From Sulfurospirillum arcachonense DSM 9755 (GTDB lineage: Bacteria; Campylobacterota; Campylobacteria; Campylobacterales; Sulfurospirillaceae): DNA of 64,000 nucleotides. A program made the position numbers and the translations under genes. Where the stretch lies: the NCBI RefSeq assembly GCF_000597725.1, contig NZ_JFBL01000001.1:124001-188000 (forward strand), in the 5' to 3' direction. A model generated the notes under the pieces. The model was not told where the DNA came from, ran no database searches, and was given only the letters and a program-made list of their open reading frames with translations. The first letter of the stretch is position 1; every line of letters starts with the position of its first letter. This document shows positions 1-64,000 of the stretch, in pieces.

Positions 1-113
1 TTTACAGGATGATCTTGTGTACCTTCGGCTTTTACTATCTTATTATTTTCTATGGATAAGTCTATATTACAGCCTGTACCACAATATGGACATATCACTC
101 TTTTTTTCTTCAT
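1..113 (-). CDS. Formate dehydrogenase alpha subunit, N-terminus only (runs off left edge)
   Basis: The minus strand opens with an ATG at 113 behind an AAAGGAAAAGG ribosome binding site and stays open to the window edge. The 37 visible residues carry the molybdopterin oxidoreductase [4Fe-4S] motif CPYCGTGC (Cys 8, 11, 15) followed by NIDL, NNKIVKAE, nearly the same as the start of the complete fdhF at 10648-12885. It is therefore a second formate dehydrogenase-type molybdo/tungsto-enzyme gene placed after the formate hydrogenlyase operon and separated from it by a terminator. Whether it has Sec or Cys at the active site lies outside the window. Family assignment is secure; the exact subtype is not. 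Confidence 0.85.
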   Translation of the reverse strand, partial: MKKKRVICPYCGTGCNIDLSIENNKIVKAEGTQDHPV

Positions 114-174
114 ACCTTTTCCTTTCAAAATTTTAATCTTTTTATTAATATGCATTTTAAGCATATTAATGAGC

Positions 175-204
175 AAAAAAAACCTCCAGCTAAGGAGGTC
201 TTTT
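175..204. terminator. Bidirectional intrinsic terminator between formate channel gene and second fdh gene
   Basis: A perfect 6-bp stem (ACCTCC at 182-187, GGAGGT at 194-199) with a 6-nt loop is flanked by A7 on the left and CT5 on the right, so each strand has a U-tract after the stem. It lies 12 nt past the stop of the formate channel gene and ends the hydrogenlyase operon transcript on the minus strand. Confidence 0.8.
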
Positions 205-210
205 TACTTG

Positions 211-1065
211 TTACTTCATATCTGGTTTGTGCGACATAAATCCAATAATGCCTACAAAAAATACCCCTCCTATAATATTTCCTAATGTAACTGGCAATAA
301 ATTTTTCAAAAAGAAGTTTTGAATATTTAGTGCCTCAAGTTTTTCTACTGGTATATGATGAACTAGTTCAGAAAGAGCATGCATATCACCACCAGCTTGT
401 GCTAAATAATGTGCTTTTGCAAATAAACCTTCACTTATAATAAACATATTTGCCACGCAATGTTCATACCCTGAAGCTACGAATGCTCCAACAATAAAAG
501 CAATTGCTAAAATTTTACCTGCTGTATCTTTTGCTGCTATTGCAGCCCAAACTGCCATACAAACAAAAACATTACAAAAAATTCCTCTAATAAATGCTTC
601 TTCAAAACCCAAAGAAGTTTTACCTACACCTAATGCAACAAAATGCTTTAATATCTCACCATCATATTTTAAACCTAAATTTGATTTATAATACATGTAT
701 GCAATAATGATTGCCCCAACAAAGTTAAAAATCCATACAATTGCCCAATAAGAAGCCATTTTTCCAAATGGTAATTTTTTGTCATAAGTACTTACCCCTG
801 ACATTACAGAACTTGTAAATAAATGGCCACCAAAAAATACAACCATCATTAAACCTACGGAGAAAGCTATCCCTCCTAAAAAGTTTGCAACTCCAGGTGA
901 TGAAGCTTTAGCAACGCCTACAGTAGAATGGGCCCAAAAAATATCACCTAATGCGATTGACCCACCTGCCATAATTGATAAAAAAAGAACACTAAGTAAA
1001 GGCATTGTTGCCTTATGGTTTAAACCTCCGGATACTGACTGCGCAGTTTCAGCTGGTGATAACAT
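211..1065 (-). CDS. focA: Formate/nitrite transporter family channel (FocA/FdhC-like)
   Basis: The 284-residue protein is a typical FNT-family pentameric channel with six membrane segments. Visible signatures are the N-terminal block KATMPLLSVLFLSIMAGG and the block GVGKTSLGFEEAFIRGIFCNVFVCMAVW, followed by a GYEHCVANMF motif, which holds the conserved pore histidine. As last gene of the formate hydrogenlyase operon, 12 nt after hycI, it most likely moves formate across the inner membrane to or from the cytoplasm-facing FdhF. Length is normal for the family. The gene name is by homology and position; a nitrite substrate cannot be excluded from sequence but the operon argues for formate. Confidence 0.9.
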   Translation of the reverse strand: MLSPAETAQSVSGGLNHKATMPLLSVLFLSIMAGGSIALGDIFWAHSTVGVAKASSPGVANFLGGIAFSVGLMMVVFFGGHLFTSSVMSGVSTYDKKLPFGKMASYWAIVWIFNFVGAIIIAYMYYKSNLGLKYDGEILKHFVALGVGKTSLGFEEAFIRGIFCNVFVCMAVWAAIAAKDTAGKILAIAFIVGAFVASGYEHCVANMFIISEGLFAKAHYLAQAGGDMHALSELVHHIPVEKLEALNIQNFFLKNLLPVTLGNIIGGVFFVGIIGFMSHKPDMK

Positions 1066-1076
1066 ATGTTTACCTT

Positions 1077-1538
1077 TTAACTAATTTTTTGATTATTATC
1101 GAAAATTGAATCTATTTCAAGAAGTTTTACTAAAGCTTTTTGAGCTGTTTCTTCAGCCTCTTTAGAAATTTCTGGATTTATTTCTAGTACTTTTTCGATA
1201 TCCACATTCAGTCCTAAAAAAAGGACAACTTGACAAAAACTTTTTAAATAACTAAGAAGTATTGGCGTAGGAAGATTATGAGTTGAATACATATAATCTC
1301 TATCATCACTAATATCAATCACCTCTACTGTTCCTACTTTAATACCCGTCATTGCATCAGCAACAACCATAACATCTGGTGAATACTCTCTTATCTTGTG
1401 AAATTCACTCTCAGGAGTATCTTCTCCATAAAAAACTTTCCATCCACAGTTTTCTTTCTCGATTAGTTTTCCTAAATAAGAAGTAATTCCATCATCACCT
1501 CTTAGCGTATTACCGATTACTAATATCGCTTTTTTCAT
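1077..1538 (-). CDS. hycI: Hydrogenase maturation protease (HycI family)
   Basis: About 153 residues. The start MKKAILVIGNTLRGDDG at 1538 is preferred over longer frames because it matches the family N-terminus and its ATG overlaps the hycH stop codon (ATGA). The GNxLRGDDG motif with its metal-binding acidic residue and the later VVADAMTG block (second acidic ligand) are those of [NiFe]-hydrogenase maturation endopeptidases. The expected substrate is the large subunit HyfG in the same operon, which carries a C-terminal extension after its DPCYSCTER motif. It acts in the cytoplasm after nickel insertion. No truncation seen. Confidence 0.88.
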   Translation of the reverse strand: MKKAILVIGNTLRGDDGITSYLGKLIEKENCGWKVFYGEDTPESEFHKIREYSPDVMVVADAMTGIKVGTVEVIDISDDRDYMYSTHNLPTPILLSYLKSFCQVVLFLGLNVDIEKVLEINPEISKEAEETAQKALVKLLEIDSIFDNNQKIS

Positions 1539-1882
1539 ATACTTTTCCTTATCACAATAAAACCTTCTTGTAATTCTAAAAAGTACTCTTTCAATTTGCA
1601 ATCTGGCATTTGATGAACTAATTTTTCTGCATGTTCAGGAAATACTTCTATCTCAAAATATCTACTTAAATTTCCTAATTTAAACTTAGCATATTCACCA
1701 CAAGACTCTACAAGTTCAAGATATTCATCTTCTTCAATTTTATCTATACACTCAACAAAATCTACAGTTCCAATACCATGTCCTACTGCCATAGAAAACA
1801 CTTTAATTTGCTCCAAATGATCTGGTAATTTATTTTCATTTGGATCAACTAATCTTTTTGTTAATCTACATATCTCTATCAT
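1535..1882 (-). CDS. hycH: Formate hydrogenlyase maturation/assembly protein (HycH/HyfJ family)
   Basis: A 115-residue protein without Cys-pair motifs, so not HypA. The block VFSMAVGHGIGTVDFVE corresponds to the YSLAIGHHLGVID block of E. coli HycH, and the overall size and place between the small subunit gene and hycI fit. HycH-family proteins are needed for assembly of the formate hydrogenlyase hydrogenase module; the precise action is not known. Its stop overlaps the hycI start, implying translational coupling. The family is called from one clear motif plus context. Confidence 0.8.
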   Translation of the reverse strand: MIEICRLTKRLVDPNENKLPDHLEQIKVFSMAVGHGIGTVDFVECIDKIEEDEYLELVESCGEYAKFKLGNLSRYFEIEVFPEHAEKLVHQMPDCKLKEYFLELQEGFIVIRKSI

Positions 1883-1909
1883 TTCATTTCCTAGTTATTA
1901 CGAATTAAT

Positions 1910-2725
1910 TTATAATTCAATTTGATCCGCAATATTTATCTCTTTAAATTGCTTCATATGAGCCAAATATACGCTATTGTGTATGGTTCTCATACACTCT
2001 TTATATCTAGGATCTTTTTCTTCTGAACTTAATCTTTCTATGGTCTTCTTTGTCTTAGCTATATCTTGTATATCTGATGACTCTTTTATAGCCTTGATGT
2101 ATTTATCAAAAAGTTTTCTACCATAAAGATATCCCATTAACTGTTTTGATTTAGCAAGAACATCTCTTTCAAATAAAAGATTCCCAAAAACTGATTTATC
2201 TATTTTTGGAGATTCACTTGAGCCATTATCATGTTCTTTGAATTCTAACTTTTGATCTAAAATACCAAGAGCAGTTGCTAGTCCATGAATAATAGTTGCT
2301 GGATGAGGAGGACAACCAGGAATATAGACATCTACTGGAATCACTTTGTCAATTCCTCCCCAAACACTATAGGCATCATGAAAAATACCCCCACTTGATC
2401 CACAAGCCCCAATAGCAACAACAACTTTAGGATTAGGGCTTGCTTCGTAAGCTCTTAACAAAGGATAATACATTTGACGAGTTACAGGACCTGAACATAC
2501 TAAGATATCGGCATGTCTTGGATTTGCTACTAATTTAAATCCAAACCTTTCAGGATCCCACATAGGAGTAATAGCTGCAAATATTTCAATTTCACAACCA
2601 TTACAAGAACCACAATCCACTCTAAATACGTTAAAACTACCTTTAATATTTTTAAGGTGTCTTAATTTAGCTTCGAGTGTATTCGCTGCAGCTATCTCTT
2701 CTGGAACAACATACGTTTTACTCAT
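1910..2725 (-). CDS. hyfI: [NiFe]-hydrogenase small subunit of formate hydrogenlyase (HyfI/HycG)
   Basis: The 271-residue protein shows the proximal [4Fe-4S] ligands of NuoB-like small subunits: CGSCNGCEIE near residue 39, GACGSSGG near 108, and PGCPPHP near 138. It passes electrons from the ferredoxin-like subunit HyfH to the nickel site in HyfG on the cytoplasmic side of the membrane. The start overlaps the hyfH stop (ATGA). The C-terminal ~110 residues after the cluster domain form a lysine-rich tail that is longer than the cluster fold itself requires. Operon placement is exactly as in E. coli hyf/hyc. Confidence 0.93.
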   Translation of the reverse strand: MSKTYVVPEEIAAANTLEAKLRHLKNIKGSFNVFRVDCGSCNGCEIEIFAAITPMWDPERFGFKLVANPRHADILVCSGPVTRQMYYPLLRAYEASPNPKVVVAIGACGSSGGIFHDAYSVWGGIDKVIPVDVYIPGCPPHPATIIHGLATALGILDQKLEFKEHDNGSSESPKIDKSVFGNLLFERDVLAKSKQLMGYLYGRKLFDKYIKAIKESSDIQDIAKTKKTIERLSSEEKDPRYKECMRTIHNSVYLAHMKQFKEINIADQIEL

Positions 2726-3258
2726 TTTCTTTTCCTTACAAAATATTGTGTTGAATTTTCAACAGTAATATCTTTCTTGCATTCGGGACATGTATGAATA
2801 TACTTTGTTTTGTCAGCCAATGTTGCTTCATCCCAACCTACTCTTTTTAAGCGTTCAAGATCATATGCTATTAGCTTTTTAGTTGTAAAAGGTTTATTAC
2901 ATTTTTCACAGTATTCAACCTCAAGACAACCTCTCTCAAGCAAATTTTTTCTATCAAACCTAACAGCAGTTTCAAATTCATCTGAAAGCATAACTGCATT
3001 TGTAGGACATACTTCATCACAACGACCGCAATATATACATCTAGCACAATCAAATTCCCAAACTAACTTTGTTTTTTCTTCATTTAATTTAACATTGATT
3101 GCATTTGATGGGCAAGCGACCGCACAAGCAGCACACCCTATACATTTTTCATAATCATAAGCTGGTTTACCACGAAAACCCTCAGGAACCACATAAGGTT
3201 CAAAAGGATAATTATAAGTAGCATTTCCATATTTACGAGTCATATCTAATAATTTCAT
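2722..3258 (-). CDS. hyfH: Ferredoxin-like subunit of formate hydrogenlyase (HyfH/HycF)
   Basis: The 178-residue, NuoI-like protein has two [4Fe-4S] motifs, CIGCAACAVACPSNAI (about 39-54) and CARCIYCGRCDEVCPTNAV (about 71-89). A later pair of CxxC motifs (CEKC and CPEC) resembles a small zinc or rubredoxin-like knuckle. It is the electron relay between HyfA/FdhF and the small subunit HyfI. It follows hyfG by 9 nt and overlaps hyfI by 4 nt. Confidence 0.92.
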   Translation of the reverse strand: MKLLDMTRKYGNATYNYPFEPYVVPEGFRGKPAYDYEKCIGCAACAVACPSNAINVKLNEEKTKLVWEFDCARCIYCGRCDEVCPTNAVMLSDEFETAVRFDRKNLLERGCLEVEYCEKCNKPFTTKKLIAYDLERLKRVGWDEATLADKTKYIHTCPECKKDITVENSTQYFVRKRK

Positions 3259-3267
3259 TCTCTTATC

Positions 3268-5010
3268 CTACATATTTTTTAAAGGATGATTCTTTAAAGT
3301 CTGTGAATATCTTTTAAGATCCTTATGAGTTAATACTTTAGACTTTTTACTATTGATATCCACAATTGTTACTCTTTCTGTACAAGAATAACAAGGATCA
3401 AGTGAACAGACAATCAATGCCGCATCCGCTATAGTGTTACCACGGAATTGGTATCTTAAAGAAGGCCAGTTGTTGTAAGTAGCCGCGCGACAACGCCATC
3501 TATATACTTTTTGTGCATTACCATGCATAATCCAATGAATATTTTCTCCACGAGGCGCTTCATCATTTCCTATTGCATATGCTCCTGGTTTAATCATTGT
3601 CTGAGGTTTTATAATAGTTTGACCACCAGGCATCATTTCAAAACATTGACGTATAATTGATATTGATTCGAGAAGTTCTTGGTATCTAACACTTTCTCTC
3701 GAATACACATCACAACCATGTTCAACTGCAATATTAAATTCCAATTGATTAAAGAAATCATATGGATGATCATGACGTGAATCACGTCCAAAACCTGAGC
3801 CTCTCATATTTGGTCCAACTGGTGAAAAATCTCTTGCAACTTGACGATCCAAGATACCAACACCTTTCCAACGATTGATTTGTGCTTTATCATCCATAAC
3901 AGCATCCCAAACTTCTATGAGTTGCTTTTCAATGGTGACTAAAAGTTCTAAACTTTTTTTAATTTCTGTTCCACTCATATCTCTACGTAATCCACCCATA
4001 ACAACATTACCATATGTCTTACGACCACCAGTAACTAACTGAGCTAATTCCATAGTAAATTCACGAATTCTAAATATATGCATAAATGCATTTACATTAC
4101 CTGTTACTTCACAAGCTAAACCTATATTTAATAGATGAGAATGTAATCTTTCTATTTCCAAACAAATTACTCTCATTGCTTGTGCTCTTAAAGGTACTTC
4201 AATACCTACTGCCTTTTCAGCAGCTTCAATACAACCAATAGCATGTGCATATCCACAAATACCACAAACTCTCTCAGCCAAATAGCCCATCTGATCATAG
4301 TTCATTCTATTTTCTGCAAGTTTTTCCATACCACGATGTTGATAAAATAGTCTAAAATCGGCATCAATGATAGTATCACCATCACAATATAATCTAAAAT
4401 GTCCAGGCTCATCACTTGTTATATGAAGAGGTCCTAAAGGAACATCTACAACTCCTGATCCATTTGGTTCTAAAAATTTATAATCAGGCTCATCCCTATG
4501 ATCCACGGGATCAGGACGATGTCTATAATCCATAGCATCTTTTTTTAATGGAAATAAATCTTTTGGCCAATCATCTGAAACTACAAGTCTTCTTGGATCT
4601 GGCAGACCAACTGCTGTTAAACCAAACATATCATACGCTTCACGTTCGTACCAAACGGCTGCTGGAACTTTACATGTAACAGATGGAAAAGTTGGATCAT
4701 TCGCTGGAATATATGTTTTAACTGTTATCCAACATTTTTGCTCTTGAGGAAGTTCATCCTCTATAGTCATCTTTCCGCCTTCCATAGATAAGACATAATA
4801 AAGAGCATAATTACCATTTAATTGTCTTTCATCATTGGGAATCATACTTGATAACCAACCACCCATGTCATAGTAAAGCATTCTAACTGCTTCAGGAAGA
4901 TCATTTCTATCTACCGTGATAGTCACTTGATCTTCTGTTTGTCTTTCTATGTTATGTACAGTTATTTTTTCTTTAACTTTACTTATAAAATTATCGCCTT
5001 TTTTCATCAT
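3268..5010 (-). CDS. hyfG: [NiFe]-hydrogenase large subunit of formate hydrogenlyase, NuoC/NuoD-like fusion (HyfG/HycE)
   Basis: At 580 residues it has the group 4 layout: an N-terminal NuoC-like 30-kDa domain (about 1-170, ending in a DRRLVVSDDWP region) and a C-terminal NuoD-like catalytic domain. The nickel ligands are visible as RVCGICGYAHAIGC (proximal CxxC) and SLDPCYSCTER near the C-terminus. The 34 residues after CYSCTER (cut predicted after Arg 546) match the extension that HycI removes after nickel insertion. This is the proton-reducing, hydrogen-evolving subunit, facing the cytoplasm. Confidence 0.95.
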   Translation of the reverse strand: MMKKGDNFISKVKEKITVHNIERQTEDQVTITVDRNDLPEAVRMLYYDMGGWLSSMIPNDERQLNGNYALYYVLSMEGGKMTIEDELPQEQKCWITVKTYIPANDPTFPSVTCKVPAAVWYEREAYDMFGLTAVGLPDPRRLVVSDDWPKDLFPLKKDAMDYRHRPDPVDHRDEPDYKFLEPNGSGVVDVPLGPLHITSDEPGHFRLYCDGDTIIDADFRLFYQHRGMEKLAENRMNYDQMGYLAERVCGICGYAHAIGCIEAAEKAVGIEVPLRAQAMRVICLEIERLHSHLLNIGLACEVTGNVNAFMHIFRIREFTMELAQLVTGGRKTYGNVVMGGLRRDMSGTEIKKSLELLVTIEKQLIEVWDAVMDDKAQINRWKGVGILDRQVARDFSPVGPNMRGSGFGRDSRHDHPYDFFNQLEFNIAVEHGCDVYSRESVRYQELLESISIIRQCFEMMPGGQTIIKPQTMIKPGAYAIGNDEAPRGENIHWIMHGNAQKVYRWRCRAATYNNWPSLRYQFRGNTIADAALIVCSLDPCYSCTERVTIVDINSKKSKVLTHKDLKRYSQTLKNHPLKNM

Positions 5011-5016
5011 TAATCC

Positions 5017-6501
5017 TTATACACCGGTTATTATTTTTACTGCATTATTTAGTAGAGTTACCCAACCATCAACAGAAAATATACCAAAAATAATTATTAG
5101 AGCAGCAAGACCTATTAAAGGTAAATTTGCACTCCATTCAATTTTACTAGTTAATATTTTTGTTTTACTTTCACCAAAAGTTGCTAAATTAAAGTGAGAA
5201 AAGTCAGCAATAAAAATAACTATCAATCCTATAATAAATAAAACTACAGGAAGAAAAATCCCTGTATTAATTGACTCTTGAACAATTAAAAATTCACTTA
5301 CAAAAATAGCAAATCCAGGAACACCTACTAAAGAACAAATAGCAATACCAAAAAGAATTGCTGTAATAGGTGCTATTTTAATAAGTCCACCCATTTTTGT
5401 CATATCTCTTGTTCCATAAATTTTGACCATATTTCCTGTTACACAAAATGCTAATGCTTTTGTTACTGAGTGAGCTAAAGCATGAAAAAGTGCTGCAAAT
5501 AATCCTAAGAAACCACCAACACCAAGACCAAAAGCAATAACACCCATGTGTGCTATTGAGTGATAAGCAAACATTCTTTTTACATCATGTTGTCTTATTA
5601 GAAATAGTGCTGCAATAAATATAGTCACCAATCCACTAATTATCATTATTGATTGAACATACTCAAAACCAACCATAGAATTACCAACAACTGCGTAATA
5701 TCTGATAAGTCCTAAGATTGCACATTTAAGTAAAATACCTGAAAGCATTGCTGAAGCAGGAGCTGGTCCTTCTGAATGCACATCTGGTAACCAAGTATGA
5801 GTTGGAGCAAGTCCTGCTTTTGTACCAAACCCAATTAATGCAAATACAAAAATGAGTTTTAATACATCTGGATTAATTTCTTTTGCATGAGCCATTAAAG
5901 TAGTCCAAAGCATTATGCTATGGCTATCATTAATTACAGAAAATCCTGCACTATAAAGTAAAACCGTTGCATAAAGAGCAAAAGCTAAACCAATACTACA
6001 AATTACGATATATTTCCAACCACTCTCAGTTGATTTTTTACCTTTATGAACTGCTACCATAAATACTGATGAGAGTGTAGTTGCTTCAATAGCTACCCAC
6101 ATAAGCGCAATATTATTAGCAATTACTGAAAAGGTCATCGTAAAAACAAATAGATGTGAAAGAGCAAAAAATAATTTCGCATCTTTTAAAGTGATTTCAT
6201 TTTTTTCTATTTCCCATTGCATATACTTCACAGAATATAAGTTTACTAATAATCCTGTAATGCCAATAAGAGATAAAAATACTCCACCTAAAGAATCCAA
6301 AAACAACATTTGGTCATAAGCAAATAAAACCTTTCCATCAATAACACTTAAAACTGCTTTCATAGCAATCAAAGTTGATACAATAGAACCTATTACATGT
6401 ACAGTACTGAGTACTTTAAAGTTTGTTGGCATTAGCCATATCACTATTGATGCAACAATAGGCACAATCAATAATAATGTTAATAATTGTTGAATATCCA
6501 T
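5017..6501 (-). CDS. hyfF: Membrane subunit of formate hydrogenlyase, NuoN/NuoM-like (HyfF)
   Basis: The 494-residue protein is an antiporter-like (Mrp/Nuo) membrane protein with about 14 hydrophobic segments. Family landmarks include AIEATTLSS (conserved Glu), FGTKAGLAPTHTWLPDVHSEGPAPASAMLSG (conserved Lys and His) and KRMFAYHSIAHMG. HyfF proteins are present in hydrogenase-4 type complexes but absent from the simpler E. coli Hyc complex, so this points to an extended membrane arm. Proton or sodium pumping is inferred from the family, not shown. Confidence 0.92.
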   Translation of the reverse strand: MDIQQLLTLLLIVPIVASIVIWLMPTNFKVLSTVHVIGSIVSTLIAMKAVLSVIDGKVLFAYDQMLFLDSLGGVFLSLIGITGLLVNLYSVKYMQWEIEKNEITLKDAKLFFALSHLFVFTMTFSVIANNIALMWVAIEATTLSSVFMVAVHKGKKSTESGWKYIVICSIGLAFALYATVLLYSAGFSVINDSHSIMLWTTLMAHAKEINPDVLKLIFVFALIGFGTKAGLAPTHTWLPDVHSEGPAPASAMLSGILLKCAILGLIRYYAVVGNSMVGFEYVQSIMIISGLVTIFIAALFLIRQHDVKRMFAYHSIAHMGVIAFGLGVGGFLGLFAALFHALAHSVTKALAFCVTGNMVKIYGTRDMTKMGGLIKIAPITAILFGIAICSLVGVPGFAIFVSEFLIVQESINTGIFLPVVLFIIGLIVIFIADFSHFNLATFGESKTKILTSKIEWSANLPLIGLAALIIIFGIFSVDGWVTLLNNAVKIITGV

Positions 6502-6504
6502 CTA

Positions 6505-7152
6505 TTACCCTTTCAACTCTGTTGCTTTAGAAACATCTAAAGAAGCAAAATATTTATAAAATCTTTGAGCTAAAACAGACATAATTAGTACCGCAAATAT
6601 AGCATCTGTTAATATACCTAACTCTGCAATTTCTGGTGAATTATATGCCATAAGTGCTAGAGAAAGATGTATGCCATTTTCAAACATACAATAAGCTAAA
6701 ATTTGCTTAATTGCAGAATTTCTTAATATAAAACCAAATATACCCATCATAAAAATAGTAATTGAAGCAATCAACGGTATACTCTCTTTAATTAAAGAAA
6801 ACTCTAAATAAGTAGGATAAATAGACATAGCAATTGCTAAAGAAAATGCCATAGCAATTATAGGACTTACAAAAAATCCAGCTACTGGTTCATCTTCATA
6901 AACAACACCTAACTTCTTTATCAAACGAAGTAAAATATATGGTATAAAAATCACTTTTGTTACAAATGCAATTCCTGCCCAAACTGTAAGTTGTTCAGCT
7001 AAATGACTTGATGATAACAATAAAAATATTCCAACTAATAAAAAAGTTTGAAGGGAGTATACATAAATAGATATTTTGTAATTTCTCAATCCAAATACTA
7101 ACAAAGAAGTAATTATCATAGCTATCGATAATACACTTAATAAATCAATCAT
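6505..7152 (-). CDS. hyfE: Membrane subunit of formate hydrogenlyase (HyfE, NuoK-related)
   Basis: A 215-residue very hydrophobic protein with about seven membrane segments. The C-terminal half carries NSAIKQILAYCMFENGIHLSL, the HyfE/NuoK-like signature with a conserved Glu in the membrane. It is longer than NuoK, as HyfE usually is. Located 3 nt upstream of hyfF and 1 nt after hyfC, so tightly co-translated. Role: part of the ion-translocating arm of the complex (family knowledge). Confidence 0.9.
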   Translation of the reverse strand: MIDLLSVLSIAMIITSLLVFGLRNYKISIYVYSLQTFLLVGIFLLLSSSHLAEQLTVWAGIAFVTKVIFIPYILLRLIKKLGVVYEDEPVAGFFVSPIIAMAFSLAIAMSIYPTYLEFSLIKESIPLIASITIFMMGIFGFILRNSAIKQILAYCMFENGIHLSLALMAYNSPEIAELGILTDAIFAVLIMSVLAQRFYKYFASLDVSKATELKG

Positions 7153-7153
7153 C

Positions 7154-8080
7154 CTAAACTCCTACAACGTATAAAACAAGAGATATAAACGAAATACCTA
7201 ATGCTGCTAATGCATTAGATTTAAAACTAGTCAATAGTTTATATCTTGGTCCAAAATTATCTATAAATACTGCAGCAACATAAAAGATTCCTGCTTTTAG
7301 TATAAATACAATCAAGGCTAAAAATGGATTTTCAAAACTCCATGGCTCAAAAATACTTAAGAACATGCCTATCATGGCAAATTGTTTAAGTATAAGACCT
7401 GCATGTGCAAGACCAAAATCTGCTCCACAATATTCACCTAAAACACCCTCTTGTAACTCTTGTTCTGCTTCTGCTAAATCATATGGATTTCTACCGCTTT
7501 CTACATACATAGCCCATAGAAAAGATATTGAAGCAACAGCAAATGCAGGCATTTGATAACCAATTTCACCATGTCTTACCATTTCTTGAATTTCTGCTAT
7601 ATTACTCGTTTGTGCTAAAAGCATTACAACTAATAAACTTGTCATCATTACTGGTTCAACAAAAACACCAATCATTTGTTCACGACTACCACCAACACCA
7701 GCATAAGGATTACCTGAATCAATAGATGCTGCACCAAATATAAAACGTAACATTGCTCCAATATAAATAACTACAAATACATCAGAAGCATAGGCAGCTA
7801 AAGTTCCTGATCCATAACTTATAGGTATAACAGCTAAAAGTGCTGCACCTGCTCCAAAAAGAGTATATGGTCCATAACGAAATACCCAATGTGAACACTT
7901 AGGAACAGTTTTTTCTCTTTTTGAGAGTTTAATAATATCTCTATACGTTTGCAAAAAGTCAGGAGGACCTTTACGTGATTGTAATCTTGCTCTTAAAACT
8001 CTTGCAACACCATCAAAGAAAGGTGCTACAAGTACAATAGCAATGACTTGAAAAATCATAAAAAACATACTACTCATCAT
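7154..8080 (-). CDS. hyfC: Membrane subunit of formate hydrogenlyase, NuoH-like (HyfC/HycD)
   Basis: The 308-residue protein with about eight membrane segments has the NuoH-type cytoplasmic loop motif RLQSRKGPPDFLQTYRDIIKL near residue 35 and the ESGRNPYDLAEAEQEL motif near 200, both hallmarks of the subunit that anchors the hydrogenase module to the membrane and forms the quinone-chamber-like interface. It sits between hyfB and hyfE in the standard order. Confidence 0.93.
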   Translation of the reverse strand: MMSSMFFMIFQVIAIVLVAPFFDGVARVLRARLQSRKGPPDFLQTYRDIIKLSKREKTVPKCSHWVFRYGPYTLFGAGAALLAVIPISYGSGTLAAYASDVFVVIYIGAMLRFIFGAASIDSGNPYAGVGGSREQMIGVFVEPVMMTSLLVVMLLAQTSNIAEIQEMVRHGEIGYQMPAFAVASISFLWAMYVESGRNPYDLAEAEQELQEGVLGEYCGADFGLAHAGLILKQFAMIGMFLSIFEPWSFENPFLALIVFILKAGIFYVAAVFIDNFGPRYKLLTSFKSNALAALGISFISLVLYVVGV

Positions 8081-8089
8081 TCAACCTTT

Positions 8090-10051
8090 CTATAAAATAT
8101 GACTTATGCCAAGAAAAAGACATAAAGTTGCTAAGATATATGCACAATACATATTTGTACTACCATTTTGTAGATATCCAATTTTATCTGCAGAGTATTC
8201 AACTAGATTAATTACTGGTTGATAAAAAATATCCCACCAAATATCTTTTGGATGATTTGTATACTTCACTGGTTTAAAATAACCATCTGTTTCAACGGTA
8301 GATTTACTTCTAAATAACCACTCCATTACTTTTCTAAGATCTCCAGTAAATGGCCCTGCTGTCATTTGCATACGTTGGTTATATTTAAAACCACAAGCCC
8401 ATGGATCAGTTTCGATTGGTTTAGTTTTATCTGCTTTCATAGCAACTATAATTACAAATGGTAATGCCAATGCACCTATTAAAACCACACTAATTAATGG
8501 CATAGATATGCTTGAGCCAAGAGGTGAAGTAATTACTGTATTAGCTTGTATTGCATAAGGATCACTAAAAGATGTTACAACTGTCATGATGTTTTCAACA
8601 ACAACATTTGCTCCAAGTCCAAAAGCAACACAACCAAAAACAAGAATCAACATCCCTAAAACCATAGATAGTGGTGCTTCTTTTGCTTTTTCATAAATTT
8701 TCATATCTCTTGGTGTACCACCAAAAATAACACTATAAACTTTTACAAAACACATAACCGCTAAAGCTCCAGTAAGAGCAAGAGCAATAATAGAAAGTGT
8801 GAAAACAGCTCTAGAGCTTATTCCATGACCAATTGCGCCTTGAATCATTGCTTGATACGTTACCCATTCACTTACAAAACCATTTAGTGGAGGAAGTGCT
8901 GTAATAGCCATTGAGCCGACTAAAAATGAGAAAGCTGTAATAGGCATTTTTTTCGCTAATCCACCTAAAGCTTCTATATCTTTTGTATGAGTTCTAAAAA
9001 GTATGCTCCCAGCACCTAAAAAAAGTAGTCCTTTAAAAGTAGCATGATTTAGTATGTGATACAATCCTGCTAAAAATCCTATAGAAGCCAATGTTGGTGA
9101 ATGTGTTGCAATACCATATACACCTGTTCCAAGACCTAATAAAATAATACCTATATTTTCAACTGAGTGATATGCTAATAATGCTTTATAATCATGCTGA
9201 GTAAGTGCGTACAATACGCCAAGTAATGCTGATAATGCACCTATTATTATCATAAGTAATCCCCACCATTCCATAACTGGTAACCACAAGCAAAACCTAA
9301 TAATTCCAAATAGTGCTACTTTAATCATAACACCACTCATTAAAGCAGATACATTTGTTGGAGCTGCTGGATGCGCTTTTGGTAACCATACATGAAATGG
9401 AAACATTCCTGCTTTTGAACCAAATCCAATAAATGCCAATAAAAATATAATACTCCCCATGACAGGAGTCATACTTATAGAAGCAAATGAGCTAAACTCT
9501 AATGAACCTGATTGGTTAGCTAGAAGTAAAAATGCTCCTAAAATACACATACCACCAAAATGAGCAATACCTAAATAAATCATAATTGCTTTTAAAGAAG
9601 CTTTTGAATCATTAAAACAAATTAAAAATGCAGAAATAATAGTCATTATCTCCCAACATATCATAAACCAAAATACATCAGAAGCTGACAATACAAATAA
9701 CATTGCCAAGATAAAGGAATTAAATAAAGCAGCCATAACTGCTAAACTCCCTTTCTTCTCATATTCTTCTGTATATTGGATAGCATAAATAGAAGAGGCA
9801 AAAGCTATCAAAGTCACAACAAATGAAAAGAAATTTCCTAAAGGATCTAAAGAAAATGTTGGGTTATATAATAAATTCTTCCCTAGAGTAAAACTTTCAG
9901 TTCCACCTAAATTCATTAAAAAATAGAAAATACCATAACCTGATGCAATAGCTGATATACTAAAACCAACCTTTGCAGCAATTTTATTTTGTTTATATAA
10001 TAATAATGAAACAACACAACCTAGTAAGTATAATAAATATACGTGTGTCAT
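8090..10051 (-). CDS. hyfB: Membrane subunit of formate hydrogenlyase, NuoL-like (HyfB/HycC)
   Basis: The 653-residue antiporter-like protein has the conserved CWEIMTIISAFLI (Glu), FGSKAGMFPFHVWLPKAHPAAPTNVSALMSG (Lys, His) and YHSVENIGIILLG blocks of NuoL/HyfB, and a C-terminal region with the WACGFKYNQRMQMTAGPF block typical of HyfB. It is the largest membrane subunit. Length is normal. It follows hyfA by 18 nt. Ion translocation is a family-level expectation. Confidence 0.94.
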   Translation of the reverse strand: MTHVYLLYLLGCVVSLLLYKQNKIAAKVGFSISAIASGYGIFYFLMNLGGTESFTLGKNLLYNPTFSLDPLGNFFSFVVTLIAFASSIYAIQYTEEYEKKGSLAVMAALFNSFILAMLFVLSASDVFWFMICWEIMTIISAFLICFNDSKASLKAIMIYLGIAHFGGMCILGAFLLLANQSGSLEFSSFASISMTPVMGSIIFLLAFIGFGSKAGMFPFHVWLPKAHPAAPTNVSALMSGVMIKVALFGIIRFCLWLPVMEWWGLLMIIIGALSALLGVLYALTQHDYKALLAYHSVENIGIILLGLGTGVYGIATHSPTLASIGFLAGLYHILNHATFKGLLFLGAGSILFRTHTKDIEALGGLAKKMPITAFSFLVGSMAITALPPLNGFVSEWVTYQAMIQGAIGHGISSRAVFTLSIIALALTGALAVMCFVKVYSVIFGGTPRDMKIYEKAKEAPLSMVLGMLILVFGCVAFGLGANVVVENIMTVVTSFSDPYAIQANTVITSPLGSSISMPLISVVLIGALALPFVIIVAMKADKTKPIETDPWACGFKYNQRMQMTAGPFTGDLRKVMEWLFRSKSTVETDGYFKPVKYTNHPKDIWWDIFYQPVINLVEYSADKIGYLQNGSTNMYCAYILATLCLFLGISHIL

Positions 10052-10069
10052 TAATAATCCTTTCTTATT

Positions 10070-10645
10070 TTAAATATTTTTGAGTGCAACATGAACAAAT
10101 GATTCAACAGCAGCTTCTGCTTTTTGACTCATCAATGTATAATTGATATTTTGTGAGTCAACAAATAATAATGCCCCTGTAGGACACACTTCAACACAAG
10201 ATGGTCCTTCTTCTCTACCAGAACATAAATCACACTTAACAGCAATACTTTTTGCACCTATTTGTGATTCTATTCCTAAGTTATATTTTGGTTCCATTGT
10301 ATAATTCACAGAAGGCATTATTTCTGCTTCTGATCTAATAGCACCAAATGGACAGGCAAGTGTACACATCTTACAGCCTATACAAATTTCTTCATGTAAT
10401 TCAATATTGTCATTTGAAAACTCTAAAGCTCCAACTGGACAAACATTTGCACAAGGAGCATCATCACACTGACGACATTGATTTGGCATAGTGCCACTTT
10501 TACTCCTAGTTACAATTAGACGAGGAACCGCCAACTTACCTCTTGCATGTGACGACTCATAACAAGCCGCCATACATGTTGCACAACCAATACAAACATT
10601 TGGATCTGCAATAACAAATTTATTTACTCTTTTAGGTAAATTCAT
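10070..10645 (-). CDS. hyfA: Four-cluster ferredoxin subunit of formate hydrogenlyase (HyfA/HycB)
   Basis: The 191-residue polyferredoxin carries four [4Fe-4S] motifs: CIGCATCMAAC (about 18-28), CRQCDDAPCANVCPVGA, CIGCKMCTLACPFGA, and a split CDLC...CVEVCPTGA set. It is the electron carrier that connects the selenoprotein FdhF to the membrane hydrogenase. The gene starts 2 nt after the fdhF stop. HydN-like proteins share this architecture, but position inside the operon favours HyfA/HycB. Confidence 0.92.
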   Translation of the reverse strand: MNLPKRVNKFVIADPNVCIGCATCMAACYESSHARGKLAVPRLIVTRSKSGTMPNQCRQCDDAPCANVCPVGALEFSNDNIELHEEICIGCKMCTLACPFGAIRSEAEIMPSVNYTMEPKYNLGIESQIGAKSIAVKCDLCSGREEGPSCVEVCPTGALLFVDSQNINYTLMSQKAEAAVESFVHVALKNI

Positions 10646-10647
10646 AA

Positions 10648-12885
10648 TTATCTCCTTACTGTACGGTACTGTTCTGATGGATGCATATGCATATCAGTGC
10701 TTTCACGTACTTGTATAAATTCTTCTTCTGAAATTTTTCGGATAGCTGCAATTGTCATTTTTAGAGGATTCATACCTGATAAAGGGTCTGTATCTTCCGC
10801 ATTTGAAAGTTCATTTCCATCTGCTTCTGCATAGTGAAATGTTGTAAAAATAGTTCCATGACGAAGATCTGGATTGATTTTTACTTTTGCTGCTATTTTT
10901 CCACGTTTATTTTCTACAATTGCATAACAATCATTTTCTAACTTTCTTGCTAGAGCAATATCTTCACTCACTTCAATAGCAGGTCCCATAATATCTGCAC
11001 CCATTTCCAATGGTTTACACTCTCTTGTCATAGTCCCAGTATGATAATGATAAACTTTACGTCCAGTAGTAAAAAGACAAGGATATTCTTCATTTACTTT
11101 TTCACTAAGAGCACCAGAGCCAACTGGATAATCATTAGGAATATTCAGATGATTAATCAACTCTTTTTCTAACTTAGTTCTATCATTTTTATCGTCAGCA
11201 TATATAACAGGAACTAATTTAAATTTACCATCTGGTAACATTGATTTTTTGTCTTCGTATAAGACAGGAGTTCCTATATGAGTTTCATCAGGACAAGGCC
11301 AACTTATACCATTTTCTTTTATGATACGCGCATAAGATAACCCACCAAAAAATCTTGGATTAACTTTTCTTACTTCATCCCAAATCTCTTCAGCCTTATA
11401 ATAATCAAATCCTTGAAGACCAATTCTTTGAGCAATGTTACAAATAACTTTCCAATCAGGAACTATACCTGTTGCAGGTTCAACTGCTTTTGAAACATAA
11501 GCTACACGTCTTGATGTATTGATGAATGTTCCATCTTTTTCACCCCACGAAGCTGCTGGAAGGACTACATCTGCCTTTTGAGCGGTTTCTGTAAGAAAAA
11601 TATCTTGAACAACCATAGTATCTAGATGCTCTACTGCTTCTATAAAATGCTCTGTCCAAGGATCACTCATAACAGGGTTTTCACCAAAAACATATAAGAA
11701 CTTTATCTTTCCTTCTTCTATCTCGTGTGGCACTTTTGTTAAAGCAAAACCTGGTTTTGAGCTAATTTCTTTACCCCAAATACTTTTTATATGTTCTCTA
11801 ACACCTTCATCAGTAACCAATCCAGCTGCAGTCACATTAGGTAAAGCACCCATATCACAAGCACCTTGAACATTGTTTTGTCCACGTAACGGATTAACAC
11901 CTGCACCTTTTTTACCAAGATTACCTGTTAAAATAGCTAAGTTTGAAAGTGAGAATATATTTGAAGTTCCATCAATAAACTGTGTCATACCCATCGTATA
12001 ACAAATAGCAGCTGTTCCAGCTTTTGCATACATTTCTGCAACTTCTATAACTTTACTTGCTGGTATACCAGTTTCTTTCTCAACTCTTTGAGGTGTAAAA
12101 TCAGCAACTGCATATTTGACATACTCTAAGCCATGAGAATATTTTTCTACAAATTCTTTATCAAAAAGATCTTCTTTAATTATATGATTTATCAATGCAT
12201 TTAAAAAAGGGATGTTATATCCTACTGGAGTTTGAATATAGATATCAGCTTTTTTAGCCATATCAGTTTCTTTTGGATCAATAACAATCATTTTTGCACC
12301 ACGCTCAATACCACGAAGCATCTGCATTGCAATTATTGGGTGACATTCACTTGTATTAGTACCAATTAAAAAAAGTACTTCAGTGTCTGTTGCAAATTCT
12401 GTCAAATCGTTTGTCATTGTTCCATTTCCTAATGTTTTAGTCAGACCGACTACTGTAGGACCATGTCAAAGACGAGCACAGTGATCTATATTGTTAGTTC
12501 CCTGCATTCTAAATAATTTTTGAAAAGCATAGTTATCTTCATTTGTACATCTTGCAGATGAAAAACCCATTATGCTATCGCTACCATATTCGTCAACTGT
12601 CTTTTTCATTTTTGAAGCGACAAAATCATATGCTTCATCAAAAGAAACCTCGACGAGTTCACCTTTTTTAGAAAACACACCATCTTTTTTTCTAATAAGA
12701 GGTTTTGTCAATCTTCTTGGAGAATGTACATATTCCCAACCATAAAGCCCTTTCAGACACAACTCACCATCATTTACATGATGTCCTTTTGTAGGTTCAG
12801 CTTTTACAATTTTATTGTTTTTCACAAGTAAATCGATATTACAGCCAGTTCCACAATAAGGACAGGTTGTTTGAAACTTATCCAT
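10648..12885 (-). CDS. fdhF: Formate dehydrogenase H, selenoprotein (in-frame TGA = Sec140)
   Basis: Read through an in-frame TGA at 12466-12468, the gene encodes 745 residues, the usual size of FdhF-type enzymes. N-terminal [4Fe-4S] ligands are Cys 8, 11, 15 and 43, with the conserved Lys 45 nearby. The TGA falls exactly in HCARL-U-HGPTVVG, the FdhF active site where Sec is followed by His. Downstream molybdopterin-binding blocks (GTNTSECHP, GQNNVQGACDMG, GENPVMSDPW, GRKVYHYHTGTMTRE) are intact on both sides of the stop. It oxidises formate to CO2 with the bis-MGD cofactor in the cytoplasm. First gene of the operon; RBS AAAGGAG 8 nt before ATG. Simple ORF calling would split it into two. Confidence 0.95.
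12438..12468 (-). promoter_or_regulatory. bSECIS element following the UGA codon of fdhF
   Basis: Immediately after UGA, 13 nt downstream, the mRNA can form a perfect 5-bp hairpin TAGTC-GGTCT-GACTA (12452 to 12438 on the minus strand). The apical loop GGUCU is the motif seen in the E. coli fdhF SECIS loop (AGGUCU), which SelB recognises, and the spacing from UGA is similar. This supports selenocysteine insertion and requires selABCD elsewhere in the genome. Confidence 0.88.
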
Positions 12886-13044
12886 GTTAAACTCCTTTAG
12901 TATTATTAATAATAATTTAAATTTATATACTAATTTAACTACATAAGCTAATTTATAAATTGTTAGCCATTAAATTAATTTAAGCTTAATAAAATTAATT
13001 ATTTTAAACACGTCAGAATAGTATCATATAAAAAAAATAAATAC

Positions 13045-13060
13045 TGTCAGGGATATGACA
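13045..13060. promoter_or_regulatory. Inverted repeat TGTCA-N6-TGACA, Crp/Fnr-type operator candidate
   Basis: A perfect 5+5 inverted repeat with 6-nt spacer (GGGATA) lies 160 bp upstream of the fdhF start. Its geometry equals that of a Crp-family site (TGTGA-N6-TCACA), with altered half-site bases. Since the neighbouring gene encodes a Crp/Fnr-fold regulator, it is a candidate binding site, but this is inference only. Confidence 0.4.
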
Positions 13061-13220
13061 ATTTTCTAATTATTTTAAATCCCTTTATTTAGGTATTTAA
13101 TTGGCACATAATAGTTCTAGATAAAAATATATTCAAATAATAGTTATTAAGAAAAAAACTACTATAATAATTTTTTTTCTAAAATATTACAAATAAAGAA
13201 CTTTAAGTTAAATTGAGAAA

Positions 13221-13241
13221 ATTTACTTGCATTAAGTAAAT
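13221..13241. promoter_or_regulatory. Inverted repeat ATTTACTT-N5-AAGTAAAT upstream of the regulator gene
   Basis: A perfect 8+8 inverted repeat with 5-nt spacer (GCATT) lies 47 bp before the regulator ATG and 16 bp upstream of the putative -10 TATACT (13258), where it would overlap the -35 region. A place for autoregulation or activation of the Crp-like gene is the simplest reading. Confidence 0.45.
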
Positions 13242-13287
13242 ATTATTAATTATTGGCTATACTTTGCAAAACAATAAAAGGGTTTTT

Positions 13288-13935
13288 ATGGAATCTAGTA
13301 GAATCAAAATCGACTCTATAAATCTTTCAAATGTGCTATCCCAACAAGAGTTTGCATCAATACCTGTAAAAAAATTTACTAAAGGTAATATTGCATATGA
13401 CAATAAATCTCTTACTTTGTATGTCTTTAAAAGTGGCAAAGCAAAAGCTATTATTTATGAGAATGATGAAGAGTTTATTTTATATTATCTTGAAAAAGAC
13501 AATATAATTATTCCTGAAGAATCTTGTGTGATTGAGTTTATAGAAGAGAGTGAAGTGTATCTTATTGATGCCCAAAGTTTTTACAGTTTCTTCAAAAATG
13601 AAAAATTTTCTATTGCAATTATATCGTCATTAAAACAAAGAGCTGTAATGGAAAGAAGAATTATTAAAAACTTAGTTTTTAAAACTTGCAAAAATAGAAT
13701 TGCTTCTTTTCTTTTAGAAATTGCTACTGCGCAAAATGAACAATTACTTGATGATATTTATATCCATTTAGATCTTTCTGTAAAAGAATTAGCAACTTTT
13801 ATTGGTTCAAAAAGACAAACCGTATCTACTGTTTTTCATGAACTTATGAAAGATAATACTATTGAGAAAATAAAAAAGAATAAGTATATTATTCATAACA
13901 TAAAAAAACTAGAAGAATATACTCATTCTAGCTAA
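13288..13935 (+). CDS. Crp/Fnr-family transcriptional regulator, divergent from formate hydrogenlyase operon
   Basis: The 215-residue protein has an N-terminal cyclic-nucleotide-binding-like beta-roll (about 15-115) and a C-terminal winged HTH with LSVKELATFIGSKRQTVSTVFHELMKDN (about 170-200), typical of Crp/Fnr proteins. ATG at 13288 is chosen over an upstream TTG at 13264 because AAAAGG sits 6-7 nt before it. Only two cysteines occur (in EESC and KTC), so there is no Fnr-type [4Fe-4S] set, and no obvious cAMP pocket motif. Divergent placement suggests control of the hydrogenlyase operon; ligand unknown. Its stop codon overlaps the convergent gltD-like gene by 4 nt. Confidence 0.87.
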   Translation: MESSRIKIDSINLSNVLSQQEFASIPVKKFTKGNIAYDNKSLTLYVFKSGKAKAIIYENDEEFILYYLEKDNIIIPEESCVIEFIEESEVYLIDAQSFYSFFKNEKFSIAIISSLKQRAVMERRIIKNLVFKTCKNRIASFLLEIATAQNEQLLDDIYIHLDLSVKELATFIGSKRQTVSTVFHELMKDNTIEKIKKNKYIIHNIKKLEEYTHSS

Positions 13936-15359
13936 ACAAGTACTTTACTAGCTAATTTTTCCTTGATAGCATAAGCCGCTGTTCTTCCATCTAATGCAGC
14001 GGTTACAACTAAGTCTGCACCTCTAACAACATCTCCTCCAGCATATATATGTTTATGACTAGTTTCTTGTTTTTCATTAACAACTATATCGTTGTATCTT
14101 CCTAGCTTCAAATTTAGATCATTATAAAAATCAAATATTTTATTACTAAATCCTAAAGCTAATATAATAATATCTGTTTTTATGTCAAGAAGTTTTTCTT
14201 CATGTACTATTAATTTGCGTTTACCTGTCTCTTTCTCAATCATTGATTCTGTTTGCGCTACTTTTATACCTGTAACATTCATATCTTCATTAACTAAAAC
14301 TTTTTTAGGAGCTTGATTAAAAATAAACTCAACCCCTTCTTCCAAAGCATTTGATACTTCTCTTTCACTACAAGGCATACTTTGTTTGTCTCTACGATAA
14401 ATACACTTTACACTTTTTGCTTTTACTCTAATTGCTGTTCTAAGAGCATCCATAGCAGAATCACCGCCACCAATAACTACAACATTTTTATTTTTTAATA
14501 TACTATTTTCGAAATCATGATTAAAAATTCGTTTTTGTGCTTTTGTAAGAATTTCCATGACATGATATACCCCATTTGCGTATTCGTTATCCATCATTGC
14601 ACTTCTTCCCTCAGGGGCACCTATACCTAAGAATATGCAATCAAAATCTTTTTCTAACTCATTTATAAAAATATCTTTTCCAACTTCAGTATTTGTATGG
14701 ATTATTAAACCAGCTTCTTTCATCCAATCAAGCCGTCTTTTAACTGCATCTTTTGGCAGTTTAAAATTAGGAATACCATAAGTAAGTAAACCACCACATC
14801 GATCTTCTTTTTCAAAAATCTCTACACCTATACCTTCTTGCAAAAGAAATGTTGCACAACTAAGACTAGCAGGACCACTACCAACAATGGCTACTTTATG
14901 TTTTTTTATTTTATCTTGACCATAATTAGGAATGATACCTTCTTCAAATGCTTTTTCATTAAAATACGTTTCTATTTCACCGATAGAGACTCCACTATAC
15001 TCACTCTTTTCAATTACACAATTACTTTCGCAAAGACCTTTTTTAGGACATACCCTCCCTAAAATTTCAGGAAATGGAGACATTTCATGAGAAAGAGTAA
15101 ATGCACCTTCTATATCTCCTTCATAAGTTTTTTTTAGCCACTGAGGAATTTTATTGTTCAACGGACATCCCATACGACAGTAAGAAGGATTAATCATAAT
15201 ATGCTTAAATGTGTCTATAGGACACTGTACGCATCTACTAGCTTGTTCTTTTGCTTCTTTGTCATTAAAGTTATGATAAATAGGATGAAAATCAACTATG
15301 CGTTCTTTAGAATCTCTCTTTTTTTGTCTCTGTTTTGATACTATGTTGTATTGTTTCAT
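13932..15359 (-). CDS. GltD-like NAD(P)-dependent flavoprotein (glutamate synthase small subunit family), orphan
   Basis: About 475 residues from the ATG at 15359 (MKQYNIVSKQRQK); the longer frame adds a non-family leader. N-terminal [4Fe-4S] cysteine sets (CVQCPI, CRMGCPL, CPKKGLCESNCV) precede an FAD dinucleotide motif (VAIVGSGPASLSCA, about 158), an NAD(P) motif (VVVIGGGDSAMDALRTAIR) and a C-terminal second FAD block (YAGGDVVRGADLVVTAALDGR). No glutamate synthase large subunit is adjacent, so it may serve another NAD(P)H-linked electron transfer partner. It converges with the Crp-like gene, sharing the bases CTAA. Confidence 0.85.
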   Translation of the reverse strand: MKQYNIVSKQRQKKRDSKERIVDFHPIYHNFNDKEAKEQASRCVQCPIDTFKHIMINPSYCRMGCPLNNKIPQWLKKTYEGDIEGAFTLSHEMSPFPEILGRVCPKKGLCESNCVIEKSEYSGVSIGEIETYFNEKAFEEGIIPNYGQDKIKKHKVAIVGSGPASLSCATFLLQEGIGVEIFEKEDRCGGLLTYGIPNFKLPKDAVKRRLDWMKEAGLIIHTNTEVGKDIFINELEKDFDCIFLGIGAPEGRSAMMDNEYANGVYHVMEILTKAQKRIFNHDFENSILKNKNVVVIGGGDSAMDALRTAIRVKAKSVKCIYRRDKQSMPCSEREVSNALEEGVEFIFNQAPKKVLVNEDMNVTGIKVAQTESMIEKETGKRKLIVHEEKLLDIKTDIIILALGFSNKIFDFYNDLNLKLGRYNDIVVNEKQETSHKHIYAGGDVVRGADLVVTAALDGRTAAYAIKEKLASKVLV

Positions 15360-15516
15360 ATTGTATTTCCAAAGTTTTCTTGATATAGTATAAGAAATAA
15401 ATTTAACAACATTACCTAATACTAACTTAATAAATACTTCTATACCAGTACAAAACAAATAAAAAAATGATTAAGAAAAAATTCTGCTATTATGTCTTTA
15501 AAGAAAGGAATAACAA

Positions 15517-15729
15517 ATGAAATTTGAATTAAATGATGATTATATAGAACTATATAAACTTATAAAAGTTATGGGATTAGCAGATAGTGGCGCTCATGCA
15601 AAAATGATAATAAAAGATGAAAATGTAAAAAGAAATGGTGAGATAGAACTAAGAAAGCGAGCAAAAATTATTTCAGGCGATACAATCACAATTGGCGATG
15701 ATATTATTGAAGTAATAGCCACTACATAA
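15517..15729 (+). CDS. Small S4-domain RNA-binding protein (YbcJ-like)
   Basis: A 70-residue protein that is essentially one S4 fold: FELNDDYIELYKLIKVMGLADSGAHAKMIIKDENVKRNGE followed by RKRAKIISGDTI. YbcJ-family proteins bind structured RNA, possibly ribosome-related. RBS AAAGGAAT lies before the ATG, and TATTAT (15488-15493) is a plausible -10 box. It is a lone gene between convergent/divergent neighbours. Exact function unknown. Confidence 0.85.
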   Translation: MKFELNDDYIELYKLIKVMGLADSGAHAKMIIKDENVKRNGEIELRKRAKIISGDTITIGDDIIEVIATT

Positions 15730-15739
15730 AAACATGTTC

Positions 15740-15764
15740 GAAGTAGAGAACAAATCTCTACTTC
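15740..15764. terminator. Hairpin between convergent S4 gene and BASS transporter gene
   Basis: A perfect 10-bp stem GAAGTAGAGA / TCTCTACTTC with loop ACAAA lies 10 nt after the S4 gene stop and 8 nt from the stop of the convergent transporter. A short T-run follows on the minus strand (CATGTTTTTA); the plus side is only AT-rich. Likely shared terminator. Confidence 0.7.
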
Positions 15765-15771
15765 AATATAT

Positions 15772-16680
15772 TTAACCTTCTTCTTTTCCCCAATAAGATG
15801 CCAAAATAGAACCCGAAATATTGTGCCAAATACTAAAAATTGCTCCAGGAAGTGCACTAAGAGTTGAAAAGTATTTCATGGCTAAAGCTACAGCTAATCC
15901 TGAATTTTGCATGCCAACTTCAATTGCAACTGTTTTACATGTTTTCTTATCATAACCAAAAAATTTAGATATATAATAACCACTAAATAAACCTAATATA
16001 TTGTGTAAAGCAATTCCTATAAAAAGTGATGCTGCAATAGTACTAATTCTTGGTTCATTTAGACCTACAACAATAGCTATAATAAAAACTATAGAAATGA
16101 TAGATAAAAGTGCTAGTAAATCTTGTCTCTTCTCAATAAACTTATGAAAAAAGTAGTTTAAAATAACTCCACTTACAACAGGTAAAAATACAATTTTTAA
16201 AATACTTATAAGCATACTAGAAGCTGGAACAGGAACTGTCATACCTACATATAATAGAGTCAATAAAGGCGTAAGAACAATAGAAAACAAAGTTGAAACA
16301 ACTGTCATAGTAATAGATAAAGCCACATCAGCTTTAGCCAAGTATGAGATAACATTTGATGCAGTTCCACCAGAAACAGCACCTACTAAAACCATCCCAA
16401 CCATAACATCTGTTGAAAAATGAAAAAGCTTAGAAATAATAAATGCAATAAAAGGCATCAGTAAAAACTGTAATATAACAGTTAAAGCTATAATCTTAGG
16501 TTTTTTTGCAACTCTTTTAAAATCATCAATTCGAAGAGTCACTCCCATACAAAACATAATCAAAATTAAAAGAGGAATAATCCAACTTTTATACTCTACA
16601 ACTATGCTTGGTTGCATATAAGCAAAAATTGAAGCTACAATAGCCCAAATAGGGAATAATGCACTTATCTTTTTTATCAT
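15772..16680 (-). CDS. Bile acid:sodium symporter (BASS) family transporter
   Basis: A 302-residue membrane protein with about nine to ten hydrophobic segments. Characteristic blocks are GAVSGGTASNVISYLAKADVALSI (about 102-125) and AIEVGMQNSGLAVALA (about 250), which form the two crossed broken helices that bind sodium and substrate in BASS proteins. Bacterial members (YocS, PanS types) carry organic anions such as 2-oxoacids or pantothenate precursors; the substrate here cannot be inferred. It stands alone on the minus strand. Confidence 0.85.
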   Translation of the reverse strand: MIKKISALFPIWAIVASIFAYMQPSIVVEYKSWIIPLLILIMFCMGVTLRIDDFKRVAKKPKIIALTVILQFLLMPFIAFIISKLFHFSTDVMVGMVLVGAVSGGTASNVISYLAKADVALSITMTVVSTLFSIVLTPLLTLLYVGMTVPVPASSMLISILKIVFLPVVSGVILNYFFHKFIEKRQDLLALLSIISIVFIIAIVVGLNEPRISTIAASLFIGIALHNILGLFSGYYISKFFGYDKKTCKTVAIEVGMQNSGLAVALAMKYFSTLSALPGAIFSIWHNISGSILASYWGKEEG

Positions 16681-16855
16681 ATTTTCTCCATAAAAATTTT
16701 CTTGTATTGTACATCATGAAAACTTTACTTATATTTACTTGCTACTTAGCCTACTATAAATATACTCATATTAAATTAAATAAATTATTTATTTTTAAGT
16801 TTCTAAACAGTACAATTTTAAGAATATTTATTAAATGCAAATTATTTGTATCTAA

Positions 16856-19066
<2,211 letters not shown>

Positions 19067-19076
19067 ATACATTATA

Positions 19077-19110
19077 ACAAGTAAAAGACTAAGTCTTTTA
19101 CTTGTTTATT
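19077..19110. terminator. Intrinsic terminator after katG (convergent with aas)
   Basis: A 14-bp perfect inverted repeat, ACAAGTAAAAGACT (19077-19090) and AGTCTTTTACTTGT (19092-19105), is followed by TTATTTTAT on the plus strand. It ends katG 11 nt after its stop and may also serve the convergent aas gene. Confidence 0.85.
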
Positions 19111-19119
19111 TTATGCTTT

Positions 19120-22100
19120 CTATTTTACATCTTCACTTAATTTTTCTTGAGTAACTTTTTTAATCGCACTAAAATCATTTTTACCAGTACCTAACTTTGG
19201 AATTTCTTCTACATGTAAAAAATTTGAAGGAATCATAAGTGGATTTATATCAGCATCTAAAAATAATTTTTTAAGATCTTGTATTTCTTTGGTAGTTGTA
19301 AAAATCATAACAATTTTTTCACCCTTTTTTTCATCAGCAAATGCACTGACAGCACATTCAAAGCTTTCATCATTTACTAATTCTGTCATTTTTTCTTCAA
19401 CTTCACTCAAAGAAATCATTTCACCACCAATCTTAGCAAAACGTGAGTATCGTCCTAAAATACTTAAAAAACCATCAGCATCTAATTTACCTTTATCTCC
19501 ACTTTTATACCAACGTACACCATTTTCTTCCAAAATAGCATCTGCTGTTTTTGCTTCATCTTTGAGGTATCCTTTCATGATCTGTGTTCCTCCAATAAGG
19601 ATCAACCCCTCTTCCCCATTTGGAACATCTTGATAATTTTCAGGATTTACAATACGTATACGTGTCCCTGGCAATGCCATTCCAACAGTACCTTGTTTTT
19701 TCCCTTCTTGAACAGTCCAATAACGTGGATTTAACACATCAGGAATATTTACACAAGCTACTGGTGTAGTCTCAGTCGCTCCATACCCTTCTAAAACATC
19801 TTTACCAAACTTCACCTTAAATCCATCACGTACATCAGGATTTAATTTCTCTGCCCCAGCAATAATCAAACGTAAACTTTCAAACATTAATGGATGAAGT
19901 TTTCTATTACGATTATAAAGACGTAAAAATGTGGAAGTCGCACAAAGGATAGTTGCTTGGTGTGTTGCAACTACTTTTCCCATTCCAACAGCATCAGTTG
20001 GATCAGGATGACATACTAAAGGAATACCTTCTACTAATGGCATTAAAGTCGTAATGGTAAATCCAAATGAATGAAATGGAGGTAATGAACCAACAATAAC
20101 ATCATTTGCATCTGGATTTAAAATAGACACACTTTGTTTGATATTTCCTACTAAATTTTTATGTGAGAGTTCAATACCTTTTGGCAAACCTTCACTACCA
20201 CTACTAAACAAAATAGCTGCTGTTTCTTCCATGCAAACACTTTTAAAATACAAAGCTTTAATCAAAGCTGATGGCATGAATTTGGCTAGAAGTAAATTAA
20301 AAATAAAGCCTGATTTAGAAATTTTTTCTTTCATATCTTCCATAATAAGAACATTAACATTTTGCAAAAGTGCTTCTATATCAAAGCCTTTAGCTTTAAG
20401 CTTAGTCAAAAACTTTGAAGATGTTACTACTGTTTTAACTTCGGCGATATTTAGTGCATGTAAAAATGCTTCTTTTGATGCTGTATAGTTTAAATTAACA
20501 ACGGTTTTTCCTTGAACAAGAAGCGCCATATTGGCGATGACATTACCAGCAGAAGCAGGAAGTATCACTCCTACATTTTGTTCATTTTTCACCTTTACAT
20601 GTAACAAAGAATGAAAACTAAGAACTGATGCAATTAACTTAGTATGAGAAAGAGTTCCGCCAGAACTATCTGCTACACTCATCTCACTTCCTAACATTTT
20701 AGCTCTATCAATCCACAAATGTTGCACTGGTTCTAATACGTTGATATACTCATTCCATGAATCAACAGAAATCCCATTTATCGCTTCTTTTAGTTTTACA
20801 CGATCTGTATCCATTGGCATAGGTGAACCAAAAGCAAAAGTTACATCACGATTTAAGGCTGCTGTGCCTTGTTTCATCTTATTTGAAGCAAAAGAAAAAC
20901 GACTTCCCCATAAACCTTTTAAAAAGAATGGCACAATAGTATACTCATTTGTCGTTACTATCTTCTCAAAACCACCTTTAAATTCACCAAGATGACCATT
21001 ACGACTGATAGCACCTTCTGGAAAAAGTGCAACTACTTCACCTTTATCTAGATATTCACCAATTGTTTTAAATGCACTACGACTTGCACGAGAAGAGATA
21101 GGAATAACTCCAAAAAAATCTAAAAAGATTTTAAGATACCATTTTTCATATATATTTCTCTCCATCACAAAACGAACTCTTCTTGGACTTGCTATTTGAA
21201 CAATAGCCCAATCCAACCAACTAATATGATTTCCTAGAAGAAGAACCCCTCCATTTGATGGAAGATTATCAAGTCCTGAAACTTTTATATTGTAACGAAG
21301 ATTAGCCAAACGATATATAATAAAACGCACTAACAACTGCGGTAATTTAATGATAGTATAAAGAGAACCCACTACTACAATAATACCTAAAAAACTAAAT
21401 AACAATTCAATAGGAAAAGTATAAAGTGACCAAATAATAGTAAAACCAAGAAAGACTAGCATCATTAAAGTTTGTACAAAGTTATTTGCAGCAAGAACAC
21501 GTCCTAAATCATTCTCTTTTGCATAAAATTGAATAAGTGCATTAAGTGGAATAATAAAAATTCCTCCACAAAAACCAAACAAAAAGAACAGTAAACCAAA
21601 GATGATTGGACTTGATGTTCCAGATAACCAAAATAGAGATAAAGCCATCCCTGCAGCACCCAACGGAATCACTCCTGTTTCAATATAATGCTTTGATATT
21701 TTTGAGTGATACAAAGAACCAACTACAATACCAAGTCCACCTAATGCCATTAATCCTTGCGCAACAACAGTATTTTCTACTCCAGCCTTTTGTTCTAATA
21801 ATGTTCCAAATAAAGCAAATACAACTTGAGAAACACTCCAAAATAATCCTAAACCAATTACACTAAGCCAAATAGCTTCTGTACGTAATAAAGTTTTTAA
21901 ATTTTCTTTTAAATATAAAGCTTTAAAATATTTTTTACGATCAAAACTCAATGAAGGAGAAGAAGAAGCTTTTGGTGCTAATTTAAAAGAAAACCATGCT
22001 TCTAATAATGTTGCGCCAATCAAAATATATCCCATTGGAGCCATCATCGTGATTATGTCATTAGGATTTTTCATACCTTCAACAAAAAAATATTCAAAAA

Positions 22101-22581
22101 TTACGGAGTATAAAACAGCACCTATTAAAATAGCTACAATTGTCACTGCTTGCACCATTCCATTAGCAGATGCCAAATTTTCTTTTCCTACTAATTCTTT
22201 GATGTATCCATATTTCGCTGGTGAGTACAGTGCACTTTGTGCTGCTAGTAAAAATGTAAGTGCAAATGAGAGCCAAAATGCTCCTAAATGATAACTTACA
22301 GTAATAGCACAAGCAATAACAATAGCTACAAGAGCACTGATTTGAATAACACGAGGCTTGGAAAACTTATCTGAAAGAAAACCAGAAGGAGTAAATAACA
22401 TGATAAATGGTAATAATACCAATCCATTGACAATAGCCGTATAAATTACTTGCTCATGACCATCAAAGCTTTTAAAAACTGTATTTTGAATGATGATTTT
22501 ATGTCCAAGATCAGTCATAGCATTTAAAAAAACAATAAGTATATAAGAAGCAAAACCTCTATAAGAAAATAACGCTTTCAT
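19120..22581 (-). CDS. aas: LplT-Aas type fusion: MFS lysophospholipid transporter + acyltransferase + acyl-ACP synthetase
   Basis: The 1153-residue protein has three modules. Residues ~1-405 form a 12-helix MFS domain similar to LplT. Residues ~430-640 are a PlsC acyltransferase with NHISWLD (H-x4-D) and FPEGAISRNG. Residues ~650-1150 are an AMP-binding acyl-acyl carrier protein synthetase with ILFSSGSEGLPKGIELSH and YGATETTP. The combined activity flips lysophospholipids across the inner membrane and re-acylates them, repairing membrane lipids. It is co-transcribed with an upstream MerR regulator (ATGA overlap at 22578-22581). Confidence 0.92.
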   Translation of the reverse strand: MKALFSYRGFASYILIVFLNAMTDLGHKIIIQNTVFKSFDGHEQVIYTAIVNGLVLLPFIMLFTPSGFLSDKFSKPRVIQISALVAIVIACAITVSYHLGAFWLSFALTFLLAAQSALYSPAKYGYIKELVGKENLASANGMVQAVTIVAILIGAVLYSVIFEYFFVEGMKNPNDIITMMAPMGYILIGATLLEAWFSFKLAPKASSSPSLSFDRKKYFKALYLKENLKTLLRTEAIWLSVIGLGLFWSVSQVVFALFGTLLEQKAGVENTVVAQGLMALGGLGIVVGSLYHSKISKHYIETGVIPLGAAGMALSLFWLSGTSSPIIFGLLFFLFGFCGGIFIIPLNALIQFYAKENDLGRVLAANNFVQTLMMLVFLGFTIIWSLYTFPIELLFSFLGIIVVVGSLYTIIKLPQLLVRFIIYRLANLRYNIKVSGLDNLPSNGGVLLLGNHISWLDWAIVQIASPRRVRFVMERNIYEKWYLKIFLDFFGVIPISSRASRSAFKTIGEYLDKGEVVALFPEGAISRNGHLGEFKGGFEKIVTTNEYTIVPFFLKGLWGSRFSFASNKMKQGTAALNRDVTFAFGSPMPMDTDRVKLKEAINGISVDSWNEYINVLEPVQHLWIDRAKMLGSEMSVADSSGGTLSHTKLIASVLSFHSLLHVKVKNEQNVGVILPASAGNVIANMALLVQGKTVVNLNYTASKEAFLHALNIAEVKTVVTSSKFLTKLKAKGFDIEALLQNVNVLIMEDMKEKISKSGFIFNLLLAKFMPSALIKALYFKSVCMEETAAILFSSGSEGLPKGIELSHKNLVGNIKQSVSILNPDANDVIVGSLPPFHSFGFTITTLMPLVEGIPLVCHPDPTDAVGMGKVVATHQATILCATSTFLRLYNRNRKLHPLMFESLRLIIAGAEKLNPDVRDGFKVKFGKDVLEGYGATETTPVACVNIPDVLNPRYWTVQEGKKQGTVGMALPGTRIRIVNPENYQDVPNGEEGLILIGGTQIMKGYLKDEAKTADAILEENGVRWYKSGDKGKLDADGFLSILGRYSRFAKIGGEMISLSEVEEKMTELVNDESFECAVSAFADEKKGEKIVMIFTTTKEIQDLKKLFLDADINPLMIPSNFLHVEEIPKLGTGKNDFSAIKKVTQEKLSEDVK

Positions 22582-23249
22582 GAATTATCCTTTGGTGTAT
22601 TTTGAACCCGTTTGCTATGCTCATTTATAGTTGCATTATTAAATATATAGGGTTTTAATTTGAGTAAAATATCAAAAACTAAACGATGCGATGATCCATT
22701 GCTTATACCTTTTTCAATTATCGTAGCCCCTAATTCATACTCCAAGACGGCTAACTCATTTGCCATTTTTACATAACGCGTAAATAGATTGTATGAGATA
22801 TCATTTTCTTTACATATTTTAAGTAACACTGCCATTTCTAAATCTAATTTTGAAAACATAGAATCTTTAGGAAACAACAATTCCTGACTTATCCATTCAT
22901 TTAGTTCAGGCTCAGTAATTTGAACTTCTTTGATAAAATCTTCTTTACTAAAGCATCGTATATTTTCTTTACCTCCTGAAATCATCTCAAAAGAACCTTG
23001 TAAAAAAGCAAGATCATTAGAAAAATCAAATGTATTGTTTTGAAAAATTTGTTTTATTTCTGCAATAGAATAAGAAAAATTGGATTGCAAATATTTAATC
23101 ATAGATATGCGTTCTACACACTCTTCTTCATAACGATGAACATTGGCTTTTAACTTCAAAGGTGGAGGAAGTATCCCTTCTTTGATGTAATATAAAATTG
23201 TTGACTTTGATTCACCACTTAGGGCAATTAATTCTGACATCTTTAACAT
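22578..23249 (-). CDS. MerR-family transcriptional regulator of the aas operon
   Basis: A 223-residue protein; the start at 23249 (MLKMSELIALSG) is favoured by the RBS AAAGGAGATATT directly before it. The N-terminal MerR helix-turn-helix is clear: SELIALSGESKSTILYYIKEGILPPPLK...VHRYEEECVERISMIKYLQ. The C-terminal part is long, alpha-helical and without metal-binding cysteine pairs, so an organic or lipid-type ligand is more likely than a metal. It overlaps aas by 4 nt, implying that it controls aas and itself. Confidence 0.87.
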   Translation of the reverse strand: MLKMSELIALSGESKSTILYYIKEGILPPPLKLKANVHRYEEECVERISMIKYLQSNFSYSIAEIKQIFQNNTFDFSNDLAFLQGSFEMISGGKENIRCFSKEDFIKEVQITEPELNEWISQELLFPKDSMFSKLDLEMAVLLKICKENDISYNLFTRYVKMANELAVLEYELGATIIEKGISNGSSHRLVFDILLKLKPYIFNNATINEHSKRVQNTPKDNS

Positions 23250-23270
23250 AATATCTCCTTTATCTGTGAA

Positions 23271-23320
23271 ATAATACATTAAAGAATGTAAAATGTCAAG
23301 TGTTACTTTACATTTTACAT
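23271..23320 (-). promoter_or_regulatory. Promoter and operator of the merR-aas operon
   Basis: On the minus strand TTGACA (plus 23294-23299) and TATTAT (plus 23271-23276) are spaced by 17 bp, a near-consensus sigma-70 promoter just before the MerR gene. A 10-bp inverted repeat, ATGTAAAATG (23286-23295) and CATTTTACAT (23311-23320), straddles the -35 box, with a smaller AAGT-GTT-ACTT palindrome inside. This is the likely autoregulatory operator. The 17-bp spacer differs from the 19-bp spacer of classical MerR-activated promoters, so repression may be the main mode. Confidence 0.65.
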
Positions 23321-23375
23321 TTTTGCTCTAATTTACTAAAAAAACCTTATTCTTACAGTTCCTAAAATAAATTGA

Positions 23376-23384
23376 TGGTATAAT
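23376..23384 (+). promoter_or_regulatory. Extended -10 promoter element of the MscS-family gene
   Basis: TGGTATAAT matches the extended -10 consensus TGnTATAAT and lies 29 bp before the MscS gene start, leaving a leader of about 20 nt that includes the GGAG ribosome binding site. Confidence 0.6.
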
Positions 23385-23412
23385 TTCGCTTATAAACTAT
23401 AATGGAGTTTTT

Positions 23413-25335
23413 ATGACTAAATATCTTATCTTATTTTTTCTCTTTCCTTTACTTTTGTGGGCAAAAGTAGCAGTTGAAGAACCTCTTCCTCTTATTAAAT
23501 CTGAAGAAAAACAAATACAAGTACCTGCACAAAATATTTCTGATGAATTAAAAGCAGAAAAAGAAGAAGAAAAAGAAAAAACTTTAAGTGATGAAGCAAA
23601 ACAAATTCTTATTCAAAATCAACTTATAGAAGAAACAATCAAAAATATTAACAATAAATCCTTTCTAGTCAATCTACCAAAAAATGAGACTTATACAAAA
23701 GAATTAACCCTTCTTGCTAATAAAATAAATATAAACACAAAAGCACATAATACACTTGCTGTTGCACGAGATAAAATTGAAGTTCTACTTATAAAAGATA
23801 AACGTGTATATGAAAATACACTCAAACAAATCATAATTGCAAAAGAAGAGTATCGGGAGAAAGATTACTTTGTCACTCTTTTGCAAAATAGTATCAAAAA
23901 AATTGATAATAATGCATTGGATAAATATAAACCACTTTATAAAATAGAGTCAGCAAACACACAACCAAGAGATAATACTAACTCTATATCTAAAGATTTT
24001 ATAAAAAACTATATCGACCTTTACAATCAAAAATATACACAAATCTTTATTCTTCAATATCTTCTTGAAAATATTCCAAAGTTTAGACAGACAAACTTTC
24101 TTATAGATGAATTTAACTTACAATATTTTGTTAAAAAAATTGATTCTATGGAAAATATTTCATTTATTTCTAACGTTACTCGATATCATTTAAAATTTTC
24201 TATTGGTGAAATTGTTATGGTCATATTAATTATAGGATTTTTTAGACTACTCAATCTCAGGTTTATCTCTTTTCTTATCTCATTTATCTCCGAATATTTT
24301 ATTAAAAATAAAAATGATGAAGACAAAGATGAAATACACAAATACCTAAAAAAATCTGTCACACTTCCACTGGTCTATGCCCTGTATGTTTTTAGTATAC
24401 AGCTTTCCATGTATATTCTGATTCAAAACCCTATTCTTCTTGAACATATTATGCCATGGATTAATACATTTTACGTAGCACTTTTTAGTTGGGGCTTTTA
24501 TAAAATATTGGTTAATAGTATCAACATGCATGCTCATGTACTTTTAGTCAAATACCATAATCTACGCAAAGAAATGATTGTATTTATTTTAAAAATCTTA
24601 AAAATTGTATTAGTTTTATTGGTTCTTTTATTTCTTTTAACACAACTTAATATCGATATTCAAGCGATTGTAGCTTCTTTAGGGATTGGAGGTATCGCAA
24701 TCGCCTTGGCATCAAAAGATACTTTGACGAACTTTTTTGGATCTTTAAGTATCATGGCAGATAATTCATTTTCACAAGGTGATTGGATTCAAGTAAATGA
24801 TATCGAAGGACATGTAGTAGATATCAGAATGAGAACTACAAGAATTCGTACATTTGAAAACGCGATGATTACTGTTCCAAATACTATTCTGGCAAATTCT
24901 TACATCCAAAATTGGTCAAAAAGAAAAGTTGGCCGACGTATCAAAATGGCTTTAGGCATCACATATGAAAGCCGGATGGAAGATATTATCAATCTTAGAA
25001 AAGATATTTATGAGATGTTAGAAAATCACCCAGGAATTGCTATAGTAGACCACAATGATGTCTCAGAAAACAAACGTTTTGAGGCAACAAAACGAGAAGA
25101 TGTACAAGGTGTAAAGCGAACACTCTTAGTATATATCGATGAGTTTGGAGCTTCCTCGGTCAATATTCTTATCTACTGTTTTGCAAAAAGCCCTGTTTGG
25201 GAAAAATGGCTAGAAACAAAAGAAGATGTTTTGATTAAGATTGCTGATTTGGTTAAAAAGAACAATTGTGATTTTGCTTATCCAACACAAGCACTATGGT
25301 TGAAATCTGAAATGAAAAAAGACTTATTAGCTTAA
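23413..25335 (+). CDS. MscS-family mechanosensitive ion channel
   Basis: The 640-residue protein starts with a signal peptide (MTKYLILFFLFPLLLWA), followed by a long periplasmic, Lys/Glu-rich region (about 25-260) with coiled-coil character. Then come several membrane helices and the MscS core: the pore helix GIGGIAIALASKDTLTNFFGSLSIM (about 436-460) and the beta domain FSQGDWIQVNDIEGHVVDIRMRTTRI. The extra N-terminal domain and length place it with larger MscK/YbiO-like members. It releases solutes on hypo-osmotic shock. Confidence 0.9.
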   Translation: MTKYLILFFLFPLLLWAKVAVEEPLPLIKSEEKQIQVPAQNISDELKAEKEEEKEKTLSDEAKQILIQNQLIEETIKNINNKSFLVNLPKNETYTKELTLLANKININTKAHNTLAVARDKIEVLLIKDKRVYENTLKQIIIAKEEYREKDYFVTLLQNSIKKIDNNALDKYKPLYKIESANTQPRDNTNSISKDFIKNYIDLYNQKYTQIFILQYLLENIPKFRQTNFLIDEFNLQYFVKKIDSMENISFISNVTRYHLKFSIGEIVMVILIIGFFRLLNLRFISFLISFISEYFIKNKNDEDKDEIHKYLKKSVTLPLVYALYVFSIQLSMYILIQNPILLEHIMPWINTFYVALFSWGFYKILVNSINMHAHVLLVKYHNLRKEMIVFILKILKIVLVLLVLLFLLTQLNIDIQAIVASLGIGGIAIALASKDTLTNFFGSLSIMADNSFSQGDWIQVNDIEGHVVDIRMRTTRIRTFENAMITVPNTILANSYIQNWSKRKVGRRIKMALGITYESRMEDIINLRKDIYEMLENHPGIAIVDHNDVSENKRFEATKREDVQGVKRTLLVYIDEFGASSVNILIYCFAKSPVWEKWLETKEDVLIKIADLVKKNNCDFAYPTQALWLKSEMKKDLLA

Positions 25336-25361
25336 AATATTTTGCTTTTAAGTCTTACATG

Positions 25362-25395
25362 TAAAGGGTTTTAAATCTCGATTTTAAACCCTTTA
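25362..25395. terminator. Hairpin between convergent MscS gene and Cys-rich gene
   Basis: TAAAGGGTTT (25362-25371) and AAACCCTTTA (25386-25395) form a 10-bp stem, with further imperfect AT pairing inside, between the two convergent genes. No strong U-tract follows on either strand, so it is a probable but not ideal terminator. Confidence 0.6.
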
Positions 25396-25403
25396 TCAGC
25401 AGT

Positions 25404-25796
25404 TTATTTTAAAATCTTATTTAATTCAGCAGATAAATCTTGTTCTATTTCATCTTCAGAGTTTTTATTATTTAAGTAATCTTTGCAATCTTCGCAATTT
25501 TCACAAAATTCACAATTTTCACAGTTTTTACAATCTTCACAATTAAAACAATCAATACAGTTTTCACAATAATCAGTCAATTGACAATTTTTACAATTTT
25601 TAGATGAGTCACAGTTGTCACAATTTTCACAGTCTTCGCAATCTACACAGTTTAAACAATTTACACAATTTTTTAAACTATTTAACATTCTCACTGCAAT
25701 CTCTTTATCAAACTTATTCAATGATATACGGTTGTTGTTGCTATCTGTTAAAAATTTTTCATCATTGTCATTAGTTATAACTTTATATTCTTCCAT
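25404..25796 (-). CDS. Cysteine-triplet-repeat protein, unknown function
   Basis: A 130-residue protein I do not recognise. Residues 44-104 consist of 21 consecutive tripeptides of the form x-[N/D]-C: cysteine occurs at every third position (44, 47, 50 ... 104) except 65 and 74, where Ser and Thr stand in without breaking the register. That gives 19 Cys; the residue before Cys is Asn or Asp in nearly all units. The N-terminus (1-43) and C-terminus (105-130) are acidic/helical and lack Cys. No signal peptide, so probably cytoplasmic. A metal-binding or solenoid role is plausible but unproven. RBS GGGAAAT precedes ATG. Confidence 0.85.
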   Translation of the reverse strand: MEEYKVITNDNDEKFLTDSNNNRISLNKFDKEIAVRMLNSLKNCVNCLNCVDCEDCENCDNCDSSKNCKNCQLTDYCENCIDCFNCEDCKNCENCEFCENCEDCKDYLNNKNSEDEIEQDLSAELNKILK

Positions 25797-25937
25797 TTTT
25801 ATTTCCCTTTTTCATTGTCTCTATTCAAACACTAAATATTTTGTTTGAATACTACAATAAACAAAATTAGAAATCCTTAAAAATTGACTACGATGAAGTA
25901 TAAACTAACTATAAAAAATCAATATAGTAAAAGTTAT

Positions 25938-27032
25938 TTATGCTCTATGTTTCACAAAAGTTTCATAAATTTCTTCAAAAGCTTTTTCACTAGAGTTTTC
26001 AACACTTTTCATTCTTTCTATTGACTCACTAAAACTTAATTCATTAAGCCATAAATCAATAGCATCTTTTACTCCATCATGTACATTTGTATGATGCTCA
26101 CTTAATGAAGCTAAAACTTCTTTTTCGTCTTTTATTTGCTGATTATTAGCTGCAAACCATTTTCCAAATCTACATTCATTCTCATTTTGTAATGTTTCTG
26201 GTTTTGTTTGATACATAAACGCTTTATAAGCAATAAGTTTAAAAAGGATATGATCAGCTTTTCCATTTCCTATTCCAATCTCATTGGTTATATTTTTCGT
26301 GATTTTAGAAATACGATCTGAATTTGAAATCACAAATTCTAACTCTTCAAAAAATTGATTTAATGTAGTATCTATAGTACTACTACTTTCTTGGAATCTT
26401 TTAGTCATCTCTAAAATTTCTAAAGAATTTTGCTGTAGATGTGAGATATTTACTTCTACTTCTTGTGTTGCTTTTTGTGTACGCTCAGCTAGTTTTCTTA
26501 CTTCATCAGCAACAACAGCAAAACCACGTCCATGCTCACCTGCTCGGGCTGCTTCTATAGCAGCATTCAATGCTAAAAGGTTTGTTTGGTCTGAAATATC
26601 TTTAATTAAATTAATAATATCAGTAATAGAAACAACACTTTCATTGAGTGTATGCGCTCCATTTTCCAAATTTGAAGTCTCTTGTGAAATCTGTTCTATA
26701 TTTGAAACAACACTTGTTCGCTGATGCTGTACATTATCTATACGTTTACTGGTTCTTCCATTTAAGTCTGTTGCTTCATCCAGTGAATCAACATTTGCTT
26801 GCATGATTTTTTGTAAAAAGCCTACACCACTCTCATATGATTGTATAAGAAGATCTAACATTTTTAATTTTGATACAAGTTCAATATCTTGGTTTTTTTC
26901 TTCTTCTTTAAAAGTGTTTTTCTTTTTGATTTCTTCTTGAAGTAACGCTACTTCTTCTTTAAGTTTTTTATTTTCTAGTTCTAATCCAGAGACTTGTTCT
27001 TTTTCATTGTCATCATTATTAAATAATCCCAT
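25938..27032 (-). CDS. Soluble methyl-accepting chemotaxis protein with CZB domain (TlpD-like)
   Basis: A 364-residue receptor without membrane segments. Residues ~15-60 are a charged coiled coil. The chemoreceptor signalling hairpin with [36 protein letters not shown] is at about 145-180. The C-terminal zinc-binding CZB domain shows [15 protein letters not shown] and HHTNVHD (the His/Cys ligands). This domain order is that of H. pylori TlpD, a cytoplasmic receptor that responds to oxidants and energy state. It is expected to couple to CheW/CheA. Stand-alone gene. Confidence 0.92.
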
Positions 27033-27281
27033 AATATCTCCTTGATTTTATTACTTATATCCTATTTTGATATTACTGAATTATAAATTAAATAGAATAT
27101 TTATTTATAATTTTAAGAAAATATATACACTTATAGTTACTTTTTTACATAAAATCAACTTTATCTAGGTATCTATTACTACTATCTAACTATGCTATAC
27201 AAGGTAACGCATTTTAAAATATTATATTATTTTAATAAAAAAAAGAGTATTCTTCTGCCAATACTGTACAAGGAAATAATC

Positions 27282-28241
27282 ATGAAAAAAGTATATATTA
27301 CAGACAAGATAACCGACCCTTATATAGAAAAAGAAGTTCTAGGAGATGTGATATCTGATACGCTTCATGAAGGAATAGAGGTACTTTTAGTCTGGCATAA
27401 AAAGATTCCAAATGAGTTTATCGACAAGTTGCCAAACTTAAAAGCGATGGTAAGATATGGCGTAGGGTATGATGTGTTTCAAGATCTTGAATACACCAAA
27501 CAAAAAGGTATTTATGCTTCTAATACTCCTGATTATGGAACTGAAGAAGTAAGCGATACAGCTATTGCTATGATTATGAATATAGCTCGTGGCATCACAA
27601 GATATGATTATCAATGTAGAGATTATAAAGATGGCTCTTGGCAAACCAATACTCTAAAAAACATCAAAAGAACGAGTGATTATAAACTCGGAGTCATAGG
27701 TGCAGGAAGAATCGGAGGAAGCGTAGTTTTAAAAGCAAATGCTTTACGATTTCAGACATATTTTTATGACCCTTATTTATCAAGTGGCACCGAAAAGATG
27801 CTAGGAGCAAAAAGAGTTGAGTCTTTGGACGAGTTGCTTGAAACTTGTGATATTATCTCAGTAAATTGCCCTCTCAATGACGAAACAAATGCAATGATAG
27901 ATGAAAAGTTTATAGCCAAAATGAAAAAAGGCGCTTCTATCGTAAACACAGCACGTGGAGCTATTGTAAAAGATTTGGATGTGTTTTATGAGCCTTTAAA
28001 AAGCGGTCAACTAAACTGTGTAAGTCTTGACGTACTCCCAAGTGAACCACCAAAAGATGGACTGATGATAGATGCATGGAGAGCAAAAGAGACTTGGCTT
28101 GATGGAAGATTTCTTATAAATCCACATGCTGCCTTTTATAGTGACAAAGCCTATTTTGAGATGAGACAAAAAGCAGCTTTAAATGTAAAACGAGTACTAG
28201 ATGGCAAAAAACCAATCAATATTGTTAATGGATTAGATTAG
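27282..28241 (+). CDS. D-isomer-specific 2-hydroxyacid dehydrogenase (NAD-dependent)
   Basis: About 319 residues from ATG 27282 (MKKVYITDKITDP), chosen for its AAGGAAA ribosome binding site. The Rossmann motif VIGAGRIGGSV is at about 146-156; the catalytic Arg lies in NTARGAIV and the catalytic His in NPHAAFYSDKA near the C-terminus. Overall it resembles CtBP/phosphoglycerate dehydrogenase-like enzymes that reduce 2-oxoacids to D-2-hydroxyacids with NADH. Substrate unknown. Six nucleotides separate it from the PNPOx-ferredoxin gene, so they form an operon. Confidence 0.88.
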   Translation: MKKVYITDKITDPYIEKEVLGDVISDTLHEGIEVLLVWHKKIPNEFIDKLPNLKAMVRYGVGYDVFQDLEYTKQKGIYASNTPDYGTEEVSDTAIAMIMNIARGITRYDYQCRDYKDGSWQTNTLKNIKRTSDYKLGVIGAGRIGGSVVLKANALRFQTYFYDPYLSSGTEKMLGAKRVESLDELLETCDIISVNCPLNDETNAMIDEKFIAKMKKGASIVNTARGAIVKDLDVFYEPLKSGQLNCVSLDVLPSEPPKDGLMIDAWRAKETWLDGRFLINPHAAFYSDKAYFEMRQKAALNVKRVLDGKKPINIVNGLD

Positions 28242-28247
28242 AAAAAA

Positions 28248-28868
28248 ATGAGTGTAGAAATATACTTTAAGATTTTAGCTAATGAGATTCATTCCGTAGT
28301 TGTAGCTACTCTTAATAAAGGCTTGCCTACTACAAGAGTAATAGATATTATGCTTTATGATAAAAATGGTATTTATTTTCTTACGGCTAAAGGAAAAGCT
28401 TTTTACGAACACTTAAAAACTAATCCCTATATCTCGCTAAGTGGTCTTACAAGTGGAAGTGATTCTATGCAAAGAAAGTCTATTACTATCTCTGGATATA
28501 CTAAAGATATTGGTTCACAGAAACTAGAAGAGATATTTAAAAAAAATCCTTATATGGCAGATATTTATCCAAGTAAAGAGAGCCGTATGGCCTTAAATGT
28601 TTTTCATCTTTATAAAGGTCAAGGTGAATATTTTGACCTCTCAACAAAACCAATCACAAGAACAAACTTTGTCTTTGGAGGAGAAGAACTTAAAAAGTCT
28701 GGATATTTCATAACTGAAAACTGTAAAGCTTGTGGAAAATGTAAAGAAAAATGCCCTCAAAGCTGTATTGAGATAGGAAAAATATATAAGATAAATCAAG
28801 AGCAATGCCTACACTGTGGAAATTGTTACGAAATCTGCCCAAATGAGGCAATTGTCAAACTAATATAA
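28248..28868 (+). CDS. PNPOx-like flavin protein fused to a two-cluster ferredoxin domain
   Basis: A 206-residue protein. Residues ~1-140 are a pyridoxamine-phosphate-oxidase-like split barrel (SVVVATLNKGLPTTRVIDIMLYD; later KAFYEHLKTNPYISLSG), a fold that binds FMN or F420-like cofactors. Residues ~155-206 hold two [4Fe-4S] motifs, CKACGKCKEKCPQSC and CLHCGNCYEICPNEA. Such proteins are thought to be flavin reductases fed by iron-sulphur clusters; the actual partner is unknown. It follows the dehydrogenase by 6 nt. A broken copy of its 3' end lies at 30794-30899. Confidence 0.85.
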   Translation: MSVEIYFKILANEIHSVVVATLNKGLPTTRVIDIMLYDKNGIYFLTAKGKAFYEHLKTNPYISLSGLTSGSDSMQRKSITISGYTKDIGSQKLEEIFKKNPYMADIYPSKESRMALNVFHLYKGQGEYFDLSTKPITRTNFVFGGEELKKSGYFITENCKACGKCKEKCPQSCIEIGKIYKINQEQCLHCGNCYEICPNEAIVKLI

Positions 28869-28904
28869 AATCCCAAAGACAGGATATAGAATTCATTATG
28901 TACA

Positions 28905-30725
28905 CTACCAGCTAAAGACTCTATTTCTTCCCAACTCTTTAGCTTGATAAAGCGCTTTATCTGCATTTTCAAATACTTCATTAAATGTCTGATTTTTAGA
29001 TCTTGGACTACTAATACCAAAAGATGCTGTTATGCTACCAACTACTGAAAAAGTATTCGATGCTATTTCAAGACGTATTTTTTCTGCAATTTTTTCTACA
29101 TGTGACAGATCATTTGCATTAATAAGAAGTATAAACTCTTCACCACCCCAGCGTGCAAACATATCGTTTTCTCTTACTAATCTTTTGGCTATCAAAGATA
29201 ACTCTTTTAAAACACTATCTCCTGTACTATGTCCATAGGTGTCATTAACCTTTTTAAAATGATCAATGTCTATGATAACTATAGAGTAATTATAAATATT
29301 TTTTCCCTTTAACTTCTCCATAAGTCCTCGCCTATTGAGTATCTGTGTGAGAGGATCTATATTGGCTTTTGAACGGAGTGTTTTATTTGAATTTTGAAGG
29401 TCTACTTGCTTTTGTTTAAGTACATCTAAAAGATAGTTAAAAAACTTTGCAACAAGCCCTATTTCTGTACCTCTTTCTTCATGTATCTTGTCTTTTAAAT
29501 CACCTGATTTCATAATCTTAATAATACTTTCAATAGTATCTACCCATGGCAACTTTGCATTATGCTCACTTACATTAAGTCCTAATACTTCATGTTTTTT
29601 TCTTACTCTAAGCAAATTAAATTTATGTAAAGTCAAAAACAGAATAAGTCCAAGTGAAAAAGCAAAAATAAACGCTACTATAACACCTGTGCCCTGAATA
29701 TATATAAGTTCAAGTCTACTTATGCCTTGAGGAAGCTCTGCAAAAAAACCAACAGCTAAAGTTCCCCATGCACCAGCAAATCCATGTACTCCAACAACAC
29801 TTACAGGATCATCAATTTTAAACTTATGTAAGAGAATATAATCAAAATAGTACATCACTAAAGTAGAAACAAATCCTACAAATGCAGATGTATGAGCATC
29901 AAACTGATTACATCCAGCTGTTATTCCTACTAGTCCAGCAATTACACCAAAAGCAAATACTTCAACGCTCACTTTTTCTTTATTGATAAGACTTAAAAGC
30001 CATCCACAAAATCCACCAAAAGCTCCAGAAATAGTTGTATTTAAAAGTATAGATGTTACAAAAGGATCAAATTTTAAAAGGCTTCCCGCATTAAATCCAA
30101 ACCATGCAAAAAACAGAACAAAAACACCAAAAACTATAAAATTATGGTTACTAGGTGCAAAATAATTAATGCTATATTTACGAAACTTACCAAGACGTGG
30201 ACCTAAAACAATAGCACCCGCTAAACCTATCCAACCACCCATAGAATGAACAACTGTAGAACCTGCAAAATCCATAAAGCCTAGTTGATGTAACCATCCA
30301 TTCTCAGCCCAGGCCCAATGCCCAAAAATAGGGTATATAATAGCAGTTACAACAATGGTAACGATTATGTAGGCATTAAATTTTATTCTTTCAGCTACTG
30401 CTCCTGAAATTATTGTAGCTGCTGTTGCAGCAAACATAGCTTGGAAAAAAAACAGTCCATTTTGAGTTAAATTTTTGCCGTCTATCGCAAAACTATCAAT
30501 ACCTATGAGATTATGGAAGTCATTTCCAAACATCAAGCCATAACCAATAAGCCAAAAGAAAATAAGTCCAAAAATTGTGTCAATTAAGTTTTTCATAGCA
30601 ACATTAATTGTATTTTTGACTCTCACCATACCAGTCTCAATAAGTGCAAAACCAAACTGCATCATAAATACTAGAAAAGCACTGATTATAATCCAAAGGA
30701 AATCTATATTATTTAATTCATTCAT
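28905..30725 (-). CDS. Ammonium transporter (Amt) fused to a diguanylate cyclase (GGDEF)
   Basis: About 606 residues from ATG 30725; TTG at 30740 is an alternative start. Residues ~1-375 are a full Amt domain with both pore histidines (DFAGSTVVH, His 160; VVGVHG, His 314) and the Phe-gate blocks (FFFQAMFAATAATIISG; FFAWFGFNAGS). A helical linker (~395-450) with HAMP-like pattern leads to a GGDEF domain with DPLTQILNRRG, RWGGEEF (active site, 527-531) and an intact RxxD inhibitory site (REND). It probably senses or transports ammonium and makes c-di-GMP in response. No glnK lies nearby, unlike classical amtB loci. Confidence 0.93.
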   Translation of the reverse strand: MNELNNIDFLWIIISAFLVFMMQFGFALIETGMVRVKNTINVAMKNLIDTIFGLIFFWLIGYGLMFGNDFHNLIGIDSFAIDGKNLTQNGLFFFQAMFAATAATIISGAVAERIKFNAYIIVTIVVTAIIYPIFGHWAWAENGWLHQLGFMDFAGSTVVHSMGGWIGLAGAIVLGPRLGKFRKYSINYFAPSNHNFIVFGVFVLFFAWFGFNAGSLLKFDPFVTSILLNTTISGAFGGFCGWLLSLINKEKVSVEVFAFGVIAGLVGITAGCNQFDAHTSAFVGFVSTLVMYYFDYILLHKFKIDDPVSVVGVHGFAGAWGTLAVGFFAELPQGISRLELIYIQGTGVIVAFIFAFSLGLILFLTLHKFNLLRVRKKHEVLGLNVSEHNAKLPWVDTIESIIKIMKSGDLKDKIHEERGTEIGLVAKFFNYLLDVLKQKQVDLQNSNKTLRSKANIDPLTQILNRRGLMEKLKGKNIYNYSIVIIDIDHFKKVNDTYGHSTGDSVLKELSLIAKRLVRENDMFARWGGEEFILLINANDLSHVEKIAEKIRLEIASNTFSVVGSITASFGISSPRSKNQTFNEVFENADKALYQAKELGRNRVFSW

Positions 30726-30793
30726 ATAGAAGTGTATCAATATTTAAGCAATAAATAATAATAAAGTTGTATATATTTTCATCATTAAACAAA

Positions 30794-30899
30794 ATAAAGG
30801 TCAAGGTGAATATTTTGACCTCTTAACAAAACCAATGCCTTCACTGTGGAAACTGTTATGAAATCTGTCCAAATGAGACAATTGTAAAACTAGTATAAA
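30794..30899 (+). pseudogene. Degenerate partial copy of the PNPOx-ferredoxin gene 3' end
   Basis: This stretch repeats 28612-28654 (42 of 43 bases identical) joined directly to 28803-28869 (about 89% identical), lacking the intervening 152 bp. The deletion ends fall at a CAAT shared by both sides. It keeps the final ferredoxin codons (LHCGNCYEICPNE) in part but has no start or complete frame. It lies in the same orientation as the intact gene, on the other side of the Amt-GGDEF gene. Confidence 0.85.
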
Positions 30900-31351
30900 T
30901 ATCTTTACATGTAAGGATATTTTGTAAAAAATTTAAAGGTGCAGCGATAAATTGAGTTAGGAAAATCACTAATCTACGGTAATTACGCTATTAACGTGAA
31001 AATTTCATTATGTATAAATGTGTTTATTGGCATGTTTCTGTCAAAATTTTCTATTCCTATCCCCTTTAATTTATTATAATGATATTACATGTATTTCAAT
31101 ATAATCCTACTATAATGAACTTATAGTTGAAATTTTATAAAAAATCTATAAAATACTACTATAATGACTTTTAAAGGTAAGTCTTTACAAGTATGCATGA
31201 GCTAAAAAATAAATATATTCGCTATACCATGATTTAAAATAAGCGTTTCTTAAAAAAAACAGACTCTTTTATATATAAATAGTTATACCATAACAACATA
31301 ATATATTGTTTTTAAATGCCACTTATGGCATAATTAAAAAAAGGAATTATA
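30900..31351. other. AT-rich non-coding stretch upstream of the XRE-Fic pair
   Basis: About 450 bp with no gene. It contains a TTTACATGTAA palindrome at 30904, and three TATAATGA motifs at about 31075, 31111 and 31160; the last two belong to a repeated 12-mer CTACTATAATGA (31107 and 31156). TATACCAT occurs twice, near 31223 and 31284. The region probably holds the promoter of the XRE gene, but no single start could be selected. Confidence 0.5.
31316..31331. promoter_or_regulatory. Palindrome ATGCCA-CTTA-TGGCAT before XRE gene (autoregulatory operator candidate)
   Basis: A perfect 6+6 inverted repeat with 4-nt spacer ends 20 bp before the XRE start, just upstream of the AAAAAAAGGAAT ribosome binding site. 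XRE antitoxins commonly bind such sites in their own promoter, so it is the best operator candidate for this toxin-antitoxin operon. Confidence 0.55.
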
Positions 31352-31732
31352 ATGAAACGTATTGAACTTATCAACCAAATCATCGCTAGAAAAGAACAAC
31401 TCGGCATTACTGTTGAGAATCTTGCTAAATTAAGTGGAGTTGGTATTAGAACTATTAATAGGCTTTTAAAAAATGAAGATGTTAAGTTAAGTACGATAGA
31501 GCATGTAACAAACTTTTTAGGATTAGACTTTGCAGGTAATGAGACTATACCTTTAAAAAAGTTAGAAAAACAAAGAGCTAGAGAAAAAGCTATCTTTATG
31601 GCTTCTTTGGTGCAAAGTACTTCTGCATTAGAAATGCAAGGTTTAGAAGAAGAGAGCTTAAATGCTATTATTGATACTTATGAAAAAGAGTTTTTAAATG
31701 GTGATTATAAAGATACTTTGTGGGTAGCATAA
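31352..31732 (+). CDS. XRE-family HTH protein, probable antitoxin (mobile mystery protein A-like partner)
   Basis: A 126-residue protein with an N-terminal lambda-repressor-type HTH (KEQLGITVENLAKLSGVGIRTINRLLKNEDVKLSTIEHV, about 14-52) and a helical C-terminus. Its stop TAA overlaps the ATG of the Fic gene (TAATG), so the two are translationally coupled, as in toxin-antitoxin pairs. It likely represses the operon and may neutralise the Fic protein. The family name is inferred from its pairing with the Fic gene. Confidence 0.8.
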   Translation: MKRIELINQIIARKEQLGITVENLAKLSGVGIRTINRLLKNEDVKLSTIEHVTNFLGLDFAGNETIPLKKLEKQRAREKAIFMASLVQSTSALEMQGLEEESLNAIIDTYEKEFLNGDYKDTLWVA

Positions 31733-32334
31733 TGATAGATTCAACTAAACCAATAGATGATGCAACACCAGTTGATGATATTTCAGGATTAAAGTTACCA
31801 AAGGGTAAAGTTTATTCGCTAAAAGAAATCTATATAGCAGAAGCACATAATATAGCTAATTCAACACTAAAGTACCTCTCTGCTCCACCATCTAAAAAAA
31901 TAGCACCTTTTTCTTATGAGTGGCTATCAATACTTCATAACGAAATGTTTGGGGATATTTGGGATTGGGCTGGAAAATTTAGAACGATTGAGCTTTCTAT
32001 TGGTATAAAAGCTTATCAAGTACCAACAGCACTAAAAGAATTAGCAGATGATATAGAGTTTTGGAATCAAAACAAAACATTTGATATCTATGAAATAGCT
32101 ACTCGTATCCACCATCGTGCAGTTCAAATTCATCCATTTACAAATGGAAATGGTAGATGGTCAAGAATGCTGGCTAATATTTACCTTAGACAAAATGGTT
32201 CTATGCCAGTTAAGTGGCAAGAAGATTTACTTTCAAAAGAAAATCCTAAAAGAGATGAATATATAAAAGCTCTTAAAAAAGCTGATAGTGGTGATTTTAG
32301 TAGCTTAATACAAATGCATAAAATAACGTATTAA
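31732..32334 (+). CDS. Fic-domain protein (mobile mystery protein B-like), probable toxin
   Basis: About 200 residues from ATG 31732. The canonical Fic motif HPFTNGNGRWSR (His, phosphate-binding GNGR) is intact near residue 136, with the upstream helix block IWDWAGKFRT and the flap KAYQVP typical of the family. Fic enzymes transfer AMP or other phosphate groups onto target proteins. No clear [S/T]xxxE[G/N] inhibitory helix was spotted, so inhibition may come from the XRE partner. These genes are often found as mobile accessory pairs. Confidence 0.88.
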   Translation: MIDSTKPIDDATPVDDISGLKLPKGKVYSLKEIYIAEAHNIANSTLKYLSAPPSKKIAPFSYEWLSILHNEMFGDIWDWAGKFRTIELSIGIKAYQVPTALKELADDIEFWNQNKTFDIYEIATRIHHRAVQIHPFTNGNGRWSRMLANIYLRQNGSMPVKWQEDLLSKENPKRDEYIKALKKADSGDFSSLIQMHKITY

Positions 32335-32375
32335 TTTTTACTGAATTAAAATCTGTCTAACTTATTGGTGACATT

Positions 32376-32420
32376 CCACTTTGCATGGCTATTTATGTTT
32401 TAAAATAGAAAGTGGCTTTT
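32376..32420 (+). terminator. Intrinsic terminator after the Fic gene
   Basis: CCACTTT (32376-32382) pairs with AAAGTGG (32409-32415), with an inner CTATTT/AAATAG stem and a 6-nt bulge, followed directly by CTTTTTG. It lies 40 nt after the Fic stop. The following ~160 bp up to the tRNA gene show nothing else I can name. Confidence 0.65.
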
Positions 32421-32578
32421 TGCTAGATAATGTAGTTTTATAACAGTACTTCATGTTATTAATAATTATGTCATTAATTAACTATCAAGTGTGGTAAAAA
32501 GTATGTGAACTATGATTCTTAATTTATTTATGAAATTTTAAAAAGTTATTTAAAGTTCGTATTAATGGGGTTTAAAAA

Positions 32579-32655
32579 TGGTGTCAAGAGAGGGACTCGA
32601 ACCCTCGACCTCCGGCTTATGAGACCAGCGCTCTAACCAGCTGAGCTACCTTGAC
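32579..32655 (-). tRNA. tRNA with CAT anticodon (elongator Met, or Ile2 if lysidine-modified)
   Basis: The minus strand folds into a standard 77-nt cloverleaf: acceptor GTCAAGG/TCTTGAC (one G-T pair), D-stem GCTC/GAGC, anticodon stem CTGGT/GCCGG with loop CTCATAA (anticodon CAT), T-arm GAGGG-TTCGAGT-CCCTC, discriminator A and an encoded CCA. The anticodon stem lacks the three G-C pairs and the acceptor lacks the 1-72 mismatch of initiator tRNA, so it is elongator Met or the Ile-CAU type. Confidence 0.93.
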
Positions 32656-32701
32656 ACTTTTAAGAGGTCGAAATTATACATCTTCTAAGCTTAGACTTTT
32701 G

Positions 32702-34699
32702 TTAATTAAATAATTTCAAAAGTCCTTTAGCTGTGTCTTGCCACTCTTCTGGTACATTTTTATCTATAGCCTTGTCTATTTTTTGTTTTAAATACTCTGA
32801 GCCATTTAACTCAACACTTGGTTTATCAAGCTTTCCTTCTATGCTTCCTTGGAAATCTCTATGTTGTATCTTTACTTCAAAATCACTTTTTATATTATGC
32901 TCTTCTAAATCTATACTTCCACTTGGTACTTTAAAGTAACTTTCCAAACCATTCATTAAGAGTGTAAAATCCACTTGATTATTGTCTATTACACCTCTTA
33001 AAAGAGTATCTTTATAGACTTCTTGGGTCAAGTCAAAACCGCTCACTGCTAACAATATATCTGAAAGCTCTGTTTTTAGTATCTTTCCATTTAGTGCATT
33101 TACTTCAAAGATACCTTGTTTGTTTATTACATTATAATCAGCTTGAAGAGAAGCAAACGAATCAAAAACTTTAGGATAACTCATCATATCTGTAAGCTTT
33201 AGTGTAGACAAGTCTTCACTCTTTACATGTAAAAGATTATCTTTAAGATTAAAGGTTGTTTTAGCATCCAAAAAGTCACTTTTTCCATCGAGTGTTACTA
33301 CACCTTTTTCTATGCCATACTTACCATCAACATCTACTTTACCTTGCATCTCTCTTTTTGTAGCAAAAGCAAGCTTCGTTAAGTCTTCTACATGTAAAGC
33401 ATATTTTCCATTTAGTTTACTAGTATCTATGTCAAACTGACTTTGTGTTATATCTAGATTAGATATATCTGACGGCATGTTTGCCTTAAAAAAGACTAAA
33501 TTGTTTTTTATGTCACCTTGAGCTTTTATCTCATAATCTATTATAGAAGGAAACTCCATATCTACAAGTTTTTTTAACTCTACACCATAAAGTTTTGCAT
33601 GGTCTACATGTAAAGTAAATTTTCCCTTTTTTTGAGATAATGCATCCATATCTAAAGTAAGATTCAAATCCCCATCTGAATATCTTGGTTGTTTAAACAT
33701 TGTCATTATTTTTGAAAGGTTAACGCTTTTTGCATTTACTTTCATAGTATCATTGAAAACTATCGCTTTAAATGATCCTCCTAAAGAGTTCGTATTTACG
33801 TCGAAACTAAAATCTTGTTTATCTTTTTGTATATTTCCATCTACTATTAAACTTCCTTGTAATACTGTATTAATAGTCTTTTGAAAAACAGACATATCTG
33901 CGATTTTTACACTATAATCACTATAAAAAATCTCTTTTTTCAAATCATACTGAGTTTTTTTAGTCTCTATTTTTGCTATGTTTGAAAAAATATCACTTTT
34001 AGCATAAAGTTTATCACCATCTATATTAGATTTAATCGTCCCTCTATATGTCACTATATCTTTGAGTTTTATACCAAAATCTTTTTCTAAAAGTTGATTT
34101 GACAACGTTCCATAATGGATGATGATATTACCATCTCCTTTATACTTCTCTTCACCTATAGATTTTATATCTGCATTTATATCTATCATACCTTTTGAGT
34201 AAATTGGTTTTTTCAAAAAAGCCAATATCTCTTCAATCTTTATATTTTTAGCATTTAATTTTATATCTTTAAGTTTTTTGTTTTGTACATTTGTTAAAAA
34301 ACTCAATGGCGAATGAAAAGCTCTTCCTGCTCCATTTGCTTGAAATTCATCTATATTGCCTTTGAGTTTACCCTTTACATGTAAATCCCCAGCTATATTG
34401 ACATAAGCAGTTTTTATATTATTTGCATCTACCATATACTCCACATCAAAGTCTTCTCTTAAGATATTAAAATCACCATTAACAATGACTTTTGAGTTCT
34501 CTCCTACTGTTATTTCGGCATCTATAAAGTTTGTTCTTAAAGTAAGCGTTTCTATATGAACATCTTTTTGAAAACTTTTTTGTATATATTTTTCTAAATA
34601 AGGTTTAAGTAGATTATTACCAGATTGCGTAAAAAGAGCTAAAAAAACACAACCTAATAACAAAAACAATACTGACACAAAAATTAAAAAATACTTCAT
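32702..34699 (-). CDS. AsmA/TamB-like inner-membrane-anchored periplasmic protein
   Basis: A 665-residue protein with one N-terminal membrane anchor (IFVSVLFLLLGCVFLALF) and a long periplasmic region rich in alternating beta-strand patterns, such as repeated VxGDFN, VxIADM, LxVDGN units, characteristic of AsmA-like/repeating beta-groove proteins. Many repeats of the type NLHVK/ALHVEDL occur. AsmA-family proteins are implicated in phospholipid transport between membranes. Family recognition is by pattern, not by a unique motif. Lone gene, minus strand, divergent from groES. Confidence 0.65.
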   Translation of the reverse strand: MKYFLIFVSVLFLLLGCVFLALFTQSGNNLLKPYLEKYIQKSFQKDVHIETLTLRTNFIDAEITVGENSKVIVNGDFNILREDFDVEYMVDANNIKTAYVNIAGDLHVKGKLKGNIDEFQANGAGRAFHSPLSFLTNVQNKKLKDIKLNAKNIKIEEILAFLKKPIYSKGMIDINADIKSIGEEKYKGDGNIIIHYGTLSNQLLEKDFGIKLKDIVTYRGTIKSNIDGDKLYAKSDIFSNIAKIETKKTQYDLKKEIFYSDYSVKIADMSVFQKTINTVLQGSLIVDGNIQKDKQDFSFDVNTNSLGGSFKAIVFNDTMKVNAKSVNLSKIMTMFKQPRYSDGDLNLTLDMDALSQKKGKFTLHVDHAKLYGVELKKLVDMEFPSIIDYEIKAQGDIKNNLVFFKANMPSDISNLDITQSQFDIDTSKLNGKYALHVEDLTKLAFATKREMQGKVDVDGKYGIEKGVVTLDGKSDFLDAKTTFNLKDNLLHVKSEDLSTLKLTDMMSYPKVFDSFASLQADYNVINKQGIFEVNALNGKILKTELSDILLAVSGFDLTQEVYKDTLLRGVIDNNQVDFTLLMNGLESYFKVPSGSIDLEEHNIKSDFEVKIQHRDFQGSIEGKLDKPSVELNGSEYLKQKIDKAIDKNVPEEWQDTAKGLLKLFN

Positions 34700-34757
34700 T
34701 ATATACCTCTAATACTAATAATACTTTAGTGTACTTGACTAAAGTATTTTAAATTTA

Positions 34758-34786
34758 TTGACATTTATGCACATTTCTTGTAAAAT
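34758..34786 (+). promoter_or_regulatory. Sigma-70-type promoter of groES-groEL
   Basis: TTGACA (34758-34763) and TAAAAT (34781-34786) are separated by 17 bp, directly before the CIRCE element. Good match to the vegetative consensus. Confidence 0.75.
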
Positions 34787-34787
34787 A

Positions 34788-34814
34788 TCAGCACTCAAAT
34801 ATACAGAGTGCTAA
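34788..34814. promoter_or_regulatory. CIRCE operator (HrcA-binding site)
   Basis: TCAGCACTC-N9-GAGTGCTAA matches the CIRCE consensus TTAGCACTC-N9-GAGTGCTAA with one mismatch. It overlaps the transcription start region of groES-groEL, so heat-shock control by the HrcA repressor is expected. hrcA is not in this window. Confidence 0.93.
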
Positions 34815-34836
34815 AATTTTATTACAAGGAAATATT

Positions 34837-35106
34837 ATGGCTTTTCAACCATTAGGACAAAGAGTTCTTATCGAACGTGTAGAAGAATCTACAACAACAG
34901 CTTCAGGCATTATTATACCTGACAATGCAAAAGAAAAACCTTTAAACGGTAAAGTTGTAGCAATAAGTAAAGAGATAGCAGATGCAGGACTCATCACAGT
35001 AGGTGATAAAGTTGTATTTGGTAAATATGCAGGAACTGATTTATCACTAGAAGGTAAAGAGTATTTAGTGATGGAAGATAAAGATATACTTGGTATTTTA
35101 AAATAA
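34837..35106 (+). CDS. groES: Co-chaperonin GroES
   Basis: The 89-residue protein has the GroES fold signatures [28 protein letters not shown] (mobile loop region) and [12 protein letters not shown]. It caps the GroEL cavity for protein folding in the cytoplasm. RBS AAGGAAAT precedes ATG. First gene of the CIRCE-controlled groES-groEL operon, 104 bp from groEL. Confidence 0.98.
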
Positions 35107-35153
35107 ACTTCAAAAAATAAAAATGTTTTAGGCGAAGCCTTAGCTTCAAATGA

Positions 35154-36851
<1,698 letters not shown>

Positions 36852-36868
36852 CTACCAACCACATCTTC

Positions 36869-36894
36869 AGAAACCCCTTAACTATGGGGTTTCT
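36869..36894. terminator. Hairpin after groEL (convergent with PP2C-kinase gene)
   Basis: AGAAACCCC (36869-36877) and GGGGTTTCT (36886-36894) form a GC-rich 9-bp stem with 8-nt loop 17 nt after the groEL stop. There is no U-tract on either side, so termination would be inefficient or factor-assisted. Confidence 0.55.
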
Positions 36895-36926
36895 ACCCAC
36901 TACAATATTAAATTAGTTTTATAAAT

Positions 36927-38840
36927 TTAAAGCTCTTTAGGTATAGATATTAGGAATTCAGCACTGTTTTCTTGATTTATTACTCGTATTTTTCCTTTAT
37001 GATGTTCCTCTACTATCATTTTTGACATATAGAGCCCCAGTCCTGTTCCGTTCTTTTTATCTTTAGTTGAAAAATAAGGCTCAAAAATTTTATCTATAGT
37101 ATCCTTTGGAATACCCCCTCCATTATCTTTAATTGAGAGGAATACACTATTGTTATCCTCATAAGTTTTTATCTGTATCTTTTGATTATCTATTGATTGA
37201 TCTTCAAAATTATCTTTTGCATTTTTTAATATATTTAATATTACCTGCATAAGTTCATTTTTTAATCCAGATATTTCTATAGAGTCATTAAGATTAAGTT
37301 CTAAAGCAATATTATTATTCTTAAGTGATGCATCTATAATAGATATTGCACTTTGAATAGGTTCATTTAAACTAAAGTTATCTTTATTAAATCCCTCTTT
37401 ATAAAAATTTCTAAAGTCATCTATTGTTTTTGATAAAAAGTCTGTATAACCAGCAATATTTACAAGTTTCGTATTTAGAAATTTAAAAAATTTAGTTTTA
37501 TCTTCCTCTTTTGAGAAATCATACTTATCTAAAGCTAGCTTATTTTGTATATTTACAATTGCACTTGCAATAGAACCTAAAGGTTGCCTCCACTGATGGG
37601 CGATCATACTGATAATTTCAGACATTTGAGCTATTTTTGCCTGATGAACCATAGTAGTATACTCTTGTTCTTTTTTATAAGTTTTATGATTCTCTTGACT
37701 CATACCATAAAAAACCATCTCTTTAAAATCCTTCAGCTTTTCACTTTGAATATCAATATGAGAAGAGAGAGGGTATTGTAGTAGTAATATTCCATTTGTA
37801 TCATCATAAGAAAACTCTACCTCATGGAATAAAGGGATCACTTTTTGTGCTAAGCTTTTTGTTATTACAAGATGAATTTGGAGAGATGTTTCAGACAAAT
37901 AAAAATCTATATTTAAACTCTTGTTTTTTAAGAATTCCATAACTATAGTTTGAATTTTTACAGATTGTTTGATATCAAACTTTAAAAATCTTAAAATTTG
38001 AGATAATAGATTTCTTGTTTGTGTCATACTATCAAATGAAACAAATAAAAACTTTTTCTCTAAAGGTTCAATATAACTTTGAAGATCAAATAGGTTTTCT
38101 ATCTTGTATACAATCTGTTGAGTTGATTGAATATCTTTTTTTTCTGCTCTTTTAATATATGTTTTTTTATTTAACTCTTGCTTTACTGGTTTTGTTTGTT
38201 CAAGATGTGATTTTTGCAAGTTTTTAGTAAAATGATAGCTTTCACTCCCCTCACCAGTATACTGAACAATACAACATAAAGCATCATCATTTTTTAAAGC
38301 ATACCTGTCAATAATACTTTGGCTTAGAAGTTCAATGTTTTCAGTATTTTCTATATTGCTAAATAGAGTATTTTCATAACTATTTACTCCATCAGTAGAG
38401 CAAATCAAGATATCATTATCATGTAGCTTTAAAACATTTTGTTCAATATTAATAGGAAGCTCCAAACCAATTACACCATTTTGATGTTTAAGAGGCTTTA
38501 TTTTTCCATTTTTGATTAGCTCTAGTTTTAAATTTCCGATACAGATATATTGTAATAGAGGAAGTGCTTTATTTACGCGACCTATAAAAAAAGTTAGCCC
38601 ATACTGTTTCACTTTTTCCAATTTTTTTACAAGATTAAAAATCTCTAAAACACTATTGTCTTTGTTCTTTTCTATAATTTTTTCAATTTCTAAATGAAGA
38701 TTTCCAATTTTTATATTACCGTGTCCCCCTATATCCCCGACACAAATTAAGTATGAATCACTACATTCAAAATAGTTTGCAAAATCCCCACAATTATCTA
38801 AAGAGATAAAAGGGCTTATTGCTTTTGAAAATTTTATCAT
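36927..38840 (-). CDS. PP2C (SpoIIE/RsbX-type) phosphatase fused to a histidine kinase
   Basis: A 637-residue soluble fusion with no membrane segment. Residues ~1-195 form a PP2C-like phosphatase of the SpoIIE/RsbU/RsbX group with metal-binding blocks NCGDFANYF (16-24), VGDIGGHG (34-41), LICSTDGVNSYEN and NDDALCCIV. A middle region (200-395) is not recognised. The C-terminus is a histidine kinase with AHQWRQPL (His 415), N-box LKNAKDNF, DNGGGIPK and [10 protein letters not shown]. Directly downstream of rsbT with no gap, it replaces the usual stand-alone RsbX/RsbU. Likely role: phosphatase partner or output of the stressosome wired into a phosphorelay (inference). Confidence 0.88.
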   Translation of the reverse strand: MIKFSKAISPFISLDNCGDFANYFECSDSYLICVGDIGGHGNIKIGNLHLEIEKIIEKNKDNSVLEIFNLVKKLEKVKQYGLTFFIGRVNKALPLLQYICIGNLKLELIKNGKIKPLKHQNGVIGLELPINIEQNVLKLHDNDILICSTDGVNSYENTLFSNIENTENIELLSQSIIDRYALKNDDALCCIVQYTGEGSESYHFTKNLQKSHLEQTKPVKQELNKKTYIKRAEKKDIQSTQQIVYKIENLFDLQSYIEPLEKKFLFVSFDSMTQTRNLLSQILRFLKFDIKQSVKIQTIVMEFLKNKSLNIDFYLSETSLQIHLVITKSLAQKVIPLFHEVEFSYDDTNGILLLQYPLSSHIDIQSEKLKDFKEMVFYGMSQENHKTYKKEQEYTTMVHQAKIAQMSEIISMIAHQWRQPLGSIASAIVNIQNKLALDKYDFSKEEDKTKFFKFLNTKLVNIAGYTDFLSKTIDDFRNFYKEGFNKDNFSLNEPIQSAISIIDASLKNNNIALELNLNDSIEISGLKNELMQVILNILKNAKDNFEDQSIDNQKIQIKTYEDNNSVFLSIKDNGGGIPKDTIDKIFEPYFSTKDKKNGTGLGLYMSKMIVEEHHKGKIRVINQENSAEFLISIPKEL

Positions 38841-39215
38841 CTAAAACTCCTTTATACAAAGGAGATCTGTACCACTAGGAGATGTGGAAAGCTCAAAGTC
38901 ATCACACATCCTTACTATAGATGGCAGACCAAGTCCTAAGCTTCCAACACTACTGTACCCTTCTGTAAAACTATTTTCTACATTAGATGCAAAACCTTTT
39001 CCGTCATCCTTACCTTGTAATACAAATCTAGAGTGTTCAATGCTAATTCTAAACTCACCAGATGAAGAGAATTTGATTATATTATAAATTATCTCCGAAG
39101 CTAAAGTAACAACTTGTGCAAGAATGTTTTTATTTCTAGTATGTTTTGAAACAAACTTTTCAACCTGTGAGATTTTTGATTGAATATCACTTTGTTTATT
39201 TAGTTGAAAACGCAT
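38841..39215 (-). CDS. rsbT: RsbT-type serine/threonine kinase (stressosome)
   Basis: A 124-residue HATPase-type kinase with the N-box ASEIIYNIIKFSSSG, the ADP-contacting KDDGKGF and the GYSSVGSLGLGLPSIVRMCDDF lid region, as in RsbT. RsbT phosphorylates RsbR and RsbS STAS proteins in the stressosome and then leaves to activate an output partner. The start overlaps the rsbS 3' end by 20 nt, and its stop abuts the PP2C-kinase gene, so expression is tightly coupled. Cytoplasmic. Confidence 0.85.
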   Translation of the reverse strand: MRFQLNKQSDIQSKISQVEKFVSKHTRNKNILAQVVTLASEIIYNIIKFSSSGEFRISIEHSRFVLQGKDDGKGFASNVENSFTEGYSSVGSLGLGLPSIVRMCDDFELSTSPSGTDLLCIKEF

Positions 39216-39537
39216 CTATAGCACCTTTTATATTTAAGGATGTTTCAAAACTAACATTATCTATAAAAGAAAATATCATTGCTGCGCAATAAGGGCTAAA
39301 CCCACAAACTATAGAAGAGATTCCACTTAAATGTAATCCTTTAGTGATCTTTTCAATTCTTTGAATATCATCACTGGTTACTATCTCTAGATCTTCTAAA
39401 TTAAAAATAATTTTGCTTTTGTTTAACTTAATAATATCTTCTATAAATAAAGAGAGATAGTTCTCTTTTTCAAGGTCTATATGCTTTACATCTACAATAA
39501 TACAACCATCTATTGTAGATACATTACTTTGTAGCAT
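39196..39537 (-). CDS. rsbS: RsbS-type STAS scaffold protein (stressosome)
   Basis: A 113-residue single STAS domain with no sensory extension, the layout of RsbS. In B. subtilis RsbS the phosphorylated Ser 59 sits in a VVDS motif after the central strand; here the matching stretch is IIFNLEDLEIVTSDDIQ, with the serine kept but the preceding Asp replaced by Thr. It would form the stressosome core with RsbR and be phosphorylated by RsbT. Assignment rests on gene order and STAS pattern more than on strong identity. Confidence 0.75.
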   Translation of the reverse strand: MLQSNVSTIDGCIIVDVKHIDLEKENYLSLFIEDIIKLNKSKIIFNLEDLEIVTSDDIQRIEKITKGLHLSGISSIVCGFSPYCAAMIFSFIDNVSFETSLNIKGAIDAFSTK

Positions 39538-39998
39538 CAGTTCTTCTTTACAAGCTCATACCCAATATAATTATATGCTTTTACCATAGAGTCTTTTAAG
39601 GTATTTGTTGTTTCTATATCTGAAACATCTACCCCTAAATTAACTATATTAGTTGCAATAATAGGGGATATACCAGAAACTATAGACTTACATCCCATAA
39701 GGTTTGTAGCCTTTGCAATTTTAATTAAATGAGCAGCAACAGAACTGTCAATTACAGTAATGCCGGCGATATCTATAACCACAACTTTTGTTTCATTAAG
39801 TTTAATATTAATTAAGATATCCTCCATCACCTTTTGGGATTTTACAGAATCCATTGTACCCATTAAAGGTACCATTAAAACACCCTCTGCAATTTTTAAA
39901 AGTGGAATCTCAAACCTTGAACCCTCGAGCTCATTCTCTAAATCAGTAATTCTATTTTCCTGTGATGTAATTTTTTGTTCGTCTGTTGTTAAACTCAT
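39537..39998 (-). CDS. rsbR: RsbR-type STAS protein with minimal N-terminus (stressosome)
   Basis: A 153-residue protein: a short coiled coil (about 8-28) and a C-terminal STAS domain very like that of RsbR, with VVVIDIAGITVIDSSVAAHL and GISPIIATNIVNLGVDVS. The serine in IDSS corresponds to RsbR Thr 171. At the Thr 205 position (AQT-IVNLG in B. subtilis) it has ATN-IVNLG, so the second threonine is shifted or lost. The usual N-terminal globin-like or other sensor domain is absent, so signal input must come by another route. Stop overlaps rsbS start. Confidence 0.8.
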   Translation of the reverse strand: MSLTTDEQKITSQENRITDLENELEGSRFEIPLLKIAEGVLMVPLMGTMDSVKSQKVMEDILINIKLNETKVVVIDIAGITVIDSSVAAHLIKIAKATNLMGCKSIVSGISPIIATNIVNLGVDVSDIETTNTLKDSMVKAYNYIGYELVKKN

Positions 39999-40066
39999 TT
40001 TATCTCCTTTATGAGGTTTCCATACATAATTGTAGCACGATTTGTAATAAATAAGTATTATTTTTT

Positions 40067-42742
40067 TTAATTATTTTCCTCTACTACTAATTCAAACTCA
40101 GGTTTTCCTATATAAAATCCTTGTGAATAATCTATTTCAAGTTGATCTACTGCATCTAAAATATCTTCTGAAGATACATATTCTGCAATAGTTTTTAGAT
40201 TCATTTTTTTAGAAAATACAATTATAGTCTCTACTATCTCTTTTGTATTATTATTTGTTGCAATATCTTTTATTAAACTTCCATCTATTTTTACATAATC
40301 TGCTTTTATCTTAATAAGATATTCAAAATTACTGTATCCTGTTCCAAAGTCATCTATAGCTATTTTACATCCTAAAAGTTTTAAATGGTTAATATGTTTT
40401 TCTAATAAAGAAAAGTCCTCAATCTCTTCAGATTCAACTAACTCTAAAACTACTCTTTTACCTATATCATAACTTTGTAGTTTCGCAATAAGATAGTTCA
40501 TTAAATCTTCACTTTGAATATCTTCAAGGGTTAAGTTTATGGAAAACTCAAGCTGATTGTTTTTGAACTTCTCAAAAGATTGATCAATAACAATTTTTGT
40601 AATAGTAATATACTGTTTTGATTTTTTAGCATTTTCTAAAAAGAAAGAAGGTGCGATAAGATTTCCATCTTCATCTTGAATCCTAACTAAAGCTTCATAC
40701 TTTTCTATCTTTTTTGTTTTGTTATTATATAGTGGCTGGTACTGTACAACTATTCTTTCTTCAGTTATGGCAGATTTTATTTTTTGAATCCAAGTAAAAT
40801 TATCTTTAAACTGTTTTTCTATATCGTACTCTTTAGAGTAAATCAAAAAACTTTTGTTGATTTTTTTCGCGTGTTTATTTGCTATTTCAGCAGTAAGTAT
40901 AAGTTCCATATTATTCTCAAATGACACCCCTGCAGTTGTTATCATATCGTAGTTAAAGATATTCAGATCTATTGTAGAATTAATCATTTTTTGATTCAAA
41001 ACTTGTATAAAACTGCTAAACTTTTCTTGAGATAAAGTTGTATTTAAAACAGCAAACTTATCTGCATGAAGTCTGTAAAGTGTAAACTCATCAGTAATAG
41101 AACTATTTATAAGTTCTCCAAATTGCTCAATAATTACATCTCCTATATTATGTCCATAAAAATCATTAATCGAAGAGAAATGATCAATATCGATAACTGC
41201 TAAGTTATTTTTGCTGTTTTGATTAATATCAAGTTGTAATTTTGTTCTATTAAAAAAAGGTGTAAGAGTATCTTTCGTAGCTAGTCTTTCTAACTTTTTT
41301 TGTTGTTTTATAATCTCTGTAATCTCATGCCTAATGGCAATATATTCAACTATTTTACCATTAAGATCCAAGATAGGGGTTATTGCAATATCTACATAAT
41401 AAAATTTACCATTTTTTTTACGGTTTTTTAAAATCCCTGTCCAAATGTTTTTTGATTGGATAGTTGACCAAAGTTCTTTAAAGGTCTCTTTAGAACTATC
41501 AGGTGATCGTAAAAGGGAATGGGGTTTACCTATAACCTCCTCTTTTGTATAGCCACTAACTATACAAAAGTTATCATTTACATATGTAATTCTCCCTTTT
41601 AGATCACTTTTAGAGATTATATTATTCACTTCCGCAGCTTTATTAAACTCATTAAAAATAAACTGCTCCTCATTAAGTTCTTTCTCTTTTTTAAACAATG
41701 CCTCAACTAACCTTGATGGCAAAAAAGAGAGAAATAAACCAAATAAAGTACCACTTACAAGTATAATAATACTTATAATTAACAAATACCCTGTTATATT
41801 AGATTTTAACTCTTCTTGTTTTGTCTGATTAATTTGTAATAATAAAAAAAGTTCTTGTCTTAAATCTAAGTTCTTAGTGATATTTTTTGAAAATATATCC
41901 TCTTTATTAAACTCTATACTTGATAAAATATCATCTGCTTTTTCACTAACAATATTTTGAAGTGTAATATTTTTATTTAATTGTTTTGACCAAGAAACAT
42001 CTACTACTTTTCCTTTATCCCTAAAACTTCCAATTAAAGGAAAACCATCTTTATCCACTAAATAGATATTAAAAAGAGTTGAGCTTTTAAGAGTTTCTAA
42101 AATATCTTTCATAAATATATTTACAATAATAATTCCCTGTAAACTCTTATTTGTATATAAAGGAGTTGCTAGTCTAATAGTAGGATTGTAAGGGATCTCA
42201 ATCTCATTGTTTTCTATGTTTAGATCTATATCAGATACCCAGATTTTTTTATTAGCTCTTTTTATTGTTTCTTTAAAATAGTAACGTTTAGATTTATTTT
42301 GTAAGTTTAGCACTTTTACTTTATAAAAGTTCTCTTTTTTATTATCTCTTTGTAATCTTAGTTTTTCATCACCCTTACTATCAATATATCTTAACTGCAT
42401 AATATTTGAATCTGCAGTAATAGCACTAGAGAAAAGATTAAAAAGTTGTGTTGTATTATCTTGATTGTCTTTTTGTAAATAGTTATGTGTAATATTACTG
42501 CTACTTAAACTAAGAAGTAGCTGTTTATATTTTTCTATATTATATTTTAAATTAGAAATTTTATTTTGAGTTTCAACTTGAGCCTCTTTGTATATCTCCT
42601 CTTTTATATATTTATTACTATTTGCATACCCTAAGATAAATATTATAATACTAATAAAAAGGCTAAAAAAGAAAAAAGATATAGTAAAAAAAAGTTTTAG
42701 GTTTTTTTTACTATTTATTATAAGATCAATATACTTGTTCAT
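40067..42742 (-). CDS. Membrane sensor with Cache, PAS, degenerate GGDEF and EAL domains (probable c-di-GMP phosphodiesterase)
   Basis: An 891-residue protein. Two membrane helices (about 18-40 and 318-342) bracket a periplasmic double-Cache-like domain. A PAS domain (about 370-480, with NDNFCIVSGYTKEEVIGKPHSLLRSPDS) is followed by a GGDEF domain whose active site reads RLHADKF, so cyclase activity is unlikely. The EAL domain is intact: YEALVR, SINLT, LELVESEE, IDDFGTGYSN, KIDGSLI and QGFYIGKP. It probably degrades c-di-GMP in response to an extracellular ligand. It lies 68 bp upstream of rsbR in the same orientation. Confidence 0.9.
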   Translation of the reverse strand: MNKYIDLIINSKKNLKLFFTISFFFFSLFISIIIFILGYANSNKYIKEEIYKEAQVETQNKISNLKYNIEKYKQLLLSLSSSNITHNYLQKDNQDNTTQLFNLFSSAITADSNIMQLRYIDSKGDEKLRLQRDNKKENFYKVKVLNLQNKSKRYYFKETIKRANKKIWVSDIDLNIENNEIEIPYNPTIRLATPLYTNKSLQGIIIVNIFMKDILETLKSSTLFNIYLVDKDGFPLIGSFRDKGKVVDVSWSKQLNKNITLQNIVSEKADDILSSIEFNKEDIFSKNITKNLDLRQELFLLLQINQTKQEELKSNITGYLLIISIIILVSGTLFGLFLSFLPSRLVEALFKKEKELNEEQFIFNEFNKAAEVNNIISKSDLKGRITYVNDNFCIVSGYTKEEVIGKPHSLLRSPDSSKETFKELWSTIQSKNIWTGILKNRKKNGKFYYVDIAITPILDLNGKIVEYIAIRHEITEIIKQQKKLERLATKDTLTPFFNRTKLQLDINQNSKNNLAVIDIDHFSSINDFYGHNIGDVIIEQFGELINSSITDEFTLYRLHADKFAVLNTTLSQEKFSSFIQVLNQKMINSTIDLNIFNYDMITTAGVSFENNMELILTAEIANKHAKKINKSFLIYSKEYDIEKQFKDNFTWIQKIKSAITEERIVVQYQPLYNNKTKKIEKYEALVRIQDEDGNLIAPSFFLENAKKSKQYITITKIVIDQSFEKFKNNQLEFSINLTLEDIQSEDLMNYLIAKLQSYDIGKRVVLELVESEEIEDFSLLEKHINHLKLLGCKIAIDDFGTGYSNFEYLIKIKADYVKIDGSLIKDIATNNNTKEIVETIIVFSKKMNLKTIAEYVSSEDILDAVDQLEIDYSQGFYIGKPEFELVVEENN

Positions 42743-42758
42743 TCTAATTTCCTTTATT

Positions 42759-45425
42759 TCAAGCTTTTGGTATGGTAATAAGTACCTCTAGACCATTATT
42801 ACTATTGGTTGCTTCTAGTTTTCCACCATGATGTTCCTCTACAATCATTTTTGACATATAGAGTCCAAGTCCAGTTCCATTCTTATTCTTTTTTGTTGAA
42901 AAATATGGCTCAAATATCTCATTTAAACTCATTTTAGGAACTCCTCCTCCATTATCTTTAATAGAAACTATTACACTATTGTTCTTTTCATAGGTTTTTA
43001 TATCTATCACTTTTGAAGTAATATTATTTTCAATCAAAGCATCTTCAGAGTTTTTAAGAAGATTTAAAATAACCTGCATAACTTCATTTGGGTAAATATC
43101 TATTTTCTGAGAACTATTATAATTTGTGTTTAATTCAATATTATGGTTTTTCAAAGAGGGAAGAATTATCTCTATTGTACTTTCAATACATTCAGATATT
43201 AACATATTTTGCTTCTCTTTATTCTCTTTATAGAAATTTCTAAAATCATCTATTGTTTTTGACAAGAAACCATTATACTGCGTAATATTTTCAAGTTTAG
43301 ATGTTAAAAACTCTAAAAACTTTAATCTATCAGCTTTTTTAGATAGATCATACTTATCTAATGCCAATTTATTTTGTATATTAGCAACTGCACCCCCGAT
43401 TGAACCTAATGGTTGTCTCCATTGGTGAGCTATCATACTTAAAAGTTCTCCCATCTGAGCTAGTTTTGCTTGTTGTATCAATTGTTCATTTTTTTTCTGT
43501 AACTCTAATTCAACAACTTTCTGCTCTGTAATGTCTTGAACTGTACCTTTTGAGAATATAGGGTTATTATTTTCATCATATTTTGTTTCACACCTCTCTT
43601 CAACATATTTAAGGTTACCGTTTTTTGTTACTATTTTATGCACTAAGATATATGTATTGTGTTCCATAAGATGCTTTTTATTATAAGAATTAAAAAAGTC
43701 TAAGCCATCTTCAATATGGATACAATCTAAAAAGTCAGTTAATGTTAAGGTTGGTTTTTCCCTTTTGTCAACTTCAAAAATATTATATGCTTCATCACAC
43801 CACTTAAGAGTATGACTATTTATATCAAGTTTCCAAGTACCTAGTTTTGCTAATTTTTGTGCATTTTGAAGATCTGCAGTTCTTTTTTTTACTTGATTTT
43901 CTAGTGTTTCATTTAAATATTTTAGTTCATTGGAGTATTCTAATAGCCTCTTTTTATATTGCAGTTTCTCTGTCATATCAAAGACAGCACCTATAAGTCC
44001 TGCTACCTTACCATCTTCATCTAAATATGCTCTTTTATGAAAAACCACATCATGAGTTTTTCCAGTTTTGTTATGTTTAACTACAAAATCATACACTTGA
44101 TGTAATAGAGGATCGTTAAACACTGCTAAATCCTCTTTATGATATTTATCTGCAATCTCGTGTGGAGCAATATCATAAACACTTTTCCCCACTATCTCTT
44201 CTTTAGTAAATCCAAAAATATTTTCAAACTCTTTATTAACTCCTAAATAAACTCCATTTGTATCTTTATAAAAAAGAGGTACTGGTGTATTATCCATAAG
44301 GGTTTTTGTAAATAATTGCTGAGAAAACAACTCTTTGTTCATCTTTTCAAGGTTAATGATATTTGTATTTAACTCTTTTGTTTTTTCCTCTACTGCAGCA
44401 TTTAGTTTATTCTTTTCATTTAATGTTTTATATACAAAATAGAATATTACGCAAAGAAGAATAAATATAAAGATTCTAAAAATAAGTGTGAAATTTAAAA
44501 TATCTTCTATAAACTGATCTTTTTCATATGAGACCAACCAAGCAGATACACCTCCTTTAGTATTTAAAATAGGTACAAATGATACTACATCATTATGAGC
44601 TACATCATTTTTTATATATATAGAAAAAGGTCTGTTTTTATTCATCATTTTTTTCATATCTATATCAGTTGATAAAATTCTTTCCCTTGAAGGTACGATA
44701 TATATCTCTTTTAAATGTTGTTTTCCTAGCAATAATAGATATTCTTCATTCTCTGCGGAAATCTCATATTGTAAATTTAAGTTCTCTTTATTCCATATCT
44801 CATTTTTAAATAAACTTTTATGAAGTAACACATGTGTATGTATATTTTTTGCTTGTGAAAAAAAATCCTGTATAAAAACGGTAGTAAAAGAGACCTCCAC
44901 AAGACCCAAATATTTATCATCTTTAAATATAGGATATAGATTTCTTATTCCATGTGTTGTTTTACCACCTTCTAAACCACGTAATATGGTTTTATGTTCA
45001 TTTACATATTTAATACTATGTCTTATCTCTTCTAAATTATCTCCAAATTTTTCAGGTTTGTGCATCCTTAAAAAATTTTTACCATCAGGAAGAGTAAATT
45101 GTAATTGATAAATTCCCCATCTTGTATTTAACTGCTGATATCTATCTTTTAATTTATCGTATAATTCTTTTCTTAAAACAGCTTTTTCATTTTCATCTGC
45201 ATTATCAAGTTTTGATAAAATATCAATACCGCTTTTTATTAAATATACCGATACTACATCTGCAGTTTTTCTCTCATTGTATTGTAATGTCTTATAATTA
45301 TCAACAATCCTGTTTTCGTGAGTTTCTAGTGTTTTATCGATCATATTATTTTTACTAGATTCAGTAAATGAATGAAAGATTATATTTACAACAATAAATG
45401 CAAGCGTAATATATATTTTTAACAT
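42759..45425 (-). CDS. Membrane sensor histidine kinase with Cache-like and PAS domains
   Basis: An 888-residue kinase. An N-terminal signal/TM helix and a second helix near residue 315-335 enclose a periplasmic sensor region of about 300 residues. Two PAS domains follow (about 365-490, with PLFYKDTNGVYLGVNKEFE; and about 525-640). The kinase core has AHQWRQPLGS (His 667), DNGGGVPK and [17 protein letters not shown]. The core is strikingly similar to that of the PP2C-kinase three kb downstream, suggesting duplication. 16 nt from the next gene. Confidence 0.9.
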   Translation of the reverse strand: MLKIYITLAFIVVNIIFHSFTESSKNNMIDKTLETHENRIVDNYKTLQYNERKTADVVSVYLIKSGIDILSKLDNADENEKAVLRKELYDKLKDRYQQLNTRWGIYQLQFTLPDGKNFLRMHKPEKFGDNLEEIRHSIKYVNEHKTILRGLEGGKTTHGIRNLYPIFKDDKYLGLVEVSFTTVFIQDFFSQAKNIHTHVLLHKSLFKNEIWNKENLNLQYEISAENEEYLLLLGKQHLKEIYIVPSRERILSTDIDMKKMMNKNRPFSIYIKNDVAHNDVVSFVPILNTKGGVSAWLVSYEKDQFIEDILNFTLIFRIFIFILLCVIFYFVYKTLNEKNKLNAAVEEKTKELNTNIINLEKMNKELFSQQLFTKTLMDNTPVPLFYKDTNGVYLGVNKEFENIFGFTKEEIVGKSVYDIAPHEIADKYHKEDLAVFNDPLLHQVYDFVVKHNKTGKTHDVVFHKRAYLDEDGKVAGLIGAVFDMTEKLQYKKRLLEYSNELKYLNETLENQVKKRTADLQNAQKLAKLGTWKLDINSHTLKWCDEAYNIFEVDKREKPTLTLTDFLDCIHIEDGLDFFNSYNKKHLMEHNTYILVHKIVTKNGNLKYVEERCETKYDENNNPIFSKGTVQDITEQKVVELELQKKNEQLIQQAKLAQMGELLSMIAHQWRQPLGSIGGAVANIQNKLALDKYDLSKKADRLKFLEFLTSKLENITQYNGFLSKTIDDFRNFYKENKEKQNMLISECIESTIEIILPSLKNHNIELNTNYNSSQKIDIYPNEVMQVILNLLKNSEDALIENNITSKVIDIKTYEKNNSVIVSIKDNGGGVPKMSLNEIFEPYFSTKKNKNGTGLGLYMSKMIVEEHHGGKLEATNSNNGLEVLITIPKA

Positions 45426-45440
45426 AATTATCCTAACAGA

Positions 45441-46583
45441 TTATAATAATGGTATCTTAATAAAGAACTTTGCACCGTTTAAAGTATTGCTAACTTCTAA
45501 ATCACCATTTAAACTCTCACAAACTATTTTTTTACTCATATAAAGTCCAAGTCCTGTTCCCTTATCATCACTTTTTGTAGTAAAATACTCATCAAAGATA
45601 TTTGGAACTATATCCTCTGGTATACCCCCTGCGTTATCTTCAATAGAGATAATCATTAAACCGTTATCCTTAACAAGTTCAAGTTTTACAAAAGGTTTTG
45701 TAATCTCTTTCTCTTCAAGTATATCTATCGCATTATTTACAATATTAATAATAACCTCTATTAGCTCATTTGGATTGGTATACAAAGTGATACTCTCACA
45801 CTTTTCAATTTCGTTTATAAGTTCAATATGTTTATCTTGTAAGATAGTTCCAGAGATAACCAGTGCTTCTTTTATAGTATCTTGCAATACCACCTCTTTA
45901 AACTCTTTTTTGGCTTTTAAAAAGCTTCTAAAAGTTTCAGTAGTTGTGGTAAGTCTTTGTATAGATTTATCTATATCTTGCATATCTTTTGTTAGACGTT
46001 TAATCTCAACCTTCCCCTCTAGCTCTGCATCCATCTGTAATGTAGCAGAGATTAGAGAGATATAGTTTAAAGGCTGTTTCCACTGATGAATTATATTTCC
46101 CACCATAGAACCTAAAGCTGCATTTTTGGACTGTTGAAAAAGAAAATTTTCTTGTGCTTTTTTATTATCAATTATAATACAAACCTTATAAATAACCTCA
46201 ATAAGTTTTTTGTATGAGATTGGTTTTAATAAGAAATCACTAATTCCATGCTCAATTAAACTCATTAATTTATCAGCATCACTGTATGCTGAGATTACAA
46301 TTATCTCTTGATCTTTATTTAGCTCTTGTATCTTTTTAATAAGTTCAATCCCATTTAGTTTTGGCATCTGAATATCTGTAATGACAATATCGTAATATTT
46401 TCCAGTTTCGTTATGAAACTTATTATATTCCTCTAGCCCCTCTTGACCATTTAAAGTACTTTGAGATACTTTAAAAAGGTCTGAAAATATATCAAAGGTT
46501 TCTTCATTAAGCTCTATATCATCCTCCACATATAATACACTTAGCTCTTTTGAATATTCATATGCGTTTTTATTATCTACCAT
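45441..46583 (-). CDS. Response regulator receiver-histidine kinase fusion (REC-HK)
   Basis: A 380-residue soluble protein. Residues ~13-130 are a receiver domain (LYVEDD, ITDIQMP with Asp 70 as phospho-acceptor, ISAYSD, LLKPIS). Residues ~150-380 are a kinase with IIHQWKQPL (His 166), [17 protein letters not shown] and [13 protein letters not shown]. It is the first gene of the seven-gene signalling operon and contains its only receiver domain, so it may collect phosphoryl groups from the two other kinases. Its ribosome binding site AAGGAG lies inside the upstream kinase remnant. Confidence 0.92.
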
Positions 46584-46867
46584 CTTAACTCCTTTGGTAG
46601 TTTTATTATAAATTTAGCACCATCTTTTGTATTTGATACTAAAAGTCTTCCCTTATGATAAAGCTCTATAATAATTTTTGATATATAAAGCCCAAGCCCT
46701 GTCCCATTTTTTTACTCTTTGTTGTAAAATAAGGCTCAAATATTTTATCAATAAGAGTTTCCAGAATCCCTTCAGTATTATCCTCTATTGATATTATACT
46801 ACTATTTTGCTTTTTATATATCTTTGATTAATATGGTAGGGTTGTTTATACTCTTTTCTATAAAAGT
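46577..46867 (-). pseudogene. Histidine kinase ATPase-domain remnant, frameshifted
   Basis: Translated in pieces, the minus strand gives FIEKSINNPTILIK, then IYKKQNSSIISIEDN...[14 protein letters not shown], then [20 protein letters not shown]...KLPKELRW, the end of a HATPase domain. At least two frameshifts separate these pieces; one is a single missing A in an A7 run near 46710. The H-box and everything upstream are gone. It looks like the tail of a fourth kinase related to those downstream, and its last codons overlap the REC-HK start. Confidence 0.8.
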
Positions 46868-47286
46868 TTATCTGTCAACAGTATTTAAGACATAAGCATG
46901 TCTTTTCCATCATGATGTTAGATATTGACCATTTTAAAGATGTAAATGACACCTATGGACACCAAATCGGGGATAGTGTACTAATAGAGTTTGCAAATAT
47001 ACTAAAAAAGCATAGTAGAAAAACAGATATTGTTGGAAGATGGGGTGGTGAAGAGTTTATAATAATTTGTCTTGATACCAATATACAAGGTGCTACAAAT
47101 TTAGCAGAAAATTTACGAGCTAGTATTGAAGAGTTTGAATTTTCTATTATAAATCATAAAACTGTTAGCATTGGTGTTTCTGAAGTAAAAGATACAGACA
47201 ATATAAAAACTTTAATCAAAAGGGTTGATGATTATCTCTATAAAGCTAAAGAAAGTGGTAGAAATAAAGTGATTTCCGATATTTAA
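46864..47286 (+). pseudogene. 5'-truncated GGDEF domain (diguanylate cyclase remnant)
   Basis: The frame opens after a stop at 46861-46863 and runs QQYLRHKHVFSIMMLDIDHFKDVNDTYGH, with RWGGEEF and an RKTD inhibitory site, to GRNKVISDI. An ATG at 46912 would give 124 residues. It lacks the start of the GGDEF domain (the DxLTxLxNR block) and any sensor region, so it is probably a dead fragment. It meets the kinase remnant back-to-back near 46865. Confidence 0.75.
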
Positions 47287-47300
47287 TATTTTAAAGGAAA

Positions 47301-47330
47301 AGATAGAAATCTTTTGTTAGATTTCTATCT
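47301..47330 (-). terminator. Intrinsic terminator after the phosphate transporter gene
   Basis: A perfect 12-bp stem AGATAGAAATCT / AGATTTCTATCT with loop TTTGTT lies 9 nt past the pit gene stop. On the minus strand it is followed by TTTTCCTTT. It may also stop the convergent GGDEF fragment. Confidence 0.8.
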
Positions 47331-47338
47331 AAATCATA

Positions 47339-48973
47339 TTAATGTAGTAACATACCTCTTAGCATAAAATAGACTAATGCTGATAAAACAGCAGCAGCTG
47401 GAACTGTAATTACCCAAGCAGCTACAATTTTCTTTAAGGCATCTCTTTTTACATATTTTACTTTTTCTGCACTTTTTAAATGCTTTTTAGCCTCTTTTAT
47501 TTTTTCTTCTTCTTCATCTATCATTTTGTAAAGTTCAACGATTCTTTCATAATCATATTTACCTTTTTTCTCTTTTGCTTCGAGTGTTTTTAACTCTCCA
47601 GCATAAGCTTTAAGAAGTTTCTTTTCATCTACAATTATTTCTCTATCAAGTGCAATTTCATCTTTAACATTAGTACTTTCAAGATACTCTCTTAAAAAAC
47701 CAACACCAAAAATACCACCAACTGCAATATGAGTTGAACTAACAGGTAGTCCTAATTGTGAAGCAAAAATAACAGTAATTGCAGCAGCCATTGCTACTGA
47801 AAAAGCTCTCATTTGATCTAGTTCTGTTATCTCACTACCAACTGTTTTAATAAGCTTTGGTCCATACAGAGCAAGTCCAATAGCAATACCAATAGCACCA
47901 ACACCCATAACCCATAAAGGGATACCCGCTTTTGATGAAATACCACCATTGATAACAGCATCATTAATCGCGGCTAACGGTCCAATTGCATTTGCAACAT
48001 CATTTGCCCCATGAGCAAAACTCAAAAGTGCAGCTGCAAATATAAGAGGTACTGTAAAGAGTTGATTGATACCATCTCTTGTATTTTCTATATTATGTGC
48101 TTTATTAGAAATTATTTTTCGTAACATTACATAAACAACAAAAGCAACAACTAAACCCAAAAGTGCAGCTACTATAAAAGTTGGTTTTTTAGTATCAGGT
48201 AAAAAAGTAAAAATCTCAACTACTGTTGGCCATATTTTTTTAAGCCCTTTAAGCGTAAGATACGTCACAAAAGCCCAAGACATGATGGATACAAAGATAG
48301 GTACCCATTTAACCGCAGCTTCTATTTTATCCTTTTTAAATACCATTGTTTTTTTAATTGCAAACAAAAAAGATGCTGCAACAATACCACCAAGAACAGG
48401 CGAAATAACCCATGAAAGTGCTATTTTTCCCATAGTTCCCCACGCTACAATACCAAATCCTGCAGCTGCAATACCAGCCCCCATAACACCACCAACAATC
48501 GAGTGTGTTGTTGAAACTGGTGCTTTAAAATATGTTGCAAAATTTAGCCAAAGTGCAGCAGATAAAAGAGCTGCCATCATAGCCCATATAAAAGTATCTG
48601 TATTGCCACCAAAAGCAGAGATATCAATAATCCCTTTTTTAATAGTTTTAACAACTTCACCACCGGCAATTAGTGCTCCACTTGCTTCAAATACAGCTGC
48701 TATAACTATGGCACCGCCCATTGTAAGTGCTTTTGAACCAACTGCTGGTCCTACGTTATTAGCAACATCATTTGCCCCTATGTTTACAGCCATATAAGCA
48801 CCAAAAAGTGCAGCTATTGCTAAGAAAACATTATTAGGGACACCGCCCGATGTTGCAAAGCTATAAACTAAAACTATTGCCATAAAAAAGAGTGCAAACC
48901 CAAGTCGCATAAAATCGATCCCACTACTTTTAATCGCTACTTTTTCCATTTTCTTTACAGTTTGTATTTCCAT
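47339..48973 (-). CDS. pit: Inorganic phosphate transporter, PiT family
   Basis: A 544-residue membrane protein with the duplicated PiT signature GANDVANNVGPAVGS (about 66-80) and GANDVANAIGPLAA (about 325-338), plus about ten helices. A charged cytoplasmic segment near the C-terminus (about 425-510, rich in Lys and Glu) is inserted before the last helix. It imports phosphate with protons or metal-phosphate complexes. Single gene; no PhoU-like partner adjacent. Confidence 0.92.
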   Translation of the reverse strand: MEIQTVKKMEKVAIKSSGIDFMRLGFALFFMAIVLVYSFATSGGVPNNVFLAIAALFGAYMAVNIGANDVANNVGPAVGSKALTMGGAIVIAAVFEASGALIAGGEVVKTIKKGIIDISAFGGNTDTFIWAMMAALLSAALWLNFATYFKAPVSTTHSIVGGVMGAGIAAAGFGIVAWGTMGKIALSWVISPVLGGIVAASFLFAIKKTMVFKKDKIEAAVKWVPIFVSIMSWAFVTYLTLKGLKKIWPTVVEIFTFLPDTKKPTFIVAALLGLVVAFVVYVMLRKIISNKAHNIENTRDGINQLFTVPLIFAAALLSFAHGANDVANAIGPLAAINDAVINGGISSKAGIPLWVMGVGAIGIAIGLALYGPKLIKTVGSEITELDQMRAFSVAMAAAITVIFASQLGLPVSSTHIAVGGIFGVGFLREYLESTNVKDEIALDREIIVDEKKLLKAYAGELKTLEAKEKKGKYDYERIVELYKMIDEEEEKIKEAKKHLKSAEKVKYVKRDALKKIVAAWVITVPAAAVLSALVYFMLRGMLLH

Positions 48974-49164
48974 AAAAAATATTCCTTATAATCCACATAA
49001 ATAATTATTTCAAAACCGTAATTATATTCTCTTATACCTTTAAGTATAATTTTTTCTAACTCTATCAATTCTAAAAGTTTTTATTTGAATTAATTGCAAG
49101 TTTACAATTAGTTAAAAATAGATATAATTCTAAAAATATTAATATGATGAAAAGGTAATTTGTA

Positions 49165-49875
49165 ATGGGAAGAGCGTTTGAATACAGAAAAGCTTCAAAA
49201 CTAAAAAGATGGGGAGCGATGTCAAGAATATTTCCTAGACTTGGTCGTTCTATTACTATGGCAGCAAAAGAAGGGGGAACTGACCCTGAAAGTAATGCTA
49301 AACTTCGTACAGCTATTTTAAATGCAAAAGCTGAAAATATGCCAAAAGATAATATTGATGCTGCTATAAAAAGAGCTAATGCAAAAGATTTAGCAGATAT
49401 GAAAGAAGTGAACTATGAAGGAAAGGGCCCACATGGTGCTTTAATATTTGTAGAAACTGCAACTGACAATGCAACAAGAACTGTAGCAAACGTAAAAAGC
49501 CACTTTAAAAAAGGTGGTGGCGAAATGTTAAACAATGGCTCACTAGAGTTTATGTTTTCAAGAAAAGCTGTATTTGAATTTGAAAAAACAGAAGATATGG
49601 ATTTAGAAGAACTTGAACTTGAACTTATAGATGCTGGTCTTGAAGAGATTGAAGAAGAAGATGGTACTGTTTTAGTCACTGCTGAATTTACAGACTTTGG
49701 AACACTTTCACAAGCATTTGAAGAACTAAAAATAGATTTAAAAACCGCAACATTAAAAAGATTTGCAAATACTCCAATAGAACTAAGTGAAGAACAAATC
49801 AACGATATTGCTAACCTAATTGAACGTATTGAAGAAGATGAAGACGTTCAAGCAGTATATACAAACTTTAGCTAA
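49165..49875 (+). CDS. yebC: YebC/PmpR-family protein (translation/transcription regulator)
   Basis: A 236-residue protein with the family start [36 protein letters not shown]-like block ([14 protein letters not shown]), [24 protein letters not shown] and a C-terminal [13 protein letters not shown]. Recent work links the family to relief of ribosome stalling, older work to transcription. Full length. A terminator follows directly. Confidence 0.95.
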
Positions 49876-49881
49876 CTTTCT

Positions 49882-49920
49882 TTACATGTAAAGAGATTTT
49901 ACTCTTTACATGTAACTTTT
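49882..49920. terminator. Terminator of yebC overlapping the 3' end of the convergent asparaginase-domain gene
   Basis: TTACATGTAAAGAG (49882-49895) and CTCTTTACATGTAA (49902-49915) form a perfect 14-bp stem with loop ATTTTA, followed by CTTTTT. The right arm also encodes the last residues (VTCKE) of the convergent gene, so the terminator and the coding end share bases. Confidence 0.85.
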
Positions 49921-50405
49921 TGAAATATTCCTACTTCTCTATTTTTAAATACAGTATCGTGTTTTTCAACTAAACCGTGCATTGCTATATACACTCCGTT
50001 TTTAGGTTCATTTAAAAGGTAACCTAAAGCCATAGAAAAATTTGCATTTGCTTCTACAGTATCTATACTCAATGGAACCATTGCTCCTGTTAAGACTATA
50101 CTTTTATCTGATATAATATTTTCTAAATACTTCGCTGTTTTATCTTTTGTATCTGTCCCATGAATAATAAGTATCTTTTTTTGTGGTGATTTTTGTATAA
50201 GCTCTGCCATTTCTTGTCTATCAGAATCTAACATTTCTAAACTATCTTTGTGAATCACATTTTGGAGCTCATAACTAAGGTTATAAAAATATTTCAATAT
50301 ACTATCAACTGCAAGAGAATCTACTGGCACTTCTAACTCTCCTTTTAAAGGGTTATATCTTTTGTTAAAAGTACCGCCTGTATTTATTATTAATATATCT
50401 TTCAA
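49899..50405 (-). CDS. Short asparaginase-domain protein (N-terminal domain only)
   Basis: A 168-residue protein equal to the N-terminal domain of type I L-asparaginases: INTGGTFNKRYN (nucleophile Thr region), IHGTDTKDKTAKYL (second catalytic Thr-Asp pair) and VLTGAMVPLS. The C-terminal domain of the full ~330-residue enzyme is missing, yet the gene ends cleanly, so this is likely a distinct short family rather than a fresh truncation. Catalysis would require intersubunit completion; function uncertain. RBS and start are near a TTACATGTAAAGG element at 50414. Confidence 0.8.
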   Translation of the reverse strand: MKDILIINTGGTFNKRYNPLKGELEVPVDSLAVDSILKYFYNLSYELQNVIHKDSLEMLDSDRQEMAELIQKSPQKKILIIHGTDTKDKTAKYLENIISDKSIVLTGAMVPLSIDTVEANANFSMALGYLLNEPKNGVYIAMHGLVEKHDTVFKNREVGIFQKVTCKE

Positions 50406-50549
50406 AAAATTTCCTTACATGTAAAGGTTGTATAAACCTTGATTTTTGAAAGTTTAACTATTTTATGTTTAAATACTTCTTTTTATTTTTTGATGGTAAA
50501 AAAAGAGTATAATAATTTTTTAAAAACAAAATTATTGCATTAGGATAAC

Positions 50550-50882
50550 ATGAAAATTTTATTTTTTTTAATTATTACATGTACTTTATTACTCTCTTGT
50601 AGTGGAGATTGTATGAAATGCCATCCCAATCTTGTAAAAGATGGTTCATTAGATAAAGATCATATGATTTTAACAAGTTGCAAAGAGTGTCATACAATAG
50701 AAAATGGAGACTTGGAGAAAATGGGATCTTTATGTGGGCAAGATTGCTGGGATTGTCATTCTGTAGAAAAAACAAAACAAGTACAAAATGAAGCACACTA
50801 TGCACTAGATAGATGTATAAAATGCCATAGTAAACTCAACAAAGATGATTTTTTAAATAACTCTACTAACTGGTTAAAATGA
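50550..50882 (+). CDS. Tetraheme c-type cytochrome lipoprotein
   Basis: A 110-residue precursor with a lipoprotein signal (MKILFFLIITCTLLLSC, lipobox Cys 17) and four CxxCH heme motifs: CMKCH (21-25), CKECH (44-48), CWDCH (66-70) and CIKCH (89-93). Additional histidines may supply the second iron ligands. It would be an exported, membrane-anchored periplasmic electron carrier. The partner is unknown. It overlaps the following membrane-protein gene by ATGA. Confidence 0.9.
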   Translation: MKILFFLIITCTLLLSCSGDCMKCHPNLVKDGSLDKDHMILTSCKECHTIENGDLEKMGSLCGQDCWDCHSVEKTKQVQNEAHYALDRCIKCHSKLNKDDFLNNSTNWLK

Positions 50883-51115
50883 TAGATATATATCAAATCA
50901 TTGGTTTTATTGGTATGCTTTTTATAGTGTATGCTTATTTTTTACTCCAATCCCACAAAGTTGTCCATAGCTCACTAAAATTTCAAATATTAAATTTAAC
51001 TGGAGCTATTTTACTTTTAATCTCTCTTTTAGTTCACTTTAATCTAGGCTCGTTTCTTATAGAGTTATTTTGGATAGTCATTACGATTTATGGCATGATA
51101 AAAAACAAAAAATAG
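50879..51115 (+). CDS. Small membrane protein, CBU_0592-like family
   Basis: A 78-residue protein with three hydrophobic helices: IYQIIGFIGMLFIVYAYFLL, a middle LNLTGAILLLISLLV and a C-terminal FLIELFWIVITIYGMI. The pattern fits the small CBU_0592-type membrane family. Function unknown. Its start overlaps the tetraheme gene stop, so the two may work together. The stop is immediately adjacent (no gap) to the convergent HD-GYP gene end. Confidence 0.75.
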   Translation: MIDIYQIIGFIGMLFIVYAYFLLQSHKVVHSSLKFQILNLTGAILLLISLLVHFNLGSFLIELFWIVITIYGMIKNKK

Positions 51116-53017
51116 CTACTCTTTTATACTTTCAGCAATCTTTTTAAATTTTTCTTTTAAAACAACAAAAGCTTCTACTAATATAGGATCAAAATGTGTC
51201 CCACTTCCATTAATAATGATATTTTCAGAATCATCGTAAGAAAACGATAACTTATAGCATCTTCTGCTAATAAGGGCATCGTAAACGTCAGCTATTGCCA
51301 TTATTCTAGCTTCTAATGGTATCTCACTACCCTTTAAAGAACAAGGATATCCACTACCGTCCCATTTTTCATGATGATAATAAGCAATATTATATGCTAT
51401 CTTTAAAAATCTATTTTTTTCATTATTTTTCATTGCATTTTGAATAATATTTTTACCAATTTCTGAATGTTTTTTCATGATAATAAACTCTTCATCAGTG
51501 AACTTTCCAGGTTTTTGAAGAATACTATCTGGAATGCCTACTTTTCCTATATCATGTAAGGGTGCAGCTCTATATAATAGATCTATAAAATCTTGATTTA
51601 CTGTATCTTTATAAATACTTTTTTTACATAGATACTTTGCTAAAAGAACCATATATTTTTTCGTTCTTTGAATATGGGCTCCAGTATCAGTATCTCTTGT
51701 TTCTGCTACTAAAGCCATACTATCTATAGCTGATGAGTGTGCTTTTGTTAAATCTTTATAGAATTTCTGTCTATCTCTATAATGTAAAAAAATAAATATA
51801 ACATTAATTATAAAAAAGTGTAAAGAAAATGGAATCAGAAAATACCCAATAGAAATATAAATGTTACTATGTAAAAAATAGATTCCAAAAAGAGCTGCTA
51901 CAATACTAAAAAATAAAAATAAAACCAATAAATTGAGATATTTCTTTTTATATAAAAGATAAACTAAAAGTACTGACAAAAGTACTGACAAAAGAAAATT
52001 TATACTTTTTATCATCTCTGGTTGATATCTTAATGTATCATTTAATATGTTATCTATTAATGTTGCATGAACAAAAACACCTGGAATGACATCAGCTGAA
52101 GATATCATATATCTATCATGTAATCCAACTGCAGAAGTTCCAATAAGAACAAATTTTCCTTGTAACTTTTTCGCATTTACTTTATGAGTTAATACATCAA
52201 GAGCCGAGATTGTTTCATACTTATCTTTTTCATAAAAATCAAGCAATACTTCAGAATTAGAACCCATAACAAAAGTATGTCCTAATATAGAAACTAAATT
52301 ATCTTTTACATTTAATTTATCAACACTCAATAAATTTGCAAGGCCAAACGAAGGTATAATATGAGTATTATATTTTATAAACAATGGTACTCTCCTAAAA
52401 AGACCATCTATATCTCGTTGAGAATTAATGAAGCCTACACTATGAGCTGACTTTTGAAGCTCTTTAATATTGCACAATATATATTTTGATTTTAAATATT
52501 CACTTGTAGCAAATGCAATATTTTGATTACTTTTTGGAAAAAAACAACTGTTTTTATTTTTCATACTGTTATTCATATAAACAGGCAAAACACTTTTGAT
52601 ATCTTGAAGTGCACTTGCAAAAATCTTGTCATTATCTTGCAATGCATCGCTCAAACCACCTACAGAAATTTTAGTTGAAAAATATTTTTCATAAAAAGAT
52701 TTCAGTTGATTTGGAGAAGTTTTGTCATGCTCTGCAAAAACTATATCCATACCAACGCTAGTAGGTCTTTGCGAGTTGATTGACTTTATAAGATTAGTTA
52801 GAACAAGTCTAGACCAAGGCCATTGACCTAAATAATGTAAACTCTTTTCATCTATATCAACAACGACAACAGAGGTTTTAATATCTTCATTATTTACTGT
52901 TTTATGTATGGCATCATATATTTTTAAATCAAAATACTCAATTACACCACTATAAAATATAGTTACATGTAAAAGAATTGTAAAAAGAAATCCAATAAAT
53001 ATTTTTGATATTTGCAT
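51116..53017 (-). CDS. CHASE2-sensor HD-GYP phosphodiesterase
   Basis: A 633-residue protein. An N-terminal helix is followed by a periplasmic CHASE2 domain (about 25-330; VVVVDIDEKSLHYLGQWPWSR and GKFVLIGTSAVGLHDRY blocks) and three more membrane helices (about 335-410). The HD-GYP domain (about 430-625) is intact: HDIGKVGIPD, HHEKWDGSGYP, ADVYDAL. It likely hydrolyses c-di-GMP in response to an envelope signal. Last gene of the FecR-OmpA-CHASE2 operon, 5 nt after ompA-like. Confidence 0.93.
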   Translation of the reverse strand: MQISKIFIGFLFTILLHVTIFYSGVIEYFDLKIYDAIHKTVNNEDIKTSVVVVDIDEKSLHYLGQWPWSRLVLTNLIKSINSQRPTSVGMDIVFAEHDKTSPNQLKSFYEKYFSTKISVGGLSDALQDNDKIFASALQDIKSVLPVYMNNSMKNKNSCFFPKSNQNIAFATSEYLKSKYILCNIKELQKSAHSVGFINSQRDIDGLFRRVPLFIKYNTHIIPSFGLANLLSVDKLNVKDNLVSILGHTFVMGSNSEVLLDFYEKDKYETISALDVLTHKVNAKKLQGKFVLIGTSAVGLHDRYMISSADVIPGVFVHATLIDNILNDTLRYQPEMIKSINFLLSVLLSVLLVYLLYKKKYLNLLVLFLFFSIVAALFGIYFLHSNIYISIGYFLIPFSLHFFIINVIFIFLHYRDRQKFYKDLTKAHSSAIDSMALVAETRDTDTGAHIQRTKKYMVLLAKYLCKKSIYKDTVNQDFIDLLYRAAPLHDIGKVGIPDSILQKPGKFTDEEFIIMKKHSEIGKNIIQNAMKNNEKNRFLKIAYNIAYYHHEKWDGSGYPCSLKGSEIPLEARIMAIADVYDALISRRCYKLSFSYDDSENIIINGSGTHFDPILVEAFVVLKEKFKKIAESIKE

Positions 53018-53022
53018 AAAAA

Positions 53023-53622
53023 TTATCTAATTAAAAGTTCAACTCTACGATTTTTTTTCTCTGAAACATTATCAGCTGTTTTCACTAGTAAATCAGTTTC
53101 TCCATATGTCTCTACTTTTAAATCAATTAAATCAATATTTTGTAAATTTATCCATTTTTTTACACTATTAGCTCTCTGAAGTGAAAGTTTTTCATTATAT
53201 TTTTTTGAACCAGCAGTATCAGTATGTCCAATAACATTTACATCACATGGCATTCTTTCTTTTATACTTTTTAAAATCTGAGGTAACTTGTCTTTAGAAC
53301 TTTGTGTTAACTCATTTGAGCCACTTTTAAAATAAAGAAGTACATGTATAGGTTTTAAAGGAGTACTTTCAATTGCACTTTTAAATTTTGAGTTAATTTT
53401 CTCTTCACTCATAATGTTTATTTCACTTGGTTTTTCATTTTTTGAATTAATATTAACATATCCACCAGGCTTATCAACAACTATAGAACCTGCTTTTGTT
53501 TCAACAACTATTGCATTTTGAGCTTTTCCATTTTCTACAAGAACTACTGTTGTGGTTGGTGTAGGATTCATCAATGCAGCTATTAGCATTCCTATCCATG
53601 TGACTATTACTACAGTTTCCAT
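53023..53622 (-). CDS. OmpA-family peptidoglycan-binding protein
   Basis: A 199-residue protein with one N-terminal hydrophobic helix and a C-terminal OmpA/MotB domain (about 95-199) with VIGHTDTAGSKKYNEKLSLQRANSVKKW and NRRVELLIR. It probably spans the inner membrane and binds peptidoglycan. RBS GGAGGTG; start overlaps the FecR-like stop by 1 nt. In this operon it may report cell-wall status to the CHASE2 sensor (inference). Confidence 0.88.
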   Translation of the reverse strand: METVVIVTWIGMLIAALMNPTPTTTVVLVENGKAQNAIVVETKAGSIVVDKPGGYVNINSKNEKPSEINIMSEEKINSKFKSAIESTPLKPIHVLLYFKSGSNELTQSSKDKLPQILKSIKERMPCDVNVIGHTDTAGSKKYNEKLSLQRANSVKKWINLQNIDLIDLKVETYGETDLLVKTADNVSEKKNRRVELLIR

Positions 53623-54044
53623 TACTTCACCTCCACGTAAAATTTTGTACCACGAATACCAACTGTGCCTTCAGGTACCTTAAACTTTACAGACTCTGGA
53701 GATAATGTCCCAATTTTTCCAGATTCAAAACTTGCCAAACCTTTACTCATATCTATATCAAATTTAAACTCATTTTCAATAGGTTTAAATAAAAACTCAT
53801 CAATAGTAAGAATACTATTTTCTCCCAATGATAAAATAGTACCATCATGAAAAATAATCCCTATATTACTGCCAGCTTTCGTAATAAGAGTATCACCTAC
53901 TTGGAGCTGATTTCCAACTTTGAGTTTCAACATGGTACTATCTCTTTTTGCAAAAGTATCACCATTTACAACTTTAACAATAGCAATGTCTGCTGAAAAA
54001 AGATAAGAAAGAAGACAAAATAATATAAAAAATATTCGCAACAT
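53622..54044 (-). CDS. FecR-domain secreted protein
   Basis: About 140 residues from ATG 54044, chosen for a strong GGAGG five bases upstream (an ATG at 54056 is the alternative). Signal peptide MLRIFFILFCLLSYLFSA, then a FecR fold: VNGDTFAKRD, LQVGDTLITKAGSNIGIIFHDGTILSLGENSIL and GTVGIRGTKFYVEV. Not an anti-sigma factor in this setting, as no sigma factor or receptor is adjacent. First gene of the FecR-OmpA-CHASE2/HD-GYP operon. Confidence 0.88.
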   Translation of the reverse strand: MLRIFFILFCLLSYLFSADIAIVKVVNGDTFAKRDSTMLKLKVGNQLQVGDTLITKAGSNIGIIFHDGTILSLGENSILTIDEFLFKPIENEFKFDIDMSKGLASFESGKIGTLSPESVKFKVPEGTVGIRGTKFYVEVK

Positions 54045-54104
54045 AGTAGCCTCCATAAAAGTTTATTATTATATGCTACATCTTCTTTGCTTATTTTAAT
54101 ATGA

Positions 54105-54133
54105 AAAAGAGATAATTTTATATTATCCCTTTT
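54105..54133 (-). terminator. Intrinsic terminator after acs
   Basis: On the minus strand AAAAGGGATAAT and ATTATCTCTTTT form a 12-bp stem with one G-U pair and loop ATAAA, followed by TCAT. It lies 11 nt after the acs stop and upstream of the fecR-like gene. Confidence 0.75.
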
Positions 54134-54143
54134 GCTTAATTCG

Positions 54144-56093
54144 TTATCTGTTTACTAAAGTCTCAATTGCCCCAACAATAGTAGGATCTTCTAGTGTTGA
54201 AGTATCTTGAGTAATCTCTTCTCCTTTAGCGATTGAGCGAAGAATTCTTCTCATAATTTTACCACTTCTTGTTTTTGGAAGACCTGGTACAAAAAGAATA
54301 TCATCAAGTTTAGCAATATTACCAATCTCTTTAGTAATTTGCTTATTAAGTTCTTGAATCATCTCTATTTCTTCACCAATTGAGTCTTCTTCACCTTTTA
54401 AAACAATATAGGCAAAAATACCCTCTCCTTTTATAGGATCAGGTCGTCCAACAACTGCAACTTCTGCAACATTTTGATGATGTGCCAATACAGCTTCAAT
54501 TTCTGCTGTTCCTAACCTATGTCCAGAAACATTGATAACATCATCTGTACGACCAGTAATGATGATATAACCATCATCATCATACATTGCACCATCACCT
54601 GAAAAATAAACTGGTTTTCCATCTTTTTTACAATCACCAAAATATGATTTCGCAAATCTATCAGGATCACCCCAAATAGTTCTTATCATAGAAGGCCAAG
54701 GTTTGGTTATACATAAAAATCCTTTCTCCCCTTTTGGAGTTGGATTTCCATTTTCATCTATAATTTCTGCCATAATTCCAGGAAGTGGAAAAGTAGCAGA
54801 GCCAGGTTTAATAGGAGTTGCCCCAGGAAGTGGAGTAATCATATGACCTCCAGTTTCAGTTTGCCACCAAGTATCAACGATAGAACATTTCCCTCCACCA
54901 ATCTCATTGTAATACCACATCCAAGCATCAGGATTAATTGGCTCACCAACTGTTCCAAGAACTTTTAAACTACTCAAATCATACTTTTTAGGCTCATCAG
55001 CTCCAAGTTTATGTAACAATCTAATTGCAGTAGGTGCAGTATAGAACTGATTGATACGATGTTCTTCTATCATTTTCCACCAACGACCAACATCAGGGAA
55101 AGTAGGAACACCTTCATACATAACTGTTGTAGCCCCCATAGCAAGTGGACCATAAACAATATAAGTATGCCCCGTAATCCAACCAACATCAGCAGTACAC
55201 CAAAAAGTATCATTCTCTTTTACATCAAAAACTTTTTCCATCGTATACTGTGCCCAAAGGATATATCCTGCACTTGAGTGCTGAACACCTTTTGGTTTTC
55301 CTGTACTTCCACTCGTATACAATAAAAATAGAGGATCCTCAGAATCCATAGGCTCTGGATCACAATGCTGAGATTCATTCATAATCATTTCATTATAAAC
55401 ATAATCACGCCCAGGAACATAATCTATCTCTTCAAAATTTCTTTGTACAATAAGTACTTTACTACAACACTCACAGCCCTCTTTTAAAGCTTCGTCAACA
55501 ACTGGTTTTAACATATATGGTTTCCCACGTCTGTAAGCTCCATCCGCTGTGATAACAAGTTTAGCATTAGCATCTTGTACTCTATCTCTTAAAGCATCTG
55601 CAGAAAATCCTCCAAATACAATCGAATGAACTGCACCAATCTTTGCACAAGCAAGCATAGCAAAAGCAGCTTCAGGAATCATAGGAAGATAAAGAACTAC
55701 TCTATCACCTTTTTTAATACCAAACTGATTCTTTAAAAGATTTGCTAATCTATTTACTCTATAATAAAGTTGAAGATACGTAATAATTCTTTTTTTACCA
55801 TCTTCACCTTCCCAAATAATAGCTGCTTTATTTTTTCTAGTAGTAAGATGACGTCCTAAGCATTGGTGAGTTACGTTTAATTTACCACCATCAAACCATT
55901 TATAAAATGGTGCATTGCTTTCATCTAGAACTGTATCATATGGTTTGAACCAGTCTATTTTTTCTTTTGCAAGCCTATCCCAGTAGCCTTCAAAATCTTC
56001 TTCTGCTTGCATACGTAATTCTTTGTACTCACACATATTTTTAATTCTAGCATTTTTACTAAATTCTCTATTTGGCTCAAAAATTTCTAACAT
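54144..56093 (-). CDS. acs: Acetyl-CoA synthetase
   Basis: A 649-residue AMP-forming acetate:CoA ligase with [19 protein letters not shown] (P-loop, about 265), [13 protein letters not shown] (acetate/AMP site), [30 protein letters not shown] and the C-terminal [12 protein letters not shown] with the acetylatable Lys. It makes acetyl-CoA from acetate in the cytoplasm. Downstream of actP by 27 nt, forming the DUF485-actP-acs acetate operon. Confidence 0.98.
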
Positions 56094-56120
56094 TTATCAT
56101 CCTTCCTTTTAATTTATTTT

Positions 56121-57773
56121 TTAATGATTGAGTGTACTTTGTGCACCAATCCCTGTTTGACTACGTACATATTGATTATCAAAAGCTGCTATTTCATTTT
56201 TTGCATTTTCACTTTTATCTGTTATTGAAAAAAACCATATCCCAACAAAAGCAACGATTACTGAAAACAATGCTGGATATTTATATGGAAAAATCGCTTT
56301 ACTCTGATCACCATTAATTATTTCTCCCCAAACTATTGGTCCTAATATAACAAGTATTATTGCTGTAGCTAGACCCAAAGTCCCTCCTATTACTGCTCCT
56401 CTTGTAGTAAGCTTTTTCCAATACATTGATAAAAATAAAATTGGAAAATTGGCACTGGCTGCAATAGCAAAAGCAAGTCCAACCATAAATGCTATATTTT
56501 GGTTTTCAAATGCTATACCAAGGATTATAGCCAATATGCCTAAACATACTGTAGAGTATTTTGAAACTTTCATTTCTACTATTTCATTTAAATTACCTTT
56601 TGCAAATACATTTGCATATAAATCATGACTAATAGCACTAGCTCCTGCTAAAGTAAGCCCCGAAACAACAGCAAGAATAGTAGCAAATGCAACTGCTGAG
56701 ATAAACCCTAAGAAAAGATTACCACCAACGGCATGACTTAAATGAATAGCTGCCATATTATTCCCACCAAAAAGTGTTCCTGTAGCTATATCTAAGTATT
56801 GTGGATTTTTAGAAACTAATACGATAGCTCCAAAACCAATAATAAAAGTTAATATATAAAAATAGCCAATAAAACCTGTTGCATAAAAAACAGATTTTCT
56901 TGCTTCTTTCGCATCACTTACTGTAAAAAACCTCATTAAAATATGAGGCAATCCAGCTGTTCCAAACATAAGAGCAATCCCTAAGCTTATGGCACTAATA
57001 GGATCACTAACAAGTCCACCAGGCTCCATAATTGAACGTGTTCCTTTAATGTTGACAGCATTTTGAAAAAGTGTTTCAAAACTAAATCCCATTTTACTCA
57101 TAATCATAATTGCTAAAAAAGAAGCCCCACAGAGTAATAGAATTGCTTTTATAATTTGAACCCATGTGGTTGCAAGCATTCCGCCAAAAGTAACTAAAAC
57201 AATTATCATCACACCAACTAAGATAACAGCAAACTCATAGGGAAGCCCAAAAAGAACCTGTATAAGTTTACCAGAACCAACCATTTGTGCAATTAAATAT
57301 AATAGTACTGTAGCAATTGAGCCCAAAGCGGCAAGTATTCTAATTGGAGTTTGTCTAAGTCTATAAGAAGCAACATCAGCAAAAGTATATTTTCCAAGAT
57401 TTCTTAATTGTTCTGCAATTAAAAACAGTATTATTGGCCATCCAACTAAAAAACCTATAGAATAGATAAGCCCATCAAATCCTTTTAAATAAACAAGCCC
57501 TGAAATACCTAAAAATGAAGCTGCTGACATATAATCACCAGCAATTGCTAAGCCATTTTGAAAACCTGTTATCCCTCCACCAGCCGTATAAAAGTCTTTT
57601 GCAGTTTTTGTTCTTTTTGCAGCCCAATATGTAATACCAAGCGTTGCAAGAACAAAAAATAGAAACATAATGATAGCAGGAATATTTAAATCTCTTTGGT
57701 CACTCACCTCAGCATCTCCACTTGTTGCTAACACAGTAGTGATACAAAGAAAAGTAGTTAATAAAATTTTCAT
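56121..57773 (-). CDS. actP: Cation/acetate symporter ActP
   Basis: A 550-residue sodium:solute symporter family protein with signal-like N-terminus ([16 protein letters not shown]) and about 13 helices. Blocks [29 protein letters not shown] and [25 protein letters not shown] are typical of ActP. It imports acetate. Its start overlaps the DUF485 gene stop (ATGA) and acs follows, matching the E. coli acs-yjcH-actP set in a different order. Confidence 0.95.
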
Positions 57774-58084
57774 ACATCAAACCTAACATCATCTTTTATC
57801 TCATCTGTTAATTTATCAAATTCATTATTAGCTCTATCTGTATAAATACCTGTGAGGATAAAACATAATATTATAATGCTAAGCCCTATTGGAATACCAA
57901 TACTTGTAACACCCGTACCTATTTGCTTACCTAAAGTTTCAGGACTAAAAGCAATAATCATAATAAAGATATAATAAACGCTCAGCATTATTAGTGATAA
58001 TTTAAAAGCAAAACTACTTCTTTTTTTCACTAATTCAGAAAATTTTGGGTTATTTTTTACCCTTTCGTAAATTTCTTGATTCAC
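57770..58084 (-). CDS. DUF485 membrane protein (YjcH-like)
   Basis: A 104-residue protein with two membrane helices and the family blocks [20 protein letters not shown] and the [25 protein letters not shown]-terminus. DUF485 proteins are always found with ActP-type symporters and are thought to assist them. First gene of the acetate operon. Confidence 0.92.
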
Positions 58085-58124
58085 TGAACTCTCCTTTATT
58101 TATTACCAACAGCAAACATATTTT

Positions 58125-58153
58125 ATTATATTCACATAGCATTAACGTAGCAA
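58125..58153 (-). promoter_or_regulatory. Promoter of the acetate operon
   Basis: On the minus strand TTGCTA (plus 58148-58153) and TATAAT (plus 58125-58130) are 17 bp apart, 40 bp before the DUF485 start. The -35 box lies within a 9-bp element TTTTGCTAC (plus 58147-58155) that recurs 59 bp upstream at plus 58206-58214. An AT-only palindrome CATATTTT-TT-AAAATATG sits between them at 58179-58196. This repeat layout suggests an activator site, plausibly for the neighbouring response regulator. Confidence 0.5.
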
Positions 58154-58224
58154 AAAATAAATATGTCCGAAAATTACACATATTTTTTAAAATATGAGAA
58201 TTTTTGTAGCAAAATTCTATTTTT

Positions 58225-58893
58225 TCAATGGCTGTAATATTTATCTATTCTGTAACCTACCCCTTTTATGTTCGAAATAAAGTCTTCTTTAAGGGACTTT
58301 CTAAATCTACTTATTTCTGCTCTTATTGTTGCATTATCAACAGGTTCATCATTCCAGACAAAACTTCTAAACTTTTCAAAATCTACAATCACACCAATAT
58401 TTTCACATAAAAGTGTTAATATTTGTAACTGTTTTTTAGTCAATACTTGAGAAACATTATTATAAAAAAGTATTTTTTCTTCTTTTGAAAAATAATATTT
58501 TGAACTTAATACCATATGTTGAGAACTTTTTATTTTTTGCTCTTTTTTAATTCTCTCTATTCTTATACCTAATTCTTTCAGATGAAAAGGTTTTTTCAAA
58601 TAATCACAAGCTCCTAAATCAAAAGCTTCACTAATATCTTCAATATCTAAATTTGCACTAATAAAAATCGTAGGAGTAACAATATCTTGCTCCTTTAACT
58701 CTTTTAAAAGTTCTAATCCATTGAGTTTAGGTACATTTATATCTAGAACCAATAAATCATATATATTATTTTCAAGGTTTTTTAAAGCATCTTCTCCATT
58801 AGTAAATCCAACAATTTTATGATTAAATGCTATTAAGTACTCTTCTATAGAAGTTCTTAGCATATGTTCATCTTCTAACAGTAAAATTTTCAT
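58225..58893 (-). CDS. OmpR-type response regulator
   Basis: A 222-residue regulator with an N-terminal receiver (LLLEDEH, LVLDINVPKLNG with Asp 51, ISANLD, KKPFHLKEL) and a C-terminal winged-helix DNA-binding domain (about 130-220, TKKQLQILTLLCENIGVIVDFEKFRSFVW, RKSLKEDFISNIKGVGYRI). Its start overlaps the kinase stop (TAATG). Adjacent, co-directional location before the acetate operon suggests that it controls acetate genes, but this is inferred. Confidence 0.92.
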   Translation of the reverse strand: MKILLLEDEHMLRTSIEEYLIAFNHKIVGFTNGEDALKNLENNIYDLLVLDINVPKLNGLELLKELKEQDIVTPTIFISANLDIEDISEAFDLGACDYLKKPFHLKELGIRIERIKKEQKIKSSQHMVLSSKYYFSKEEKILFYNNVSQVLTKKQLQILTLLCENIGVIVDFEKFRSFVWNDEPVDNATIRAEISRFRKSLKEDFISNIKGVGYRIDKYYSH

Positions 58894-60476
58894 TACTCTA
58901 CTCTCCTACTACATTCAAAACTATATTTAAATACTGTTTTTTTACCATTTGAAAGCACATCAATGCTTACATTATTTTTTTCACATATTTCATGCACTAT
59001 ATTAAGACCTAAACCAAAACCACCTCTAGCTACATCTTCTCTATAATACCTATCAAATAATTTATCTACTGATACAATTTTCTCACCTTTATTTTCTACT
59101 TCGAAAATTGTACTCTCATCTTCAGAATGAAGTCTTACATGTATAGTTTCATTGATATGACTGTATTTTATGGCATTAGAAAAGTTATTGTCACATAAGC
59201 GTTGTAATTCAAATTCATTAAAAAGGATAAAAATATCATCTTCTATTTCACTTTTAATCTGCAATTTATTCCCTATAGCTACATCTTTAAAATACTCTAT
59301 TCGTGATTTTACAAAATCTGTAAAATTTATCATATCAACTTTATTATCCACTTTATCTTTTCTTATTATAAAAATCAAATCACCATAAATATTTTCTAAA
59401 ACTTTAACAGCAGCCTCTATTTTTAATAGATAAGGATTTTTATCATTTTTTAAATTATATAATTCTATATTCATCAAAATTATTGTTAAAGGTGTATTTA
59501 TCTCATGAATGGCATTTTTTAAAAACTTATCTTGTTCTTCTAAGAGATGTTTTGTATACTCTACAGAATTTTGCAATTCATCAGTTTTTTTCTCAACTAA
59601 ACTCTCAAGATTTGTATTAAGATCTTCTAGTTCACTCTTTTTTTCTTTTAGTTTCGTTAACATATAATTTGCTTGGGCTGTTATCTCTTTAAACTCTTCA
59701 AATTTAATCTTACTCGTATCTATAAAAGTATATTTTTTTGATGCTTTTTTTAAAGATTCTACTATAAATCTTATCTCTTTTGTAATTTTATCTGTTACAT
59801 AACGATATTTTAAAATACTTGCTAGATATAAAAAAAGTGTAAGTGTTAGAATTTTAAGTATAAACCCTGTGATTTTATTACGATGATCATCTCTTTTTTT
59901 AGCTAGAACATTATCTATTTTATCTATATACATTCCACTTCCAACAATCCAATTTTTTTCTTTAAAAAACTTAACAAAAGCAAGATTTTCTATTGATTTT
60001 GATTGTTCAATTGTTTCAAAAGTTACAAAACCACTTCCTTTTTTTCCAATTTTTATAAATTCAGTAATGACACTATCATCATATTTTATCTGTTTAGATT
60101 TATAAATAACATTTTTATTTTTATCATATATAAATATATACCCTTTACTATTTGAATTATCTAGAACAGCACCTACTTCTTTTGCAATAAGATTTTTAAT
60201 AGTACTTTCATCTTTTTCTTTTAATTCATTAAATTGATACTGTACAAGCCTATATACACGTGAAGCTTCTTCTAAAGCTCTTCTCTTTTGATTTTGTATA
60301 TAACTTTTTTCTATTGTTGCTATTTCGTTATTAAACTCTCTAAATTCATTAAAAATAATTACAAAAGCTGAAGTAAATGCAAAAATACCTGCAAAAAGAA
60401 TAGCAATGATATTCATTTGATTTATACTATGTTTTTTCCAAATTTTGAACACGAATTTTACCTTTTTTCTTAACAA
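58893..60476 (-). CDS. Cache-domain sensor histidine kinase
   Basis: A 527-residue membrane kinase. TM helices at about 22-43 and 205-225 flank a periplasmic single-Cache domain (YIFIYDKNKNVIYKSK, KNWIVGSGMYID). A coiled coil (about 275-320) leads to the H-box NAIHEINTPLTIIL (His 324), N-box NNFSNAIKYS and GGFGLGLNIVHEICEK. It pairs with the downstream response regulator. Single-Cache domains often bind small carboxylates, consistent with acetate sensing. Confidence 0.9.
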   Translation of the reverse strand: MLRKKVKFVFKIWKKHSINQMNIIAILFAGIFAFTSAFVIIFNEFREFNNEIATIEKSYIQNQKRRALEEASRVYRLVQYQFNELKEKDESTIKNLIAKEVGAVLDNSNSKGYIFIYDKNKNVIYKSKQIKYDDSVITEFIKIGKKGSGFVTFETIEQSKSIENLAFVKFFKEKNWIVGSGMYIDKIDNVLAKKRDDHRNKITGFILKILTLTLFLYLASILKYRYVTDKITKEIRFIVESLKKASKKYTFIDTSKIKFEEFKEITAQANYMLTKLKEKKSELEDLNTNLESLVEKKTDELQNSVEYTKHLLEEQDKFLKNAIHEINTPLTIILMNIELYNLKNDKNPYLLKIEAAVKVLENIYGDLIFIIRKDKVDNKVDMINFTDFVKSRIEYFKDVAIGNKLQIKSEIEDDIFILFNEFELQRLCDNNFSNAIKYSHINETIHVRLHSEDESTIFEVENKGEKIVSVDKLFDRYYREDVARGGFGLGLNIVHEICEKNNVSIDVLSNGKKTVFKYSFECSRRVE

Positions 60477-60497
60477 TTTATTCTATCAAAAAAAGTG

Positions 60498-60503
60498 TAT
60501 AAT
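60498..60503 (+). promoter_or_regulatory. -10 element of the agmatine deiminase-family gene
   Basis: A perfect TATAAT, preceded by AGTG, lies 28 bp before the TTG start; a TTTACATGTAAAGG element with the ribosome binding site follows. No good -35 was seen. Confidence 0.5.
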
Positions 60504-60530
60504 TTTACTTTACATGTAAAGGTTTTAACA

Positions 60531-61499
60531 TTGAATATTAGATTACCAGCAGAGTGGGAACAACAAAAATCAATTATGCTTGTATTTCCAACAAATCAAA
60601 AAGATTGGCAACACTCTATAAAAGAGGTTCAAGAAACATATGTTGCGTTTATAAATGCAATTCGTGAGTTTCAAAAATGTGTAGTTATTTGTAGTGATAA
60701 AAAAATTTTAGATGCATTTTTTGACTCATTTGAGAACATAGAAGTATTTGAGTACCAAACAAATGATACTTGGATGAGAGATTTTGGAGCCATTGATTTT
60801 TTACAGAACAATCAAATAAAATCATACAATTTTAAATTTAATGCTTGGGGGGATAAGTTTGATGCTTCTTTAGATGACAAATTTAATTCTGTATTTTTTA
60901 AAGAAAATATTGTTGATATAGATTTTATATTAGAAGGTGGAAGTATTGATAGCAATGGTGAAGGTGTACTTTTAACTACTTCTACATGTATACATAATGA
61001 AAATAGAAACCATACTTATACAAAAAAACAAATACTAAAAAAATTAAAAAAACTTTTTGGATTAAAAGAAGTGATACTGCTAGAACATGGTGGACTCATA
61101 GGAGACGATACAGATTCACATGTAGATACTCTTGCAAGATTTATAAACAAAGATACTATTGTATATGCTAAGTGTTATGATGTAAATGATATCCATTTTG
61201 AAGAATTAAATAAAATGGAACAAGAACTTCAAAAAACAAATTTTCATCTTGTTCCCTTACCTCTTCCAAACGCAAAATATTTTGAAAAACAAAGACTTCC
61301 AGCAACATATCTAAACTTTGTTTTTCTTAATGGTGCTTTAATTGTGCCAACATACAATGATGTAAATGATGAAATTACAATAAAAATTTTAAAAAACCAT
61401 ATAAAAAATAGAAAAGTTATCACTATTGATGCAACAATTTTAATAAGAGAACATGGAAGTCTTCATTGTTCTTGCATTAATAAAATGTTACCATTATAA
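60531..61499 (+). CDS. Agmatine deiminase / peptidyl-arginine deiminase-family protein
   Basis: About 322 residues; the likely start is TTG at 60531 (NIRLPAEWEQQ), which has AAAGG at good spacing and fits the family N-terminus; the upstream GTG at 60495 would overlap the promoter. Motifs: NDTWMRDFGAI, FILEGGSIDSNGEGVLLTT, HGGLIGDDTDSHVDTLARF, and the C-terminal catalytic GSLHCSCI (nucleophile Cys). Members convert agmatine to N-carbamoylputrescine. No carbamoylputrescine amidase (aguB) lies next to it here. Confidence 0.88.
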   Translation: MNIRLPAEWEQQKSIMLVFPTNQKDWQHSIKEVQETYVAFINAIREFQKCVVICSDKKILDAFFDSFENIEVFEYQTNDTWMRDFGAIDFLQNNQIKSYNFKFNAWGDKFDASLDDKFNSVFFKENIVDIDFILEGGSIDSNGEGVLLTTSTCIHNENRNHTYTKKQILKKLKKLFGLKEVILLEHGGLIGDDTDSHVDTLARFINKDTIVYAKCYDVNDIHFEELNKMEQELQKTNFHLVPLPLPNAKYFEKQRLPATYLNFVFLNGALIVPTYNDVNDEITIKILKNHIKNRKVITIDATILIREHGSLHCSCINKMLPL

Positions 61500-61589
61500 A
61501 CATATACTGTAAAAAATGTTTTAATTTGTAACAATAAACTACACTTCAGTAAAATAGGACTAGAATATTACTGTAACCAACATTATTTT

Positions 61590-61650
61590 GAGGGTAAAAC
61601 GTAACAACAGCAAGCAATCTCCTCACGTTTTATCCTCTTCTTTCTTTTAT
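61590..61650 (+). terminator. Long hairpin between deiminase and CDF genes, terminator-like
   Basis: GAGGGTAAAACGT (61590-61602) and ACGTTTTATCCTC (61625-61637) form a 13-bp stem with one G-T pair and a 22-nt loop, followed by TTCTTTCTTTTATTTT. It lies 90 nt after the deiminase stop and 53 nt before the CDF start, so it could be a plain terminator or an attenuator in the CDF leader. Confidence 0.65.
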
Positions 61651-61689
61651 TTTAGTATAATTCTGACAAATTACTTTCATAGGCAAATC

Positions 61690-62583
61690 ATGACATTACA
61701 AAAAAAAGCTACTGTAGTATCTAGTGCTACTGCTTGTCTTTTAATAATTATTAAATTAACAATAGGAATCATAAGTGGTTCTGTTGCAGTTTTAGCTTCG
61801 GCTATAGATTCAGTTTTAGATCTTATTATCTCAGGTTTTAACTATTTTGCAATCAATAAAGCAGAACAACCAGCTAATCAACAATTTAACTATGGAAAAG
61901 GAAAAATAGAAGCCCTTGCTGCTGTTATAGAAGGTACGATTATAACAATGAGTGGTCTTTTTATACTCTACCATGCAATCAAAAAAGCTTATCTAGCAGA
62001 AACTACTACGCATCTTAGCTCATCAATTTTAATTATGTTTATCTCTTTAATTATAACTCTCGCTTTAGTTGCATTTTTAAATTACGTTGCTAAAAAAACA
62101 AACAATATGGTAATTAAATCTGATGCTTTACACTATAAAACAGATGTTCTTAGTAATGGGGCTATTTTAATTTCATTGATTCTTATCTTTACTACTGGTT
62201 TTGATGTAATCGACTCTATTATGGGTATAATTATTTCAATCTATATTATTTACTCAGCTTATGAAATTATTAAAGAGGGCGTCTATATTCTTTTAGATGC
62301 TGCTTTAGATGAAGAGATTGTAACTCAAATAAAAACCATAATAGAAAGTGAAAAAGAAGTTAGCGACTATCATTATCTAAAAACTCGTAAATCAGCAAAT
62401 ACAAATTTTGTTGATGTTCATCTTGTTTTTAACGATGGAATGTCATTGTTAAAAGCACACACTTTAGGTGACAGAATAGAAGATAATATTATGAAAATCA
62501 ATGATAATGAAGAATGGGTCATCAATGTTCATCTAGACCCATATGATGATTCTATCATCAATGATAGTGAAAATAAAAACTAA
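61690..62583 (+). CDS. Cation diffusion facilitator (FieF/YiiP-like)
   Basis: About 297 residues from ATG 61690 (MTLQKKATVVSS), preceded by AGGC. Six membrane helices with the metal-site residues in ASAIDSVLDLI (helix 2) and SDALHYKTDVLSNG (HxxxD, helix 5), then a cytoplasmic domain with VDVHLVFNDG and the terminal INVHLDPYDD. Exports Fe2+, Zn2+ or other divalent metals in exchange for protons. Convergent with feoB. Confidence 0.9.
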   Translation: MTLQKKATVVSSATACLLIIIKLTIGIISGSVAVLASAIDSVLDLIISGFNYFAINKAEQPANQQFNYGKGKIEALAAVIEGTIITMSGLFILYHAIKKAYLAETTTHLSSSILIMFISLIITLALVAFLNYVAKKTNNMVIKSDALHYKTDVLSNGAILISLILIFTTGFDVIDSIMGIIISIYIIYSAYEIIKEGVYILLDAALDEEIVTQIKTIIESEKEVSDYHYLKTRKSANTNFVDVHLVFNDGMSLLKAHTLGDRIEDNIMKINDNEEWVINVHLDPYDDSIINDSENKN

Positions 62584-62604
62584 AGGGAAAATCCCTTTAG
62601 TTTT
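62580..62604. terminator. Terminator between convergent CDF and feoB genes
   Basis: CTAAAGGGA (62580-62588) and TCCCTTTAG (62592-62600) form a 9-bp stem with AAA loop followed by TTTT. The left arm includes the CDF stop codon. Confidence 0.75.
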
Positions 62605-64000
62605 AAATTAACATTGCAGTTATATTGTATCCAATAAACGCAATTATCCAAGCTATAGCTGTTGTAAAAATAAATAAATAACCCAGATATTTATAGCTTC
62701 CTGACTCTTTTGCAAAAACGATCGAAGCTGCAAAACAAGGAAGATAAATCATAACAAAAAGAACAAATGAAACTGCCGATGCAAAAGGTATATTTGTCTT
62801 AATCGCATCAAGGAGGCCTCCTGTCGCTTCATCCACATCTTCACCCAAGGCATAAAGAACCCCTAAAGTAGAAACAACAACTTCTTTAGCTGCAATTCCT
62901 GTTTCAAGTGCAACAGTCATCTTCCAATCAAACCCAAGTGGGCTAAAAAATGGTTCTGTTGTTTTACCAATAATACCTAAGTAACTTTTCTCTAATTTTA
63001 ATTGTGTTAACTCATTTGATAATTCAGATTTTTTATCTTCACTCGCTGCTAATTCTATTTTTTTCTCATATTGAATATCTAAGTCTAATTGTTTAGGATA
63101 ATTACTTGCAAACCAAATAAATATACTTGCCACAAGAATAAAAGTACCAGCCTTTTTTAAATACATAATAGATTTAGTTATAACTGTGTGCCAAACAAGT
63201 TTAAAAGAAGGCATACGATACTTTGGCATCTCCATAACAAAAGGTTCGTCTTTGCCTTTAAAAACAAATATTTTTAAAGCTTTTGCAGCAAATAAACCAA
63301 ATAGTGCGCCTGCAATATAAATAATAAAAAGAACATTACCAGCATTTTCTTCTCCAAAAAATGCTCCTGCAAAAAGAACATATACAGGTAGTTTAGCGCC
63401 ACAACTCATAAAACCTATAATAAAAAGTGTAATTAATCTATCTTTATCATTTTTAAGTGTTCTTGCACTCATATAGGCAGGAACAGAACATCCAAAACCT
63501 GTTACTAAGGGAATAAAACTTTTTCCATGCAATCCAAACTTATGGAAAAACCCATCGAGTAAAAAAGCTACTCTTGACATATAACCTGTCGTTTCTAACA
63601 ATGCTATTCCCAGAAAAAGTATCATGATATTTGGTAAAAACAAAACAACAGCGCCAACCCCAGCAATAGCACCATCAGCTATAAGGGAGCCTAAATCACC
63701 TTCACCAAAGATAGTTTTTGCATAATCACCAAGTGATCCAAAAAAGGCATCAATCCAGTCCATAGGAACAGAACCAAGTTCAAATGTTAATTGAAATAAT
63801 CCCCACATAAGAAAAAGAAAAATAGGAATTCCCAAAATATTGTTCATTAAAATGGAGTCTATCTTTTCAGTGAGATTTTTTGACTCTTCTTTTTTAAATT
63901 CTACTGTTTCCATAACAGCACCTTTTGCAAAAGCGGCTTTTTCTTCTGCAAAAATTTCATCTATATCTTTTGTATCATAATGAATATATAAATGGCTAAG
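62603..64000 (-). CDS. feoB: Ferrous iron transport protein FeoB, C-terminal part (runs off right edge)
   Basis: The frame is open to the window end; 29 further codons upstream of ATG 63913 (LSHLYIHYDTKDIDEIFAE...) continue without stop, so the N-terminal G-protein domain lies outside. Visible are the FeoB membrane-domain blocks VLFLPNIMILFLGIALLETTGYMSRVAFLLD, LVTGFGCSVPAYMSARTL (gate motif) and ALETGIAAKEVVVSTLGVLY, and the terminal helices. A charged loop (about 270-310) is normal for FeoB. Imports Fe2+ under low oxygen. Confidence 0.95.
   Translation of the reverse strand, partial: LSHLYIHYDTKDIDEIFAEEKAAFAKGAVMETVEFKKEESKNLTEKIDSILMNNILGIPIFLFLMWGLFQLTFELGSVPMDWIDAFFGSLGDYAKTIFGEGDLGSLIADGAIAGVGAVVLFLPNIMILFLGIALLETTGYMSRVAFLLDGFFHKFGLHGKSFIPLVTGFGCSVPAYMSARTLKNDKDRLITLFIIGFMSCGAKLPVYVLFAGAFFGEENAGNVLFIIYIAGALFGLFAAKALKIFVFKGKDEPFVMEMPKYRMPSFKLVWHTVITKSIMYLKKAGTFILVASIFIWFASNYPKQLDLDIQYEKKIELAASEDKKSELSNELTQLKLEKSYLGIIGKTTEPFFSPLGFDWKMTVALETGIAAKEVVVSTLGVLYALGEDVDEATGGLLDAIKTNIPFASAVSFVLFVMIYLPCFAASIVFAKESGSYKYLGYLFIFTTAIAWIIAFIGYNITAMLI

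Follow-up and report, generated by a model that had tools for sequence, protein, structure and literature searches.

The 64,000-nucleotide stretch of the Sulfurospirillum arcachonense genome that we analyzed (the window) encodes a small protein that belongs, as judged from its sequence, to a large, uncharacterized and mostly phage-borne family. In this family, which is real and widespread, an N-terminal cap is followed by an array of tripeptides with cysteine in every third position. On balance, sequence comparisons and predicted models suggest that the x-x-C array forms a β-solenoid with 12-residue coils.

The gene occupies positions 25404 to 25796 on the minus strand of the window, stop codon included, and encodes 130 amino acids from an ATG start, with a likely ribosome-binding site, AAGGGA, read from the sequence upstream of the ATG (25804 to 25809, minus strand). 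Residues 1 to 43 (25668 to 25796, minus strand) form a cysteine-free cap with the consensus W.D.N.N.W....[YF]t.eeA...S.sL.N, supported by alignments, a leave-one-out HMM, and AF2. Register counting and DSSP analysis of the AF2 model place the array at residues 44 to 104 (25485 to 25667, minus strand), with 19 cysteines at 21 in-register positions. The remaining residues, 105 to 130, together with the stop codon (25404 to 25484, minus strand), make up an acidic tail for which AF2 predicts a helix at residues 111 to 129. All 19 cysteines are spaced by three or six residues and therefore lie in one register, with the codons for Ser65 (25602 to 25604, minus strand) and Thr74 (25575 to 25577, minus strand) at cysteine positions. 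The residue before cysteine is Asn in 12 cases, Asp in five, and Tyr and Phe in one each. An earlier note on this DNA, which gave no strand, had described the strict recurrence of cysteine, the register kept through Ser65 and Thr74, and the preceding Asn or Asp, and the sequence bears out all three. The eight-cysteine (C-x-x) register pattern occurs three times in the window, always within this gene, and is absent from 100 dinucleotide-preserving shuffles of the window; a genome-wide pattern scan identified the array as the only one of its kind in the 2.66-Mb genome. The earlier note had also read a 9-bp DNA period as growth by repeat expansion. That period is present but imperfect, with the best-scoring tandem period being 36 bp (four units), and expansion fits the range of array lengths across the family, from 9 to 56 cysteines, while codon identity favors no lag. 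The protein is strongly acidic (net charge −17, with −13 in the array), and its array has few aromatic residues (one Tyr and two Phe). Inspection by eye shows no evident signal peptide, and the protein is therefore probably cytosolic.

Ordinary chromosomal genes flank the array gene. Just upstream, at 25938 to 27032 (minus strand), is a gene for a chemoreceptor with MCP signaling and CZB zinc-binding domains. A 74%-identical receptor in another genome, G010, has no array gene beside it, and we rejected an operon or partnership with the chemoreceptor because the link is not conserved in relatives. Elsewhere in the window, a gene at 19120 to 22581 (minus strand) encodes a 1153-residue protein whose sequence reads as a fusion of transporter, acyltransferase, and AMP-ligase (Aas/LplT-like).

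Residues 15 to 86 of the window protein match PHROG 15341, which has unknown function, with E=3.2e-13, and the same PHROG is matched by all 43 of the aligned family members tested. Homology extends to the cysteine-free cap: with the cap profile rebuilt without the window protein to avoid circularity, the leave-one-out HMM finds residues 1 to 41 with E=1.8e-6, compared with 0.17 for the best of 500 shuffles. To gather relatives, we scanned viral contigs by pattern and searched 397 genomes from the phylum with a profile. Most matches to a generic (C-x-x)7-8 pattern are simple DNA repeats or frame artefacts, so arrays were filtered for Asn or Asp before cysteine and for unit diversity. The profile search, a check proposed in the earlier note, found family members in 10 of the 397 genomes, and the fetched loci contain about 79 distinct cap-and-array proteins, both phage and bacterial. 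These proteins have 7 to 59 x-x-C units, with 59 units in the longest in-register array. The only relative from the genome contig search, in L002 (Liptonbacteria), was rejected as an unrelated cysteine-rich, zinc-ribbon-like protein. Searches of Pfam, NCBIfam, and PADLOC gave no credible match for the window protein, a sequence search of solved structures gave nothing significant, and tblastn against phages and plasmids gave no match, probably because of low-complexity masking. We found no description of the cap-and-array family in the literature searched, which covers few subscription journals. The earlier statement that no characterized family has this pattern is thus right as far as we searched, although PHROG 15341 is a catalogue entry for the family.

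Sequence context indicates that the cap-and-array family is mostly phage-borne or mobile, because Campylobacter phages CP21 (gp165 and gp166) and F379 (F379_210, 'cysteine rich') carry such proteins and because bacterial copies have mobile-like surroundings. In genome G348, the bacterial homologue that by eye is closest to the window protein carries a fused domain of ~170 residues that has no Pfam match, and lies between what read by eye as an IS21-like element and a GNAT toxin-antitoxin-like pair. The copies in G119 sit amid plasmid- or ICE-like genes, and the copy in G315 is close to tail-like genes. We infer that the window gene was captured from a phage or mobile element. The window protein has the cap and x-x-C array in common with PHROG 15341 members, but differs from these relatives in its chromosomal setting, in the replacement of two of its 21 cysteines, and in having no C-terminal domain.

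Variants of this architecture are also found. One phage contig (L047) carries four paralogous cap-and-array genes and another locus (L221) carries many, while a single protein in L270 contains two cap-and-array modules in tandem. Two genomes of the phylum, G291 and G203, encode the cap without any cysteine array (L318, 721 to 984, and L319, 1459 to 1737). In the Campylobacter fetus plasmid pCfviMP1 (L337), three places match, and an annotated gene covers only part of a family-like array at about 5001 to 5367. Three x-x-C phage loci (L276, L283, and L245) also encode a second cysteine repeat protein with 12 to 33 hexapeptide motifs, C-x-F-G-x-x, which is perhaps another cysteine-containing solenoid.

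The array is a portable module. The fetched loci contain 135 distinct filtered arrays, of which 66 have no cap match. Contig ends cut some of these 66 short, and the group contains at least three further N-termini that recur. Many x-x-C proteins bear one of two tail domains, a or b, after the array. Tail b (WHTCETTHCRAGW...) follows x-x-C arrays in phage proteins L345 to L348 and pentapeptide repeats in L349 to L351; L350, the one of these three that was scanned, matches PF00805 with 1.3e-56. Tail a (GSR..T..Y....CGCF.G) likewise follows x-x-C arrays, as well as YdcK-type β-solenoid repeats in phages BF766P1 (PF18836, 2.9e-15) and AP1. By sequence, three unlike repeats therefore occupy equivalent slots. 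Two of them, the pentapeptide and YdcK-type repeats, are known β-solenoids, which suggests that the x-x-C array acts as a β-solenoid in that slot. In Acidovorax phage AP1 (OM049504.1), the open reading frame for the YdcK-type solenoid with tail a (L363, 769 to 1647, plus strand) is unannotated, and the annotation instead shows an antisense open reading frame, UIS65439.1.

Stacking of the tripeptides in coils predicts similarity between units that are one coil apart. We compared whole-unit identity within arrays at lags of 1 to 14 with 2000 permutations. In cap-family arrays, the autocorrelation is maximal at lag 4 (z about 4.8-4.9), with none of the 2000 permutations as high. An independent set of 53 arrays with other caps is again maximal at lag 4 (z 3.5, P(max over lags) 0.0045), although in this set the outward residue x1 alone is maximal at lag 3, not 4. 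When the units of the window array are written in rows of four, the first column reads K-E-K-E-K-E. The lag-4 maximum and the 36-bp period of the window gene suggest that a coil probably comprises 12 residues with four inward cysteines, and argue against a turn of three residues. Recent 36-bp duplications could account for part of the lag-4 signal; matching units show much the same codon identity at every lag (0.91-0.96), which neither supports nor counters an origin by duplication.

Structure prediction, another check proposed earlier, gives β-bridges at nearly every cysteine but low confidence for the array. In the AF2 model of the window protein, pLDDT is about 85-92 for the cap and about 50 for the array, and DSSP assigns one bridge residue at nearly every cysteine. 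The model of CP21 gp165 is similar, with a β-bridge at nearly every cysteine and array pLDDT below 60. Array pLDDT is about 35-60 across models, which weakens any structural match. The top three VIA-align matches for the CP21 gp165 model are the pentapeptide-repeat proteins AlbG, a C. botulinum PRP (6fls), and MfpA (Z 2.9-3.3), a weak result that is in line with the domain architecture. The window model has no pentapeptide-repeat match of this kind, and a Foldseek search of the PDB with it gave no match. Its best BFVD match is UniProt H6SUK4 from Campylobacter virus IBB35, whose name, 'Caib/baif family protein', is probably wrong. The earlier proposal of a solenoid with three residues per turn is thus supported in its solenoid part by domain swapping, the lag-4 periodicity, and the predicted β-bridges, while the turn itself would take four tripeptides, or 12 residues.

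Cysteine is nearly invariant at the inward position, occurring in 1890 of 1910 cases (99%), a figure inflated somewhat by the requirement for flanking cysteines. If the core only had to be narrow, Ala, Ser, or Val should appear there more often, and so the thiol itself seems, from these sequences, to be selected. A rough, idealized square coil of 12 residues would place four sulfurs no more than a few ångströms from the axis, an arrangement that fits packed thiols, disulfides, or metal.

These thiols could instead belong to a flexible, metallothionein-like chain that stores or detoxifies Zn, Cu, or Cd by wrapping cysteine thiolates around metal clusters, with the periodicity reflecting dense spacing only. 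The 19 cysteines in 61 residues, the near-invariance of cysteine, the scarcity of aromatic residues in the array, and the adjacent gene for a CZB-domain chemoreceptor would all suit such a protein. However, neither Pfam nor NCBIfam gives a metallothionein family match, the chemoreceptor is not kept as a neighbor, and a three-residue register of up to 59 units with lag-4 periodicity and interchange with β-solenoids is unexpected of a flexible chelator, making this explanation unlikely. Metal could also be held within a β-helix, with four cysteines per 12-residue coil in an all-thiol core and metal ions or clusters along the axis. Such a length-tunable metal-thiolate rod, spread by phages, appears decidedly unlikely.

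A disulfide ladder within the solenoid, like that of the Tenebrio antifreeze protein, would share the 12-residue coil length proposed here. The absence of an apparent signal peptide makes disulfides less likely because a reducing cytosol is then expected. Further, odd numbers of cysteines are as common in the arrays as even numbers (43 versus 35), and neither a parity nor a modulo-4 preference is seen, which argues against obligatory pairing and leaves the ladder quite improbable.

The protein also resembles precursors of the heterocycloanthracin type such as BA_2677, which consist of a leader and Cys-Xaa-Xaa repeats (PMC2674419), and the cap could be the leader and the array the core for heterocyclization of a RiPP precursor for a thiazole peptide. 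These precursors need a cyclodehydratase, and although maturation genes can be distant, a search for YcaO found no match in the whole genome while giving positives in five control genomes. This absence contradicts a TOMM or heterocycloanthracin precursor. With no match to TIGR03601 or any other NCBIfam model at E<=10, and with relatives that bear conserved C-terminal domains after the array and have up to 59 units, the precursor reading is very improbable. That the open reading frame arose by chance or from low-complexity sequence and is not a gene, as its low complexity, 25% GC content, and want of a convincingly called promoter might suggest, is scarcely credible and is refuted by the protein-level conservation of the cap. 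The recurrence of cap-and-array genes in phages and bacteria and the plausible ribosome-binding site also speak against it.

We therefore return to the β-solenoid, for which we propose the following model. The protein would be a small, probably cytosolic solenoid derived from a phage or mobile element, in which the array of x-[N/D/G]-C tripeptides begins at the conserved globular cap. Across the family, the residue before cysteine is mostly Asp, Asn, or Gly. Four tripeptides would make one turn of a narrow β-helix, with every cysteine pointing inward, the Asn, Asp, or Gly before it forming a corner, and the remaining residue facing outward. The thiol column would set the core, whether its thiols pack together or hold metal. 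In many relatives, the array would be closed by a C-terminal domain known to follow pentapeptide repeats or YdcK β-solenoids. The array would thus replace a conventional β-helix as a rigid rod of adjustable length, with a surface that binds a partner. A phage-derived binding scaffold is the role that we favor, tentatively, and both the binding and its target are conjecture. Since DNA is mimicked by pentapeptide proteins, MfpA among them, the partner of the strongly acidic window protein could be a nucleic-acid-binding protein recognized through similar mimicry, a possibility that we consider improbable. Although 86% of the arrays are net negative, the acidity of the family is only moderate (median −6.5 per 100 residues), and DNA mimicry may therefore not extend to all members. 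Among the neighbors of array genes, none is conserved beyond groups of three to four loci, and these give no functional clue.

Confirmation of the fold would place a minimal β-solenoid with three-residue units, and with a core almost entirely of cysteine, beside the penta- and hexapeptide solenoids. Because phages appear to exchange the array for conventional β-helices within one architecture, they provide matched pairs with which to ask what phage solenoid proteins bind, and an all-thiol tube would lend itself naturally to scaffolding metal or redox chemistry.

The Tenebrio antifreeze protein (1ezg) is a β-helix with a 12-residue coil and inward cysteines. It is secreted, with two cysteines per coil in disulfides and a TCT face. 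The window protein shows no significant sequence similarity to it (phmmer E=9.9), and the TCTxSxxCxxAx repeat of insect β-helix antifreeze proteins is absent from the window protein sequence. The YdcK β-solenoid (PF18836) takes the same slot as the array before tail a in phages BF766P1 and AP1, but its repeat is G[DN]A.V. and has no cysteine core. Pentapeptide-repeat proteins (PF00805; MfpA, AlbG, and Qnr) likewise take the same slot before tail b. A Pfam scan gave no match to PF00805 or A[DN]LXX repeats in the window protein. Like the array, these proteins have Asn or Asp before the inward residue, and they give the weak fold match to the CP21 gp165 model. The array differs in its unit of three rather than five residues and in having Cys rather than Leu or Phe at the inward position.
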